Source: Myxococcaceae bacterium
Lineage (GTDB): Bacteria; Myxococcota; Myxococcia; Myxococcales; Myxococcaceae
Direction: 5' to 3'
Length of the DNA stretch: 64,000 bases
NCBI GenBank assembly: GCA_004173515.1
Contig: SECN01000002.1
Span: 1-64,000, forward strand
Both the position numbers and the translations under genes were made by a program. Shown here one piece after another: positions 1-64,000 of this stretch; position 1 is the first letter of the stretch, and every line of letters starts with the position of its first letter. Under the pieces are notes generated by a model that was given only the letters and a program-made list of their open reading frames with translations, was not told where the DNA came from and did not search any database.

Positions 1-181
1 AACTCGTCCAACACGCTCGAGGTGCCGGGCAGCGTCGATGCGCCGGGCTCGAAGTACACCTGCCCATGCAGGAGCAGCCCCTGGTCACCCTCACCCGGGA
101 GCGGCTGCTCCTGCATGGGCAGGTGTACTTCGAGCCCGGCGCATCGACGCTGCCCGGCACCTCGAGCGTGTTGGACGAGTT
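1..181. repeat. 79-bp perfect inverted repeat at window edge (fold-back)
   Basis: Bases 1-79 are the exact reverse complement of 103-181, separated by a 23-base loop (80-102). Every base pairs, and the left arm runs to the first base, so it may continue outside the window. The right arm is ordinary OmpA-domain coding sequence; the left arm is the same sequence on the other strand. A long perfect palindrome abutting a sequence end is typical of a contig-end fold-back or chimeric-read artefact. A genuine cruciform-forming palindrome is possible but less likely. Confidence 0.9.
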
Positions 182-488
182 GGCGCGGGTGCTGCTGGAG
201 CATCCCGGGCTCCCGCGCGTGATCATCGAAGGCCACACGGACACGGGAGGCTCCGACGCCGTCAACCAGCGGATCTCCCTGGCCCGTGCCGAGTCGGTGC
301 TCCGCTACCTCGTGCAGAAGGGCGTGCCCGCCTCGCGACTGGAGGCCCGGGGCTTCGGGGCCCGCCGACCGGCGAGTTCCAATGCCACGCAGGAAGGCCG
401 CGAACACAACCGCCGCGCGGAGCTGCGCCTGCTGCTGGGCGAGCCCGCGCCCCCGCCGCCCTCACCGACCCAGGCGCCGCCCGACTGA
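66..488 (+). CDS. OmpA-family C-terminal domain protein, 5' end lost
   Basis: The readable frame encodes an OmpA/Pal-type peptidoglycan-binding domain. It has the VYFEPG strand, then VIIEGHTDTGGSDAVNQRISLARAESV, in which the HTD and the NxxLSxxRA-like stretch are the family hallmarks, then a GFG and an ENRRAE-like tail (EHNRRAEL). It ends in a Pro-rich tail. Such domains tether outer-membrane or periplasmic proteins to peptidoglycan. The first codons, from the ATG at 66, lie in the fold-back arm and loop, so this start is probably artificial; authentic sequence begins near base 100. The real protein should be longer, with a signal peptide and an N-terminal domain upstream. The stop codon lies inside a short tandem repeat. 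Confidence 0.75.
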   Translation: MQEQPLVTLTRERLLLHGQVYFEPGASTLPGTSSVLDELARVLLEHPGLPRVIIEGHTDTGGSDAVNQRISLARAESVLRYLVQKGVPASRLEARGFGARRPASSNATQEGREHNRRAELRLLLGEPAPPPPSPTQAPPD

Positions 489-517
489 GGCGGACGCCCG
501 ACTGAGGCGGACGCCCG
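479..517. repeat. 17-bp tandem repeat spanning the OmpA stop
   Basis: The unit GCCCGACTGAGGCGGAC occurs at 479-495 and 496-512, with a 5-base partial third copy. The stop codon of the OmpA-domain gene is in the first copy. The unit is not a multiple of three, so copy-number change here would alter the C-terminus or the UTR. Confidence 0.85.
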
Positions 518-528
518 GGCCTCCCTGC

Positions 529-701
529 TCACGGAGGGGTGATGCAGGTCAGGTAGCTCGGCGTCATCGAGGCCGTGTTCGCCGTGCAGTCCAGCGTCTT
601 CGAGGACGTGTTGCCCCCACGTGTCCTTCGCGATCACCGAGAACGGCAGTTGCGTCTGGAGGGTCCCGGTGCCCGTGGCGTCCACCACGACCGTATTCCT
701 G
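529..701 (-). pseudogene. C-terminal remnant of a secreted protein, frameshifted
   Basis: Read on the minus strand, two frames join into one plausible tail: VVVDATGTGTLQTQLPFSV.IAKDTWG, then NTSSKTLDCTANTASMTPSY and LTCITPP before a TGA at 529-531. The frames meet at a run of five G (five C on the plus strand near 612-618), where one extra base breaks the frame. The composition (Thr/Ser-rich beta strands, two Cys) resembles Ig-like ends of exported myxobacterial proteins. Upstream of about 701 the coding resemblance stops and no start is present, so this is a 3' relic. Sequencing error at the homopolymer could explain the frameshift but not the missing 5' part. Confidence 0.5.
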
Positions 702-884
702 TTTTGACAACCCGGGCGAAGCCGTCCGGTAGGCGCCTGCGAGGGGGATCGCCGCGCTGCGACACGCGCTCGGAGTCTCGACTTCTCACGCACCTGGAAC
801 GGGCACGCAACAATCGGCGCCCTCTGCCGACAATGTAGGCAGGTTCCCCTTCAGCTCTGCTCGGCTCCCCCTCCGAGGTCCCTC

Positions 885-1961
885 ATGGTCCAGGTCAAGC
901 GTCCTTCCAGCCCCACGTCGCTCCCCCAGACGCGGGTCGTTCCGGAAGCCTCCACCCGGGCCAAGGCACCGACGGGCTTCAACGCCCTGGGGGTGCGCGA
1001 CAGCTTCACGTCCGCCGCTCCGGCGGGTGCGCAGCAGGGCAATTCGCTCGCGCAGGTGAACAGCCTGCGCCTGCCCATCCCCTGGCCAGGCAAGGGTGAG
1101 GCGGACAAGATCGGCTGGATCCAGAAGGCGTATCCGCCGGCGAAGGACTCCACGGCGGAGTTCCAGAAGCTCAACCAGGCGGTGCGCGCGGGCCAGGACG
1201 TGATGCCCCCCGAGGCCAAGGACTGCGTGTTCCTGGCGGTGGGCGGGCTGTTGTCGGAAGCGGCGCCCAAGGAGATCTACTTCGACAAGAACCTGGACGC
1301 GCTGGAGGCGCAGGGTCTCGAGGTCGGCCGGGTGCCCGTGGACACGGACATGGGCGTGGAGCACAACGCGGCCATCGTCCGTCAGGCCGTGCTCGAGGCC
1401 GCCAAGAACGGCAAGCAGGTGGTGCTGATGGGCCACAGCAAGGGCGGCCTGGACTCGGCGGCGGCCCTGGCGCTGTACCCGGAGCTCAAGGAGCACGTGC
1501 GCGCCCTGGTCACCATCCAGTCGCCGTACGGCGGCTCGCCCATGGCGCAGGACCTGCTGGACAACCCGCTGGTGCGCTACGGCGTGGGCGGCGCCATCGA
1601 GGCCCTGGGCGGCAGCATCCAGTCCGGTGAGGACCTGACGTACGACTCGCGCAAGAAGTTCCTGGCCGAGCACCCGATGCCCGCGGGCATCCCCACCGTG
1701 TGCATGGCCTCCACCACCTCCAACCCCACCTCGCCGCTGTTCGTCGCCGAGGAGTACATGCAGCAGCGCTACGGCGTGAAGTCGGACGGCCTGGTGCTCC
1801 CGCAGGACGCGTTCATCCCCGGCTCCAAGTCCGTGACCCTCCAGGGGTTGGATCACCTGGATTCGACCGGGACGACGCTGAACCCGTTCAAGCCCTACCA
1901 GCCCGAGGACCTGACCCTCTCGCTGGTGGCGATGGCCTTGAAGATGCCCAAGGGCGACTGA
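885..1961 (+). CDS. alpha/beta hydrolase (lipase-like), GHSKGG nucleophile
   Basis: A 358-residue alpha/beta-hydrolase-fold protein. The nucleophile elbow GHSKGG puts the catalytic Ser at about residue 185, after a VVLMGH strand. A downstream Asp region and LDHLDST near residue 325 offer candidate acid and His residues. The layout (long N-terminal extension, GHSKGG, His near the C-terminus) is that of esterase/lipase relatives such as PGAP1-like or triacylglycerol lipases. No signal peptide is visible; the first 60 residues are Ser/Pro/Ala-rich and probably disordered. The ATG at 885 follows a GAGG at suitable distance. The gene stands alone, with a 34-base gap to the next. The substrate cannot be inferred. 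Confidence 0.85.
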   Translation: MVQVKRPSSPTSLPQTRVVPEASTRAKAPTGFNALGVRDSFTSAAPAGAQQGNSLAQVNSLRLPIPWPGKGEADKIGWIQKAYPPAKDSTAEFQKLNQAVRAGQDVMPPEAKDCVFLAVGGLLSEAAPKEIYFDKNLDALEAQGLEVGRVPVDTDMGVEHNAAIVRQAVLEAAKNGKQVVLMGHSKGGLDSAAALALYPELKEHVRALVTIQSPYGGSPMAQDLLDNPLVRYGVGGAIEALGGSIQSGEDLTYDSRKKFLAEHPMPAGIPTVCMASTTSNPTSPLFVAEEYMQQRYGVKSDGLVLPQDAFIPGSKSVTLQGLDHLDSTGTTLNPFKPYQPEDLTLSLVAMALKMPKGD

Positions 1962-1995
1962 GAAACGCGGTCACCCAGCGGATAGATTCGGGTCC

Positions 1996-3042
1996 GTGAG
2001 CCTCTTCCCGACCGCCCTCCCCCCTTCCGAAGCCATTGCCCTGCGCGGAGGTCCCGCGCTGCGCTGGGGGGTGCTCGCGCCCGGACGGATCGCGGGAGGC
2101 TTCGTCTGGGCGCTGCATCATCACACCGACCAGCGCGTCCACGCGGTCGCCTCGCGGGATCCCGAGCGCGCCCAGCGCTTCGCCGCGACCTACGGCATCC
2201 CGCACGTCCACGCGTCGTACGAGCAGCTCGTCGCCGACCCCGACGTCGACATCGTCTACGTGGCCTCTCCCCACAGCGAGCACAAGCGCCAGGCCCTGCT
2301 CGCCATCGCCACCGGCAAGCACGTCCTCGTGGAGAAGCCTCTCGCGCTCGACGCTGGCGAGGCCCGGGACATCGCGCGGGCGGCTCGCGCCGCGGGCGTC
2401 TTCGCCATGGAGGCGCTGTGGTCGCGCTTCCTTCCCAAGACCCTGCTCATCGAACGACTGCTGCGTGACGGCGTGCTCGGAGACGTCCAGCTCGTCATGG
2501 CGGACTTCGGTGGCCGCTTCGACTTCGAGCCCGAAGGCCGCATCTTCAACCCCGCGCTCGGCGGCGGTGCGCTGCTCGACATCGGCATCTATCCCATCTG
2601 GCTCGCGCACCTGGTGCTCGGCCCGCCCACGCGTGTGCACGCGACAGGCTCCCTCACCCAGACCGGCGTGGACGGGCAGGCGGCGATCGTCCTCACCTAC
2701 CCCACGGGCGCCCAGGCGCTGCTGCACACCACCCTCTTCGCCGAGACGCCGCAGGAGGCCGTCATCGCGGGCTCGCACGCGCGCCTCCAGCTCGACTCGC
2801 GCTTCTTCACGCCCGGCGGTTTCACGCTGAAGGCCGCGAGGTCCGACCAGCAGTTGCGCTGGACCGACCCGTCCGGAATCCAAGGCAGCGAAGGCCTCGC
2901 ATACCAGGCCGCCGCGGTCGCTCAGCACATCGCCGAGGGACTCACGGAGTCGCCGCTGCATCCGCTCGAGCACAGCATCGCCTTGCTCGAAACCATCGAC
3001 GCGGCACGCGCGCAGCTTGGCGTCTCCGGCCGCGCTCCGTGA
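1996..3042 (+). CDS. Gfo/Idh/MocA-family NAD(P)-dependent oxidoreductase
   Basis: A 348-residue protein with an N-terminal Rossmann fold (LRWGVLAPGRIAGGF), DVDIVYVASPHSEH, and the family signature EKPLALDAGEA (the EKP lysine is catalytic) near residue 110. A C-terminal beta-sheet domain carries GGGALLDIGIYP. This resembles the trans-1,2-dihydrobenzene-1,2-diol/D-xylose dehydrogenase branch, which oxidises sugars or diols. GTG start at 1996, no strong ribosome site. The stop lies four bases from the end of the convergent NTF2-like gene, leaving almost no terminator space. Confidence 0.88.
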   Translation: MSLFPTALPPSEAIALRGGPALRWGVLAPGRIAGGFVWALHHHTDQRVHAVASRDPERAQRFAATYGIPHVHASYEQLVADPDVDIVYVASPHSEHKRQALLAIATGKHVLVEKPLALDAGEARDIARAARAAGVFAMEALWSRFLPKTLLIERLLRDGVLGDVQLVMADFGGRFDFEPEGRIFNPALGGGALLDIGIYPIWLAHLVLGPPTRVHATGSLTQTGVDGQAAIVLTYPTGAQALLHTTLFAETPQEAVIAGSHARLQLDSRFFTPGGFTLKAARSDQQLRWTDPSGIQGSEGLAYQAAAVAQHIAEGLTESPLHPLEHSIALLETIDAARAQLGVSGRAP

Positions 3043-3045
3043 CAA

Positions 3046-3633
3046 TCATCGGGCTCCGCGGCCGAGGGAGCGGTCCCCTGCGATGTATTCGTTCAGCATG
3101 TAACCCAGGTCGGAGGCACAGCCGCCGCTGACGCGCCGGAAGAGCGCGTAGAGCGTGCGGCCTACCGGGGCGGAATCCAGGATGGAGCGGAGGCTGTATT
3201 GCTCCTCGTGGGACGTGACCTTGAGGTTCTCGTCGAGCACCACCTTGTGCACCGACTGGTAGGTGAAGGAGTCCCCCACCAACATCTGCCAGGGCCGCAG
3301 CGGCAGGAAGTTCTTGAAGACCAGGGTGCACGTGACGTCGGCGAGCACGACATGCGAGCCATCCGGGCGGATGGTCTCCGCGACATCGCCGAACACGATG
3401 CGGCAGTCCCGAAGGAAGGTGCGGTTGACGTAGATGAGCCGCCGGAGTCCTTTTAGCCCCCGGACGGTGACGAGCGGATCCTGGAAGGTGGCCTCGGGAT
3501 GATAGTGGGCGTCCGCCGTGGCCCGGGGCTGGTGCTGATCCACGGCGTAGAGGGTGGGAAGGATGCGACGGATGAGTTCCGCGGCATCATGGGAGCGGAT
3601 GTGAGTCGGCGGGGATGGCATGACGTCCTTCAT
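3046..3633 (-). CDS. NTF2/SnoaL-like protein coupled to an FMO
   Basis: A 195-residue protein with the cone-like fold pattern of NTF2/SnoaL relatives: an N-terminal helix (AAELIRRILPTLYAVDQ), YHPEATFQDP, GLRRLIYVNRTF, and long beta strands with VVLADVTCTLVFKNFLPL. The ATG at 3633 is chosen because GGAGGT lies six bases upstream; an in-frame upstream ATG lacks this. The start lies inside the 3' end of the FMO gene (47-base overlap), implying translational coupling. In secondary metabolism such proteins are often cyclases, isomerases or binding partners of oxygenases. Function unassigned beyond fold. Confidence 0.75.
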   Translation of the reverse strand: MKDVMPSPPTHIRSHDAAELIRRILPTLYAVDQHQPRATADAHYHPEATFQDPLVTVRGLKGLRRLIYVNRTFLRDCRIVFGDVAETIRPDGSHVVLADVTCTLVFKNFLPLRPWQMLVGDSFTYQSVHKVVLDENLKVTSHEEQYSLRSILDSAPVGRTLYALFRRVSGGCASDLGYMLNEYIAGDRSLGRGAR

Positions 3634-5071
3634 TGAGACCTCCGGTGGTAGTGATTGAGTTGGCGGATGAAGCAAGGCGGTTCAACGCATCCCGGAGCAG
3701 TTCGTGCGCGCCCGTGCCCAGCGGGCCCAGAACGTCCTCCCGCAGGAGACGCCCGGCATGGCGCCAACGGCGCCGCTGAAGCAGGAACGCCGCCGTCTGC
3801 GCCAGGTGCTCGCCATAGATGGCGAAGGCCAGCCGCTCCTCGGGACCATGGTCGTGCACCCAGGCTTCCATCTCCTCGCGCGAGGGAGCCGTCTCCGGCG
3901 CCTGGAGGAACATGAGCAGCAGCTTGGTGAAGACAGCCAGGTGCAGGCTGCCCGCCGAGCCAAAGCCCTGCTCGAAGCCACAGTTGTTGAAGAGCAGCGT
4001 GGGGTGGCCGGGGATCCACCCCCGAAGGAACAACGCCGAGCCCTGACGTCGGGGGGCCACGAGGAAGTCATAAGAGGGCGGGTGGAAGCCCGTCGCCAGC
4101 ACGACGAGGTCGGCGGCGAGATGAAGCTTCGCGCCCGCCTCCAGCCCCTGCCACGCCTTGCACGACGTCAACCTGGGGTGGGTGGCGCGAACGAGCCGTG
4201 CCTCCAGACCCTCGGGGGTCCAGCGCAGCGGCTCCGCTTGCAGATACGAGATGCGCCCGCCGCGGAGGGTCTGCAGGAAGTCATTGTTGCAGCAGGGGGC
4301 CTGCCCACCGTACAGCGGAAAGCGAGGCACCAGCATGCCCAGGTCGCGGTAGAAGCCTCGTTCGATCAGGCGCTGGAGACTGGACCGGAGGGAGGCGGCT
4401 GGCAGGGCCGGCAGCATCGACAGCGCGATGTTCACGGCCGCGTTGCGAGGCACCATCCAATGGTCGCCACGAGCGACCATGACGACCTCCCGGGCGCCGC
4501 CCGAAAGGGCCCACTCCACGGCCTCCACCGCCGAAGCGCCTCCCCCCACGATGACGACCCGTCGGTCCCGGGCCCGTACCGTGTCCAGCCGGGAGGAATG
4601 GGCGTGCTCGCCCTGGAAGGACTCCAGCCCCTCCCAGGTGGGGAGTCGCGGCGCATGGCATTGCCCGACGCAGCAGATGACGGCGTCGTAGTCCTCGCGC
4701 GCATTGACGCGCCAGCGCCCGCCGGGGAGCGCCTCCAGTCGGGCGACCGGTGTGCCGAAGCGGGTGCGCGCCTCCAGCCCATGGGCGCTCCAGAGGCGCT
4801 GGATCTCCGCGAGCACCTGATCCCTCGCGGGGTAACGGGTGCTCCACGAGACGCTCGGATGGAAGCGGTACAGGAGCGAGGATATCTGGAGCGTCGAGGT
4901 GGAGTTCACCTGCGTCCAGATGCCGCCCACGCGGGAACCGGCCTCGTAGAGTTCGACTTCGTGGCCCGCCCGCCGCACCTCGGCGGCGGACACCACCCCA
5001 CCGACTCCCGCGCCAATGACAGCCACGCGAAAGCGCCTGGGAGAAGTACCGCCTGTGTGAACGTCGCTCAT
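3587..5071 (-). CDS. flavin-containing monooxygenase
   Basis: A 494-residue FAD/NADPH enzyme. The FAD-binding GxGxxG is VIGAGVGG near residue 20, followed by YEAGSRVGGIW (the FMO GG-W region). The second dinucleotide motif, VIVGGGASAVE, is near residue 175, and VVLATGFHPPSY corresponds to the ATG-containing linker of FMOs and Baeyer-Villiger enzymes. Family members oxygenate nitrogen, sulphur or ketones. It is the first gene of a two-gene unit with the NTF2-like protein, overlapping by 47 bases, so the two products probably act on one substrate. No signal peptide. Confidence 0.88.
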   Translation of the reverse strand: MSDVHTGGTSPRRFRVAVIGAGVGGVVSAAEVRRAGHEVELYEAGSRVGGIWTQVNSTSTLQISSLLYRFHPSVSWSTRYPARDQVLAEIQRLWSAHGLEARTRFGTPVARLEALPGGRWRVNAREDYDAVICCVGQCHAPRLPTWEGLESFQGEHAHSSRLDTVRARDRRVVIVGGGASAVEAVEWALSGGAREVVMVARGDHWMVPRNAAVNIALSMLPALPAASLRSSLQRLIERGFYRDLGMLVPRFPLYGGQAPCCNNDFLQTLRGGRISYLQAEPLRWTPEGLEARLVRATHPRLTSCKAWQGLEAGAKLHLAADLVVLATGFHPPSYDFLVAPRRQGSALFLRGWIPGHPTLLFNNCGFEQGFGSAGSLHLAVFTKLLLMFLQAPETAPSREEMEAWVHDHGPEERLAFAIYGEHLAQTAAFLLQRRRWRHAGRLLREDVLGPLGTGAHELLRDALNRLASSANSITTTGGLNEGRHAIPADSHPLP

Positions 5072-5244
5072 GAGAAACGCGAAGATGTTTTCGCGAGCAT
5101 GGCGTCAGAATCGTACGGAAGTCGGAGCGCCCCTGCCCTCGGCACCTGCCGGGCATCGGCTCCAGGAACTGCCCGGGAGGGTGACCCGCCACCGTGCCCC
5201 CCGGAGCGCCGTGTCTCGTCGTCCACACACCGAGTCTTCGCGCC

Positions 5245-5522
5245 CCCCGTCTGTCGACGAGGCCTACACCGCCGCCACCGGGATGTGGCGCCGGAGCGAG
5301 CGGGGCTACGGGGTGGACCACTCCCTGCCGCTGGCCTCCGTCCAGGAGGGCGAGGTGCTTCTCGGCTCGGGCTTCACCGTGAGCGTTTCGGACGCGGACG
5401 AGGCCGGCCAGCAGGAGACGCTCATGGGCAACACGGGGATGCTGCGCTTCTGGACCGAATACCCGCACACCGTCGAAGAGTTCCAGTCGTCGCGCGCCCC
5501 CTTCTCACCTCGGCTCGCCTGA
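5245..5522 (+). pseudogene. possible orphan gene fragment in a 485-bp gap
   Basis: The gap between the FMO and the next lipoprotein holds no full gene. A plus-strand frame reads SVDEAYTAATGMWRRSERGY, then GVDHSLPLASVQEGEVLLGS, GFTVSVSDADEAGQQETLMG and NTGMLRFWTEYPHTVEEF, ending at 5522. The alternation of strands and turns looks protein-like. The upstream part of the same frame (from 5070) is low-complexity Arg/Pro/Ser and overlaps the divergent start. No ribosome site or convincing start is present. I do not recognise a family; it may be a truncated relic or non-coding. Confidence 0.25.
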
Positions 5523-5556
5523 AACAGGCTTCGGGTCGCAGCGCCTCCGCGGGGAA

Positions 5557-6060
5557 TCACTCCGCCTGTGGCGCCGCGCCAGGCGAAGCCGGAGGCGCCT
5601 CATCCTCCTCGGCCACGGGCGAGTTCAACGACCAGGTCATGCCGTGGACCGAGCCAATCGATCGGTAGGTCGCGCGCTTTCCGCAGCCCGTCACGCCCGC
5701 CGTGACTGGATCGATGCGCGACACCTGGAGCTGCATCCGCTCACAGCCCAGGTCGAACTGCGCGCGGGCCCTCACGTCGGGGATCCAGGTGCACTGGCCC
5801 ATCTTGCAGCGCAGCTCGTAGGTGCCCTCGGTGTTGCATCCGCTCAGCTGGTACTGGTTTTCCCCCAGATAGGTCGGCGTCAGCTCCTCCGTGCACTTGA
5901 GGTCCTTGGCGGCGATCTTCTCCAGGTTCGCATAGCGCTTCGCGTTGATGGACGGCCCCATCGTGGACAGGTCCACCTTGGAGTTGACCCGGCTTCCGCC
6001 GCAGCCAGCCACCAGGAACGCCACGCTCACGCCCAGCATCGACAGTCGAGAGAGGTTCAT
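5557..6060 (-). CDS. predicted lipoprotein, 167 aa
   Basis: Begins MNLSRLSMLGVSVAFLVAGCGG: a short basic start, hydrophobic core and LVAGC lipobox, so it is predicted to be diacylated at Cys20. The mature protein has four further Cys (KCTEEL, SGCNTE, RCKMGQC) that could form two disulfides, and an acidic, Pro/Ala-rich tail. Similar small Cys-containing lipoproteins are common in myxobacteria, but I recognise no domain. It is divergent from the glycine-rich gene at 6299; a 9-bp perfect palindrome lies 32 bases upstream of its ATG. Confidence 0.75.
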   Translation of the reverse strand: MNLSRLSMLGVSVAFLVAGCGGSRVNSKVDLSTMGPSINAKRYANLEKIAAKDLKCTEELTPTYLGENQYQLSGCNTEGTYELRCKMGQCTWIPDVRARAQFDLGCERMQLQVSRIDPVTAGVTGCGKRATYRSIGSVHGMTWSLNSPVAEEDEAPPASPGAAPQAE

Positions 6061-6091
6061 GGGCGCCCCTCTACCATGCGCCAGCCCTCTG

Positions 6092-6113
6092 GCTGGTGAC
6101 AGGAGTCACCAGC
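6092..6113. promoter_or_regulatory. 9-bp perfect palindrome in divergent promoter region
   Basis: GCTGGTGAC and GTCACCAGC flank a four-base AGGA spacer, 32 bases upstream of the lipoprotein ATG and within the 238-bp region shared with the divergent gene at 6299. A perfect 9+9 dyad is a good candidate operator or a hairpin in the 5' leader. No regulator can be named. Confidence 0.45.
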
Positions 6114-6298
6114 GCTGATGACCCGCGACACCAGCGCCGAGCGACTTCAGACACCCGCCGAGCGAAGCCCCCAGAGGGAGACAGGCTCCGGCGCCCCCCA
6201 CCGGAGCCCTGGCACACGCCGTGCTTAAGGGAAGAGTCATCAAGGGCCGGACGCACTCCGGCCCTCTCACTCGAATCCAAATCTCCCCGAGGCCTCCC

Positions 6299-7336
6299 AT
6301 GCGCGTCTCCAACAGCCCCCGCACCACGCCGTCGAACGCCACGACCCCGACTCCGGCCCCTGGCGCCGCCGCTGACAAGAAGGGCCCGGGCTTCATCGAC
6401 AAGAACCAGCCGGACACGAAGTTCAGCCAGCAGTGGGGCCAGGACATCTTCCTGGACCCCCGCAAGGGCGACAAGGCGGACGCCAGCGCGGCCAGGAAGG
6501 ACGGGCGTCAGGTCAGCCAGGGCAACACCAGCCCCGGCCAGGTGGCGGGCAACGAGAGCGGCCAGTACGTCTCCTGGCAGAAGGACGCGGCGGAGTTCAA
6601 GACGGGCACGGGCTTCAGCAAGGACGGCACTGGCGCGCAGATCGAAGCCAGCGCAGCCGAAGTCCAGGGCGATGCGTCCTACCGCATCATGCCGTGGGAG
6701 ATTGGCGGCCGGGCCGGCGCCGAGGCGAACATCGCCAGCCTGCGCGGCGACGCGGGCTTCGGCAAGGACCTGAAGGAGGTCCCGGGCCTGGACAAGGTCG
6801 ACGGCAAGGTCTACGGCGGCGTGCACGGCGAGGTGCTGGTCGGCGCCAACGCGGATGCGAAGGCCAAGATCGACCTGAACCCCAAGAACGGCGACATGGG
6901 CGCGGAAGTGGGCGCCGGCGCGCTGGTGGGCGCGGAGGCGAGCGCGACGGCTCGCGGCGAGTTCGGTCCGGTGCAGGGCTCGGTGACGGGCAGCGCCATC
7001 GCCGGCGTGGGCGCCGCGGTGGACGCGAAGGTGGCCTACGAGGACGGCAAGCTGACCATCGGCGGCAAGGCCAAGGCGGCCCTGGGCGTCGGGCTGGGCG
7101 TCGGCACCAGCTACACCATCGACTTCAACAAGGCGAAGAACACCGTCGACAACCTCACCAACGGCAAGGCGTCCGAAGCGGTCAAGGACGTGACGAACAA
7201 GGTCGCCGACGGGGCCAAGGATGTGACGAACAAGGTCGCCGAGGGCGCCAAGGACGTGACGAACAAGGTCGCGGATGGTGCCAAGGACGTCGGCAACAAG
7301 ATCAAGGACGGCGTCAAGGGCATCTTCGGCTTCTGA
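6299..7336 (+). CDS. Gly/Ala-rich protein with C-terminal LEA-like repeats
   Basis: A 345-residue protein of unknown function. The Pro/Thr-rich N-terminus (to about residue 45) is followed by a charged region. A long Gly/Ala/Val stretch at about 120-280 contains repeats such as GGRAGAEANIASLRGDAGFG and VGAEASATARGEFG, resembling the glycine-rich spacer of large bacterial toxins and surface proteins. The C-terminus has four 11-residue units of KDVTNKVADGA type, typical of LEA/apolipoprotein-like amphipathic helices, then GVKGIFGF. The ATG at 6299 follows CCGAGG and is preferred over an upstream in-frame ATG at 6221. No signal peptide. Possibly a stress or membrane-surface protein, but this is a guess from composition. 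Confidence 0.7.
   Translation: MRVSNSPRTTPSNATTPTPAPGAAADKKGPGFIDKNQPDTKFSQQWGQDIFLDPRKGDKADASAARKDGRQVSQGNTSPGQVAGNESGQYVSWQKDAAEFKTGTGFSKDGTGAQIEASAAEVQGDASYRIMPWEIGGRAGAEANIASLRGDAGFGKDLKEVPGLDKVDGKVYGGVHGEVLVGANADAKAKIDLNPKNGDMGAEVGAGALVGAEASATARGEFGPVQGSVTGSAIAGVGAAVDAKVAYEDGKLTIGGKAKAALGVGLGVGTSYTIDFNKAKNTVDNLTNGKASEAVKDVTNKVADGAKDVTNKVAEGAKDVTNKVADGAKDVGNKIKDGVKGIFGF
7184..7315 (+). repeat. four 33-bp coding repeats (11-residue units)
   Basis: Units start at 7184, 7217, 7250 and 7283, each beginning AAGGACGT or AAGGATGT and encoding KDVTNKVADGA or a variant. The first three are nearly identical and the fourth is diverged. The 11-residue period matches amphipathic LEA-type helices. Confidence 0.9.
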
Positions 7337-7368
7337 TCCGACCCCGTTCCCAGGCCCTGCCAGCAACG

Positions 7369-7401
7369 CGACGGAGGGGTGCGCCACGCATCTCTCCGTC
7401 G
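7369..7401. terminator. hairpin between convergent genes
   Basis: CGACGGAG (7369-7376) pairs perfectly with CTCCGTCG (7394-7401) in the gap between the convergent stops at 7336 and 7442. There is no U-tract, as is usual in GC-rich myxobacteria, so it may rely on other factors. Confidence 0.45.
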
Positions 7402-7441
7402 TGTCGTTCCTGCGGCTCGCGACCCCGTCACCGGAGGGGCT

Positions 7442-9622
<2,181 letters not shown>

Positions 9623-9643
9623 CGAAGAAGAGAGGGATACCCC

Positions 9644-10486
9644 ATGACAGACAAGAAGGTCTGGCTCATCACCGGCGCTGGCCGGGGACTGGGCGTCGAT
9701 ATCGCCAGGGCGGCGCTTGCCGCGGGCCACGCCGTAGTGGCCACCGGTCGGGACCCCGGGAAGGTCAGGGAGGCGATCGGCGACCATGACGATTTGCTGA
9801 CCACCCGGCTCGACGTCACCCGTCCCGAGGATGCCAGGGCCGCGGTCGAGGCCACGCTCGGAAGGTTCGGTCGGATGGATGTCCTGGTCAACAACGCGGG
9901 CAACTTCTACGCGGGCTTCTTCGAAGAACTCAGCTCCGAGCAGGTCCGCAGTCAGATTGAAACGCTGCTGTTCGGCCCGATGAACGTCACCCGCGCCGTG
10001 TTGCCGACGATGCGCAAGCAACGCTCCGGACTGGTGCTCACCGTCTCCTCGACCGCCGGTATCGCTGGCGGAATGTTCTGCACCGCGTACGCCGCCGCGA
10101 AGTTCGGCATCGAAGGATGGGTCGAGTCGCTCACACCTGAGATTGCCCCCTTCGGCATCCGCACGATGCTCGTCGAGCCCGGCTTCTTCCGCACCGAGCT
10201 GCTCACGGCGAACTCCACCACCTACGCCAGGCCCGCCATCGACGACTACGCCGAACGCACCCGGGAGACCGTCGCGGCCTGGAGCCGCATGGATGGCAAG
10301 CAGGGGGGCGACCCGGCCAGACTCGCCAACGCCATCATCCAGCTCGCCGGAAGCGATGAGCCGCCGGCACGCTTCGCCGCCGGAGCCGACGCCGTTCAGA
10401 CCCTCGAGGCCAAGGCCAACCTCCTGCTTCGTCAGGCCGACGCCCACCGCAAGCTGTCTTCATCTCTCGCTCACGACGACGCCTGA
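9644..10486 (+). CDS. short-chain dehydrogenase/reductase
   Basis: A 280-residue classical SDR: cofactor motif TGAGRGLG near residue 12, NNAG (VLVNNAGNFYAG) near 85, catalytic Ser in TVSSTAG and YAAAK in TAYAAAKFG. The C-terminal PGFFRTELL is typical of the subgroup annotated as oxidoreductases acting on steroids, quinones or aldehydes. The ribosome site AGAGGG precedes the ATG. It lies 21 bases after the aldo-keto reductase, so the two probably form a LysR-controlled carbonyl-reduction or detoxification unit. Cytoplasmic, unlike the predicted exported partner. Confidence 0.88.
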   Translation: MTDKKVWLITGAGRGLGVDIARAALAAGHAVVATGRDPGKVREAIGDHDDLLTTRLDVTRPEDARAAVEATLGRFGRMDVLVNNAGNFYAGFFEELSSEQVRSQIETLLFGPMNVTRAVLPTMRKQRSGLVLTVSSTAGIAGGMFCTAYAAAKFGIEGWVESLTPEIAPFGIRTMLVEPGFFRTELLTANSTTYARPAIDDYAERTRETVAAWSRMDGKQGGDPARLANAIIQLAGSDEPPARFAAGADAVQTLEAKANLLLRQADAHRKLSSSLAHDDA

Positions 10487-10503
10487 CCCGTCGCTCCCCG
10501 AAA

Positions 10504-10527
10504 GTCTCCCCTCAGGCAAAGGGAGAC
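10504..10527. terminator. hairpin after SDR gene
   Basis: GTCTCCC (10504-10510) pairs with GGGAGAC (10521-10527) around a 10-base loop, 18 bases after the SDR stop and before the convergent RibD-C gene end. Confidence 0.45.
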
Positions 10528-10576
10528 ATCGTGGGGGACGTCATGCGCGGATCCACTTCGGAGCTTCCCCGAAGCG

Positions 10577-11269
10577 TCAGCGCTTCGGCTTGTAGCGCAG
10601 CCACATCATGTCGCCCCGGCGCTTCTCGAAGGAGACCAGGCGAAGGCGCAGGGCCGCGCCCTTCCCTTCGCTCGCATCGAAGAGCGAGGGTGTCCCGATG
10701 GAGCCATCCGCGATGGGCGCCACGAGCACGCTCACCTCGTCGATGAGGCCGGCGGCCAGGAACGAGCCGTTGATCTTCCCACCGCCTTCGAGCAGCAGCT
10801 TCTTGATGCCGAACTCCTTCCGGAGCTTGCCCAGCACCTGCTCCAGGTCGAGCCGCGCCTCGCCGCCAAACAGGTAGGAGACGCCCCGGGCCTGGAGGAA
10901 GGCCAGGTAGTCGTCCGAGACCTGCTCGGTGAGGATGGCAATCACATGCTCGCCGTCGATGTCATTCGACTTCCAGGTGAGCTTGCCGGCCGGATCCAAC
11001 GCGATGGCGTAGGACTCCGCGTCGTGCGGCGCGACGAAGTCCGTCCGCGGAATCGGCTGCGACGCCTTGCGCTTGGGCACCTTCGCCTTGCCGGCGTAGG
11101 GCTCCATGGAGATGCGGCCAATCATCCAGGAGTCGGCCTTGAACTTCCGGGCCGTGCGCTCGTACTCCGCCAATGCGCTGGAGGACAGCTTCCAACCCTT
11201 GGTGACAATCCGCCCGTCCAGGGACGGGACCATGTGGCAGATCACATACGGCCGCTTCACTCGACGCAT
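10577..11269 (-). CDS. RibD C-terminal/DHFR-like family reductase
   Basis: A 230-residue protein of the RibD-C domain family, which has a dihydrofolate-reductase fold. It begins RPYVICHMVPSLDGRIVT, the typical first strand and loop, has GRISMEPYAGK, and ends with LLLEGGGKINGSFLAAGLID, the signature NADPH-binding stretch. Free-standing members reduce pyrimidine or pterin-like compounds, but many are uncharacterised. The ATG at 11269 follows GGAGG by seven bases; the frame continues upstream without homology. It is divergent from the SGNH esterase. Not a riboflavin-operon copy, since no other rib genes are nearby. Confidence 0.85.
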   Translation of the reverse strand: MRRVKRPYVICHMVPSLDGRIVTKGWKLSSSALAEYERTARKFKADSWMIGRISMEPYAGKAKVPKRKASQPIPRTDFVAPHDAESYAIALDPAGKLTWKSNDIDGEHVIAILTEQVSDDYLAFLQARGVSYLFGGEARLDLEQVLGKLRKEFGIKKLLLEGGGKINGSFLAAGLIDEVSVLVAPIADGSIGTPSLFDASEGKGAALRLRLVSFEKRRGDMMWLRYKPKR

Positions 11270-11398
11270 CTTCCGCCTCCCAGTCCTTCGCCATTCTGGG
11301 GGATTTCCGACCGGATGTCGTGACGAGAACTGGCGGCGGACGGGATGCGCTACGCTCCCCGGGGAAGAGGTCGCCTCGAAGGACGGCCTGGAGGAACC

Positions 11399-12610
11399 TT
11401 GAACCCTCGTGCCGCGCGTCGACTCCTTCCGGCCCTGGGCCTGGGACTCCTGCTCCTGGACTGCAAGGGTTCCACTCGCGGGCCCGAGGGCATGCCTCGG
11501 GAGGAGTCCTCCACCATGTCGCTGAGCTGGGTGACCGTCCCCGCTGCGGATGCGCGGATCCAGTACGTCGGCCGGACCTACCGCACCAGCACCGGGGTCG
11601 TCTTCTCTCATCCGGGCGTGACGGTTCGCGCGCGCTTCTGGGGGGATGCCCTGCGCATGCGGCTCGATGACGCGGGCACGGGCGGCGAGGTGGGCACCAA
11701 CCACTTCGATGTCTCGATTGACGGCGCCCCGCCGACCCGACTCGCCGTGAGGAGCGGTGAGGCCACCTACCCGCTCGCCACGGCGATGGAGGTCGGCCTC
11801 CACACGGTGGAGTTCCTCAAGCGCACCGAATCCATCGTGGGCGCAAGCAAGCTCGTGTCACTGGAGGTCCATGGCGAGCTTCGGGAGCCGCCCGCCCGCC
11901 CGGCGCTCCGGATGGAGTTCATCGGGGACTCCATCACCTGTGGCTACGGCACCGACGTCGCGTTCATCCCGGAGTCACGTTCCTGGAGGGCCCCCACCTT
12001 CACGTCGAAGCATCAGAATCCCAGACGGACCTATGCGTGGCTCACCGCCATGAACCTGGGCGCGGAGCCCGTCCTCGTCTGTTATTCGGGCCATGGCATC
12101 TACCGCAACCTGGACCTGACGACGGACGGCCTGCTGCCCGCGCTCTACGAACTCGCGGTGCCAGGACATCCTGCCGCGTGGGAGTTCACGGACGCTTCCC
12201 CGGATGTGATTGTCATCAACGTCGGCACCAATGACATCCTCGCCGGCGGTGGCACCGACGCATTCCTCCCGGACGAAGCCGGCTTCAAGGCCGCCTACCG
12301 CGCGTTCCTCCAGCGACTCCGCGCGCTCCATCCCCGCGCGCACATCGTGTGCACGCTCGGCAGCATGACGGGCGGCGTGAAGAAGCTCGAAAGGGACGGA
12401 GTGGTGAAGTCCGTGCACGTCGGGGACTGGATCACCGGACTCGTGGAGGAACTACGCCGCGCCGGGGACACCCGCGTCCACCGCCACGTGATGGCCGAAC
12501 AGGACCCCACCACCGATGGCGTCGCGGAGGACTGGCATCCCTCCGCCGCCACACACCGGAAGATGGCGGAGTCCCTGACCCGGTTCATCCGGGACGCCGT
12601 GCTGCCCTGA
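11399..12610 (+). CDS. SGNH/GDSL esterase, CE2-like, lipoprotein
   Basis: A 403-residue protein with a TTG start at 11399 (GGAGG four bases upstream). The leader RRLLPALGLGLLLLDCKG carries an LLLDC lipobox. An N-terminal jelly-roll at about residues 40-165 (RTYRTSTGVVFSHPGVTVRA onward) precedes the catalytic SGNH domain: GDSITCGYG (nucleophile Ser), GTND (block III) and DWHPS (Asp and His). This two-domain layout matches carbohydrate esterase family 2, which deacetylates xylan or glucomannan. Probably exported to hydrolyse plant or microbial polysaccharide decorations. It is divergent from the RibD-C gene, with 129 bases between starts. Confidence 0.85.
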   Translation: MNPRAARRLLPALGLGLLLLDCKGSTRGPEGMPREESSTMSLSWVTVPAADARIQYVGRTYRTSTGVVFSHPGVTVRARFWGDALRMRLDDAGTGGEVGTNHFDVSIDGAPPTRLAVRSGEATYPLATAMEVGLHTVEFLKRTESIVGASKLVSLEVHGELREPPARPALRMEFIGDSITCGYGTDVAFIPESRSWRAPTFTSKHQNPRRTYAWLTAMNLGAEPVLVCYSGHGIYRNLDLTTDGLLPALYELAVPGHPAAWEFTDASPDVIVINVGTNDILAGGGTDAFLPDEAGFKAAYRAFLQRLRALHPRAHIVCTLGSMTGGVKKLERDGVVKSVHVGDWITGLVEELRRAGDTRVHRHVMAEQDPTTDGVAEDWHPSAATHRKMAESLTRFIRDAVLP

Positions 12611-12662
12611 GCCGGGCCCCGACGCTAGCGGTTCGGAGTGGCCCAGCCCCTGGCACCCCTGA

Positions 12663-13007
12663 CTACCAGCCGCAGTTGGTCGCGGGAATCACGCCTTGAG
12701 GGACGCCGCCAGCGCCGGCCGACTCGCCCCAGACGAACGAGGGGCTGTTCCGCCGCGATTCAAAGAAGCAGCCCAGTTGGTAGTGCGCAGCCCCCACCGA
12801 GCGCGCCCACTCGGCGCACGTTTGAGGGCCCCAGCTCGCGGGCACGTTGATGGAGTCCCGCCAGTTGTCGGGGACCACCGCGCTGCAAACCTTCTGGCCG
12901 CCCGCGCGCCCTGGAGGCGGGGGACGGGTGTTCTGCGCGATGGCGGAGCCCGCCAGGAGCACCGCACCTACCACCCACGCCGCATGAGTCTTCCACTGAG
13001 CCGCCAA
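12663..13007 (-). CDS. small exported protein, 114 aa
   Basis: It starts MAAQWKTHAAWVVGAVLLAG then SAIAQ, a signal peptide with probable cleavage after AIA. The mature 90 residues have four Cys (KVCSAV, QTCAEW, LGCFFE, TNCGW) and many Trp, suggesting a small disulfide-bonded secreted protein. I recognise no family. It follows the UvrA-like gene on the same strand, but the strong hairpin at 13039-13077 separates them. Confidence 0.7.
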   Translation of the reverse strand: MAAQWKTHAAWVVGAVLLAGSAIAQNTRPPPPGRAGGQKVCSAVVPDNWRDSINVPASWGPQTCAEWARSVGAAHYQLGCFFESRRNSPSFVWGESAGAGGVPQGVIPATNCGW

Positions 13008-13038
13008 GGTCCTACTCCTTCAGGGAGGCCGGAGCATT

Positions 13039-13077
13039 CCGTGCCGTGTCCGTTGGCAAGGACGGACAGGGGCACGG
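13039..13077 (-). terminator. strong hairpin after UvrA-like gene
   Basis: CCGTGCC (13039-13045) pairs with GGCACGG (13071-13077), and GTCCGT (13048-13053) with ACGGAC (13062-13067), with a small internal loop. It sits 28 bases past the UvrA-like stop and 32 bases upstream of the next start on the same strand. Confidence 0.6.
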
Positions 13078-13104
13078 TTCATTCAATGCCCTGGCTGGAA
13101 TGCC

Positions 13105-15477
<2,373 letters not shown>

Positions 15478-15538
15478 GATGGAGGGCACCGATGGCAGGT
15501 GGAGGGTGGGTGTTCAGGCCTGGCGGACAGGGTAGCGC

Positions 15539-16419
15539 TCAGGGCGCGAGCGTCGCGAGGAAATCGCGGATGGCGCGGCCGTGCTCCACGGGCTCCTCGA
15601 TGTGGCCCGTGTGACCGCTGTGCGCGAGCACGACGAGCCGCGAGCCCCGGATTCCCGCATGCGCCATGCGCGCCATCTTCTCGGAGCAGATGACGTCCCT
15701 GGCGCCCACGAGGATGAGCGTGGGCGTCGAAATCTCATGCAGCCGGGGGCGCACGTCGAAGGCCGTCTCCGCCGTGCTGAACACGCCCCCTTCGGGTGGC
15801 ACGGTCTGCCGTGGAGCGATCCACATGCGGGCCTGCGCGCGGTAGGCCTCGAACTCGTGGCCTCGGTGGGTCCAGTCCGCGAAGGTGAAGGGCATGATGC
15901 GCTTCAAGCCGGCGGTGGCATCCGCGTCGGTCTTCTCCTCGGGGAAGGAAGCAAAGCCGGCCTGGGCGTCCGCGAACCACGGCTCATGCTCGAACCATTG
16001 GAGGTTCGACATGATGTCCTGGGCGAATGACCGAGCAGCGCCACCCGGTCCACGCCGAGCGACGCGCGCACACCCTCCACCGCCTTGACGTAGGCTTCGA
16101 TGGTGTAGCCGTTGGGATCCGCGAGCCTGCCGGAGTCCCCCGTGCCGAACGGCTCGATGTAGACGACGGTGGCGACCTTCTCCACCTCCGGCATGCGGAG
16201 GGAGCCCCAGTCTCCACCCGGTCCGCCAGGGTGCGCGATGACGACCGGCCCGCTGCCGAACACGTGGTAGGCGACCGGTACGCCATCGACGAGGGCCTGC
16301 CCCACACGCGTCTCCGCGCCGGAAGCTGTCGGCGTGGGTCGCGGGCCGGTGGAGCAGGCCATGGACGCCAGGGTGAGGGCGAGGACGCCGACGACCCGGT
16401 GGAGGACTGGAATTGGCAT
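15539..16419 (-). pseudogene. alpha/beta hydrolase lipoprotein broken at the nucleophile elbow
   Basis: The 5' part (start 16419) has a lipoprotein signal ending SMACSTG and a hydrolase N-half: VVIAHPGGPGGDWGSL, VVYIEPFGTGDSG, then VALLGHS. Immediately after GHS the frame changes and continues FAQDIMSNLQWFEHEPWFAD through TPTLILVGARDVICSE (Asp) and HSGHTGHIEEP (His) to the stop at 15539. The usual xGG after the nucleophile and the next 30-40 residues of helix and strand are absent. So both a deletion and a frameshift occurred near 16021-16030. The missing segment makes a simple sequencing error unlikely, and the product would be inactive. Confidence 0.7.
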
Positions 16420-16462
16420 GGTGGAGCGTCCATAGCAGATCCACCACTCCAGGCGACCGGGC

Positions 16463-18034
16463 TCACTTCACAGGGGGCACACCGAGCTTCCCGAGGACCT
16501 TCACGGCATTGGCATTGCCCGCGTCCAGCGCGAGCGACTTCCTGTAGCTCGCGATGGCTTCTTCCTTCATGCCCTCCTGGAGCTGTGCCTCGCCCAGGCT
16601 GTCATAGGCATTCGCATCCGTCGGGAAGAACTTCACGTTCGCTTCGAACACCCGCACCGCGTCCGCGCCCTTGCCATCGCTCAGCAACCGGTAGCCGAGC
16701 TGGTTCAGGTCCCCCGACTCCAGGCCCTTCATGCCCTCGCGATGCTTCGCGGTGTACCAGGCGAGCGCGGTGTCCACGCCCTTGAGCCGCATGAGCACAT
16801 CCACCTGGGCGGACGGCGACACCGGCTCAGCCTTGAAGCCGGTCCAGGCATACTCCGCCGCCACGCTGGCGATGAGGCGGTCGAAGAGCAGGAAGCCGTT
16901 GTCGGAGTTGGCCATGACGACCACGCCGCTGCCCGTGCCACTGAAGGCCGTGAACGCGGCCTGGAAGCCTTCGTCCGAGCCCCCGTGACGGAAGCCGTCG
17001 GTGCCGGGCTCCACCTGGAAGCCCAATCCGAACCGCTCCGACTGCTGCGTCAGCATCTGCTGCGTCATCGCCTGGGACAGCACGCGCTTGGACTTCCCCG
17101 CCTTCGCGCTGGACACCTCGAGCGCGACCCGCGCCAGGTCGGACGGCGTGGTCCACAGTCCGGCCGCGGCCATCTCCGGGTACACGTGCCAGCGGCCCGC
17201 GACGCTCTTCCCGCTGGCATACGTGCCGGTCGCCGTCCTGACGGCAAGGGCCGGAGGCAGGGGCTGCTCGTAGGAGCTGCTCGTCATGCCGAGCGGCTTC
17301 AGCACCGTCTCGCTCATGATTTGTGGGAACGGCTTCTGGAGCTGATCCACCATCATCAACTGGACGATGGACGTGCCGCCGCCGCTGTAGCGCGTCTTCG
17401 TGCCAGGGACGATATCGACGCGCACCGGGCCGGTGTTCGCGGGCGCCACGCCGTCCAGCACCTGCACCAGCGTGGGCACAGGGGCATCGACGGCGTACCC
17501 GGGGAAGCCATGCACGGTCGTCCCCGCGCTGTGGCTGAGCAGCCGGCGCAGGGTGACCTTCTGCTCCTTCGTGAAGTCGTTCTCGGGGAGCTTCCACGAG
17601 CGCAGCTTGTCGTTGATGTTTTCGTCGAGCGACCACTTGCCCGCCTCGACGAAGTGCAGCGCCGCCAGGGCCGTCACCGGCTTGCTGATGGAGCCCGCCT
17701 GGAACAGCGTCTCCAGGGTGACGGGCTCCGAGCCGCCGGCCTCCTTCACGCCATAGGTCTTGGCCCAGACGATGGCGTGCTTGTCGAGGACGGCGACGCT
17801 CAGCCCGGGGATCCGGTACAGCGCCATCCACTGCGGGAGCGTCAGGCGCTGGGGCTTCTCCCCTTCGATGACGACTGGGGCCAGGCCCGCCTCCACCCGC
17901 GCCGCACGGGCCGCCTGGGCGGGGTTGGCCAACCATTGCATGGCGGGCTTCTTCGTCCCCTCCGCGGCGAGGGCCGCACCTCCCGAGCCGAGCAGGACGG
18001 CCACGAGGGCGAAGCGGGACAGGGGACGACGCAT
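16463..18034 (-). CDS. beta-lactamase-fold serine hydrolase with C-terminal TPRs
   Basis: A 523-residue exported enzyme. Signal peptide: MRRPLSRFALVAVLLGSGGA then ALAA. The serine beta-lactamase/class C esterase domain has SISK (FQAGSISKP, nucleophile Ser and Lys), a YSGGGTS loop as the YxN equivalent, and HGGSDEGF as the KTG-equivalent HxG. From about residue 440 the C-terminus has TPR-like helices (FFPTDANAYDSLGEAQLQEG). Such proteins act as periplasmic esterases or peptidases rather than true lactamases. The ATG at 18034 is chosen because it begins the signal peptide. It lies upstream of the broken hydrolase on the same strand. Confidence 0.85.
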   Translation of the reverse strand: MRRPLSRFALVAVLLGSGGAALAAEGTKKPAMQWLANPAQAARAARVEAGLAPVVIEGEKPQRLTLPQWMALYRIPGLSVAVLDKHAIVWAKTYGVKEAGGSEPVTLETLFQAGSISKPVTALAALHFVEAGKWSLDENINDKLRSWKLPENDFTKEQKVTLRRLLSHSAGTTVHGFPGYAVDAPVPTLVQVLDGVAPANTGPVRVDIVPGTKTRYSGGGTSIVQLMMVDQLQKPFPQIMSETVLKPLGMTSSSYEQPLPPALAVRTATGTYASGKSVAGRWHVYPEMAAAGLWTTPSDLARVALEVSSAKAGKSKRVLSQAMTQQMLTQQSERFGLGFQVEPGTDGFRHGGSDEGFQAAFTAFSGTGSGVVVMANSDNGFLLFDRLIASVAAEYAWTGFKAEPVSPSAQVDVLMRLKGVDTALAWYTAKHREGMKGLESGDLNQLGYRLLSDGKGADAVRVFEANVKFFPTDANAYDSLGEAQLQEGMKEEAIASYRKSLALDAGNANAVKVLGKLGVPPVK

Positions 18035-18146
18035 GGGCTCACCGAAAGGAAAGGGGTGGGACTCGCGGTGTACGGCATCCTCTCCTTTCGATTGCCGGTC
18101 CACCCCCCTTTTCCCGTGGGAGCCGGGTGCTCGATAGACTGCACCG

Positions 18147-18974
18147 ATGCCAGGACACGCCACCATCCAGGTCTCGTTCATCGATGCGGAGACGAACCGC
18201 CCTCTCGGCGAGGTGAAGCTCCCCTTCGACAGTCTGCCCGCGAGCTTCGAGGCCGCGACCCGGCTCGAGCTGGGAGGCAGGTCCTACGAGGTCGTCTCCG
18301 CTACGCCCATGACCGTCGGGGAGTTCCAGGCGACGGGCACCCTGCGGCTCGAGCTGCGGGAGGTGAAGGTGACCATGGTGGACCCTGGCTCCATTCTCTA
18401 TTCGCTGCCCACGATCAACGGGGAGCTGCCCGCCATGGCGGAGGGTTCCACGAAGCAAGGCAGGCAGGTGCTGGATTTCCACGAGGACGACTGGCGGCAG
18501 GTGGAGTTCGTGGCGCTCACGCTCCAGGCCCCCCTCCAGGCGGAGCTGAAGTCCATCGAGCAGATACACACCGGGCATCGCAAGGGAGCCGGGTTCGACG
18601 CGCTCCACATCCGTGGGGGCATACCGTCCCCTCTGGAAGGCGTGCGGCTCACGCTCGCGGACCTCCGGGCTGCGCCAGGTGAGACCGCCACATGGCAGGA
18701 CGGCCTTTCGTTCCAGGGGGTCGCGGGGCTCGTCGCGGGCGGCTTCGCGGTCCAGGTGTCCCCTGCCCTGTGGCTCTACGGCACCGAGCGCGACGGGCAC
18801 GTCACCGCGCTGGGGCTCCATCAAGCAGGCACCACTGCTGATCTCGAAGGCGTTGGCCGCATGCTCGCGGCGCTCGCCTCCCGGTATCAGCTTGGCCTCG
18901 TCGACTGGTGCCGGGCCACCCAGGTTCCGACCTCGCCCCAGCACTTTCACGAATGGTTGGCTGGGCGAAGCTGA
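18147..18974 (+). CDS. hypothetical protein, 275 aa
   Basis: I recognise no family. The protein has no signal peptide or membrane segment. The first 80 residues form a beta-rich domain (IQVSFIDAETNRPLGEVKLP then LPASFEAATRLELGGRSYEV). The rest is mixed alpha/beta with VEFVALTLQAPLQAELKSIE and a C-terminal helix pair (LEGVGRMLAALASRYQLGLV). The codon pattern is that of the neighbours, and a perfect hairpin overlaps the stop codon, both supporting a real gene. It is divergent from the beta-lactamase-fold gene with 112 bases between starts. Confidence 0.7.
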   Translation: MPGHATIQVSFIDAETNRPLGEVKLPFDSLPASFEAATRLELGGRSYEVVSATPMTVGEFQATGTLRLELREVKVTMVDPGSILYSLPTINGELPAMAEGSTKQGRQVLDFHEDDWRQVEFVALTLQAPLQAELKSIEQIHTGHRKGAGFDALHIRGGIPSPLEGVRLTLADLRAAPGETATWQDGLSFQGVAGLVAGGFAVQVSPALWLYGTERDGHVTALGLHQAGTTADLEGVGRMLAALASRYQLGLVDWCRATQVPTSPQHFHEWLAGRS

Positions 18975-18991
18975 GCCCTCGCCAGGGCTCA
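18972..18991. terminator. 8-bp perfect hairpin overlapping a stop codon
   Basis: TGAGCCCT (18972-18979) and AGGGCTCA (18984-18991) form a perfect stem with a four-base loop. The stem begins at the TGA of the plus-strand gene and ends nine bases before the convergent stop, so it could serve both. Confidence 0.55.
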
Positions 18992-18999
18992 TGCAGCCG

Positions 19000-20856
19000 T
19001 CACGACTTCAGGAGGCCCCGGATGCGCATGAGGACCTGCCGGTCCGGGACGTCCCGGGTGAGCAGGTACTCCAGCAGCTCACGCGCCGCCGGCTCCCGGT
19101 CCACGTACGGCGCCACCAGCGACACGAGCGCGTGGTAGTTCTCCACCTTCACTCCGCCCGACAGCGTCAGGTCCCGCAGGTCCATCAGCAGGCCTTCGTC
19201 CAGCGGGCGCCGACCCAGCGACTCCAGCGCGGAGGACTGCACCGGCACCGCCGCGTCCGAGGCCAGCGTCAGCAGCACCTGGGTGGCCTCGGGCGTCGGA
19301 ATCTTCCGCAGGGCCTTGGCGGAGGCCCGGCGCACCTCGGGGCTCTGCGCGGTCGCATGGCTGGCGATGAGGGGCACCTGGTCCGCGACGCCCGCGTTGC
19401 CCAATCCCAGCAGCAGGTGCGCCTGCTCCTCCGGTGAAGTGGCCGCCCTCAGGTCCGAGGCCAGCCGCCCCACCGCGGCCCGGGCCTCCGGCGTCTGCTC
19501 CTGTCGGTAGAGCGCTCCGGCGGTGGCGCCCAGCGCGTAGGCACCGGCGATGCGCGCCGCGCCCTGCGTCCCCGCGTACGTCCGCTCCGCGAAACGCACC
19601 GTGTCCACGGTGGGAGAGCCCACCAATGACAGACGGCTGAGCAGCAACCCGTAGTGCGAGTCCTCGCGGGCCGCCTTCGTGGAGAGCGCCCGCACGAGGG
19701 CCTCCTGCGCCCGGGGCGTCCCGGCGCCCGCCAGCAGGTCCAACACCAGCGCGCGCCCCTTGGGCTGGAGCGAAGGGCGTTCGAAGAAATCCACCAACCT
19801 CGCGCAGAGCTCCGGCTGCTGCTCCAGCAGTCCCGTGGCCTGGAGCAGGAAGTGGTTGTGGTCCGGCATGACGCCGCCATCGGCATGCGCTTCGAGCAGC
19901 GAGAAGAGCTGCTCCGCCGTGAGGCCATCCACCTGCTGCGCCAGCATCTGCGCACGCACCTTCGGATCCACCACCAGCACCCCGGGCGCCAGCCGCTGGA
20001 GCAAGGACGCATCCACCGGCGCCTCCGCGACGAAGCGACCGCTCGCTCCGCGCTTCAGGCTCACCCGGACCTCGGAGGCCGCGGAAGGCGTGCCGTCCGC
20101 GCCCAGCCGCTCCACGGTCTCCGTGCCGGCGAGCCGCTCCAGCACGCCCTCGCGCGCCACGTCCGCCTCGAAGCGCGAGGCGAGCCGCACGGTGCCGCCC
20201 TGCCCCAGGCCCCGCAGCTCCACGTACTCCGCGCGGCGCTTCACGAGCCGCACCGCCACCGCATCCTCCCCCAGCTTCTCGTACTCCGTGCGCGCGACTC
20301 CCCGCGCCGTCGTCTCCTGCTCGCTCCAGGCGGAGCCTTCACGCAGCACCACCTGCAGTTCGCCCACCAGCGACTGCACCGTGTTCTTGAACAGCGCGGG
20401 GTCCTCCTCGCGGAAGGAGACCGCCTGGAGCGTCCCCTCCCCGCTCAGCTCCAGCAGCGCCTCCCGGCCGCCGAACACCGCCTCCACCGCGGCGGCGTCC
20501 GGGAGCAGTTCGTGCCCGAGCACCTTCAGGCTGTGCGTCTGGAGGCGCTCCAACCGCAAGCCCACCCGCTGCGTGGCGCCCCGCGCGCCATGGCCGCGCA
20601 GCACCAGGTCGCCCGTGAAGTGGATCTGTCCCGCCAGGGAGGATGCCGCCGCTCCCTGACCGGAGAGCCGGACCCGGCTCTGGGCCTGGTAGTCCAGTTG
20701 ATACGTCCAGTGCCGCCCCTCCGGAAAACGGAAGCGGAGGGGAGCCGTGGCGGGAGACGCCTCGGAGGGTGCCGCCCGTCCCAGGCCGACCCAGACGACC
20801 CCGAGGGTGAGCAGTGCCAGCACGGCACCACCAATGACCATCCTGCGCGTGTTCAT
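19000..20856 (-). CDS. HEAT-repeat protein resembling large lipid transfer proteins
   Basis: 618 residues. An N-terminal hydrophobic segment (VIGGAVLALLTLGVVWVGLG) is a signal anchor or signal peptide. Residues about 40-260 are beta-rich: FPEGRHWTYQLDYQAQSRVR, then GQIHFTGDLVLRGHG, like the N-terminal beta-barrel of vitellogenin/microsomal triglyceride transfer protein. From about 300 to the end is an alpha-helical superhelix (LLEAHADGGVMPDHNHFLLQ, repeated LVRALSTKAA-like and ALRKIPTPEATQVLLTLAS units). This barrel-plus-helical layout is that of the Vitellogenin_N (LLTP) module. The assignment is by pattern only. GGAG precedes the ATG; the 808-aa exported protein is 21 bases upstream. Confidence 0.65.
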   Translation of the reverse strand: MNTRRMVIGGAVLALLTLGVVWVGLGRAAPSEASPATAPLRFRFPEGRHWTYQLDYQAQSRVRLSGQGAAASSLAGQIHFTGDLVLRGHGARGATQRVGLRLERLQTHSLKVLGHELLPDAAAVEAVFGGREALLELSGEGTLQAVSFREEDPALFKNTVQSLVGELQVVLREGSAWSEQETTARGVARTEYEKLGEDAVAVRLVKRRAEYVELRGLGQGGTVRLASRFEADVAREGVLERLAGTETVERLGADGTPSAASEVRVSLKRGASGRFVAEAPVDASLLQRLAPGVLVVDPKVRAQMLAQQVDGLTAEQLFSLLEAHADGGVMPDHNHFLLQATGLLEQQPELCARLVDFFERPSLQPKGRALVLDLLAGAGTPRAQEALVRALSTKAAREDSHYGLLLSRLSLVGSPTVDTVRFAERTYAGTQGAARIAGAYALGATAGALYRQEQTPEARAAVGRLASDLRAATSPEEQAHLLLGLGNAGVADQVPLIASHATAQSPEVRRASAKALRKIPTPEATQVLLTLASDAAVPVQSSALESLGRRPLDEGLLMDLRDLTLSGGVKVENYHALVSLVAPYVDREPAARELLEYLLTRDVPDRQVLMRIRGLLKS

Positions 20857-20877
20857 GGGCGTCTCCAGTAAGCGGGG

Positions 20878-23304
20878 CTACAGCAGCGCGCGGATGTCGA
20901 CGAGCGGCGCGGTGACGGATTGGTCGAAGAGCTTCACGTCGTCGTGGATGCCGTCCCAGCTGACCAGGGTCTCCTCGAACTCCTCCTCCAGCGGCCAGAT
21001 GCCCACTTCCAGGTAGGCGGAGATGCTTCCCGCCAGGAACGTGAACTTGAGGTCCGCGCGGCCCGCCAGCTTCAGGTCCAGCCGGGTCCCGCTGGAGAGC
21101 AGCCTGGCGTCCGCCTGGAGCGGCACGGAGGCGTGCACGAGCTGGAGGCGTCCCTTGATGCCGGCTTCGATGACGAAGAGGTCCACGCCCGCGTACAGCT
21201 CGCCATCCACCCGGGCATAGGGCTCCAGCCGGCCCGCCACGGAGAGGTTCGTCACGGCGCACTGCGGAGCCCCGGTGATGGAATGCTCGCCGCCCAGGCT
21301 GTAGTTGAGGCCCACCACGCCCGCCACCTTGGCCCCGAGCGTCACGGGCACCACCACGATGACGAACGTCGTGCTCACGTCCACCAGGGTGCCCTGCTTC
21401 TCCTTCGAGCCCGACACGAGGTTGAACTCGCCCGCCACCAGGTTCTGGTGCACGTCCAGCAGGGAGACGGTGTTGTCGAGCACGTCCATGTCGATGTCCG
21501 CCCTCGCGCTCGTCACCACGGCGTCGGCGGTGATGAGGCTCACGCTCTCATCGAAGGCACGGCCGGTCGCGGCGAAGTGCCCGGAGGCCTCCGGCGACAG
21601 GGAGCAGTTGCTCAGCGCCACGTTGTTGACCGCGACGGACACGTGGTAGTCGGCCGTGGCGCCGAAGGTCTCATCGCCCAGGGAATAGCTGTCACCCGAC
21701 TCCCACTTCAGCCGAGGCTCCGCGGTGTTCCGGTCCAGGAGCGGGCCCACCGTCGACGACAGGGCCTGGAGGTACTGATCCCTCCGGGTGAAGTACGTCT
21801 CCAGCCGGGACGGCTGGGTCGTGTAGTCCTGGGCGGGGTAGTTCACCGAGCCCTGCACCAGGGCGCGGCTCTTGAGCGGGGCGAAGTCGTCGTTGGTGTA
21901 GTCCGAGCACTTCTGGAAGGCCTGCTCCCGGGGCACCTGGTAGAGGTCCATCACGCGCTGGACGAAGCGCTTGGGAGACCAGTCACAGGGCGCGGGCGCG
22001 CTGCCAGTCTGGAACGTGAGACAGCCGCGCGCCTGGGCCTGCACCAGCGCCGCGTCGATGGCGCCATCCAGCGATGCCAGCGTGTAGAACAGGGGGATGA
22101 GCGGGTTCTCCGGCTCGTCGCTCAGGCTGGCGCCCTGCTGGGCAGCTCCGGCCTGGAGCGTCCCGGGCAGGGGCCGGTACTGGTGGGAGATCTCCTCCCG
22201 GATGGACGTGACCAGCTCCGCGCGCTGCCGGAGCAGCCCGGCGAAGTCCGTCTGCAATTGCTCCAACGCATACAACTCCTCGTCCAGCACCCCCGCGTTG
22301 CGCTGGCTCATCGACCGATGCCAGGTCCAGCTTTCGTTGTAGTAGCTGGCGCCCTGGGCCAGGGTGTTCAGCCGCGCCGTATCCAGGACGGTGCCGGAGA
22401 GGTTCAGGGGCCGGCTCAGGTTCTTCAGCGTGATGATGGCGCCCCCCAGGACGCCCGGGATGACGCTCGCCTTGTCGATGCTGCCCGCGCCGACGGTCAC
22501 CCGGCCCTGCACGGGCGGGGGCACGGTGAAGAACTGGTTCTTCGGCGCCCCGCTGGGGAAGGTGATGGCGGGGGTGATGAGCGTGCCGTCCTTGCCGCGC
22601 TGCTGCGCGTTGCTCATGCCGCGCGTGCCAATGGCCGACGTGGGCGTCGAGCCGCCCAGCGGCGCGAGGGCATACGCGACGTTGTAGATGGCGCGGTGGT
22701 CGGAGCCCGCGCTGGAGATGGCGTCCTCGAAGACGCTGTAGTCGTAGTACTTCTCGAAGACGTACTCGGCACACGAATTGATGACATTGCCGGAGGTGTT
22801 CCAGCCATTGCGCTGCTGGGCGCGGTTGTTCTTCAGCTTGCTGGCGTAGAGCGTCGTGGCGGGGAAGTACGCCCGCGCCCGGTTCACCGACCCGAGGTAG
22901 AAGCTGGACAGGCCGCTCATCTCGCGGGTGTTGGGGTCGTCCTTCTCGAAGGCCACCGACTTCGTGACGGCGTCAGGCTCCACCGTCTGGCCATTCGCCT
23001 TCAAGGTCCGGGGCACCACCACCGTGCGGCGGGACATGCCCGCCGCGGAGTCCTCCGCCGCGTCCTGGATGAGCCGGTTGCAGGCAGCATTCGGGTCCGT
23101 CTTCGCCAGGCTCCGCACCATCTTCGCGCAGAGCGTGACGGGGTTCTGGCAGTCCGCCAGCGTCGCCACGTAGCCCTGACACAGGACCGGCGCGGGAGGC
23201 AGCGTGGGAATGGGACTGGCGGCGAAAGCCGTCGCTGGCAACCCGGACAGAACAAGTCCGAGCGCGGCGAGGCCCGTCGCGAAACCGCGGCGAGGCGAAA
23301 TCAT
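20878..23304 (-). CDS. 808-aa exported protein, partner of LLTP-like gene
   Basis: Signal peptide: GFATGLAALGLVLSGLPATA then FAA. Cys-rich helical N-terminus (VLCQGYVATLADCQNPVTLC) with seven or more Cys before residue 450. The central part is helical (DEELYALEQLQTDFAGLLRQ). The last 300 residues are long beta strands (DYHVSVAVNNVALSNCSLSP; VVPVTLGAKVAGVVGLNYSL). I recognise no family. It is the first gene of a two-gene operon, and the stop is 21 bases before the HEAT-repeat protein ATG. The beta-rich tail could be a lipid- or ligand-holding sheet if the neighbour is an LLTP-type module, but that is inference. Confidence 0.7.
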   Translation of the reverse strand: MISPRRGFATGLAALGLVLSGLPATAFAASPIPTLPPAPVLCQGYVATLADCQNPVTLCAKMVRSLAKTDPNAACNRLIQDAAEDSAAGMSRRTVVVPRTLKANGQTVEPDAVTKSVAFEKDDPNTREMSGLSSFYLGSVNRARAYFPATTLYASKLKNNRAQQRNGWNTSGNVINSCAEYVFEKYYDYSVFEDAISSAGSDHRAIYNVAYALAPLGGSTPTSAIGTRGMSNAQQRGKDGTLITPAITFPSGAPKNQFFTVPPPVQGRVTVGAGSIDKASVIPGVLGGAIITLKNLSRPLNLSGTVLDTARLNTLAQGASYYNESWTWHRSMSQRNAGVLDEELYALEQLQTDFAGLLRQRAELVTSIREEISHQYRPLPGTLQAGAAQQGASLSDEPENPLIPLFYTLASLDGAIDAALVQAQARGCLTFQTGSAPAPCDWSPKRFVQRVMDLYQVPREQAFQKCSDYTNDDFAPLKSRALVQGSVNYPAQDYTTQPSRLETYFTRRDQYLQALSSTVGPLLDRNTAEPRLKWESGDSYSLGDETFGATADYHVSVAVNNVALSNCSLSPEASGHFAATGRAFDESVSLITADAVVTSARADIDMDVLDNTVSLLDVHQNLVAGEFNLVSGSKEKQGTLVDVSTTFVIVVVPVTLGAKVAGVVGLNYSLGGEHSITGAPQCAVTNLSVAGRLEPYARVDGELYAGVDLFVIEAGIKGRLQLVHASVPLQADARLLSSGTRLDLKLAGRADLKFTFLAGSISAYLEVGIWPLEEEFEETLVSWDGIHDDVKLFDQSVTAPLVDIRALL

Positions 23305-23319
23305 TGGGAAGTCCTTCAG

Positions 23320-23335
23320 GTGAGTGATTGCTCAC
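23320..23335. promoter_or_regulatory. short dyad upstream of the 808-aa gene
   Basis: GTGAG and CTCAC flank a six-base TGATTG spacer, 16 bases upstream of the ATG, just after a TATTGT on the minus strand that could be a -10 element. Candidate operator or leader hairpin for the two-gene operon. Confidence 0.35.
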
Positions 23336-23453
23336 AATACGGACTCGACCTGTTTTATTCGGAAAGGCATTTTCCGCCGCGCTCACCCCCATGAGTCGTG
23401 ACGGACCGGGCTCGCCTCTCAGAAAAGGAGAGAACCTCTTGCTGTCGCGGGCT

Positions 23454-23984
23454 TCAGCCCAGGAACGCAGCGACCTCGAACCATCCGCTGTCGATCACCT
23501 CGGCGGACATCGACCGCGTGGCAAAATCCACCTGCAAGCGCACGAAGTCCGCGCCTTCCTGCCGCCACAGGTTGACGAAGAACACCAGCCCCTGGGAATC
23601 CCGTCGCGGCGCCTCCCAGAGCGCCAGCCCGCGCGCCCCGAGCGTCCCGCTGCGAATCACCTCCGGCCCCGGCTGGTCCTCCGTGAGGCCGTCCAGGTCG
23701 CTCCGCGTGCGAATCACCCGGGCCCGGGTCGCCGTCCGCACCAGCTCCATCACCTGCTCGAAGCCCGCCTCCGAATCCAGCTCCGCTCGCGAGCCTTCCA
23801 GCGCTTCGCTCAGCTCTTCGATGGAACAGGGCGTGACGACAAACCACCCACCGAGCGCCAGCCAGTCCCTGCCGTGGGCCTGCGCGAATCGCACCCCGGC
23901 CAGCTCCGACCAGCTCCTGGCCCCGAACGCCTCCAGCCTCGCGCGCAGCGCGGGCTCCGCCTCATGGATGGCGTGCTCTTTCAT
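23454..23984 (-). CDS. hypothetical protein, 176 aa
   Basis: No recognised family. It has no signal peptide, is acidic and has mixed alpha/beta character. The first half contains RSWSELAGVRFAQAHGRDWL and helix ELSEALEGSRAELDSEAGFE. The second half has QGLVFFVNLWRQEGADFVRL and QVDFATRSMSAEVIDSGWFE, strands that resemble a small ligand-binding or immunity-like fold. The ATG at 23984 follows GGAGA. It is a single gene upstream of the 808-aa operon on the same strand. Confidence 0.6.
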   Translation of the reverse strand: MKEHAIHEAEPALRARLEAFGARSWSELAGVRFAQAHGRDWLALGGWFVVTPCSIEELSEALEGSRAELDSEAGFEQVMELVRTATRARVIRTRSDLDGLTEDQPGPEVIRSGTLGARGLALWEAPRRDSQGLVFFVNLWRQEGADFVRLQVDFATRSMSAEVIDSGWFEVAAFLG

Positions 23985-24028
23985 CGCGGGGATTCTCCAC
24001 CGTGCTCCATGACCCCGAGCATATGCCG

Positions 24029-24871
24029 TCAGGGGATCCGCGCCCTGCCCGCCAGGAGCAGATCGATGGCCCGAGCGTCGGCCGGTGAAACCGGTGTGAA
24101 GACAACCATGCTCAGCCCGTTTCCGCCGTCGACGGAGAAGGCCGAGTACTCCAGCGCGAGCGGACCGGCGATGGGATGATGAAGGCGCTTGAGCCCCACC
24201 CCATGGCTGCGCATCTCGTTCTCCGCCCAGAGCCTGCGGAAGTCGGCGCTGCGCTCCTGGAGTTCGGCCGCGAGCGCGACGGCTTCGGAGCTTTCGCCCG
24301 CGCGCGCGACGTCGAGGCGGAAGACAGCCACGGCGAAGCGCGCGTGCTCTTCCCAGTCGGCCATCGAGGTGCGAATGGAAGCCGAGCCGAACAGGCGTCT
24401 GAGCAGGTTGCGCTCGCCTGGCGGTAGCGCGGCATAGTCACTCAGCACCGCCGTCGCCGCCGCGTTCCAGGCCACGATGTCCCACGTGGGCGTCTGCACA
24501 TAGGCCGGGCTGGTCGGCATGGCGTCCAGCACGCGCTGCAAGGAGGCGGAGACCGGTGGCGGTGCGACGGGCTTCAGCGGCGGCGGTCGCTGTTGGGCCA
24601 GCAGGTACAGGACCTCGCGGCTGGCCGCGTCCAGCTCCAGCGCGAGGACCAGCCGCTCCAGCACCTCGTCGGAGGGCGGGCCGCCGCGCCCCTGCTCCAG
24701 CCACGTGTACCAGGTGACGCTCACGCCCGCCCGCGTGGCCACTTCCTCCCGCCGCAGCCCCGGCGTCCGGCGCCGGCTCGGCGCGTCCGGCCCCGGCGAC
24801 AAGCGCTCGCGGCGATCGCGGAGGAAGCCCCCCAGGGTGAGGGCCGGGCCCGGCAGGCTGGTAGTGGTCAT
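24029..24871 (-). CDS. XRE-type regulator with MmyB-like ligand domain
   Basis: 280 residues. The N-terminal helix-turn-helix reads LGGFLRDRRERLSP, then GLRREEVATRAGVSVTWYTW LEQGRG, the invariant GLRREEVA...YxxLEQGR pattern of this family. The C-terminal domain (TPTWDIVAWNAAA, then LRRLFGSASIRTSMADWEEH, ELQERSADFRRLWAENEM, HHPIAGPLALEYSAF) is the MmyB-like PAS-fold ligand domain that in a Chloroflexus homologue binds fatty acid. The ATG at 24871 is the only start keeping the HTH. It is divergent from the epimerase 75 bases away, its probable target. Confidence 0.9.
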   Translation of the reverse strand: MTTTSLPGPALTLGGFLRDRRERLSPGPDAPSRRRTPGLRREEVATRAGVSVTWYTWLEQGRGGPPSDEVLERLVLALELDAASREVLYLLAQQRPPPLKPVAPPPVSASLQRVLDAMPTSPAYVQTPTWDIVAWNAAATAVLSDYAALPPGERNLLRRLFGSASIRTSMADWEEHARFAVAVFRLDVARAGESSEAVALAAELQERSADFRRLWAENEMRSHGVGLKRLHHPIAGPLALEYSAFSVDGGNGLSMVVFTPVSPADARAIDLLLAGRARIP

Positions 24872-24946
24872 ACCCGTATAACCCCTCGGCTTTTCCAACC
24901 CCGGGTTCAAGAACATAAACCGACGGAGAACAACGAGGAGGTCGAC

Positions 24947-25849
24947 ATGCGTGTTTTTGTGACGGGCGCGACAGGATTCATCGGGACAGCGATTGTGCGT
25001 GAGTTGAAGGCCGCCGGGCACGAGGTGCTGGGGCTGGCGCGCAGCGACGCCGCCGCCACCACCCTGGAGCGGTCGGGAGTCCAGGCGCATCGGGGTGAGC
25101 TGTCGGACCTCGGCAGCCTGGTCGCGGGCGCCCGTGCCTGCGAGGGCGTCATCCACACGGCCTTCATCCACGACTTCTCCCAGTACGTGGCCGCCGCGGA
25201 GACAGACCGGCGGGCGGTGGAGGCGCTGGCCGGCGCGCTGGAGGGCTTGGGCAAACCCTTCGTCTCCACCTCGGGGACCGCGATGCTCACGCCCGGCCGC
25301 CTGGGCACGGAAGCAGACGCTCCCTCGCCCGGAAGCGCGGCGGGCCCTCGCGCCGCCACGGAGACGATCGTGATGGAGTCCGCCCGCCGAGGGGTGCGCG
25401 CGAGCGTCGTGCGCCTGCCGCCCTCCGTCCACGGCGCGGGCGACCACGCCTTCGTGCCCGCGCTCATCGACATCGCACGCCGCACGGGTGTCTCCGCCTT
25501 CGTTGGCGAGGGTGCGAACCGCTGGCCCGCGGTGCACCGGCTGGACGCCGCGCGCCTCTTCCGACTGGCGCTGGAGAGCGCGAAGCCCGGAACGCGCCTG
25601 CACGGCGTCGCGGACGAAGGCATTGCGTTGCGCACGCTCGCGGAGGCCATCGGCGCGGGGCTCGGCGTGCCGGTCCGGAGCATCGGCGGGGATGAGGCGC
25701 GCGCGCACTTCGACTGGTTGGCGGGCTTCATCACCATCGACAACCCCACCTCCAGCGCCATCACCCGCGACACCCTGGGCTGGCGCCCTCGGGAGCCGGA
25801 CCTCCTGACCGACATGCGAGACAACGGGTACTTCACGAAGACCGCGTAG
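24947..25849 (+). CDS. NAD(P)-dependent epimerase/dehydratase (extended SDR)
   Basis: 300 residues. MRVFVTGATGFIGTAIVREL is the N-terminal cofactor motif (GATGFIG). VIHTAFIHDF follows, then a catalytic-site region FVSTSGTAM with R-A-ATE in place of the usual YxxxK, as in many atypical extended SDRs. WPAVHRLDAARLFRLALE is typical of the SDR_a4/YeeZ-like group. The GAGGAGG ribosome site lies before the ATG. It is divergent from the XRE/MmyB regulator, a pairing common in bacteria. The substrate is unknown and catalysis is uncertain given the absent Tyr-Lys pair. Confidence 0.85.
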   Translation: MRVFVTGATGFIGTAIVRELKAAGHEVLGLARSDAAATTLERSGVQAHRGELSDLGSLVAGARACEGVIHTAFIHDFSQYVAAAETDRRAVEALAGALEGLGKPFVSTSGTAMLTPGRLGTEADAPSPGSAAGPRAATETIVMESARRGVRASVVRLPPSVHGAGDHAFVPALIDIARRTGVSAFVGEGANRWPAVHRLDAARLFRLALESAKPGTRLHGVADEGIALRTLAEAIGAGLGVPVRSIGGDEARAHFDWLAGFITIDNPTSSAITRDTLGWRPREPDLLTDMRDNGYFTKTA

Positions 25850-25894
25850 CACCGCGAACAGCCTCGTGGACGCGGGCCGGCTGGACGGACTTCC

Positions 25895-26629
25895 CTACCC
25901 GCCCTTTCGCGTCCGGGGGCTTGCGCGTCGGGGACGCAATCGCTGTTCGAGCGCCGCCACCAGCAGGTCCATGCCGAAGTCGAACTCCGTCGCGTGATGA
26001 CAGGCAGCCAGGTGGGGCGCGGCCCAGGCCACGTGGGGAAACCCCGAGGCCTTGAGTTCGGCGCGGCGCCCCGCCAGTCCGCCCAGGTTCTGGCCGCTGA
26101 AGGTCGGACCGGAGGACACCTCGCGCAGCAGCGTCCCGGCCAGGAAGGCGAGGACGGAGCGCAGGGCATGCACGGCCTGCTCCGGCGGAAATCCTGCCGC
26201 GTGCAGGATGCCGAGCGCCAACTCCGTGCCCGCCAGCCCCTGCTGGGAGTTGAGCTGGCGCGTGAGCACCAGCGGCGCGGCCTGGGGGTGCTGGACCGCC
26301 GCGTGACGGAATGCCGCCGCGAGCGCGCGCACATCCTCCCGCCAGTCCCCGGTCGGCTCGGGCAATTCAATGGCTGCCAGGAACAGCTCCGCGACGCCGT
26401 CCAGGACCGCGTCCTTGTTGGCGACGTGGTGGTAGAGGCTCATCGCATCCACCCCCAGCACGGTCGCGAGCTTCCGCATGCTCAGCGCCTCGGGTCCGTC
26501 GCGGTCCACCAGGGACAGGGCTGTCTGGAGGACCTTCTCGCGCGTGAGCCCCGAACCGCCCTTGGGGCGTCCACGCCGGGGCGCGGGACCTGGACGCGGG
26601 GCCGGGTCGGACATGTCGGTTCGCTTCAT
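25895..26629 (-). CDS. TetR/AcrR-family regulator
   Basis: 244 residues. Disordered Arg/Pro-rich leader, then the TetR HTH: LTREKVLQTALSLVDRDGPE, ALSMRKLATVLGVDAMSLYH HVANKDAVLDGV, where AMSLYHHVANKD is the diagnostic recognition region. The C-terminal all-helical domain (LVLTRQLNSQQGLAGTELAL) is of the TetR_C_1 (TetR/tetracycline-like) class. It is divergent from an NTF2-like gene with two copies of the palindrome CTACAGCGTAG between them, the probable operators for autoregulation and target control. A second in-frame ATG at 26614 is an alternative start. Confidence 0.9.
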   Translation of the reverse strand: MKRTDMSDPAPRPGPAPRRGRPKGGSGLTREKVLQTALSLVDRDGPEALSMRKLATVLGVDAMSLYHHVANKDAVLDGVAELFLAAIELPEPTGDWREDVRALAAAFRHAAVQHPQAAPLVLTRQLNSQQGLAGTELALGILHAAGFPPEQAVHALRSVLAFLAGTLLREVSSGPTFSGQNLGGLAGRRAELKASGFPHVAWAAPHLAACHHATEFDFGMDLLVAALEQRLRPRRASPRTRKGG

Positions 26630-26633
26630 GAAC

Positions 26634-26679
26634 TTGACAATACCTACAGCGTAGAATTACTTCCAACCCTACAGCGTAG
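26634..26679. promoter_or_regulatory. twin TetR operator, CTACAGCGTAG twice, with a -35
   Basis: Identical 11-mers CTAC-AGC-GTAG occur at 26644-26654 and 26669-26679, spaced 25 bp start to start. A perfect TTGACA lies at 26634-26639, so the first copy falls between the -35 and a weak -10 (near 26656) for the plus-strand gene. Binding there would block RNA polymerase. Palindromes of CTAC-N3-GTAG type are known for TetR proteins. Confidence 0.7.
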
Positions 26680-26699
26680 AGAAACCCGGGAGGCCTTCG

Positions 26700-27422
26700 A
26701 TGCGACCTGGCTGGCGGCAATCCATCGAGAACACGGCGGAGCAGTACAACCCGCCGGTGCTCGAGAAGACCCGGGTCGACCGCTCGCGGGCGGAGGAGCG
26801 CCTCCTCCAGTTCTTTCCCTCCAGCGAGCTGAGGGCGGCGCCCCCGCTCCAGGAAGAGACACACGTGATCACCGAACAGGTACGACAGGCCCGTGAGAAG
26901 TTGGTGCTGGACCACTTCCACGACGAGGTGAGGCAGGACTGGGACGACGTCCTGGCGACCTTCCCGCACCCGCACTACGAGCTGATCCCCACGCTGACGG
27001 TGCACGACGGCAACAGCGCGGTGCGCGACTACTACCGCGACACCCGCATCGCCTTCCCGGATCAGGACCACGAAATCATCGCGCTGCGGCACAGCGACGA
27101 CGCCGTCATCGTGGAGTTCTGGCTGAAGGGCACCCACCTGGGTCCCCTGGGCAAGATTCCCGCCACGGGAAACCGGTTCCGGGCGCGGATGACGGGGTTC
27201 TTCATCTTCGACGCGAACGAGATGCTGGTCTGCGAGCGCGTCTACTTCGACACGCTCAGCATCCTCAAGCAGCTCATCGGCGGGCTCGACATGAAGAACC
27301 CGAAGAGCTGGCTGCTCGCCGTCAAGTGCATCAAGGGCCTGCTCGCGATGTCCAGCGGCAAGCCCGAACCCATCCTGACCGAAACCCCAGCCTGGACTCC
27401 GGCCCCGCAGCCCCGGAGCTGA
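26700..27422 (+). CDS. NTF2/SnoaL-like protein under TetR control
   Basis: Up to 240 residues. The conserved part begins at about residue 56 (VITEQVRQAREKLVLDHFHD) and shows the SnoaL/NTF2 pattern DWDDVLATFPHPHYELIPTL, VRDYYRDTRIAFPDQDHEII, FWLKGTHLGPLGKIPATGNR, then FRARMTGFFIFD. This group includes ester cyclases and carotenoid or polyketide-modifying relatives. The first 55 residues show no resemblance, so the true start may be the GTG at 26865 (AGGAAGAG upstream); the ATG at 26700 has GGAGG eight bases before it. It ends at a strong hairpin. Function unassigned. Confidence 0.75.
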   Translation: MRPGWRQSIENTAEQYNPPVLEKTRVDRSRAEERLLQFFPSSELRAAPPLQEETHVITEQVRQAREKLVLDHFHDEVRQDWDDVLATFPHPHYELIPTLTVHDGNSAVRDYYRDTRIAFPDQDHEIIALRHSDDAVIVEFWLKGTHLGPLGKIPATGNRFRARMTGFFIFDANEMLVCERVYFDTLSILKQLIGGLDMKNPKSWLLAVKCIKGLLAMSSGKPEPILTETPAWTPAPQPRS

Positions 27423-27436
27423 AACAGCCACCGGCA

Positions 27437-27464
27437 AAGGAGGGGGAAGTGCGTCCCCCTCCTT
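27437..27464. terminator. 11-bp perfect hairpin between convergent genes
   Basis: AAGGAGGGGGA (27437-27447) and TCCCCCTCCTT (27454-27464) pair without mismatch around a six-base loop, between the stops at 27422 and 27475. Very stable in both orientations. Confidence 0.75.
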
Positions 27465-27474
27465 CCGGGCGGTG

Positions 27475-28767
27475 TTACAGGTTGCCCAGGGCCCTGCGCA
27501 GGCCGTCCTGGATGACGGACTGGAGGTCCTCCGCCGTCAGGTCCGGGTTCTTCTTCAACTGCTCCTTGGCGTAGTTGGACCAGTCGCGGATCTCCTTCGC
27601 CGTGGGCTCACGCGGCTTGTCCGTGGGCTGGTTCATGTACAGCTCGAACACCCACTTGAAGGCATCCTTCACGAACCGGTCGAGCGGCGCCGATTCGGCC
27701 GGGCCCCCCACGCCTCGCATGTCGTCGCGCACGGCGTCCTGGATGGCGCTCGCGAGCTGCGAGGGCGTCATGTCCGGGTTGTCCTTCATCTTCTTGTTGG
27801 CGAAGTCCTTCCACTTCGCGACCTCCGCGGGCGTCGCGCCGCGTTCGCCGCCCTGGTAGACCTTCGCCGCCCAGCTCACCGCGTCGTTGATGATCTTGTC
27901 GAGGTTGGCCCCGCCCGAACCCGACGTCACGCCCGTCACCTCGTCGCGCACGGCATCCTGGATGGCCGCCTGGAGCTGCGCGGACGACATGCCCGGGTTG
28001 TCCGCGAGCGTCTTGTCCGCGAAGGCCCGCCACTTCTGCAGCTCTCCGGACGTCGCGCCGCGATCGGTGCCCTGGTAGACCTTCGCCGCCCAGCTCACCG
28101 CGTCGTTGATGAACTTGTCGACGTTCGCCTTGCTGGCCGGCCCGCCCACGCCCGTCATGTCATCGCGCACGGCGTCCATGATGGCGCTCGCGAGCTGCGA
28201 GGGCGTCATGTCCGGGTTCTCCTCCATCGTCTTGTCCGCGAAGGCCCGCCACTTCTGCAGCTCCCCCGACGTCGCGGAACGGGAACCGCCCTGATAGACA
28301 TTGGAGGACCAGCTCACCGCGTCCTGGATGAACTTGTCGACGTTGACCTTGCCCTTCGCGTCCGCGGACATGCCCGTGGCCTTGTTGCGCACGGCGTCCA
28401 TGATGGCGGCGGAGAGCTGATCCGGCGTCATCTCCGGGTTGTCCTTCATCTGCTGATTCGCGAAGGCCGTCCACTCGGCCATCTCCGGGCCCGTCGGTCC
28501 GCGAGGCCCGCCCTCGTAGCAGGTGGCCGTCCAACTGACCGCCTCCTCCACGTACTTCTGGATCTTCGCCGGGGTGACCTTGTCGGTCCCGTCACGCCGC
28601 TTGCGAAGCTCCCCCACGAGCGCTTCGCGGAGGTCCGCCGCCGTGATGTCCGGCTGCTTCTCCCGCAGCTTCGTGGCGAAGGCCAACAGCTCCGTCCGCT
28701 CCTGGCCGCTGGGCAGCTTCGTGCCCTGGTAGACCTCGTTGTAGGCCTTGTTGAAGCACTCGGTCAT
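27475..28767 (-). repeat. 219-bp coding tandem repeats (six units)
   Basis: The six protein repeats are also visible in DNA, with a 219-bp period. The middle four share long identical blocks (for example GCGTCATGTCCGGGTT recurring on the plus strand), indicating recent duplication or homogenisation, while the outer two are diverged. Confidence 0.85.
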
Positions 28768-29040
28768 CTTCTCGTTGGTCAGCGGCGCCAACAGGCTGGG
28801 CAGGACCTCCCGCGTCACGACGGTGGGCTGCGCCAGGGCCGCGCTCATCGCGGGCGTTGCGACCATCGCCTGCGTCGCGCTCGTCGCCGCCACGGGCTTC
28901 GCGGGCGACGCGGAGGTGCTCTTCAGCGAACCAAACAGGTTGGCCAGTTGCTGCGCGGAGACGGTCTTCGTCGCCGCCTTGTCAGTCGTGGGCTGCTTGG
29001 GTGCGGAAACGCCAGGCCTGCCCTCACCAATCTTCGACAT
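27475..29040 (-). CDS. protein of six 73-residue tandem repeats
   Basis: 521 residues; no known function. The Thr/Ala-rich, probably disordered N-terminus (1-90) is followed by six repeats starting near residues 92, 164, 238, 311, 384 and 457. The consensus includes DAVSWAAKVYQG, R-x-ATSGELQKW, FADK, NPDMTPSQLASAIMDAVRDD, TGVGGP and ANVDKFI. Each unit is all-helical, with an invariant Trp, YQG and NPDMT helix cap. A faint resemblance to DUF4214-type helical repeats exists. No signal peptide. The ATG at 29040 is preferred over one six codons upstream because GGGGGTAA precedes it. Perhaps a binding scaffold. Confidence 0.8.
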   Translation of the reverse strand: MSKIGEGRPGVSAPKQPTTDKAATKTVSAQQLANLFGSLKSTSASPAKPVAATSATQAMVATPAMSAALAQPTVVTREVLPSLLAPLTNEKMTECFNKAYNEVYQGTKLPSGQERTELLAFATKLREKQPDITAADLREALVGELRKRRDGTDKVTPAKIQKYVEEAVSWTATCYEGGPRGPTGPEMAEWTAFANQQMKDNPEMTPDQLSAAIMDAVRNKATGMSADAKGKVNVDKFIQDAVSWSSNVYQGGSRSATSGELQKWRAFADKTMEENPDMTPSQLASAIMDAVRDDMTGVGGPASKANVDKFINDAVSWAAKVYQGTDRGATSGELQKWRAFADKTLADNPGMSSAQLQAAIQDAVRDEVTGVTSGSGGANLDKIINDAVSWAAKVYQGGERGATPAEVAKWKDFANKKMKDNPDMTPSQLASAIQDAVRDDMRGVGGPAESAPLDRFVKDAFKWVFELYMNQPTDKPREPTAKEIRDWSNYAKEQLKKNPDLTAEDLQSVIQDGLRRALGNL

Positions 29041-29450
29041 GGTTACCCCCAGGGGCATCGAAGCCCGTTCACCGGAATACCGTATAGCCCCTTAAACTTC
29101 TGATAGCGGGCACGATAGGGGTGGAGGCTGACGCTTCGTCAAGTCACCAACGATGGCCTTCAGGTCTCAAGGGTTTACGGGCCGACGCAGTGCGCAGTGC
29201 GGGCCTCCAGGGCCTCGCGTGGGAAGGGGCTTGCCTGCCCGGGCAGCAGGCCGGGTGGGCATTCTCGAGCGCATGTTCCGGGGGTCCCGGGGCCCTCACG
29301 CCCGCCGCAACAAGTCCAGGCCGAGGACCGGTGGCAGGCGCGCCTCCGCGTCCTGCCTGGGAACGGTGAAGCCTCGCGCAGGTCCCCCGCTGCTTGCGCC
29401 CCACGAGGTGTCCCTAGGTTCAAGGAGACGCTTCAACGGGAGACACGACC
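29041..29450. other. 410-bp gap without a recognisable gene
   Basis: Between the divergent repeat-protein and M4-peptidase starts. Short frames on both strands are Arg/Pro-rich and look non-coding. The part near 29080-29125 is relatively AT-rich (CCGTATAGCCCCTTAAACTT) and probably holds the repeat-protein promoter. No clear operator is seen. Confidence 0.5.
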
Positions 29451-30605
29451 ATGTTTCATCCAGGCAGACACCGGCATTCCCTCCACTGCATCCTGCCGCC
29501 CTACCTCCTGCGGTCCATCGCGCAGAATGGCACCGGCGCCCAGCGGGCCTCCGCCCTGCACACCGCCGCCGTGGACAACACGTTCCGCAACCTGCGCTTC
29601 GCCACGACCCAGCCGGCCCAACGGGCGCCCATCCGGGGCGTCGCGGGAATGATGGCGGAGTCGCAGCGCCACCGCTCCATCTACCACCTGGACGGACAGG
29701 AGACCTTCCCGGGCCGGCTGGCCCGCGCCGAGGGACAGGACGCCTGCGGCGATGCCGCGGTCGACGAGGCCTATGAGGGATTGGGCGCCACCTATGACCT
29801 GCTCTGGGAGATCTACGGTCGCAACTCCATCGACGACAGCGGCCTTCGCCTCAACGCCCACGTCCATTACGGCACGAACTACGACAATGCCTTCTGGGAT
29901 GGGCAGCGCATGGTGTTCGGGGATGGAGATGGGGAGCTCTTCAACCGCTTCACCATCGCCATGGACATCATCGGGCACGAGCTGTCCCACGGCATGACGG
30001 AGGACGAGGGCCCGCTGGTGTACTTCCGCCAGGCGGGAGCCCTCAACGAATCCATCTCCGACATCTTCGGCGCGCTCGTGAAACAGAAATTCCTCAACCA
30101 GACGGCGGACAAGGCGGACTGGCTCATCGGGGCGGGACTGCTGGCCTCTGGAGTCAAGGGCAAGGCCCTGCGCTCCATGAAGGCCCCGGGGACGGCCTAC
30201 GACGACCCGGTGCTGGGCAAGGATCCCCAGCCCGGCCACATGCGCGACTTCGTCAGGACCTGGGAGGACAACGGCGGCGTGCACATCAACTCCGGCATCC
30301 CCAACCGGGCCTTCTGCCTGCTCGCCACGCGGTTGGGGGGCTGCGCCTGGGAGAAGGCGGGCCACATCTGGTACGAGGCGCTGCGCGACACGCGCCTGCG
30401 GCCTGACTGCGGCTTCGCCCGCTTCGCCCGCATCACCCTGATGGCCGCCGCGCGGCTCTACGGCGAGGGAGGGGCCGAGGATGCCGCGGTCCGCGACGCC
30501 TGGGGACAGGTGGGCATCCCGGTCTCCCGCGAGAAGGTCTCCGTGGCCTGGGTCCCGCAGCAGGGCATCCCGGCGTCGACGCCCTCGCGCAGGCCCAATG
30601 CCTAG
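29451..30605 (+). CDS. M4 (thermolysin-family) metallopeptidase, protealysin-like
   Basis: 384 residues. Zinc motif HELSHG (HExxH) near residue 180; the third ligand lies in GALNESISDIFG about 25 residues later; VHINSGIPNRAF carries the substrate His/Asn region and GHIWYEAL the C-terminal helix. The N-terminus has no signal peptide but has the short propeptide RHSLHCILPPYLLRSIAQNG, matching the P-P-Y-hydrophobic-L motif of protealysin/grimelysin. Those enzymes are small and self-activating, and they act inside or leave the cell unconventionally. A hairpin follows the stop. Confidence 0.9.
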   Translation: MFHPGRHRHSLHCILPPYLLRSIAQNGTGAQRASALHTAAVDNTFRNLRFATTQPAQRAPIRGVAGMMAESQRHRSIYHLDGQETFPGRLARAEGQDACGDAAVDEAYEGLGATYDLLWEIYGRNSIDDSGLRLNAHVHYGTNYDNAFWDGQRMVFGDGDGELFNRFTIAMDIIGHELSHGMTEDEGPLVYFRQAGALNESISDIFGALVKQKFLNQTADKADWLIGAGLLASGVKGKALRSMKAPGTAYDDPVLGKDPQPGHMRDFVRTWEDNGGVHINSGIPNRAFCLLATRLGGCAWEKAGHIWYEALRDTRLRPDCGFARFARITLMAAARLYGEGGAEDAAVRDAWGQVGIPVSREKVSVAWVPQQGIPASTPSRRPNA

Positions 30606-30630
30606 CATCCCCATGGACGGCCGGGAGCGC

Positions 30631-30655
30631 GCGCGGCGCGCAAGTCGCGCCGCGC
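30631..30655. terminator. 10-bp perfect GC hairpin between convergent genes
   Basis: GCGCGGCGCG (30631-30640) and CGCGCCGCGC (30646-30655) flank a five-base loop, with a longer outer complementarity (GGACGG near 30614 with TCCGTC near 30664). It lies between the stops at 30605 and 30675; probable bidirectional terminator. Confidence 0.7.
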
Positions 30656-30674
30656 ACCGGGTGTCCGTCAATCG

Positions 30675-32783
30675 CTATGCACGGATGCGCACGAGGCGGC
30701 GCGTGGCGACGCACACCACCCGCCCCTCCAGCGCCTGGAGGCCGTGCTGGCGGCAGAAATCGTCGTAGGCCGAGGGCCGCTCGCTCTCGAGCGTGAAGAG
30801 CGCGCGTGGGAGCGGGACGTCCGCCAGCTCCGCCGACGGCGTGAGGTCCAGCACGCCGAGCGTCTTCACGACCAGTTCCTCCAGTCCGTCCAGGCCTTCG
30901 ACCGGCGCGCGGGAGAGCACGTACGACAACGCCCCCACGGTCTGCGTGGGCGCCACCGGACGGATGTTGTCCGCGGCGATCAACTCCTCCCAGAGGACCT
31001 CGTGCAGATCCCTCGCGGCCGCGGCCAGCGCCATGGACACGACGAGGCCGCCGCTCACCACCACGCCCTTTCCGTGCCCCAGGTCGAAGCGGTGGTGATC
31101 CAGGTGGATGGGGTGCGTCACCAGGAGCTGGGTGGACAGCGCCAGGTTGGCGGTGATGCCCAGCGGCCTCGCGAAGCTGTGCAGCAACAGCTCGCCCGCC
31201 TCGAAGGACGTCGCGGTGCCCGCCTCCGCGCGCGGCAGCACCTCCTGGGCCCGCCGCGTGAGCGTCGTCCGGAAGGCCAGGGCTTGCGCGCGCTCCTCCT
31301 CATCCCTCCGGGCCGCCTCGGGCGAGGACTCGAAGGACTCCGGCTGGCGGTGGTAGAGTTCGCGCTTGTCGAGCGTGAAGACAGGCACCTCGTCGCCCAC
31401 GCGCAGGAGCCGCCGGTGGGTCGTCACGACGGCGCGCTTTCCATCGCCCGTGTTGCGCACCTTCCGGACCTGGATCTCCTGGCGGTATGTGTCCCCCACC
31501 CGCAGCGGGGCGAGCTGACGCGCGTCGCGGAAGCCCAGGTGGTAGATGGCGCCGTGGGTGCTCGACATGCAGCACGCCAGGTAGAGGCCCATCATGAAGG
31601 GCAGCGGGAGCGTGCCGGGCGGGGTGAGCCCGAGCCGGGCCGCGAAGGGCGCGCTCGTCACGACACGGTCGTGTGAGTAGAAGCACTGGACCCAGAGGTC
31701 GCGCATCCCGGCGGTCGCGGTCATCTCATACGGGTTGGGGAGCAGGTCGTCAGGCGTCGGCGGGCGTTCGAGCGCGTGCGTGACCCGACGTCCCACCACG
31801 ACCTCATGCGCGTCCGCGACCGGCTTCGCGGGAGGCGCGAGCGCGAGCATCCGGTGCGCCGCCTTCAGGTGGGGCGGGCCAATGAGCTGGCCGTCCACGA
31901 TGGCCATGCCCTCGTTCACGGAGGCGGCGGCTGGGGCCTCGCGGACCGCTGGGGCCGCGATCCCCGGCACCTTGCGCGTCAGCGTGGACAGCGTGCCCTG
32001 TCTTTGCGCCTGGGTCACCCGATGGGCCCAGGCCAGCTCGGAGGCCGAGGGCGTCATGCAACGGTTCACGGTCTCGAGCTGATCCGTGTGCAGGCAGCAC
32101 TTGCCGGTGAAGCCATGCAGGCGCCCCTCGCGGGCATGCGCCTCCAGCCCGATGCGGTCCCCCACATGCGTGTAGGGCGTGTCGAAGGGCTCGATGCCCG
32201 CGGCCCGGGCCGCCATGACGACCGCGCTCCGGGGATGGCTGAGCGTGAGCTCCGCGTGGGGGGTGGCACCGGTGAACCGGAAGAGGTCCCCATGCCCGAG
32301 CATCACCCCCAGGTTGCGTCCGCCGCCCGCGAGCGCCATCCGCCGCGCATTCAAGACGGCCGCGGGGGTCTCCAGCAGCGGCAGGAACCGGGTGTGGCCG
32401 CGCGGAAGTCCCCGAGCGGCTTCCAGCAGCGCCACGCGTTCGTGCAGCGCCTCCAGGTCCTCCGGCCCGTGGGTCATCGTCGGCATCAGCGCCGTCAGGC
32501 CGGGCAACCCCACGCACGCCTCCAGGTCGGCGGTGTGCAGTTCGGAGAGGTCCGCTTCGTTGATCCGGACGACCACGGGACGCCCGTCGAAGAGCCCTCC
32601 CTTCAGGGCTTCCATCACGCCCGCGCGAGCGGCGGCCTTGGCGGCCAGCGGCACGGCGTCCTGCAGGTCCAGGACGAAGCAATCCGCGGACAGCCGCGCG
32701 GCGCGCGTGAACGCGAACTGGGGAATGAACAACAGACTTCGCCAGCCCGAAGGAGGGCTGGGAATACGAGACACATCGCTCAC
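30675..32783 (-). CDS. CitE-like lyase fused to a double MaoC hydratase
   Basis: 702 residues, two enzymes in one chain. Residues about 10-290 are a HpcH/HpaI (CitE/MclA) aldolase barrel: GWRSLLFIPQ, DCFVLDLQDAVPLAAK, VVRINE, LPLLETPAAVLNA (metal-binding Glu), GHGDLFRFTG (Asp), and GFTGKCCLHTDQ. Residues about 330-690 are MaoC-type hot-dog domains: VTHALERPPTPDDLL, PLPFMMGLYLACCMSSTHGA, then SFARPLGITANLALSTQLLV. Known separate pairs are beta-methylmalyl-CoA lyase and mesaconyl-CoA hydratase, so a sequential C-C cleavage and hydration of CoA esters is plausible. GTG start at 32783 follows AAGGA. Confidence 0.85.
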   Translation of the reverse strand: MSDVSRIPSPPSGWRSLLFIPQFAFTRAARLSADCFVLDLQDAVPLAAKAAARAGVMEALKGGLFDGRPVVVRINEADLSELHTADLEACVGLPGLTALMPTMTHGPEDLEALHERVALLEAARGLPRGHTRFLPLLETPAAVLNARRMALAGGGRNLGVMLGHGDLFRFTGATPHAELTLSHPRSAVVMAARAAGIEPFDTPYTHVGDRIGLEAHAREGRLHGFTGKCCLHTDQLETVNRCMTPSASELAWAHRVTQAQRQGTLSTLTRKVPGIAAPAVREAPAAASVNEGMAIVDGQLIGPPHLKAAHRMLALAPPAKPVADAHEVVVGRRVTHALERPPTPDDLLPNPYEMTATAGMRDLWVQCFYSHDRVVTSAPFAARLGLTPPGTLPLPFMMGLYLACCMSSTHGAIYHLGFRDARQLAPLRVGDTYRQEIQVRKVRNTGDGKRAVVTTHRRLLRVGDEVPVFTLDKRELYHRQPESFESSPEAARRDEEERAQALAFRTTLTRRAQEVLPRAEAGTATSFEAGELLLHSFARPLGITANLALSTQLLVTHPIHLDHHRFDLGHGKGVVVSGGLVVSMALAAAARDLHEVLWEELIAADNIRPVAPTQTVGALSYVLSRAPVEGLDGLEELVVKTLGVLDLTPSAELADVPLPRALFTLESERPSAYDDFCRQHGLQALEGRVVCVATRRLVRIRA

Positions 32784-32946
32784 GGTGAAATCCTTTCGGA
32801 ATGAGTCGCTCGCTAGATTGCCCGCGCGACTTCCGGTTGGATCTCCGCCCCTTCATCTCCTCGTTGTTCGCATGAATTGTTACACGATTGAAGTCATGAA
32901 TGACCACTCCGCTTGAATGCCAAGAATGTGATTGATTTCATCGTGT

Positions 32947-34365
32947 TCACCGCCGCCCCTCCGGAGTGGCGACGGAGGCCTCCGAAGACAGGAATGCTTG
33001 GAGCTCCGACACCACCTGGGCTGAAGTGTCTTCGAAGAAGAAATGGTTTGCGTGGGGGAGCTCCACCGTCCGGTGGCGCGGGAAGGTGGCCTGGAAGCGC
33101 TCGAGGTCGGTCCGGGGGAAGCCCTGGTCCTGGAGCGCCCAGAGGAGCAGGGCCCGCTTGCCCGCCAGACGCGGCAGAGCGGCCTCGACCTCCGCGAAGT
33201 ACGCCGCGTCCGCGAGGATCCTCCCGGGATAGAAGGCCGCGATGCCACGGCGCTCCAGGGGGCGGAACGGGCGCAGGTAGGTGTCGAGGACGTCCTCGGG
33301 CAGCTCACGGACCACGCCGTTCTTGAGGCCGAACGCGGCGAAACCGTTGAAGTTCACCTGCACGAACTCACCGAGCGGTCCGCCCGCGATGGCGGAGAAG
33401 ATGCCGCGAGGTTCGCTCCGGCTCGTGGGCCACGCCCACGTGCTTCCAAGGACGACCTGTCGCACCCACTCGGGGCGTCGCCCCGCCAGCCCCAGTCCCA
33501 CCGGACCGCCCCAGTCCTGCATGACGAGCGTCACCTCGCGCAGTTGGAGCCGCTCCATGAACTCCTCCACGACGAGGCTCTGCTCACGCGGGGTGAAACC
33601 AAATCCTGCGGGCGCCTCCGACAGACCGAAGCCGGGGTAGTCGAGCGCGATACAGCGGTACGAACCCCGGAGCCCCCGGATGAGGTCCCTCCACTGGAAG
33701 GACCAGGCCGGGTTGCCGTGCAGGAAGAGCAGCGTCTCCCCCTGCCCTTCATCCACGTAGTGGACCCGCGCACCGCTCGGCAGCGTGATGAACCGGGAGT
33801 CCGCGTCGAACTGCTCGCGGGGGATGTCGAAGGCCAGCCCTCCCGGCCCGCGCGGCACGGCGCGTTCGCTCGACAGCGCCAGGGCGACCCCCAGCAGTTC
33901 GAGCGTCCCGAAGACGATGAGCACGGCGGTGCCGACGCGCGAGCGGCGCGGGCGCTCGACGAAGCGCGGGATGAGCACGGCCAGCGCGACAGCGATGGCC
34001 ACCAGGGCGGGGAGCGCCGCCGCGACGAGGCCGGGAGGTCCCACCGCCGCCATTCCCGCGACGACGACCAGCGCCAGTCCGACGAGCGCCGCCGCCAGCG
34101 TCGCTCGGGGGCGCGAGGAGCGTCGTCTCACGAGGGCCCGGAACAAGAACGCCGACGCGACCGCGACGAGGATGCATGCGGGTGCCACCACCGCGAAGCG
34201 AAGCATCGGAAAGAAACCGATGCCCCGGACATGTGGCGCGGCATGGAGGGCGACGGTGGCGAGGCCGACGACGGAGACCGAAACAGCCCAGCCGGCCCAG
34301 GTCAGGGCGAGTGCTCCCGGGGCCTGCGTGCTGCTGGAAGCGTCCATGTTCGGAACAGGGGTCAT
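32947..34365 (-). CDS. membrane-anchored haloalkane-dehalogenase-like hydrolase
   Basis: 472 residues. The first 185 contain about five transmembrane segments (for example AGWAVSVSVVGLATVALHAA; GLVAAALPALVAIAVALAVL). The rest is an alpha/beta hydrolase: LLFLHGNPAWSFQWRDLI (oxyanion HGNP), CIALDYPGFGLS, LVMQDWGGPVGLG (nucleophile Asp of the haloalkane dehalogenase/epoxide hydrolase class), LLLWALQDQGF and a terminal LPHANHFFFED His. The membrane module fused to this enzyme is unusual. The ATG at 34365 is chosen to include the first hydrophobic segment. It is divergent from the AraC gene. Confidence 0.85.
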   Translation of the reverse strand: MTPVPNMDASSSTQAPGALALTWAGWAVSVSVVGLATVALHAAPHVRGIGFFPMLRFAVVAPACILVAVASAFLFRALVRRRSSRPRATLAAALVGLALVVVAGMAAVGPPGLVAAALPALVAIAVALAVLIPRFVERPRRSRVGTAVLIVFGTLELLGVALALSSERAVPRGPGGLAFDIPREQFDADSRFITLPSGARVHYVDEGQGETLLFLHGNPAWSFQWRDLIRGLRGSYRCIALDYPGFGLSEAPAGFGFTPREQSLVVEEFMERLQLREVTLVMQDWGGPVGLGLAGRRPEWVRQVVLGSTWAWPTSRSEPRGIFSAIAGGPLGEFVQVNFNGFAAFGLKNGVVRELPEDVLDTYLRPFRPLERRGIAAFYPGRILADAAYFAEVEAALPRLAGKRALLLWALQDQGFPRTDLERFQATFPRHRTVELPHANHFFFEDTSAQVVSELQAFLSSEASVATPEGRR

Positions 34366-34449
34366 GTCCCATGGATAGCCCCGCGAGGTCGGACGCCCCA
34401 TGTGCGAAACGCCGGTTCTCTGGTTCAATCGTCCGGAGGGGAGGGATGA

Positions 34450-35388
34450 ATGGACGTCCTGACGGATTCGCTCCGCAGCCTTCAATTGAAGACGGAGGTC
34501 TACGGGCGCCTGGAGCTGAGCGCCCCGTGGGGCCTCAAGCTGGACCTGGGACTGCCGGGCTTCTTCCACGCCGTGTCCCGGGGAAGCTGCTGGCTGGAGG
34601 TCGAAGGCCAGCGCATCGCCCTGGCCGCGGGCGACTGGGTCTTCATCCTGGGCACCGCCCCCCACCAGCTCCGGGATTCACCCCGGACGCGCACGCGGCC
34701 CCTGCCTGAAATCTACGAGGCCACGGGCGCCCGGTGCGGCGGTGTCCTGCGACACGGAGGGGACGGCCCCCAGACGACCCTCATCTCCTTCAGCTTCGGG
34801 TTCGCGGGGACGTGGCTGGACCGGCTGCTCGCCGGCCTGCCCCGGGTGCTGCACATCAAGGGCGATGGCGTGGGCCCCACGCGGTGGGTGGAGTCCATCA
34901 TCCAGTTGGTCGCCGCGGAGATGGAGGCGGGCCGCCCCGGACATGAAATCGTCGCCACCCGGCTGGCCGACGTGCTGTTCATCCATGCCCTGCGCGCGCA
35001 CGTGGAAGCCTTTCCCGCGCAGAAGGGAGGATGGCTCCGGGCCCTGGAGGATCCTCAACTGGGCAGGGTCCTCCAGCAGTTGCATGAGCGGCCCCGGCAT
35101 CCCTGGACGGTGGAGTCCATGGCGAAGCTCGCCAGCATGTCGCGCTCGACGTTCGCGGAGCGCTTCCAGAAGGTCATCGGGGAGAGCCCGCTGACGTACC
35201 TCACGGGCTGGCGGATGCACACCGCCAGTCGGTTGATGGCCAACCCCGACGCGTCCCTGACGGCCATCGCGGAGGCCGTGGGCTATGAGACGGACAGCGC
35301 CTTCGGAAAGGCCTTCAAACGCCACGTCGGCAAGACGCCCGGCGAGTACCGCCGCCAACTGCGGCTTGCGTCCACCGGGGTTCAGTAG
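34450..35388 (+). CDS. AraC-family regulator with cupin domain
   Basis: 312 residues. The N-terminal cupin_6-type ligand domain (GLPGFFHAVSRGSCWLEVEG QRIALAAGDWVFI, then GGVLRHGGDGPQTTLISFSF GF) is followed by a double HTH: HPWTVESMAKLASMSRSTFA ERF and ASLTAIAEAVGYETDSAFGK AFKRHVGKTPGEYRR. The last is the AraC signature. It is divergent from the membrane-anchored hydrolase 84 bases away, so that gene is the likely target. The stop overlaps the convergent remnant by a few bases. Confidence 0.9.
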   Translation: MDVLTDSLRSLQLKTEVYGRLELSAPWGLKLDLGLPGFFHAVSRGSCWLEVEGQRIALAAGDWVFILGTAPHQLRDSPRTRTRPLPEIYEATGARCGGVLRHGGDGPQTTLISFSFGFAGTWLDRLLAGLPRVLHIKGDGVGPTRWVESIIQLVAAEMEAGRPGHEIVATRLADVLFIHALRAHVEAFPAQKGGWLRALEDPQLGRVLQQLHERPRHPWTVESMAKLASMSRSTFAERFQKVIGESPLTYLTGWRMHTASRLMANPDASLTAIAEAVGYETDSAFGKAFKRHVGKTPGEYRRQLRLASTGVQ

Positions 35389-35870
35389 ACGTAGCGGACC
35401 TTCTTCGCCCACTCCGTCGTGCTTGTGGAGGTAGCCGAAGACCCTGCGGGCCTCCGGGGTGTCCTGGCCGCAGCCGTTCTTGCTGGCACGCACCGCGCGG
35501 AAGAGGGCGATGGGGGAGCGCGGATCCTTGGGTGCGCCTGGGCCCAGGCGAGCGCCACGCGTGAGTGGAAGGCCACCGCACGGCCCGCCTCCGTGAGGGC
35601 CTTCCATCGCAGGAAGGCGACGTCCACGGGCCGTCCGGCAAGGAAGCGGAGGTCTTCCGGCCGCTTCCAGGCCCAGAGGACCAGACGGGGCGGTGGGGCC
35701 GCCTGCCGCGCGGACAGCGGCATGCACAAGAGCGCGAGGACGGCGGCGGCCAGCAGGCCAGGCCGTGGCGCCGGGACTCGGGCTGGAGGGACGGTTCGGA
35801 GGTCATCGCGGCTGGGGGGCCCACCCGGACGCCATGCCCGGGCTTCGCGATGACATTCAGCAACCCCCAT
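35382..35870 (-). pseudogene. chimeric gene remnant (DUF3142-like start, unrelated tail)
   Basis: A signal-peptide-like stretch (GLLAAAVLALLCMPLSARQA) leads into RLVLWAWKRPEDLRFLAGRP VDVAFL, the usual start of DUF3142 proteins. This then changes without a stop to RWKALTEAGRAVAFHSRVAL AWAQAHP, a different helical sequence. Two single-base frameshifts follow: one near 35535 (continuing KDPRSPIALFRAVRASKNGC GQDTPEARRVFGYLHKHD in another frame) and one near 35418 (returning to EWAKKVRYVY and the stop). The tail resembles the C-terminus of myxobacterial TPR-like exported proteins. I read it as two genes fused by a deletion and then decayed. Confidence 0.5.
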
Positions 35871-35961
35871 GCACCGAGAGAGTCCGTCCGGGGCCTGGGA
35901 GCCCCCTCCGGGTCGCCGTGCGGCCTTCGGAGGTCTCACGGGCCCGGCGCGGCCTCCGCGT

Positions 35962-37257
35962 TCAGCGCGGAGGAAGCTGCGCCTTGCGCAGGTCGCCCCA
36001 GCAGGCGTCGTAGTCCGACTGCAACGTCGGGCTTTCGAGCGCGGCGCGCGTCGGTGCGATCACGTGGCGCGTCTCGAACATGAAGGCGAGCGTGTTGTCG
36101 ATCTTCTTCGGCCCCAGCGCCGCGGCGACCGCGGCCTCGTAGGTCTTCCGGTCCGGGCCGTGCGCGCTCATGCAGTTGTGGAGCGACGCCCCGCCCGGCA
36201 CGAACTGATCCGCCTTCGCGTCGTAGACGCCGTGGATGAGCCCCATCATCTCGCTCATCACGTTGCGGTGGAACCACGGCGGCCGGAACGTGTGCTCCGC
36301 CACCATCCACCGGGGCGGGAAGATGACGAAGTCGCAGTTCGCGGTCCCCGGCGTCTCGCTGGGCGAGGTCAGCACCGTGAAGATGGAGGGATCCGGATGG
36401 TCGAAGCTCACGGTGTTGAGGGTGTTGAACCGCGCGAGGTCATACACATACGGCACGTGGGAGCCGTGCCACGCGACGACGTCGAACGGTGAGTGGTCGA
36501 GCGTCGTCTCCCACAGGTGCCCCTGGAACTTCTGCACCAAGCGCGTGGGCCGGTCCACGTCCTCGAAGCTCGCCACCGGCGCGCGGAAGTCCCGGGGGTT
36601 CGCGAGGCCGTTGGAGCCGATGGGGCCCAGCTCCGGGAGCCGGAACGGCGCGCCGTGGTTCTCACAGATGTAGCCGCGCACGGGGCCTTCCGGCAGCTCC
36701 ACGCGCATGCGCACCCCGCGAGGAATGAGCGCGACGTGGCCCGGAGGCACCTCCAGCACGCCCATCTCCGTCACGATGCGCAGCGCGCCCTGCTGCGGGA
36801 CAATCAAGAGCTCGCCGTCGGCGTTGAAGAACGCGGTGTCCACCATGGACGTGTTGGCCACGTACAGGTGCACCGCCGCGCCGTCACCCGCCGCCGCGGA
36901 GCCATTGCCCCCGAGCGTGAACAGCCCCTCCAGGAACGTCGTCGGATCCGCGGGCAGCGGCAGCGGATCCCAGCGCAGCCGGTTGGGCGGAGGCGGCACC
37001 TCGTCGAAGGGACCGCTGCGCAGCCGCCGCGCTTCGGCCTTCCGGTACGGCGGGTGGGCCGCGCTGGGACGCAGCCGGTACATCCACGTGCGCCGGTTCT
37101 CTGAACGCGGCGCGGTGAACGCCGTGCCCGAAATCTGTTCAGCATAGAGACCGAACGCGACCTGCTGCGGCGTGTTCTGGCCGACCGGCAACACTCCGGA
37201 GATGGCCTCCGTTGCGTGCTCGTTCCCAAAGCCCGTGAGGTATTGGAGCGGTTCCAT
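35962..37257 (-). CDS. hmgA: homogentisate 1,2-dioxygenase
   Basis: 431 residues, full length for the family. It begins [21 protein letters not shown], the near-universal N-terminus, has [14 protein letters not shown], then [15 protein letters not shown], and the active-site C-half [31 protein letters not shown] with iron ligands (His of PPWFHRN, Glu of SEMMG, His of [11 protein letters not shown]). It opens the homogentisate ring to maleylacetoacetate in tyrosine and phenylalanine catabolism. A MarR gene lies 38 bases upstream on the same strand with a partial dyad between them. The maleylacetoacetate isomerase and fumarylacetoacetase genes are not in the window. Confidence 0.95.
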
Positions 37258-37266
37258 GCCCGGGAT

Positions 37267-37282
37267 GGTAACAAATGAAACC
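37267..37282. promoter_or_regulatory. partial dyad between marR and hmgA
   Basis: GGTAACAAATGAAACC is symmetrical at 10 of 16 positions (GGT-N2-CA-N2-TG-N2-ACC), and the other six are A/T swaps. It lies 10 bases from the hmgA start in the most AT-rich stretch nearby, with TTGTCA on the minus strand beside it. Candidate MarR operator overlapping an hmgA promoter. Confidence 0.45.
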
Positions 37283-37295
37283 AGTTTGACAACCT

Positions 37296-37763
37296 TCAGG
37301 GGTCGCGGCCCAGGGCCTCGCTCGCCGCGCGTTCGACGCGCTCCAGCAAGGCGCGCAGGAGCGCACGTTCGCTGACATTCAAGCCGGCGAGCACCTCCGC
37401 CTCCGCGTCGAGCGCGGCGGGCGCCACCCGTTCGTAGATGCGGCGGCCCGCGGCGGTCAGCGACAGCCTTCGCGACCGGGCATCGCTCTGGCTGGTGGTG
37501 CGCCGGACCAGGCCCCGCTCCTCCAGGGTCCGCGCGGCGCGGCTCACCGGCACCTTGTCCATCCGCGTGCGCCTGACGAGGTCCAGTTGCGTGCGCTCGC
37601 CGTCCTCTGCCAGCACGGCGATGAGGCGCCACTCCTGCGTGCTCAGGCCGTGCTGCTCCGCGTACACGCGCGCGACCCGCTGACTGACGACGTTCGCGGC
37701 GACCGACAGACGGTAGGGAAGGAACGCGTCGAGTCTCAGGCTCGCGGGGCGCGGTCGGCTCAT
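37296..37763 (-). CDS. MarR-family regulator
   Basis: 155 residues. MarR winged-helix: [83 protein letters not shown]. The D-x-R-S-R-R wing and LT-x-AG-R are family hallmarks. It is 38 bases upstream of hmgA, as MarR-type regulators often are in homogentisate and aromatic catabolism, and 22 bases downstream of the P450 stop. It could therefore respond to homogentisate or to a product of the NRPS region. The ATG at 37763 gives normal length. Confidence 0.88.
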
Positions 37764-37785
37764 CGTCGTGAGTATAGGCAGCGGA

Positions 37786-38985
37786 CTACCAGGTGACGGG
37801 CAGTTCGTGCACGCCGAGCAGGTTCTCCTCCTTCTTGAAGAGGACCTCCTCCCGGGGCACGGCCAGCCGCAGCGTGGGGATGCGCTGGAAGAGCGTCTTG
37901 AACACCACCTCGAACTCGATGAGCGACAGCGCCCGCCCCGTGCACAGGTGGATGCCGTGGCCGAAGGCGAAGTGGCGGTGCACCTCGCGGTGAAGGTCCA
38001 GATGGTCCGGATTTTCGAAGACGGTTTCGTCGCGGTTGGCCGAGTCCGGCTGGGCCAGGATGCCTTCACCGGCGCGGATGAGCTGACCGCCAAGGGTGAC
38101 GTCCACCGTGGCGACGCGCTGCCGGCCCAGGTGCGAGACGTTGATGTAGCGCAGGAGTTCCTGGATGGCCGCGGTGATGGCGGCGGGGTCCTCCATCGCG
38201 CGGAACCTCGCCAGCTGCTCGGGGTTGAGCAGCAGCGCCAGCGTGCCCAGGCCGAACATGTACGCGGGCGGTCCGTGCCCCGCGTAGAACAGCGAATGAA
38301 ACATGGAGGCGGCATCCGGGGCGCTCAGCTTGCCCATCGCCACCTGCTCGGCCACGACGCGACCGATGAGCGTGTCCGTGGGCTCGCGCAGGTTGGCCTC
38401 CACCAGTTCCAGGAAGAAGTCATCCAGTCCGACCAGCGCCGCCAGGGCCTCCTCGCGCGACGAGGCGCGGGAGCCGATGGTCCGGCTGAGGACGTGCAGG
38501 CGCTCCGCGCCCTCATGGGGCACCCCGAGCAGGTCGCAGATGACGCGCAGGGCGACGGGCAGCGCGAACGCGGCCATCAGGTCCACCGGATGCGGGCCCG
38601 CCAGCATCGCGTCGAGCGTCTCATCCACGGTGCGCTGGATTCGCGGTCGCAGGGTCTCCATCCGCCGGGGCAGGAACTCCTGCACGAGCATGGCCCGCTG
38701 CACGCGGTACTCCGCGTCGGGGCGCAGGAAGAAAGGCAGGGGCCGCCCCTGCCGTGCCGCCGAGGAGGTGGAGATGTGCGGGAACCCCGGCAGCGTGGAG
38801 TCCAGGACCATGCGGGGATCGCTCAGGACCGCGAGCACGTCCTGGTAGCGGCTGACCAACCACGGCGTCTTGCCGTCGAACATCCGGACCGGACACACCG
38901 GGGCCTCCTGCCTCAACCGCTTGTAGTCGGCGGGAGGATCCAACGGATGCTGCCAGTCCTTGGGCAACGGATAGGAAATGCTCAT
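37786..38985 (-). CDS. cytochrome P450, NRPS-linked
   Basis: 399 residues, bacterial class I P450. The haem motif is FAFGHGIHLCTGRAL (FGxGxHxCxG) near residue 340; ExxR is ELLRYINV-type near 275. The I-helix reads FYAGHGPPAYMFG, where the usual acid-alcohol pair of AGxE/DT is replaced by Gly-Pro-Pro; such loss of the conserved Thr is known in some P450s acting on carrier-bound or unusual substrates. The ATG overlaps the NRPS stop (ATGA), with AGGAG upstream, so it is coupled to the C*-T protein. Probably oxidises the peptidyl intermediate or product. A ferredoxin gene is not nearby. Confidence 0.9.
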   Translation of the reverse strand: MSISYPLPKDWQHPLDPPADYKRLRQEAPVCPVRMFDGKTPWLVSRYQDVLAVLSDPRMVLDSTLPGFPHISTSSAARQGRPLPFFLRPDAEYRVQRAMLVQEFLPRRMETLRPRIQRTVDETLDAMLAGPHPVDLMAAFALPVALRVICDLLGVPHEGAERLHVLSRTIGSRASSREEALAALVGLDDFFLELVEANLREPTDTLIGRVVAEQVAMGKLSAPDAASMFHSLFYAGHGPPAYMFGLGTLALLLNPEQLARFRAMEDPAAITAAIQELLRYINVSHLGRQRVATVDVTLGGQLIRAGEGILAQPDSANRDETVFENPDHLDLHREVHRHFAFGHGIHLCTGRALSLIEFEVVFKTLFQRIPTLRLAVPREEVLFKKEENLLGVHELPVTW

Positions 38986-40496
38986 CGGGAGGCTCCTGTG
39001 CGCGTCAGCAGGCCAGCGGCGCCCGCCACGGTGGGATGCTGATACAGCTCACGCAACCCCAGGTCCTGGCCCATTTCGGTCCGGACCCGGGCCGCGATTT
39101 CGATCAGCTGAAGGGAATGGCCGCCGAGCCGGAAGAAGTCGTCGTACGGGTCGACTGAAGCGACCTTCAGCACGTCGGCGAAGATGCGGGCGAGGTGTGT
39201 CTCCGTCGCGGTCCGGGGAGGACGCAGGCTCGACGCGCGTGCACCGGGGACCAGCGTCCGAAGGACTTCTTCGTAGGACTCCAACAGCCCTTCGATGAAC
39301 GCGAGGTCGAAAAGGCTCTCATCGAATTCGGCCCACACGGTGCACAGGCCATCGGAGCGCTCCTCGACCCGGAGGGTGAGTTCGAACTTCGCGCTGGGGA
39401 GGTCCAGCAGCAGCTCCATCACCTCGCAGCCGTGCAGGGACAGCGCTCCCGCCGTGTGGGGCGGGTGGTAGGCGAAGTTCACCTGGACCACGGGCGACCG
39501 CGTGGGGTCCCGGGGTGGGGACAGGTCCTCGACGAGCTGCTCGAAGGGCAGGTCCTTGTGCGCGTACGCGGCCGCCGTGGAGGTGGCCACCCTCGTGAGC
39601 AGTTCGCGGAGGTCGGGGTCGCCGCGCAGGTCCACCTCCAGCACGACGGTGTTGACGAAGAACCCGAGCACGCGCTCGACCTCCGGCAGGTCCCGGTTGG
39701 CCACGGCCAATCCCAGCAGCACCCGCTCACGCCTCGCACGCGGACCGAGCACGAGGCCACACGCCGCGGACAGCACCGTGAACACCGTCTGACGCTCAGT
39801 GCTCGCGAGCGCATGCACGGACCGGGTGATGGCGGCGGGCAGTGTGCGATGCGCGCGGCGTCCCTGCCCCAGCGCGGGACGCGGGGAGACGAGGTCCAGG
39901 AAGCTGGGGACCCCCGACAGTCGCTCCCGCCACCAGCGCGACAGCGACTCGCGCCGTGAAGCGGTGAGCTGCTCGCGCTGCCACGCGGCCCAGTCCACGT
40001 ACTGCACGGGCAGCTCGGACAGGCCGGTGGGTTCACCCAGCAGCGCCGCGCGGTAGGCGACGGCCAGGTCCTCGGAGAAGACCTGGAGCGACCCGCCGTC
40101 CGCCGTGAGCAGGTGCAAGGCGAAGACAAGGAAGTGCGTCCGGGGCTCCAGCCGGAGCACGGTGAGCCGCAGCAGCGGCCCGTGCTCCAGGTCGAATGGA
40201 CGGGCCGCCTCCGCTTGCGCGTGGCGCAGGGCCTCGGCTTCGGTCGCCACGTCCACGACGTGCACGTGCGCCTGCCCGTCCGGCGACACGTGCTGCTGCG
40301 TCCCCAGCGGGAAGACCGTCCGCAGCGGTTCGTGCCGGGCCACCAGCGCGTCCAATGCCTCCCGCAGGGCGCGCAGGTCCAGGGGCCCCGCCACCCGGTG
40401 GCAGCGGACCGTGGCGTGGGCCGCGCCGGAGGGGTCCATCCGGTGCAGGAAGCACAGCCGCTGCTGGGCGAAGGACATCGGGAACGCGGTCGTCAT
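38982..40496 (-). CDS. NRPS condensation-like domain plus carrier protein (C*-T)
   Basis: 504 residues from the ATG at 40496. It begins FPMSFAQQRLCFLHRMD, the first motif of condensation domains. The catalytic HHxxxDG reads HLLTADG, so the second, catalytic His is Leu and normal condensation is unlikely. Other C motifs remain (YVDWAAWQREQL; GFFVNTVVLEVDLRGDPDLR; LPFEQLVEDL). A carrier domain follows: DDFFRLGGHSLQLIEIAARV. No adenylation or thioesterase domain. The start overlaps the mini-ORF stop (ATGA), and the stop overlaps the P450 start. It could bind the P450, as X domains do in glycopeptide synthetases. An in-frame ATG at 40556 is an alternative start. Confidence 0.85.
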   Translation of the reverse strand: MTTAFPMSFAQQRLCFLHRMDPSGAAHATVRCHRVAGPLDLRALREALDALVARHEPLRTVFPLGTQQHVSPDGQAHVHVVDVATEAEALRHAQAEAARPFDLEHGPLLRLTVLRLEPRTHFLVFALHLLTADGGSLQVFSEDLAVAYRAALLGEPTGLSELPVQYVDWAAWQREQLTASRRESLSRWWRERLSGVPSFLDLVSPRPALGQGRRAHRTLPAAITRSVHALASTERQTVFTVLSAACGLVLGPRARRERVLLGLAVANRDLPEVERVLGFFVNTVVLEVDLRGDPDLRELLTRVATSTAAAYAHKDLPFEQLVEDLSPPRDPTRSPVVQVNFAYHPPHTAGALSLHGCEVMELLLDLPSAKFELTLRVEERSDGLCTVWAEFDESLFDLAFIEGLLESYEEVLRTLVPGARASSLRPPRTATETHLARIFADVLKVASVDPYDDFFRLGGHSLQLIEIAARVRTEMGQDLGLRELYQHPTVAGAAGLLTRTGASR

Positions 40497-40670
40497 GCGC
40501 GTGGCGATCGCTTGCTCGGGGCGGGAGTCCGGTGCGGGGAGCACCGCCACCGCCATGCGAAGGACATCGGGGACGCGGTCGTCATGCGCGTGGCGATCGC
40601 TTGCTCGGAGCGGGAGTCCGGTGCGGGGAGCACAGCCGTCGTCATGCGCGTGGCAGTCGCTTGATCGTGG
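40468..40670 (-). repeat. 89-bp tandem duplication at the NRPS gene junction
   Basis: Copies at 40468-40556 and 40557-40645 are nearly identical over their length, and a shorter third stretch (about 40638-40663) repeats GTCATGCGCGTGGC and surroundings. Each copy contains the junction signal: a PRA-stop overlapping an ATG (ATGA on the minus strand). Because 89 is not a multiple of three, each copy changes reading frame, giving one extra small ORF between the two NRPS genes. Confidence 0.9.
40493..40645 (-). CDS. 50-codon junction mini-ORF between NRPS genes
   Basis: Starts MTTAVLPAPDSRSEQAIATR and ends SKRSPRA. Its ATG overlaps the upstream NRPS stop (ATGA at 40642-40645), and its own stop overlaps the ATG of the C*-T gene (40493-40496) in the same way. 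The upstream NRPS also ends KRLPRA. The ORF therefore looks like a by-product of the 89-bp duplication that preserves a chain of stop-start couplings. The peptide has no recognisable domain (low complexity, with partial MTTASPMSFA copied from the C-domain start). Whether the peptide matters is unknown. Confidence 0.45.
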   Translation of the reverse strand: MTTAVLPAPDSRSEQAIATRMTTASPMSFAWRWRCSPHRTPAPSKRSPRA

Positions 40671-43600
40671 TGGCAGCGGCCGGCGCCACGGTGAGCGCGT
40701 CGGCCAGTTGCGCGACGGTGGGCCCCATGAGGATGGTGGCGAGCCCGACCTCGCGCCCCATCATCCGGCCCAGCCGCGAGGCCAGCCGCATCGCCTGCAA
40801 CGAATGCATGCCCAGCGCGAGCAGGCTCTCGTGGACGTCCACCCGGGCCACCCCCAGCAACTCCGCGACCACCGCCGCGATGCGGACCTCGAACTCGGTC
40901 CTTGGCGCCGTGAAGGGGGCGTCCGGACTCCGCGCGGTCGTGGTGGGCAGCCGGGCGCGGTCCACCTTCCGGTGCGGGGTCAACGGCCACGCCTCCAGGA
41001 CCATGACCTCCGAGGGCACCAGATGCCCCGGCAGCCTGCGCATCAGGTCCTCTCGCACGGCCTGCGCGGACACCGGGACTCCCGCCTCGGCCACGACATA
41101 GCCCACCAGACGCGGCTCCTCTCCACGCGAGTCGATGAGCGCGAGCGTGTCCGCCACGCCGGGATGCCCGGCCAGGGCGGCGCGCACCTCCGCCAGCTCC
41201 ACCCGGAAGCCCCGGACCTTCACCTGCTCATCGCGGCGGCCCAGGAACTCGATGATGCCCCCCGGAAGCCACCGGCCCAGGTCCCCGCTGCGGTAGAGCC
41301 GCGCGCCAGGATGCGCCGCGAACGGGTCCGGCACGAATCGCTCCGCCGTGAGCTCCGGCCTGCCGCGATACCCCCGCGCGACACCGTCCCCTCCGATGCA
41401 GATCTCCCCCACGGCTCCCGGCGGCGCCACCTGCCCGTGCGCGTCGAGCACCACGACGTGGGCATTGAACAGCGCCCGGCCGATGGGCACGTTCGTGGCT
41501 TCAGGATCATGCCCGTCGTCGAGCTTGTAGCCGCTGGCCATGACGGTGATCTCCGTGGGGCCGTAGGCGTTCGTCAGCTTCGTGAAGCCCTCTCGCTGGA
41601 GCGTGCGGAACGCCTCCGGGGGGAAGACCTCTCCGCCCACCAACACCCGGTCCAGGGCCGCGAAGGCCTCCGGGAATTCGACCGCCAACCGGGGCAGCAC
41701 CACGGGGGGAATCACCGCATGCGTGATGCGATGGTCGATGAGGCACCGGGCCAGCGAAGGCACGTCCCAGTCCGTCGGCAGGAAGTGGACCGCGGCGCCG
41801 TTCAACAGCGCACCCCAGACCTCCAGCACCGAGACATCGAAGGAGACCGACGCCATCGCCAACATCGTCTTGCCCGGTCCCAGGTCCTCGGCCAGGGCCG
41901 TCCGGTGCAGGAGGGACACGACCGAGCGGTGTTCAATCTGGACGCCCTTGGGCCTGCCCGTCGACCCGGACGTGTAGAGGACGTAGGCCAGGTCCGACGG
42001 GCTTGCCATGGGCAGCGGCGGACCGGACTTCGGAGCAAGGTCGTCCAGCACGACGGTGGGAAGGCCGGTGAGCCGGCCCACCAACGCCGCCGTGGTGACC
42101 AGGGCGCGGGCCCCGGCATCCTGGACGAGCGATTCCAGGTAGGCGGCAGGCGCCTTCGGATCCAGCGACAGGAAGGCCGCCCCCGCCATCAGGCTCCCCA
42201 ACTGGGCCACGACCAGCTCCGCCGAGCGGGGGATGCACACCGCCACCAGCGCCCCCGGGTCGACGCCCAGGCCTCGCAGATGATGCGCCAGCGTCTCCGC
42301 CTGGTGCGTCAGCGCCGCGTACGTCAGCACGGAAGCACCCGACGTCACCGCCGGGGCGTCCGGCGCCAGCCGGGTCCAGCGCGCCAGCAGCTCATGCACC
42401 TGATACGTGGGCGCCTCCTGCCGGGCCCCCACGCTGACGAGCGCCCGCTGATCCGCCGCGTTCATCAAGGCCAACCGGGACACGCGGGTGTCCGGCGCGG
42501 CGACGATGGAGCGCAGCAGTTGCTGGTACGCGGACAGCATGCCGGTGATGAAGAATTCCTCGAAGAGGTCGGAGTCGAACTCCCACGACAGCAGGATGCC
42601 GCTCAGGGACGCTCGGGGACTGGAGCGCACGGGGGCCTGCGAACGGGGAATGCTCACCACGTCCCCGGCCAGCCGCTGGATGTGTCCCGCCTGCGCGTAG
42701 AGCGGCACCGCGACGACGGCCAGCTCGAACTTGGCCGAGCCGTTGCCCAGTCCCTCCACGAAGGAGACCTCCAGCGGTGACGCGTCGAGCGTGCCCACCG
42801 ACGAGTCGTGGAAGTTGAACATCGTCTGCATCAACGGATTGAACCCACCCTGGTGCCGCGCGGGCGACTCCGCGAAGATCTGCTCATAGGGCAGCTCCTG
42901 GTGGTCGAAGACCTCCAGCGTGGTGCGCCGCATCCGCGCCAGGAACTCCTCGAACGAAGGGTCCCCGTCCAACCGGCCGCGCAGCACGACCGTGTTGATG
43001 AACATGCCCAACAGGCCCTCGGTGTCCTGCCAACGCCGGTTGGCGACCGACGAGCCGACGAGGAGGTCGCGCGAGCCGGTGTACCGGTGCAGCAGGACGA
43101 AGAACGCGGAGAGCAGCGTGGTGAAGAGCGACGTGTGGTTGCGGTCCGCCAGCGCTTGAAGGCGGCGCGCGAGGTCGCCGTCCAGCTCCACCCGGGGCGC
43201 CACCCCACGAAACCGCCGTCCTCTGGGAGCCGCGCGGCGAGGCAACTGGAGCCGGGTCTCCGCGCCCTCCAATTCCTGACGCCAGAAGCGGCGCTGCGCC
43301 TCGGCGGCATCGGTGCCCACCCACTCCCGCTGCCAGCGCGCGTAGTCGTTGTACTGCACCGCCAGCGCGGGCCGGCGCACCTGACCCTGGCGGACATGCT
43401 CCGCGTAGCCGTTGAGCAGCTCACGCACGAAGACATTGAAGGACCAGCCGTCGTGCACGATGTGGTGCTCGACGTGCACGAAGACGTGCTCCTCCGCGCC
43501 CAGCCGCAACAGCCGCCAGCGGAAGGGCCGTCCTTCGGCGAGCGCGAACGGGGCCTGCACCGCGTCCCGGACCGCCTCTCCCACCCGAGTGGCCAGCAGC

Positions 43601-45789
43601 GCTTCGTCCACGCCACGGAAGTCCTGGACGGGGACCTCCACCGCCCACGGCGCTTCCAGCTCACAGCGCAGCTCCCCATCCACTTCGGGGAAGCGGGTGC
43701 GCATCACGTCATGGCGGCGCACGATGTCGGTGAGGCTCGCCTCCAGCGCGGCGAGGTCCAACACGCCCGCCAGCCGGAACACCGCCTGCGTGTGGTAGGC
43801 CCGCGCGTCCGGGTTGAGCTTGTGCATCAGCCACACCCGCTCCTGGCCGAACGAAGGCACGAGGGCCGTCCCCGCCGCGCCTCCGCGGGGGCCCAGGTCC
43901 ACCCCACCCTGCCCCTGCTGCAAGTGGGCCGCGAGCCGGGCCACCGTGGGGGACTGGAGCACCGCGCTCAGCTCCAACTGCGCGCCCAGCACGCGGCGCA
44001 CCCGGGCCACCAACTGGGTGGCGAAGAGCGAGTGCCCTCCCAGCTCGAACAGGTTGTCCTCGCGCCCCACCCGCTCCATCCCGAGCAGCGTCGCGGCGAT
44101 GCCCGCCAGGGCCTCCTCGGCGGGCGACGCCGGTGGCTGGTAGTCCGCCCGCTCCAGGCGTGGGGGGCGGGGCAGCCGCGCCCGGTCCACCTTGCCGCTG
44201 GTGTTCAGGGGCCAGGCCTCCACCACGACCACGACATCCGGCACGAGGTAGCCGGGCAGCCGGAGGCGAAGCTCCGCGCGCACGGCTTCGCCGGACAGGG
44301 CCGCTCCGGTGACGGGCATCACGTAGCCGAGCAGGCGCTCCCGCGTGTCGTCGATGAGGGCGACCGCGTCCCGCACGTCCGGCAGCGCGGCCAGGGCCGC
44401 CTCCACCTGACCCAGCTCGATGCGCGCGCCGCGAACCTTCACCTGGTCGTCGCGCCGGCCCAGGAACTCCAGCGTGCCGTCCGGCAACCACCGGCCCAGG
44501 TCGCCGCTGCGGTACAGCCGCCCTCCCGGCACCGGACCGAACGCGTCCGGGATGAACCGCTCGGCCGTGAGGCCGGGCCGGCCCAGATACCCGCGCCCGA
44601 CCCCTTCCCCGCCAATGCACAGCTCGCCCGGCACCCCGTCGGGGACGAGGCGCAGGTGCTCATCGAGGATGACGACGTGGAGGTTGGAGAGGGGACGGCC
44701 AATGGGCACGCGCTCCCTCTCCACGGCGTGCACCGCCTGGAGCGTGCTGGCCACCGTCACCTCCGTCGGGCCGTAGCCGTTGACGAAGCGGTGGTGCGCG
44801 CCCCACTGACGGGCGGTCTCCGGAAGGCACACATCCCCGGTGCTCATCACCACCTGGAGGTCGGGGAAGCCGCCCGGTTGCAGCGTGCGCAGGACCGTCG
44901 CGGGGAGCACCGCGTGGGTGATGCGCCGGTCCACCAGCACCCGGGCCAGGGGCTCACCGGAGAGCGGCGACGCATCCAGCGTCTCCAGCCGGCCTCCGTT
45001 GGGCAATGCCATCAGCAGGTCGAACAGGGATGCATCGAACGACGGGTGGAAGAACGGGAGCACCCGCGTGTCCGGCCCCAACGCGCCCAGGAAGTCCCGC
45101 TGCGCATGGAGCAGGTTGGCGACGCCGCGATGCTCGATCATCACCAGCTTGGGCTCGCCCGTCGAACCCGACGTGCAGATGATGTATGCGAGATCCTCCG
45201 GGACGAGCACCGTGTCCTCCACGGCCGCCACGCCGGAGCCCGCGTCGGCACCCGAATCCAGGAAGGGCACTCCTGGCACCTCGCTGGCGGGCGGGCCCAC
45301 CACGAGCGCCGCGCCGACCCTGCGAAGGATGTCCTCGCGCCACGCCTGGGGATGTGACGGTGCCAGGGGCAGGTAGGCCGCACCCACGCGCCAGACGGCG
45401 ATGACGAGTTCGACGAAGGCAGGGCCCCGCTCCAGCACCACCGCGACCACGTCTCCGCGCCCGATGCCCCGGGACCGCAGGCTGGCGGCCAGGGCACGGG
45501 TCCGCTCCTCCAGCCGCGCGTAGGTGGTTTCAGAGGCCCCATCCGAGAGCGCGACGCGGTCGGCATGCCGCCGGCACTGCGCGGCGATGACCTCCACCAC
45601 CGAACGCCAGGGGCCATGGTCGATCCTTCCGCCCTGCACGCGGGCGGCTTGAGCCCCGCCGTCCAGCCCCCTCCGCGCCTCCTCCGGGGTGTGACCTTCG
45701 AGCGCCCAGGGACTCTTCAGGCGGAGGCTGGAGAGCAGGCGTTCGTACTCGGTTCCTGTCACCAGGGCGGACGGGGGCGTGGGGGGCAA
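40642..45789 (-). CDS. nonribosomal peptide synthetase, A-T-C-A-T
   Basis: 1715 residues from a TTG at 45789 (AGGAG five bases upstream; the frame is open to 45978). A1: YIICTSGSTGEPK, NGYGPTEVT, YRSGDLGRW, NTSGKVDR. T1: LFELGGHSLFATQ. C: EHHIVHDGW, an intact HHxxxDG. A2: YVLYTSGSTGRPKG, NAYGPTEIT, YRSGDLGRW, RKVDR. T2: LLALGMHSLQAM, with the first motif Gly replaced by Met but Ser kept. Hand alignment to GrsA gives pockets D-A-F-V-M-T-G-V-A and D-V-L-V-L-G-A-V-M; both have Asp235 for alpha-amino acids but no substrate I can assign. It should make a dipeptide on T2; no epimerase or thioesterase. Confidence 0.93.
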   Translation of the reverse strand: MPPTPPSALVTGTEYERLLSSLRLKSPWALEGHTPEEARRGLDGGAQAARVQGGRIDHGPWRSVVEVIAAQCRRHADRVALSDGASETTYARLEERTRALAASLRSRGIGRGDVVAVVLERGPAFVELVIAVWRVGAAYLPLAPSHPQAWREDILRRVGAALVVGPPASEVPGVPFLDSGADAGSGVAAVEDTVLVPEDLAYIICTSGSTGEPKLVMIEHRGVANLLHAQRDFLGALGPDTRVLPFFHPSFDASLFDLLMALPNGGRLETLDASPLSGEPLARVLVDRRITHAVLPATVLRTLQPGGFPDLQVVMSTGDVCLPETARQWGAHHRFVNGYGPTEVTVASTLQAVHAVERERVPIGRPLSNLHVVILDEHLRLVPDGVPGELCIGGEGVGRGYLGRPGLTAERFIPDAFGPVPGGRLYRSGDLGRWLPDGTLEFLGRRDDQVKVRGARIELGQVEAALAALPDVRDAVALIDDTRERLLGYVMPVTGAALSGEAVRAELRLRLPGYLVPDVVVVVEAWPLNTSGKVDRARLPRPPRLERADYQPPASPAEEALAGIAATLLGMERVGREDNLFELGGHSLFATQLVARVRRVLGAQLELSAVLQSPTVARLAAHLQQGQGGVDLGPRGGAAGTALVPSFGQERVWLMHKLNPDARAYHTQAVFRLAGVLDLAALEASLTDIVRRHDVMRTRFPEVDGELRCELEAPWAVEVPVQDFRGVDEALLATRVGEAVRDAVQAPFALAEGRPFRWRLLRLGAEEHVFVHVEHHIVHDGWSFNVFVRELLNGYAEHVRQGQVRRPALAVQYNDYARWQREWVGTDAAEAQRRFWRQELEGAETRLQLPRRAAPRGRRFRGVAPRVELDGDLARRLQALADRNHTSLFTTLLSAFFVLLHRYTGSRDLLVGSSVANRRWQDTEGLLGMFINTVVLRGRLDGDPSFEEFLARMRRTTLEVFDHQELPYEQIFAESPARHQGGFNPLMQTMFNFHDSSVGTLDASPLEVSFVEGLGNGSAKFELAVVAVPLYAQAGHIQRLAGDVVSIPRSQAPVRSSPRASLSGILLSWEFDSDLFEEFFITGMLSAYQQLLRSIVAAPDTRVSRLALMNAADQRALVSVGARQEAPTYQVHELLARWTRLAPDAPAVTSGASVLTYAALTHQAETLAHHLRGLGVDPGALVAVCIPRSAELVVAQLGSLMAGAAFLSLDPKAPAAYLESLVQDAGARALVTTAALVGRLTGLPTVVLDDLAPKSGPPLPMASPSDLAYVLYTSGSTGRPKGVQIEHRSVVSLLHRTALAEDLGPGKTMLAMASVSFDVSVLEVWGALLNGAAVHFLPTDWDVPSLARCLIDHRITHAVIPPVVLPRLAVEFPEAFAALDRVLVGGEVFPPEAFRTLQREGFTKLTNAYGPTEITVMASGYKLDDGHDPEATNVPIGRALFNAHVVVLDAHGQVAPPGAVGEICIGGDGVARGYRGRPELTAERFVPDPFAAHPGARLYRSGDLGRWLPGGIIEFLGRRDEQVKVRGFRVELAEVRAALAGHPGVADTLALIDSRGEEPRLVGYVVAEAGVPVSAQAVREDLMRRLPGHLVPSEVMVLEAWPLTPHRKVDRARLPTTTARSPDAPFTAPRTEFEVRIAAVVAELLGVARVDVHESLLALGMHSLQAMRLASRLGRMMGREVGLATILMGPTVAQLADALTVAPAAATTIKRLPRA

Positions 45790-46112
45790 GGGGGCTCCTG
45801 GAAGCAATGACAGACATCGCGACCGCCGCGCGGAGGGGCCGTCCGGAACAGCTCGCTTCCCCGGACCTCCAACATGCGCAAGTCCACTGCGATGGTCTTG
45901 AATGGATCCGCCCCTTGTCTCATGGACGCTCTGGGCTTGAAACCTATTTCGGAACGACTTCAAACTGTCACGCTCCACGCTTGAATCGATTCCAGTCCAA
46001 AGGTTCTTGCCGAGCCGGAGCCGTCGTCAGACGCTCCGCCATGAGCCTCCGCGACACCCTCATTGGGTAGAAGGCACGCGGAACGCATCCGCGCAGGCTG
46101 TAGGAGTGAACC
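45790..46112. other. 323-bp divergent gap, NRPS and CapA promoters
   Basis: The region holds the promoters of the NRPS cluster (minus) and the CapA-like gene (plus). The NRPS frame stays open to 45978 but the sequence there is low-complexity and has no ribosome site. An AT-richer patch at about 45925-46010 is the likely promoter core. No convincing palindrome. Confidence 0.5.
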
Positions 46113-47390
46113 GTGGCCTCGAACAACATCGCTCCTTCCGGTGGACCCGGGCTGTCGATCCTCGCGGTGGGCGATGTCTTCGTGGACCGCGACGACCCGG
46201 CGACGGCCTTCCACTCCGCCCGCGACGTCCTGCGCTCCGGGGACGTCGTCTTCGGCAACTGCGAGGGCGTCTTCAGCGACGACATCCAGCGTGCCCCCAG
46301 CGCCGGCTCGACGCTCACGGCGCCCGCGGCGAACACTGCCCCATTGGCCAATGCGGGCTTCGACATCATGTCATTGGCCAACAACCACAGTCTGGACGGG
46401 GGACACGCCGCGCTGCTGTCCATGCGCCGGACACTGGCTGAGCTGGACATCGCCACTGTGGGCGCGGGCGCGAACCTCGCGGAGGCCACCGCGCCCAGGT
46501 ATCTCGAGCGCAATGGAACACGGCTGGCCTTTCTGGCCTTCAGCTCCGTGTTTCCCTACGGCTATGAGGCGCGCCCGGGTGTCCCTGGCCTGGCGCCCTT
46601 GCGTGCACACACCCGATACACGCCCTTGGATCTGAACGCCTGGAATCCGGGCATGGCCCCCCTGGTGAGCACCGAGCCGCTGGTCGAGGATCAGCAGGCG
46701 TTCATCGACAGCATCACCGAAGCACGCGCGAAGGCCGACATCGTCGTCGCCAGCTTCCACTGGGGTGACTCCACCGTGCCGTTCTCGCTGACCGACCATG
46801 AGCGGCGGACGGCCAGGCTCGCCATCGACAACGGGGCCGACGTCGTCGTGGGCCACCATCATCACATGCTCCGCGGCGTCGAGTTCCACTCCGGAAAACC
46901 CATCTTCTACGGTCTGGGACACTATGTGTTCGACCTGCCGAACCTCGCCGAGCGTCTGGCGAAAGACGGCTACCTGGGCGTGGGACGGCCGGGAGAGATG
47001 GCGGCCTGGGCGCGCAAGTTCGGTGAGTACATGATTCGCCCGAGGGAGGGCTACCCACTGCTGCCGTTCCACCCGGATTCCAGGCTGACCGGCGCGGCGG
47101 TGATCCACATCGCGCCGTCCGGGCGCATCTCCGCCGGCTTCCTGCCCGCGATCATCAATCCGGCCAACGAGCCGATGCACGTGCCCGCGGACAGCGACGA
47201 AGGCCGGCGGGTGGTCGCCTATCTCGAACGCTGCTGCGCGATCGAACAGCTTCCTACACGGCTGGTCGCCCCTCGGCCCGACTCCGGACTTCCCGCCTCG
47301 TGCATCGAGTTCGTCTCGGCCTCCACCGACCGAGCCGATACTGTCATCCCTGATGGAATCCCCACGCAGCAAGGAGCTGGCAATGATTGA
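46113..47390 (+). CDS. CapA-family metallophosphatase-like protein
   Basis: 425 residues, GTG start with AGGAG upstream. It has the PGA_cap/CapA pattern: LSILAVGDVFVDRDD (metal-binding Asp), VVFGNCEGVF, DIMSLANNHSLDGG (NNHxLD), IVVASFHWGD, VVVGHHHHMLRGVE and IFYGLGHYVFDLP. CapA proteins act with poly-gamma-glutamate capsule synthesis in Bacillus, but many homologues stand alone and have unknown hydrolase roles. No signal peptide is apparent. It overlaps the GyrI-like gene by eight bases. It is divergent from the NRPS cluster; a link to peptide maturation is possible but unproven. Confidence 0.88.
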   Translation: MASNNIAPSGGPGLSILAVGDVFVDRDDPATAFHSARDVLRSGDVVFGNCEGVFSDDIQRAPSAGSTLTAPAANTAPLANAGFDIMSLANNHSLDGGHAALLSMRRTLAELDIATVGAGANLAEATAPRYLERNGTRLAFLAFSSVFPYGYEARPGVPGLAPLRAHTRYTPLDLNAWNPGMAPLVSTEPLVEDQQAFIDSITEARAKADIVVASFHWGDSTVPFSLTDHERRTARLAIDNGADVVVGHHHHMLRGVEFHSGKPIFYGLGHYVFDLPNLAERLAKDGYLGVGRPGEMAAWARKFGEYMIRPREGYPLLPFHPDSRLTGAAVIHIAPSGRISAGFLPAIINPANEPMHVPADSDEGRRVVAYLERCCAIEQLPTRLVAPRPDSGLPASCIEFVSASTDRADTVIPDGIPTQQGAGND

Positions 47391-47847
47391 CACCCCCCAA
47401 ATCCTCCAGACGGAAGCCCGGCTCACCGCGGTCATCCGCGTGACCGTGCCCCGCGCCGAAATCCAGCAGGTCATGGGCCCGGGCATCTCCGAGCTGATGG
47501 CCACGGTGGCCGCGCAGGGCATCCAGCCCGCGGGGCAATGGTTCACGCACCACCTGCGCATCACCCCCGACGTCTTCGACTTCGAGATCGGCGTCCCCGT
47601 CACCACGCCGGTCAAGGCCTCGGGCCGCGTCAGCCCTGGCGGGTGGCCCGCGATGAAGGTCGCGCGCACCGTCTACCAGGGCCCCTACGAGGGCATGGGT
47701 CCCGCCTGGGGCGAGTTCGATGCGTGGATCAAGGCCCAGGGACTCCAGCCGGCCCAGGACCTCTGGGAGGTCTACGTCACGGGCCCCGAGTCGGGCATGG
47801 ATGCGAAGGCGTGGCGCACGGAGTTCAACCGGCCGCTGGTCGGCTGA
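47383..47847 (+). CDS. GyrI-like small-molecule-binding protein
   Basis: 154 residues with the GyrI/AraC effector-binding (SHS2) fold: two beta-alpha-beta-beta halves, TEARLTAVIRVTVPRAEIQQ, FDFEIGVPVTTPVKASGRV, the conserved LPGGxxAxxxHxGPYE-like stretch GWPAMKVARTVYQGPYEGMG, and DLWEVYVTGPES. Free-standing family members bind or hydrolyse diverse toxic small molecules. AAGGAG precedes the ATG, which lies inside the CapA-like 3' end, so the two are coupled. A perfect hairpin with a T-tract follows. Confidence 0.88.
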   Translation: MIDTPQILQTEARLTAVIRVTVPRAEIQQVMGPGISELMATVAAQGIQPAGQWFTHHLRITPDVFDFEIGVPVTTPVKASGRVSPGGWPAMKVARTVYQGPYEGMGPAWGEFDAWIKAQGLQPAQDLWEVYVTGPESGMDAKAWRTEFNRPLVG

Positions 47848-47863
47848 CGGCGCGCTCCCCGCC

Positions 47864-47893
47864 GCGCCAGTCCTCGCGGCGGACTGGCGCTTT
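47864..47893 (+). terminator. intrinsic-type terminator, 10-bp stem
   Basis: GCGCCAGTCC (47864-47873) and GGACTGGCGC (47881-47890) form a perfect stem with a seven-base loop followed by TTT, 16 bases after the GyrI-like stop. The reverse side faces the ADYC gene end, so it may act for both. Confidence 0.75.
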
Positions 47894-47903
47894 GGGGTCC
47901 GCG

Positions 47904-49361
47904 TCAGTGAGAGCCGTGGCTGGCGGATTCGTTGAAGACCTTCGCGCCATACAAGGTGGCCGCCTCGTTCGCGTCATCACAGATGGCCGAGCACTTCTCG
48001 TTGTTGCCGGAATCGCGGCAGTCGTTGGTGACGTTTCCGTTCGCGTCGTAGATGGGCCAGAACAGGTTGATGCAGGTCCCGGGCTCCAGGTTCTTCCAGC
48101 GCCAGTGACTCAGGCACGCGGCGCCATCCGTCTTCCATCCGGCCTCGAACGTCATGCTCATGGCGGGGATGGGATTGGCGGGAGGCGGATTGATGGTGGG
48201 CGTCAGGCCATCCCACAGGCGGATGGGGGTGCCGTCCATCGTGTAGGAGCTCCCCGCGCCGCAGTAGTCCGCGCGCGCCATGCGGGTGCAGGCCCAGTGC
48301 GCCTGGGTGGCGGGGCCCGCCTGGGCGCCGTCCAACCACGGCTTGTAGCCCCAGCGGTAGCACTTGGAGATGACGGCGTAGTCGCACGCCAGCGTGAAGG
48401 CGGTGGTGCTCTCCGTCCGCTCACCGTGAATGTCGTAGAGCCCTCGCACCGGCACGGCCAGGGCGTCCCCGCCGTTCGGGTTCGGGTTGCTGTCGCAGAT
48501 GTTGGACAGGGGCTGCGCGCCCAGGGTCCGCACGCGGTACAGGAAGGTGGAGCCGCTCGGGTCCCACGTGCCGGGGGACTCCGTGGTGGTGACGTCCTTC
48601 GCGTTGAGGGCCTCCGTCACCTCCAGGGTGCCCGCGCCGCCCGGCGGATGCATCAGCAGTCCCACCACCCGCGTTCCCCGCAGCTCCTGCGTCGTCGCGG
48701 GGAAGGCGCCTTCGCTGGAGGACACGCTCATGCTCCAGGGCATCCCCGGCGTGTAGGCCCCGGCGAGCACGGTGTAGACGCCGCTCGCGGGGCAGTTGAA
48801 GACGGCGGAGGGACAGGTCGCGGACGAGCAGGCCGGCGCCCCCGTGGCGAGGTGGTTCGCGTCCTGGTCCTCGCAGGGCTTCTCCCCGGAGCAGACCCGC
48901 ATCACCGGCGCGCCCGTGCAGACGCCCGAACCGCGGCCGGGACAGAGGCCGCCATCGTTCAGCCTCACCCGCGTGCCCGGCGTGCAGGTGCCCTGCCCCG
49001 CCACCGTCAGGCCGCAGGAGCGCTCGGGGCCGTTCGTGCCCTGCATCAGGCAGTTCTGGAGGCTGGGGGTGGTGCCTTCCACCCGCAGCGTCAGGGTCGC
49101 GACGAGCTCGCCCCTGTCCAGCGTCAGCGTCACGGGCCGCCGGTTGCCCTCCCGGAGGATGGCGGCACCCGCGAAGGCGACGTTTCCGTACGAGGTGCCG
49201 TGCAGCAGCGTGCCCTGCGAATGGGAGCCGTCGTTGCCGTCGGCGAAGTCCTGGGTCGCCAGGACGGGCGCCGGCAGGTCGTCCTCCGGCATGGGCACGC
49301 CGCAGGCGAAGAGGAACCCGAGGGAAAGACAGGCGGGGAGCAGTCGGAAGACAGACTTCAC
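47904..49361 (-). CDS. ADYC-domain lipoprotein
   Basis: 485 residues from a GTG at 49361, giving the leader KSVFRLLPACLSLGFLFACG (lipobox FLFAC). The C-terminal half has ARADYCGAGSSYTMDGTPIR, the motif that names the ADYC domain, surrounded by KCYRWGYKPW, HWACTRMARADYC and WRWKNLEPGTCINLFWPIYD. The N-terminal 200 residues are Cys-rich beta (TCTPGTRVRLNDGGLCPGRG). ADYC proteins are myxobacterial exported proteins of unknown role. Three GGCA-N5-TGCC-like boxes lie about 100 bases upstream, as in front of the kinase operon, suggesting shared regulation. Confidence 0.85.
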   Translation of the reverse strand: MKSVFRLLPACLSLGFLFACGVPMPEDDLPAPVLATQDFADGNDGSHSQGTLLHGTSYGNVAFAGAAILREGNRRPVTLTLDRGELVATLTLRVEGTTPSLQNCLMQGTNGPERSCGLTVAGQGTCTPGTRVRLNDGGLCPGRGSGVCTGAPVMRVCSGEKPCEDQDANHLATGAPACSSATCPSAVFNCPASGVYTVLAGAYTPGMPWSMSVSSSEGAFPATTQELRGTRVVGLLMHPPGGAGTLEVTEALNAKDVTTTESPGTWDPSGSTFLYRVRTLGAQPLSNICDSNPNPNGGDALAVPVRGLYDIHGERTESTTAFTLACDYAVISKCYRWGYKPWLDGAQAGPATQAHWACTRMARADYCGAGSSYTMDGTPIRLWDGLTPTINPPPANPIPAMSMTFEAGWKTDGAACLSHWRWKNLEPGTCINLFWPIYDANGNVTNDCRDSGNNEKCSAICDDANEAATLYGAKVFNESASHGSH

Positions 49362-49457
49362 GGGATGCACCTGGGTCAAAGGGAGATGGGGGGAGCCCAG
49401 AGCAGCCGGCGTGCCAGGGCTTACGAGGCGCGGAGGGGGACGCGGGCGGCCCTTGCT

Positions 49458-49503
49458 GGCAGGACCGGCCGGCAAGTCTTGCCGGGGGCTGGCGGAGCTT
49501 GCC
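49458..49503. promoter_or_regulatory. three-box GGCA-N5-TGCC array upstream of ADYC gene
   Basis: Boxes at 49458-49470 (GGCAGGACCGGCC, one mismatch), 49471-49483 (GGCAAGTCTTGCC, perfect) and 49491-49503 (GGCGGAGCTTGCC, one mismatch). The last two are 20 bp apart, as in the second array at 57000. The palindromes suggest a dimeric binding protein. They are 97 bases or more from the GTG start and begin 13 bases past the kinase stop. Confidence 0.55.
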
Positions 49504-49515
49504 GTGACGGGCGCG

Positions 49516-52500
49516 TCAGAAGCGCGGCGTGGCGCAGACGCGCATCCCCATGAGGGCCTCGCGCTGGGTGGGCTCCACGACGTCGCGGTTCGCGGAGTGC
49601 GCGCTCAGGTCGCTCTGGTACCAGCTTCCGCCCTGGGCGGAGGGCTGGCCGGGGACCACGTCCGAGCGGGTCCACTCCCACACGTTGCCGGCCAGGTCGT
49701 CCACGCCGAAGGGGCTGCGCGAGCGCGGGTGGCTGCCCACCTCGTCCGGACCGAAGCCCTGGGGCTCCCGGCCATAGGTCCGGTCGACGTTGGCGTCATC
49801 CGTTTCCAGCCCGTCGCCTCCGGGGTAGCGGCGCCCATCCGCGCCCCGGGCCGCCCGCTCCCATTCGCGCTCCGTGCACAGGCGCGCCCCGGGCACCTGG
49901 CCGGTGCCGTCCAGCCAGGCGACGTACGCCCGAGCGTCCTCGAAGGAGATGGCGGACACGGGGAAGCGGCGCCAGTCCTGCACCGCGCGCCGGTCCCGCT
50001 TCCCGTAGCGCACGGGCTCCCCTTCCCTCACGCGGTAGCGCGCCGAGGCCGGATTCAATTCCAACCGCCAGCGCCCGTCGGGCTCCTCCACCAGCTCCAC
50101 CACGGTGAGGCTCTGCCGGTTGCCGGGCCGGCGCAGGGCGCGCTCCTTGGCGGACAGCGACGCGAGGAAGGCGATGTAGTCACCGAACGTCACCTCGTGC
50201 CGCGCGATGAGGAAGCCGTCCGTCCGCGTCTCGTGCAGGGGCGCGGCGTAGAAGAAGTTGCGCCGCAGGTATTCGCTCTCCGACGCGCCCTGGAGGAAGC
50301 GGCCGGGGGGCACGTAGACGAAGCCGTCGGGCACCGCGGAGGTCGGCGGCAGCCGCAGGTCCAGCGTCAGGGTTTCGCCAGGGCGCAGCAGCACGGGGAC
50401 GCGCACGGGCGCGCGGCCGGGGGCCTCCAGCAGGAGCAGGTGCGAGCCCGGCGGGATGCCCGTGTCGCGCACGGGCGACAGGCCGAGGTCCCGCCCCGGT
50501 GACGCCGCGTCCTCCGGTCCCGGACCGAGCAGCCGCACGCGGGCTCCTCGCGGCGAGGTGACGATGGACAGGTGCGCGGGCGCGGACAGCTCCGCCCGGC
50601 GGGCTCCGGAGACGTCGTACAGCGCGAGGCGCTTCAACCACTGCTCACGCGCCTCGGGCTGCTGGTGCAGCGCCGAGCGGGCCACCCGCTCCGCCAGCAG
50701 GTCCGCCAGGAAATCCCTCACGGTGGCGCGGCCGGGGTCCAGCCCCCATGCGGTCTCCAGCGCGGACAGGGCTCGCAGCGCTTCGGCCTCCGCGACGCGC
50801 TCCACCACCAGGGCGTGGGACCACACCTGCTCCGCGGCCTCCCGTTGCTCGCGCCCGGGCGCGTCGAAGTGCGCGAAGGCTTCCTTCCGCAGCCGCTCCG
50901 CCTCCACGTCCGCCGTGTGCGCGGCGGCCACGGCGACCCGGGCATCGCGCAGTTGCTGGGCGATGCGTCCCTCCAGTTGGGCCCTCGCCTGGAGGCGCGT
51001 GACGACCACCGCGCCCAGCAGCGCCAGGGGCGCGGCGATGGCGGCCGTCCAGCGCACGGCGCGGCGGCGGCGGGCGACCTGCCGCGAGCGGGCGAGGAAG
51101 TCCTTCTCCCGCGAGCGCCCGGGCCGCGTGCCCGCGTCGGTGGCTTCTGTGAGCTGGCGTCCCGCGTAGAGCAGCTCCACCGGACGGCCCAGGCGGTCCC
51201 ACTCGGCGGCGGCGCGCTCCAGGCGGTGGCGGACGGCGCGCCGCTGCTCGTCCTCGCCCATCCATCCGCGCAGCGTGTCCCAGCCGGTGAGCAGGCTTTC
51301 GTGGGCGAGCGTGTAGACGCCCTCGCCGCCTTCGCCTTCTCCGGCGGTGAGGAGCCGGCCCTGGACCAGCCCCTCCAGCACCGAGCGCCCCGCCGCGTCG
51401 TCCGGGCCCCGCAGCAGCTCCGCGACGGTGCGGCGCAGGCGCGTGCCCTCGGGGGTGACGAGCTCCAGGAGCAGCTCGCGGGCGCGGGGGCGCTGCTCCG
51501 GCCGCAGCCGGGCCACCACCGCGTCGGCGTGTCGGGCGAGCGCGCCTTCGACCCCGCCGAGCGTCTCCAGGGCCGTGGCGGGGATGAGGCCCCGTTCGCG
51601 GTCGCGGGCCTCCCAGAGCGCGGCGAGCGTGAACTGCAACAGCGGCAGGCCCCCTTCCGTGCGGGCCGCGGCGGTGACGAGCGCCTGCTCCAGCTCCGGG
51701 GACTCGAAGCGCACGCCCAGAGCTCGGGCCGGGCCGACCACGGCTTCACGCAGTCCCTGTTCAGAGAGGGCTCGCAGCAGGTGCAGCGCGCGCGGCACCT
51801 CCTCGCCCAGGCCGGGCAGGGCCACCAGGCGGGTGAGACAGTCGCTGCGCGCGGTGGCCAGCACCCGCGTCCGGGGCGCGCGGCGCACCACCAGCGCCAG
51901 CTCCTCTGAGAGGCGCGCCGCCTGGGCGGGCTCCGAGAAGGTGACGAGTTCCTCGAGCTGATCGACGAAGAGCAGCACCTGGGGCGCGTGGGAGGGACGG
52001 CGGCGCAGGGCTCGGGCCAGGGCGCCTCCCTCTTCGGCTTCCACGGTCGCGAGCAGGGCTTCGGCGGACACGTCGAGCAGTGGGGCCAGGGCCTCCACCA
52101 GGGACTCCAACGGGCGGCGGCCCGGCGTGCAGGAGACGACGGCCCACGCCGCTCCGCGCTCCCCGGACTCCGCACCGGCGGCGAGGGCGGGCAGGATGCC
52201 GGCGCGGCACAGCGACGACTTGCCCACGCCCGAGTCCCCCGCGAGCAGGACGAAGGCATCGCCCCGCAGGCGGTCCAGCACTTCGCGCACTTCGCTTTCG
52301 CGGCCGAAGAAGACGCCCCGGTGCGCGGCCTCGAAGGGCTGGAGGCCGCGGTAGGGATTGCCGGTGGGCAGCGCGCCCCCGCGTGCGGTCAGGCTCAGCG
52401 TTTCAAGGGCTTCACGCACGGCGTCGCCGGAGGCGAAACGGTGGGCCGGGTTGGTGGCCAGACACCGGTCCACCACGGCCGCCAGTCCTGGAGGAAGCGC

Positions 52501-53732
52501 GGGCGCCAGGTCCGCGAGCGGGCGCGGAGGCTGCTCCTCCACCGCGCGGCCCAGGACGTCCAGGGGCACGCCGTCATGGGGGGCCACACCCGCGCACAGC
52601 TCATAGAGCAACACGCCCAGCGCGTAGACGTCACTGGCACGACTCGCGGGTTCGCCGCGCCAGAGTTCGGGGGCGAGGTAGAGCGGAGAGCCCGCGAGCG
52701 CGGCGGGGCCCGGCGTGAGAGGGATTGAATGGGTTGAGAGGACCGCTGCGTCACCGTGCGCGGAAGGCGCGGCGGCCAGGGCGGGAGCGTCTTGCGTCGC
52801 ACGCGAGCCGTCCAGCGCCGTGTCACCCGATACGGCAGGCGGAGGTCGGAAGTCTTGCGTCGCACGCGAGTCCCTCTGCGCCGTGTCACCCGATACGGCA
52901 GGCGGCGGTCGGAAGTCTTGCGTTGCACGCGAGCCGTCCAGCGCCGTGTCACCCGATACGGCAGGCGGAGGTCGGAAGTCTTGCGTTGCGTGCACCGCCG
53001 ACCGCGCCAGGTCACCCGGCACGAGGGACAGCGGACGGAGGCCTTGCGTCGCACGCGCGCCAACCCGAGTTCCGTCGTCAGACGCCGTGAGGAGATCTCG
53101 CGTCGCACGAGCCTCGGCCCGCGCCCCGTCGCCAGACACCGGGGGAGGTGGCAGGAGGTCTCGCGTCGCACGCACCCTGTCGACGGGCGCCGCGTCTTCC
53201 CGAGCCCCCATCTGCGACGGAGCAGCCGGCTCCGTCCACGCACTCCACTCCGCGAGCCCGAAGTCGAGCAGCTTCACCTCGCCGTCCTCCGACAGCACGG
53301 CGTTCGCGGGCTTGAGGTCGCGGTGGAGGATGCCCCGGCGGTGGGCGGCGGCCAGCCCTCGCGCCAGGTCGATGCCCAGCCGCAGCGCGAGTCCCCCTTC
53401 CACCGGGCGGGCCAACCGGTCCAACGACTCCCCCCGGATCAGCTCGGACACGAGATACGGCTGGCCGCGCACCTCGCCCACGCGGTGGATGGCCACCACG
53501 TTGGGATGCTGGAGCCTCGCGATGGCGCGCGCCTCCTGGAAGAAACGAGCCCGGGCCGTCGCGTCCGGCAGCCGGCCGGCGGGCGTCGCGATGAACTTCA
53601 CCGCCACCTGCCGGTCCAGCAGCGTGTCCTGGGCCAGGAACACCTGGCCCATCGCCCCCTGCCCCAGGGGACGCAGCAACCGGTACTCCTCGAACTCGCG
53701 CGGAGGCTCCAACAGCGGCCCGGGAGGCACGC

Positions 53733-53736
<4 letters not shown>
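49516..53736 (-). CDS. Ser/Thr kinase with repeat-expanded activation loop, STAND and FGE domains
   Basis: 1406 residues. Kinase: LGQGAMGQVFLA, VAVK47, HRDLKPAN (138-145), DFG (158-160), APE (355-357). DFG to APE spans about 195 residues instead of 25-30, filled with seven RATQD-type repeats. Residues 461-900: STAND ATPase, NPYRGLQPFEAAHRGVFFGR E, Walker A GDSGVGKSS, Walker B LLFVDQLEEL. A transmembrane helix (AAIAAPLALLGAVVVTRL) follows, then a helical/PEGA-like part. From about 1135: an FGE-sulfatase-like domain (GFVYVPPGRFLQGA; CTEREWERAARGADGRRYPG) without the catalytic Cys pair. The ATG overlaps the FHA-activator stop. Predicted membrane signalling kinase. Confidence 0.9.
52779..53172 (-). 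repeat. 63-bp repeats encoding the kinase activation-loop insert
   Basis: Near-identical 63-bp units begin on the plus strand at 52790, 52853, 52916 and 52979; three more degenerate units extend to about 53172. Each encodes RATQDFRPPPAVSGDTALDG plus one residue, or a variant. Copy number is likely to vary between strains. Confidence 0.92.
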
Positions 53737-55577
<1,841 letters not shown>

Positions 55578-55675
55578 CGCGCGACTTCCCATGCTGTCAC
55601 GTTCCCTCCCAGGAGGACAGCCGGGACGGGGCGGCGTCGGGCGCGCGCCTCCGAGCCCCAGCCGAGGACCGGTCC

Positions 55676-56356
55676 TCACCGGCGTGGCGTCATCGGCAGT
55701 CTTTCGCCGGGACGCGACAGGTAGATGCGCGACACGGCGCGGCCCTGCACCTGGGCGGGCCGCAGGACCATCTGGCCGCGCAGCTCCGGCAGCTCCATCA
55801 GGTTGGGCAGCAGCTCCGCGCGGGCCGCAGGCGTGTCGTGCTCCACCTCCAGCACGCACACCCGGGCGCGGCAGTCCACGCGGGTGAGGCGCGCACCCGC
55901 GAGCTGCGGTGTCTGGAAGGCGCGGGCCACGGCGGACCCGGTGCTCCGGGTCCACTCCAGGTCGCGGGCTTCGGTGTTCGCCGCCGACTCCAGCTCGGCC
56001 TCCGCTTCCACCTGTCGCTCCGCGCGGGCCGCCTGCGCCGCGGCACGCTCCACCTCCTCCTGTTCGGGCGTTCGCGGTGAAGCAGGCATCGGGGGGGCGG
56101 CGCCAGCGACAGGGACGGCCCCCCCCGCGCCCGCCACCGACTGCCGCGCCTGCTCGGAGAGGCGGCCCTGGCCCTGGCGCAGCGTCTCCAGTTCGGCGCG
56201 CAGCGCTTGAAGCTCCCGCGATACATCCGCTGGCGTGCCGGTCGGGGCTTGCGACACGGGCGGCGGCGGCGGCTCCCCCTCTTTCAGACTCCAGCCCACG
56301 GCGGCGGTCGCGAAGACGGCGGCCCCGGCCAGCACCTTCCAGCGGATGTCTCGCAT
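55676..56356 (-). CDS. anchored coiled-coil protein, 226 aa
   Basis: N-terminal signal anchor WKVLAGAAVFATAAVGWSLK, a Pro-rich spacer, then a helix likely to be coiled coil (SRELQALRAELETLRQGQGR LSEQARQ). A second charged helix (EEVERAAAQAARAERQVEAE AELESA) leads to a C-terminal alpha/beta domain with DCRARVCVLEVEHDTPAARA, carrying two Cys. No recognised family. It begins five bases after the stop of the small exported protein and precedes the FHA activator by 98 bases, so it belongs to the kinase operon. Probably periplasmic, tethered to the inner membrane. Confidence 0.75.
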   Translation of the reverse strand: MRDIRWKVLAGAAVFATAAVGWSLKEGEPPPPPVSQAPTGTPADVSRELQALRAELETLRQGQGRLSEQARQSVAGAGGAVPVAGAAPPMPASPRTPEQEEVERAAAQAARAERQVEAEAELESAANTEARDLEWTRSTGSAVARAFQTPQLAGARLTRVDCRARVCVLEVEHDTPAARAELLPNLMELPELRGQMVLRPAQVQGRAVSRIYLSRPGERLPMTPRR

Positions 56357-56361
56357 GGGAA

Positions 56362-56874
56362 TTACTCCGCGACCGTGAAGCTGGCGAGCACCGACGTGTA
56401 CTTGGAGCCGGCGCTGTCCGTGTACTGGCCGGGGAGCACGCAGCGCAGCGCGATGAAGCCGTTGATGTTCGCGAACACCGACGACATGTTGATGGACACG
56501 AGCTTGTGGTTCGCGGCATCCGCGCCGCTGGTGCAGCCCGAGCCGGTGGCGATGGCCGTGCCGTCCGCCTCCGTCACGGTGGCGTAGCAACACACGTTCT
56601 CCGTCAGGTGCGGATCCAGCGCGGTGAAGGTGACGGTGACGTCCTCGTTGAAGTACGGCGCGACGACGTTGCGCTGCACCGGGCACACCACTTCGGTGGT
56701 GTTCGCCGTCTGATTGAGGATGCGACCGCTGCGAAAGGTCGTCGGCGTGCTGAAGCCAGACACGGGGGTGCACAGCGCGCCGGCATAGCTGGCCGAACCG
56801 GCTGCCGCGGGCAGCGTGCCCAGCAGCGCGAGGGCGACGACGGACTTCGACAGGAACGTGCGGGTCTTCATCAT
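56362..56874 (-). CDS. exported Cys-containing protein, 170 aa
   Basis: Signal peptide: TRTFLSKSVVALALLGTLPA then AAGSA. The mature part is beta-rich with six or more Cys (GALCTPVSG, EVVCPVQR, ENVCCYATV, GSGCTSG, LRCVLPG), which suggests a compact disulfide-bonded domain. It ends YTSVLASFTVAE. I recognise no family. First gene of the operon to the kinase. GGCA-N5-TGCC boxes begin 126 bases upstream, in the region shared with a divergent lipoprotein. Two adjacent ATGs (56874 and 56871) are possible starts. Confidence 0.75.
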   Translation of the reverse strand: MMKTRTFLSKSVVALALLGTLPAAAGSASYAGALCTPVSGFSTPTTFRSGRILNQTANTTEVVCPVQRNVVAPYFNEDVTVTFTALDPHLTENVCCYATVTEADGTAIATGSGCTSGADAANHKLVSINMSSVFANINGFIALRCVLPGQYTDSAGSKYTSVLASFTVAE

Positions 56875-56999
56875 GGGAACAGGTCCTTGTGGCTCGCCCT
56901 CGCGCGACACCGCGTCATGCGGGCCGGCATGGGCTGGCGGGAACCCGGTAGAGCAACGACGGTGCCAACGGGTGCGTCCCTCTGGGAGGCCCCAGGCCC

Positions 57000-57057
57000 G
57001 GCAAGCCTTGCCGTGAAACAGGCTGGCAGGGATTGCCGGGGTCCGGCAGCGGTTGCC
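57000..57057. promoter_or_regulatory. three-box GGCA-N5-TGCC array, divergent promoter
   Basis: Perfect GGCA-N5-TGCC boxes at 57000-57012 (spacer AGCCT), 57025-57037 (GGGAT) and 57045-57057 (GCGGT), spaced 25 and 20 bp. They lie between the divergent exported-protein operon (minus) and a lipoprotein gene (plus). They look superficially like -24/-12 sigma54 elements but the internal spacing is two bases too short, so they are better read as operator palindromes. Confidence 0.6.
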
Positions 57058-57152
57058 GGACCGGCACTTCACCGGCAGCGGCCCGCCGTTGATTCCAGGT
57101 ACGCTCCGTGTCGGCCGGAACCCGTCCGGCCTTCTCGACACAGGACTCCACC

Positions 57153-57692
57153 ATGAACGACGCATCCACCGGCGCCTCCCGGCAGCAGCGCTTCTTCCAA
57201 GGCCTCCGCGGCTCCCTTCTGGGATTCACAGGAGCGATGACCCTGGGCATCGCGGTCGGCTGTGGCAGCGGAAGCGATGAGGCACCCGTCTGTGACACCG
57301 GCTGCCTGCTGGCAGGAACCTATGCGCTCACCTTCACGCAACCGGAGCCCCTGCCCTCCGGCTGCGGTGAGGCGGGGCTGTCACTGCCCACCGGGCCGCT
57401 CGTCGTCACCCGCCAGAGCGGAGGCGCGGGCATCCTGAACGCGACGCTGCCGGAGCTGCCCCTGCAGGGGACCTACACCGAGGACGCCGGGCTGCGGATG
57501 CTGCTGAACGGCGAGGGGACGAGCAGGACGGGATTCCGTTACGCCGTCCTCCTCGACGCTCGGTTCGCCTCCGCATCGTCGGGCCCCACCGTCGTCTCCA
57601 CGGACTTCCAGGGCGTGTACAAGCTCTTCCTCCTGGATGGAGACGGGAGCGCCTGCACGGTCACGCGCGAACTCATGGGGAGGCGCCAGTAG
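57153..57692 (+). CDS. predicted lipoprotein, 179 aa
   Basis: Leader: a long basic N-terminus (ASRQQRFFQGLRGSLLGF) then TGAMTLGIAVGCGSGS, with lipobox IAVGC. The mature part has VCDTGCLLAGTYALTFTQPE, PSGCGEAGLSLPTG and DGSACTVTRELMG; four Cys and beta-rich sequence. The two-Cys CDTGC followed by GTYALTFT is common in myxobacterial surface lipoproteins of unknown role. The ATG at 57153 follows AGGA. It shares the box array with the divergent kinase operon, so the two may be co-regulated. Confidence 0.75.
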   Translation: MNDASTGASRQQRFFQGLRGSLLGFTGAMTLGIAVGCGSGSDEAPVCDTGCLLAGTYALTFTQPEPLPSGCGEAGLSLPTGPLVVTRQSGGAGILNATLPELPLQGTYTEDAGLRMLLNGEGTSRTGFRYAVLLDARFASASSGPTVVSTDFQGVYKLFLLDGDGSACTVTRELMGRRQ

Positions 57693-57778
57693 GCCACCAG
57701 GCGTCCGGGCCCTCCTGGCGGGGCGGATGGACGGAGGGGGACATCGAAGGTACAAGGCCGCCCAATGGAGGCCGTACC

Positions 57779-58165
57779 TTGAAGAAGACCCCCCTCATCA
57801 CTGAAATCTCGAAGGAATACACCTTCGAGGCCGCGCACCGCCTGCCCCACGTGCCCGAGGGGCACAAGTGCTCCCGCGTGCACGGCCACAGCTACCGCAT
57901 CGAAATCACCCTCCAGGGTCCGCTCCACCCGCAGCTCGGCTGGATTGTCGACTTCGCGGAGATGAACGCCGCCTGGCAGCCGCTCCACGCCCAGTTGGAC
58001 CACCGGCTGCTCAACGACGTGCCCGGACTGGAAAACCCCACGAGCGAGCTGCTGGCCGCGTGGGTCTTCGAGAAGCTTCAGGTCCCCGCGGGCACGCGCA
58101 TCGCTCGCGTCCGCGTCGCGGAGACCTGCACGTCCTCGTGCACGGTCTTCCCCCAGGAGGACTGA
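57779..58165 (+). CDS. queD: 6-carboxy-tetrahydropterin synthase (QueD)
   Basis: 128 residues, TTG start with GGAGG seven bases upstream. All QueD elements are present: FEAAHRLPHVPEGHKCSRVH GHSYRIEI (catalytic Cys and the zinc His of AAH and HGH), WIVDFAEM, QLDHRLLND (catalytic Asp-His), NPTSELLAAWVFEKL and RVAETCTSSC (substrate Glu). It converts dihydroneopterin triphosphate to 6-carboxytetrahydropterin in queuosine and 7-deazapurine synthesis. No queC, queE or queF gene is adjacent. Convergent with the SDR gene, four bases away. Confidence 0.9.
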   Translation: MKKTPLITEISKEYTFEAAHRLPHVPEGHKCSRVHGHSYRIEITLQGPLHPQLGWIVDFAEMNAAWQPLHAQLDHRLLNDVPGLENPTSELLAAWVFEKLQVPAGTRIARVRVAETCTSSCTVFPQED

Positions 58166-58169
58166 CGCG

Positions 58170-58877
58170 TCAGGTCTCCACCTGTCCCAGGTTGGCGTGG
58201 ATCAGCGCGCCATTCAGGACGGGGGTGGTGGCGCAGGTGAAGAGGACGTCCGCGATCTCCTCGGGTGCGATGAGCCGCCCGAACGTCGTCTTCCCCTCCA
58301 CCATCGCGAGCGCCGCGGCGTCCGAGCCCAGGTGGGCGCGGAGCATCTCCGTGCTCGTGAACCCAGGACAGACGCAGGCGGTGTGGATGCCCGTCCCGGC
58401 GAGATCCTGGCAGGTGGCGCGCATCATCCCCACGAGCGCATGCTTCGTCGTCACGTAGGACGCCACGCCCTTCACGGCCTTCTCCGCCAGCGTGGACCCC
58501 ACGTAGAGCAGCGAGGAGCCTTCCGTGAGCAGGGGCCGGACCACCCGGTTGAGCACCAGGGGGGCGACGATGTTGACCTCCAGCACGCGTCGCAGGTGGT
58601 CCGCGTCCATCGTCAGCGCGTCGTCGTGTTCATAGGCGGCGGCGTTGTGCACCACGCAGAGGCGGCCCTGCCCCACGCCGGGGCCATCTCGCAGTGCGGG
58701 GGCGAGCTTCGCCTCCCAGCCCGGGACGGAGAAATCCACTTCCACGTTCATCACGTCCGGCACGGTGCACGGGCTGCGCGACACGTTCATCACGCGCCAG
58801 CCCTCCCGCCGGAAGCGCTCCGCGGTCGCCCGCCCGATGCCCCGGCTGGCGCCGGTGATGAGGGCCTGGTCAGCCAC
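58170..58877 (-). CDS. SDR overlapping a pterin-synthase homologue
   Basis: 235 residues, GTG start. Classical SDR: LITGASRGIGRATAERF, VVHNAAAYEHDD (NNAG equivalent HNAA), YVGSTLAEKAVKGVASYVTT K (Ser and YxxxK), VCPGFTSTEML. The start lies within the last eight bases of the PTPS-like gene, so the two are translationally coupled. The pairing suggests a pteridine substrate: sepiapterin reductase and related SDRs act after pyruvoyl-tetrahydropterin synthase in tetrahydrobiopterin synthesis. The N-terminal motif is the normal TGxxxGxG, not the TGxxxRxG of PTR1/FolM. Confidence 0.85.
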   Translation of the reverse strand: MADQALITGASRGIGRATAERFRREGWRVMNVSRSPCTVPDVMNVEVDFSVPGWEAKLAPALRDGPGVGQGRLCVVHNAAAYEHDDALTMDADHLRRVLEVNIVAPLVLNRVVRPLLTEGSSLLYVGSTLAEKAVKGVASYVTTKHALVGMMRATCQDLAGTGIHTACVCPGFTSTEMLRAHLGSDAAALAMVEGKTTFGRLIAPEEIADVLFTCATTPVLNGALIHANLGQVET

Positions 58878-59367
58878 GCTGTCCCCACTCCCAGGTGGCC
58901 CACTGCCCGGGGCCCGAGGCGCACTTCACCAACAGGTGCGTGATGCCGTCGCGCGCCATCGCGGCGCCGTCGCCCACCAGCTCCTCGCCGAAGACGCGCG
59001 CCAGCTCCTCCAGCGTCACATTGGGCGCGGGCAGCACCGTCACGTCGCGGGCGAGGAAGTGCAGCTCTTCGCCGTTGAAGTGCGCCTTGTAGTTGCCCTG
59101 CGCGTCCTGCTCCAGGCGCAGGTGCCGCGAGCGGCCGGGCAGGAAGAAGGTCTCGTTCCAGGCCTTGCAGCGCGAGATGACGGCCTGCTTCAGCGGGCCG
59201 TAGTCCGCGAGCAGGCCGTCCTGGGACACCTCGCCCGTCAACGCGACGTAAACGGTGAAGTTGTGCCCATGCAGGTTCTCGCGGTGCGTGGCGGAGAAGA
59301 TGGTGAAGTGCCCCGCGGAGAACTTCATCTCTTCCTTGTGCAGCTCGATGGTCGTTGTGCGCGCCAT
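58870..59367 (-). CDS. divergent pterin synthase (PTPS-III-like motif)
   Basis: 165 residues of the PTPS/QueD fold: FSAGHFTIF and HRENLHGHNFTVYVALTGEV. The catalytic Cys is replaced: ENLHGH fits the E-x2-HGH pattern described for PTPS-III enzymes, which make 6-hydroxymethyl-dihydropterin for folate. The second catalytic element is also altered: where QueD has LDHRLLND this protein has WNETFFLPGRS, so the Asp-His pair is missing. A basic insertion RSRHLRLEQDAQGNYKAHFN follows. It is coupled to the SDR downstream. Either a changed reaction or a non-catalytic pterin-binding role. Confidence 0.78.
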   Translation of the reverse strand: MARTTTIELHKEEMKFSAGHFTIFSATHRENLHGHNFTVYVALTGEVSQDGLLADYGPLKQAVISRCKAWNETFFLPGRSRHLRLEQDAQGNYKAHFNGEELHFLARDVTVLPAPNVTLEELARVFGEELVGDGAAMARDGITHLLVKCASGPGQWATWEWGQRG

Positions 59368-59473
59368 GGGGATGGCGGAGGGCTTAGCACCAAGGGCGCA
59401 GGGAGCGGAACCACCCAGCGCCCCTCCGCCACCTGCTCCCCTGCCCTCCGTTTCCCAGGCAACCCGGGGACGC

Positions 59474-61093
59474 CTAGAAGAGGAAGTCGGTGGTCAGGAA
59501 GTCCGACTCCCGCCGGGTGAGGATGGACCGGACCAGGGTGGTGTTGTCGGGCGTCGTCTTCGTCGCCACCAGCGTCCGGATGGAGAACACCCGCAGCGCG
59601 TCCGCGACCGACAGGGTGCCCTCCGCGGAGTCCTTGCGGCCGTTGAACGGGAAGGTGTCCGGCCCGCGCTGGCACTGGCAGTTGAGGTTGATGCGGCCCA
59701 CCTGGTTGGAGAACGCGTCGATGAACCGACCGATGCGCGCCGAGTCCTTGCCGAACAGGCTGAGCTGCTGGCCGAACTGCGACTGCACCACCAGCCGGAC
59801 CGCCTCCGCGTCGTCGTCGAACACCATCACCGGGACCACCGGGCCGAACTGCTCCTCGTGGGCCAGCCGCATCCCGTGCGTCACCGGGTACACCACCGTG
59901 GGCGCGTAGAACGACCGCGACGACTGGCCCCCCGTCTTGTTCACCACGCGGGCGCCCTTGGACACCGCGTCGTCCACCAACCCCTGGAGGTACACCGCCT
60001 TGCCCGGCTCCGGGAGCGGCGTGACGGCGACGCCCGGATCCCAGGGCATGCCGGGCTTGAGCGTGTCCACCGCGGCCGTGAACTTCGCGAGGAACGCGTC
60101 CACGATGCTCCGGTGCACCACCAGCAGCTTGAGCGCGGTGCACCGTTGGCCGTTGAAGGACAGCGTGCCGGTGATGCACTCCTTCACGGCGTTCTCCAGG
60201 TCCGCGTCCTCCAGGATGATGGCCGGGTTCTTCGCGTCCAGGCCCAGCACCGCCTTGAGCCGGTGCGGCCGGGGGTGCATCCGCTTCAGCTCGCTGGCGC
60301 CCTTGTTGGTGCCGATGAAGGCGAACAGGTCCACCTGCCCGCTCTCCATCAGCGCGCCCACCGTCTCCCGGCCCCGGCCGTAGATGATGTTGATGACGCC
60401 GGGCGGGAAGCTGTCGCGGAAGGCCTCCAGCAGCGGGCGCACCAGCAGCACGCCGAACTTCGCCGGCTTGAACACCACCGTGTTGCCCATCAGCAGCGCG
60501 GGGAAGAGCGTGCTGAAGGTCTCATTGAGCGGGTAGTTGTACGGGCCCATGCACAGCGCCACGCCCACCGGGCCCCGGCGGATCTGCGCCATGATGCCCT
60601 GCTCCTGCACGAAGCGGGACGAGGTGTGGTCCAGCTCCTTCAGCGCGCGGATGGTTTCGACGATCAGGTCGACGGTGCGGTCGAACTCCTTCTCCGAGTC
60701 CGGCTGCGTCTTGCCAATCTCCCACATCAACAGGTTGACGACCGCCGTGCGCTGGGCGCGCATCGCGACGAGGAAGCGCTCCACGTGCTCGATGCGCTGG
60801 GCCACCTTCAGCGTGGGCCACACGCCCCGGCCCAGGTCGTAGGCCTTCACCGCCGCCGCGAGCGCGTCCAGGGACTCGCGCGAGGTGAGCAGCGGCGTCG
60901 CGCCAATCACCTTCTGCTGGAGCCCCTCCGGCGTGCGGAGGAAAACGGGGCTCTGCACCGGGTTGAGTTCGCCCGCCCAGGTGCGCAGCTCGCCTCCCAC
61001 CAGGTACTCGCGCTGCTCCAGATAGGCGGGAAGCCGCACGCCAGGAGGAATCTGCGCGTCGGTGGGGAACAGGTCGTCGAGTGCCGTCGTCAT
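59474..61093 (-). CDS. GapN-like NADP-dependent aldehyde dehydrogenase
   Basis: 539 residues. Aldehyde dehydrogenase fold: GPVGVALCMGPYNYPLNETF (Asn of the oxyanion hole), VVFKPAKFG (cofactor Lys), FAFIGTNKGASELKR, SFNGQRCTALKLLVV (nucleophile Cys), EEQFGPVVPVMVFD and LNCQCQRGPDTFPFNGRKDS. The layout is that of non-phosphorylating NADP glyceraldehyde-3-phosphate dehydrogenase. One oddity: the general-base stretch ELGGK reads VLGLDAKNP, so the usual Glu is Val. The ATG at 61093 is preferred; the frame upstream lacks homology. Likely supplies NADPH from triose phosphate if active. Confidence 0.85.
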   Translation of the reverse strand: MTTALDDLFPTDAQIPPGVRLPAYLEQREYLVGGELRTWAGELNPVQSPVFLRTPEGLQQKVIGATPLLTSRESLDALAAAVKAYDLGRGVWPTLKVAQRIEHVERFLVAMRAQRTAVVNLLMWEIGKTQPDSEKEFDRTVDLIVETIRALKELDHTSSRFVQEQGIMAQIRRGPVGVALCMGPYNYPLNETFSTLFPALLMGNTVVFKPAKFGVLLVRPLLEAFRDSFPPGVINIIYGRGRETVGALMESGQVDLFAFIGTNKGASELKRMHPRPHRLKAVLGLDAKNPAIILEDADLENAVKECITGTLSFNGQRCTALKLLVVHRSIVDAFLAKFTAAVDTLKPGMPWDPGVAVTPLPEPGKAVYLQGLVDDAVSKGARVVNKTGGQSSRSFYAPTVVYPVTHGMRLAHEEQFGPVVPVMVFDDDAEAVRLVVQSQFGQQLSLFGKDSARIGRFIDAFSNQVGRINLNCQCQRGPDTFPFNGRKDSAEGTLSVADALRVFSIRTLVATKTTPDNTTLVRSILTRRESDFLTTDFLF

Positions 61094-61452
61094 GGGCGCC
61101 CTTTCTAACCAGTCGCCCCGCCACCGGCACGACTTCCCGCGCGAACAGGGATCGAAGGGCCGCTGCGCTTCGCGGGTTCGACCTGAAGCGAAAGCTCCAG
61201 TGGCCCCACCTCGCGTTTCTCCATCCAGACCGTGCGCGGTGTCGGCTGTCGGATGGAGGTGAAGAAGAGCCCCTGGGCGCTGGGGTTGCGTGCCTGGCCT
61301 GCCCGGACCGCCGGTGATCCCAGCCATCCCTCCGCCCGGCACCTTCATCCCGCGCCCGGGCGGTTTCGTCACATAACGCCCGGACACACCGGGATGTGCC
61401 GGTACTCCTCGGGGGCTTCGTGCGCCCTCCGCACGACTCCCGAGGAGTCACC
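61094..61452. other. 359-bp divergent gap, no gene seen
   Basis: Region between the aldehyde dehydrogenase and lipoprotein starts. Short frames here look non-coding. A small hairpin (CCCGG at 61379-61383, CCGGG at 61389-61393) lies 60 bases upstream of the lipoprotein GTG. No clear promoter hexamers. Confidence 0.5.
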
Positions 61453-63321
61453 GTGAAAACCCTTCCCGCCGTCCGCAGCACCTTCCTGGCGAGCGCGCTC
61501 GTCCTCACGTCCCTGCCCGGCTGCCAGGGCCCGGACCTGCCCGGCACCTCCGGGCCGGCAGAGGATCTCCAGGACACCGCCCAGGCCCTCACCTGTTCCT
61601 CGCTCCTGCCGGCGATGACGGGACCCACGACGCCGACGGGCGCCGTGACGCGCTCGGGGGTCTACAGCGCCGCGTATGAGGCCTGGCAGGCCTTCAACGC
61701 GAACAATGCCTCGCTGTGGATCTCCGCGGTGAACCAGACGCCCGCGTGGCTTGCCTACCAGGTGCCCGCGGGCACCGCCGCTGTCCACCGCTATGCCCTC
61801 GCCTTCGCCAACGGCCCCAGCCTGACCACGCGCGCGCCCAGGGACTGGACGTTCCAGGGCTGGAATGGCTCCGCCTGGGTGGTGCTCGATACACGCACGA
61901 ACCAGACGAACTGGGGCGGGTTCGAGCGGCGGGAGTTCACGCTCTCCGCGCCCGCGTCCTACAGCCAGTACCGCCTGCACGTGACGGATGACAACGACAC
62001 CCGCTCGGGCGTGGTCGTCATCTCGCTCAACCGGTTGGAGTTGATCACCTGCGTCAACGACGGCATCACGAATCCCGTCACGGCCCTCTGGACGCGGACC
62101 TCCGGAGCAGTGGCGACGCCCGTGCGCGTGCATGACCTCGTGGGAGACCCGGCGGGACGCTCGTACATCACGGGCTTCACGACGGGCGGACTGGCCGGCA
62201 ATCCGATGATTGGCGGGATGGATGCCTTCCTCCACGCGCGCGACTGGAACGGCGACAGCATCTGGTCGCTCCAGCTCGGCGCGCCGGACAGCGTCACGCT
62301 GGGCTACGGCATCGCGACGAACCGGACCTGGGAGGAGATCTACGTGGCCGGCTTCACGGACGGATCGATGGACGGCACGCCCAGGGTCGGTTCCCGGGAC
62401 GCGTTCGTGACGAAGTACCGCTACACCGGCGTCCGCCAGTGGACCCGGCAGCTCGGTGCGCCAGGGACGTCCACGGAGGGCTACGACGTCGCGGTCGACA
62501 CCGCGGACAATGCCTTCCTCGTGGGCACGGCGACGGGCGGCCTGGATGGCAACACCCGCACCGGTTCCATGGATGTCTTCGTGACGAAGTACGACGCCGC
62601 CGGTACGAAGCAGTGGACCCGGCAGATGGGCTCGGCCAGCCAGAACACGATTGGACGGCGGGCGGCCACCGACGCGGCCGGCAATGTCTATGTCTCCGGC
62701 TGGACCTACGGCGGGCTGGACGGGAACGCACGGCAGGGCGCGCAGGATGCCTTCGTCATCAAGTACGACAGCGCTGGTGTGAAACAGTGGACCCGGCAGC
62801 TCGGGTCCTCGGGCAACAACGTGTGGCTGTATGGCGCGGCGACGGATGCGGCGGGCAATGTCTATCTGACGGGTCAGAGTGGCGGCGGGCTGGATGGGAA
62901 CCCGAACCCCACCCCGGGCTCGGATGTCTACCTGGCCAAGTACGACCCTTCCGGCAACCGGCTGTGGACGCGGGAGTTCAGCGCGGCGAATGGCATCTGG
63001 GCGTCGGGGATCTTCATCGACGCGACGGGTGTCTATGTGAGCGGCGGCGCGCAGGGAGACGTGGGCAACCTCACCAACACCCCGTTCGTGAAGGGGCACA
63101 ACTACGTCGCGAAGTTCGACACGGCGGGCAACCGGCTGTGGGTGGTCCAGCAGAACCCGGCGGTGTTGCCAGCGGGAGGGCCGGCCCCCGTCTACAGCAA
63201 CGGCGTGAACCGCGAGTCCAACGGCAACCTCTACCTGGGGGGCTACGTGGAAGGGAACTTCGGCGGCAACACGCTGGTGGGGACCTCCGACGCGTTCGTG
63301 CTGAAGCTCGCGGCCCCCTGA
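61453..63321 (+). CDS. beta-propeller (SBBP-repeat) lipoprotein with discoidin-like domain
   Basis: 622 residues from a GTG with GAGGAG upstream. Leader FLASALVLTSLPGCQGPD, lipobox LPGC. Residues about 60-200 resemble an F5/8-type (discoidin) sugar-binding fold: AYEAWQAFNANNASLWISAV, PRDWTFQGWNGSAWVVLDTR, and YSQYRLHVTDDND. From about 215, seven or so SBBP-type propeller repeats: TDAAGNVYVSGWTYGGLDGN, DAFVIKYDSAGVKQWTRQLG and variants. Such surface lipoproteins are abundant in myxobacteria and probably bind carbohydrate or partner cells. A single gene. Confidence 0.85.
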   Translation: MKTLPAVRSTFLASALVLTSLPGCQGPDLPGTSGPAEDLQDTAQALTCSSLLPAMTGPTTPTGAVTRSGVYSAAYEAWQAFNANNASLWISAVNQTPAWLAYQVPAGTAAVHRYALAFANGPSLTTRAPRDWTFQGWNGSAWVVLDTRTNQTNWGGFERREFTLSAPASYSQYRLHVTDDNDTRSGVVVISLNRLELITCVNDGITNPVTALWTRTSGAVATPVRVHDLVGDPAGRSYITGFTTGGLAGNPMIGGMDAFLHARDWNGDSIWSLQLGAPDSVTLGYGIATNRTWEEIYVAGFTDGSMDGTPRVGSRDAFVTKYRYTGVRQWTRQLGAPGTSTEGYDVAVDTADNAFLVGTATGGLDGNTRTGSMDVFVTKYDAAGTKQWTRQMGSASQNTIGRRAATDAAGNVYVSGWTYGGLDGNARQGAQDAFVIKYDSAGVKQWTRQLGSSGNNVWLYGAATDAAGNVYLTGQSGGGLDGNPNPTPGSDVYLAKYDPSGNRLWTREFSAANGIWASGIFIDATGVYVSGGAQGDVGNLTNTPFVKGHNYVAKFDTAGNRLWVVQQNPAVLPAGGPAPVYSNGVNRESNGNLYLGGYVEGNFGGNTLVGTSDAFVLKLAAP

Positions 63322-63363
63322 GTCGAAGGCAACGGGCAGCGCGGTGCACGGGGCGCCGCGCTG

Positions 63364-64000
63364 TCACTCCTCCGCTTCGGCGGGGATGCCCTGCACGACG
63401 GCACGGGCCCGGGTTCGCGGTTCCCCCTCGGGGTCGGAGGCGAGGAACGCGGCGAGCCGTTCGCGGGCCTCGGCATAGCGGCGCAGGCCGACAAGGGCCT
63501 TGATCTCCAGGCCTCGGACATCCCGATACTCACCCAGTTCCGCCGGGGTCTCCGTCACGGGCCAGGTCGCGAGAAAGGCACGGCAGGGCGCGAGGGCCTC
63601 CGAGTGGAAGCGCTTGTCCGCGGGGAGGCGACAGCGCTGGTAGTCCAGCCTCCTGCGGACCTCCGTGGTGGACCGACCCGGTCCTTCGAGCCGTGCGAGG
63701 TCACGCGAGGCTCGGTCCTCTTCCGCCTGGAGTTCCGCCAGCATCGCCCGATGACTGTCCTCCGCGTCGGAACGAAGGGTGAGGGTGCTGCGCACGAGGG
63801 CGTCGACCGCGGGCACCAGCGCGCTTTCCGGATAGGTCTGGCGGAAGGTGGGTCCGAGGCGCAGGACCGTGTCCCATTGCTCCAGGTTCCGAGCGGCGAG
63901 GAGCCGCTGCCAGGCGGCCTGCTCGGCCGGAAGGCGTTGCAGGTAGCGGGGCAGGTCCAGTTGGCGGATGCGTTCGGCATCCCGGGCCAATGAACGCCAG
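63364..64000 (-). CDS. helical, Arg/Glu-rich protein, 5' end outside the window
   Basis: The frame is open to the last base, so the N-terminus lies beyond the window; a TTG at 63990 is possible but not convincing. The visible 210 residues are all-helical, with TPR-like periodicity: LEQWDTVLRLGPTFRQTYPE SALVPAVDALVR, EDSHRAMLAELQAEEDRASR DLARLEG, ALAPCRAFLATWPVTETPA, then GLRRYAEARERLAAFLASDP. This resembles C-terminal parts of TPR or kinase-associated proteins. Function unknown. It is convergent with the propeller lipoprotein gene. Confidence 0.65.
   Translation of the reverse strand, partial: WRSLARDAERIRQLDLPRYLQRLPAEQAAWQRLLAARNLEQWDTVLRLGPTFRQTYPESALVPAVDALVRSTLTLRSDAEDSHRAMLAELQAEEDRASRDLARLEGPGRSTTEVRRRLDYQRCRLPADKRFHSEALAPCRAFLATWPVTETPAELGEYRDVRGLEIKALVGLRRYAEARERLAAFLASDPEGEPRTRARAVVQGIPAEAEE

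Follow-up and report, generated by a model that had tools for sequence, protein, structure and literature searches.

The locus and its conservation

Two adjoining genes on the minus strand occupy positions 19000–23304 of the window, i.e., of the whole 64,000-nucleotide stretch that was analysed. The upstream gene encodes P808 (20878–23304 (-), 808 aa), the downstream gene encodes P618 (19000–20856 (-), 618 aa), and 21 nt separate the two. Both open reading frames of the original prediction are real, at these coordinates: the frames are conserved as protein in Corallococcus carmarthensis, Myxococcus eversor, M. qinghaiensis, and Citreicoccus inhibens. Across these four genomes identity is 59–95% for P618 and 53–87% for P808, and the pair is adjoining in every one. 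The C. carmarthensis counterpart of P618 is 95% identical; the host is a Corallococcus-type myxobacterium. In an order-level set of 145 genomes, a conserved frame was found for P618 in 66 and for P808 in 61.

In the 10–30 kb interval of the window, the other ORFs longer than 150 aa, frames overlapping the pair aside, do not recur as neighbours of the pair at four loci (L001–L004). Because the flanking genes vary across these loci, the P808/P618 pair is itself taken to be the unit. An Rfam scan gave no match near the pair, and no match came from a scan for sigma-70-type promoters, a plasmid comparison, or searches for defence and phage families. Two further minus-strand genes of the window are recognisable by appearance. 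The product of 13105–15489 (-) resembles a UvrA-like ABC ATPase with excinuclease signature motifs, and that of 16463–18181 (-) has the look of a serine beta-lactamase or esterase with a TPR-like C-terminus.

Architecture of P618

In the AlphaFold model, P618 consists of a hydrophobic helix, a beta-rich region at about residues 40–290, and then about 20 helices at residues 298–617. The hydrophobic stretch lies at about residues 5–27 (20776..20844 (-)); it is helical in the model at residues 4–24 and is present family-wide. It is likely an export signal or an inner-membrane anchor. The beta-rich region (19987..20739 (-)) shows a strand order of low confidence, with mostly blocks of pLDDT below 50. 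The helical superhelix (19006..19965 (-)) is modelled with a pLDDT of about 90 and reaches the stop codon. P618 has one cysteine, and its relatives have 0–5.

P618 resembles the N-terminal module of animal LLTPs

Two papers (PMC1783640, PMC3337244) treat the large lipid transfer proteins (LLTPs) as an animal superfamily descended from a single lipid-handling ancestor. P618 had been predicted to place a beta-rich N-terminal region before an alpha superhelix, as vitellogenin, apoB, and MTP do, and structure comparison bears out that order, the low confidence of the beta half notwithstanding. Of the five best Foldseek matches of the model in the PDB, three are MTP (6i7s, 8eoj) and the others are lipovitellin (1lsh) and apoB (9bd1), each aligned over 619–645 columns, the full length of P618. 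With VIA-align, MTP 59–613 falls on model residues 80–605 (Z 14.9). Lipovitellin 1lsh 295–623 falls on residues 305–608 (Z 14.5, rmsd 5.6), a row that proves little alone, as many other alpha solenoids score equally high against the helical half.

The Pfam profile Vitellogenin_N (PF01347) matches P618 at 24.3 bits, just over its cut-off of 24.0, and so agrees with the structural ranking. Residues 365–530 fall on profile positions 353–537; thus, the register fits if residues 1–300 correspond to the N-sheet. The single-sequence score is modest, and the family is clearer. Within an E limit of 0.1, 34 of 39 diverse P618 relatives match the profile, the best of them with an E of 1.2e-16, and matches above the Pfam cut-off occur in 53 of 193 Myxococcota genomes, reaching 63.5 bits, versus none of 14 control genomes outside Myxococcota.

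A profile built from the 39 relatives finds lipovitellin 1lsh in the PDB with an E of 1.9e-12, profile positions 92–537 falling on chain residues 27–508 in a single collinear alignment across the N-sheet and the helices. In that search, lipovitellin is outscored only by artificial alphaReps of the HEAT type and by a single entry for a bacterial HEAT-repeat protein. Aligned by hhalign to lipovitellin and MTP together, the P618 family reaches a probability of 89.8 in local and 94.8 in end-to-end alignment, with reversed controls at about 0.1; a wider family, which adds 13 unpaired paralogs to the paired loci and the rows of alignment A1, reaches 95.2 over 437 columns. Two paralog groups arrive separately at the two-domain alignment, and a third group fails to do so. 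The human MTP sequence used agrees letter for letter with the PDB entry, and the lipovitellin sequence comprises the letters of the PDB chain only, as printed in its alignment to the vitellogenin query. Identity between P618 and vitellogenin/lipovitellin is about 12–15%.

The evidence is weaker for the N-sheet half of P618 than for its helical half. Its score against the lipovitellin N-sheet is 10.0 bits, above all 2000 shuffles, and the hhalign match of this region covers 219 columns; scores against MTP and apoB were not significant in the shuffle test. Neither a profile of the N-part alone nor one of residues 42–462 found an LLTP in the PDB. The best-scoring site is nevertheless the same in lipovitellin, MTP, and apoB. 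It begins with a gap-free 28-residue block, G141–Q168 of P618 (20353..20436 (-); GTLQAVSFREEDPALFKNTVQSLVGELQ), and continues at equal spacing with E181-x4-G186-x5-Y192 (20281..20316 (-)), the internal spacing of which is equal in MTP and lipovitellin. Both E181 and G186 are unchanged across the 39 relatives. The site scores about 4.4, 3.4, and 2.2 SD over the shuffle mean for lipovitellin, MTP, and apoB, respectively, and single shuffles of MTP and of apoB outscore it. The strand order of P618 fits the LLTP barrel with its central helix, at low model confidence.

P618 also belongs among proteins with HEAT-like repeats, which raises the reading that it is a generic HEAT scaffold joined to an unrelated beta domain, its LLTP likeness being convergent. 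Its strongest Pfam match is indeed HEAT_2 (46.3 bits, residues 469–548, over the cut-off), a stretch of repeats shared with HEAT-repeat proteins of the HEAT_2 and PBS lyase types. The alphaReps that outrank lipovitellin in the family-profile search are also placed over the LLTPs by VIA-align for the helical part, and the N-sheet evidence is weak when taken alone. The helical domains of LLTPs are themselves alpha solenoids, so the HEAT_2 match is compatible with an LLTP origin. Several results separate P618 from ordinary HEAT proteins: the N-terminal beta region is extra to them, the full-length Foldseek ranking favours LLTPs, the collinear alignment spans both domains in two paralog groups, and the G...Q and E-x4-G-x5-Y blocks keep their spacing exactly. 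A true HEAT protein of the same phylum, with a HEAT_2 score of 252 bits, gives no match to Vitellogenin_N. Three HEAT proteins of the phylum, this one among them, likewise lack the two-domain hhalign alignment, a comparison in which single members of the P618 family also do poorly. We regard convergence as very improbable; P618 looks more like the LLTP module than like an arbitrary HEAT protein with a barrel.

Profile comparisons and the model together show P618 to be a homologue of the LLTP N-terminal module, with strong evidence for the helical half and moderate evidence for the N-sheet. It is a homologue of the module and not a full LLTP: the chain ends with the helical domain, where the lipid-binding sheet of MTP and other LLTPs would begin, and it is classed no higher than a module homologue, since the C-terminal sheets and the LLTP cysteines are both missing. 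Among the closest known systems is the MTP large subunit, the best Foldseek match, whose N-terminal barrel (22–297) and helical domain (298–603) match P618 in order and size and which shares the two sequence blocks. MTP goes on into a lipid-binding C-terminal sheet (604–894) and pairs with PDI, whereas P618 stops at residue 618 and has a beta-module protein as its partner. With vitellogenin and lipovitellin the P618 family shares the profile match and an LGNAG stretch of the helical domain; P618 differs in being bacterial and in lacking the C- and A-sheets and the N-sheet cysteines. The N-terminal region of apoB-100 belongs to a far larger protein, whose beta region forms a lipid belt.

The partner protein P808

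P808 matches no Pfam or NCBIfam family. It opens with a signal peptide at about residues 1–28 (...ATAFA; 23221..23304 (-)), followed by a lineage-specific part at about residues 29–539 (21688..23220 (-)) with invariant cysteines; most of the ten cysteines of the protein are invariant among relatives. The last part, about residues 540–808 (20881..21687 (-)), is a predicted amphipathic beta module common to all partners. Over these final 270 residues the hydrophobic moment at 170 degrees is 1.10 (family mean), versus 0.42–0.55 elsewhere in the protein. A fold model from five sequences has a pLDDT of 33, and the strands of P808 are therefore predicted, not modelled. Across partners the module keeps a length of about 270 residues, and the part ahead of it varies in content and in length, from about 120 to more than 1000 residues. 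By subfamily, this N-terminal part is plain, cysteine-rich, lipoprotein-like, or a C-type lectin. The partner at L112:1746-4358 carries a C-type lectin domain (PF00059, E 4.8e-12) ahead of its beta module. Partners at L110, L112, L114, L115, and L076 have lipobox-like N-termini and, judged from these, are probably lipoproteins, unlike P808 with its ordinary signal peptide.

The partner gene adjoins a P618-like gene at 64 of 66 distinct loci in 45 genomes, a proportion that describes the paired subfamilies and not all relatives, as many of the loci were picked among P618 matches and some by hand. Among the 64, the partner lies upstream in 52, downstream in 9, and divergent in 3. The trees of the two proteins mirror each other: over 36 pairs the mirror-tree correlation is r 0.90, versus 0.31 for the best of 2000 random permutations, and exchanging partners within genomes 5000 times never gave an agreement as good as that of the true pairs. 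This is strong evidence that the P618-like/P808-like partnership is specific. The expectation of an exported upstream partner is thereby upheld and extended, to one that is specific, co-inherited, and ends in an amphipathic beta module.

Several paralogous pairs can occur per genome, and many Myxococcaceae genomes have several copies. A solitary P618-like paralog lies directly downstream of dnaA, without a partner, in 15 genomes (L111, L127-L137, L139, L140, L143). At the Myxococcus-type loci L129-L131 and L140, the order on one strand is P808-like, P618-like, dnaA, solitary P618-like. The genome of the window has one more P618-like gene, from a different subfamily, at L100:3071-5101 (G000:C487); as it sits near a contig end, its partner is out of view. 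Two long ORFs, L097 (2804 aa) and L098 (1266 aa), were considered as P618/P808 fusions and rejected, each being two genes in different frames.

The beta module and the lipid sheets of LLTPs

The open lipid sheet of LLTPs is described by the Pfam profile Vit_open_b-sht (PF09172). In a Pfam scan of 36 beta modules at E up to 0.1, only three families appeared, and this is one of them. Four partners match it with an E of 0.018–0.16, always at profile positions 177–286 and on an equivalent stretch of the module; all are sub-threshold, the best reaching 14.8 bits versus a cut-off of 23.7, and P808 of the window has no match. When 142 genomes were searched with the profile, two P808 orthologues were among 23 weak places. 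The beta module found no match among PDB sequences, and neither hhalign against LLTP C-terminal parts nor a shuffle test against LLTP sheets gave a signal. The original prediction likened the terminal strands of the partner to LLTP lipid sheets. A strong amphipathic beta periodicity is there; kinship with those sheets is no more than hinted at by the sub-threshold profile matches.

A proposed role for the pair

The lipid-binding part of MTP is its C-terminal sheet, and its barrel and helical domains are the ones that contact apoB and PDI (PMC3337244). The counterpart of P618 thus makes protein contacts, and since P618 lacks the lipid sheet, it is not to be called a lipid carrier on its own. 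The best reading, to which we lean only tentatively and at a little under an even chance, is that P618 and P808 are an LLTP cut in two, i.e., a split periplasmic lipid carrier. P618 would be the N-terminal module. Its hydrophobic helix would either hold it in the periplasm or release it there, and it would grip a protein partner as the matching part of MTP does. The terminal beta module of P808 would supply the lipid-facing sheet absent from P618. The superhelix might then cradle this sheet and close a hydrophobic cavity, or load lipid there, and the N-terminal part of P808 would set the destination or binding target of the particle. The physical complex, the shared cavity, the lipid cargo, and a periplasmic or outer-membrane site of action are features that we infer. 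The unpaired dnaA-linked paralog counts against a split carrier, as it indicates that the P618 fold can occur without a linked beta partner.

The main rival keeps the ancestry and drops the lipid. P618, derived from an LLTP N-module, may serve the P808 family in the periplasm as a chaperone or export factor, holding the sticky beta module until it is inserted as an outer-membrane barrel or folds outside the cell. We consider this possible, with perhaps a third of the weight. The strict co-inheritance of the pairs suits it, as does the binding of apoB and PDI, not lipid, by the matching domains of MTP (PMC3337244), and a variable N-terminal part ahead of a conserved C-terminal beta module recalls secreted passenger-plus-translocator proteins. 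Yet no Pfam outer-membrane barrel or autotransporter family matches P808 or its relatives, the module has conserved cysteines and lacks a conserved terminal aromatic residue, and the dnaA-linked paralog has no linked client. The data separate the chaperone from the split carrier poorly.

A more far-reaching form of the split carrier, in which P618 and the P808 sheet are both homologous to animal LLTPs and build one lipid-filled particle, seems to us rather unlikely. If true, the LLTP fold would be older than animals or would have passed from one domain of life to another.

Another reading, very doubtful in our view, makes the pair a weapon or adhesin, secreted or on the cell surface, with the beta module entering target membranes and P618 as an accessory: the predatory hosts, the lectin domain of the L112 partner, the amphipathic module, and the several paralogous pairs in one genome would suit it, but toxin, defence, and phage families are without a match and in most partners no binding domain can be recognised.

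Significance

We found no report of bacterial LLTPs in a search of largely open-access literature; databases may already label some of these proteins, since they match Pfam Vitellogenin_N. An LLTP-type design, held to be an animal speciality, appears to be present in predatory soil bacteria as two proteins, with the carriage of fat as the presumed function. An N-module found in bacteria, next to a beta partner that is a protein of its own, would provide an outgroup for the origin of LLTPs. As a natural two-piece system, it would allow the half that docks and the half presumed to face lipid to be studied separately. For the Myxococcaceae, this multi-copy family is of interest for envelope lipid traffic, for lipid bodies, and for the secreted proteins of fruiting bacteria.
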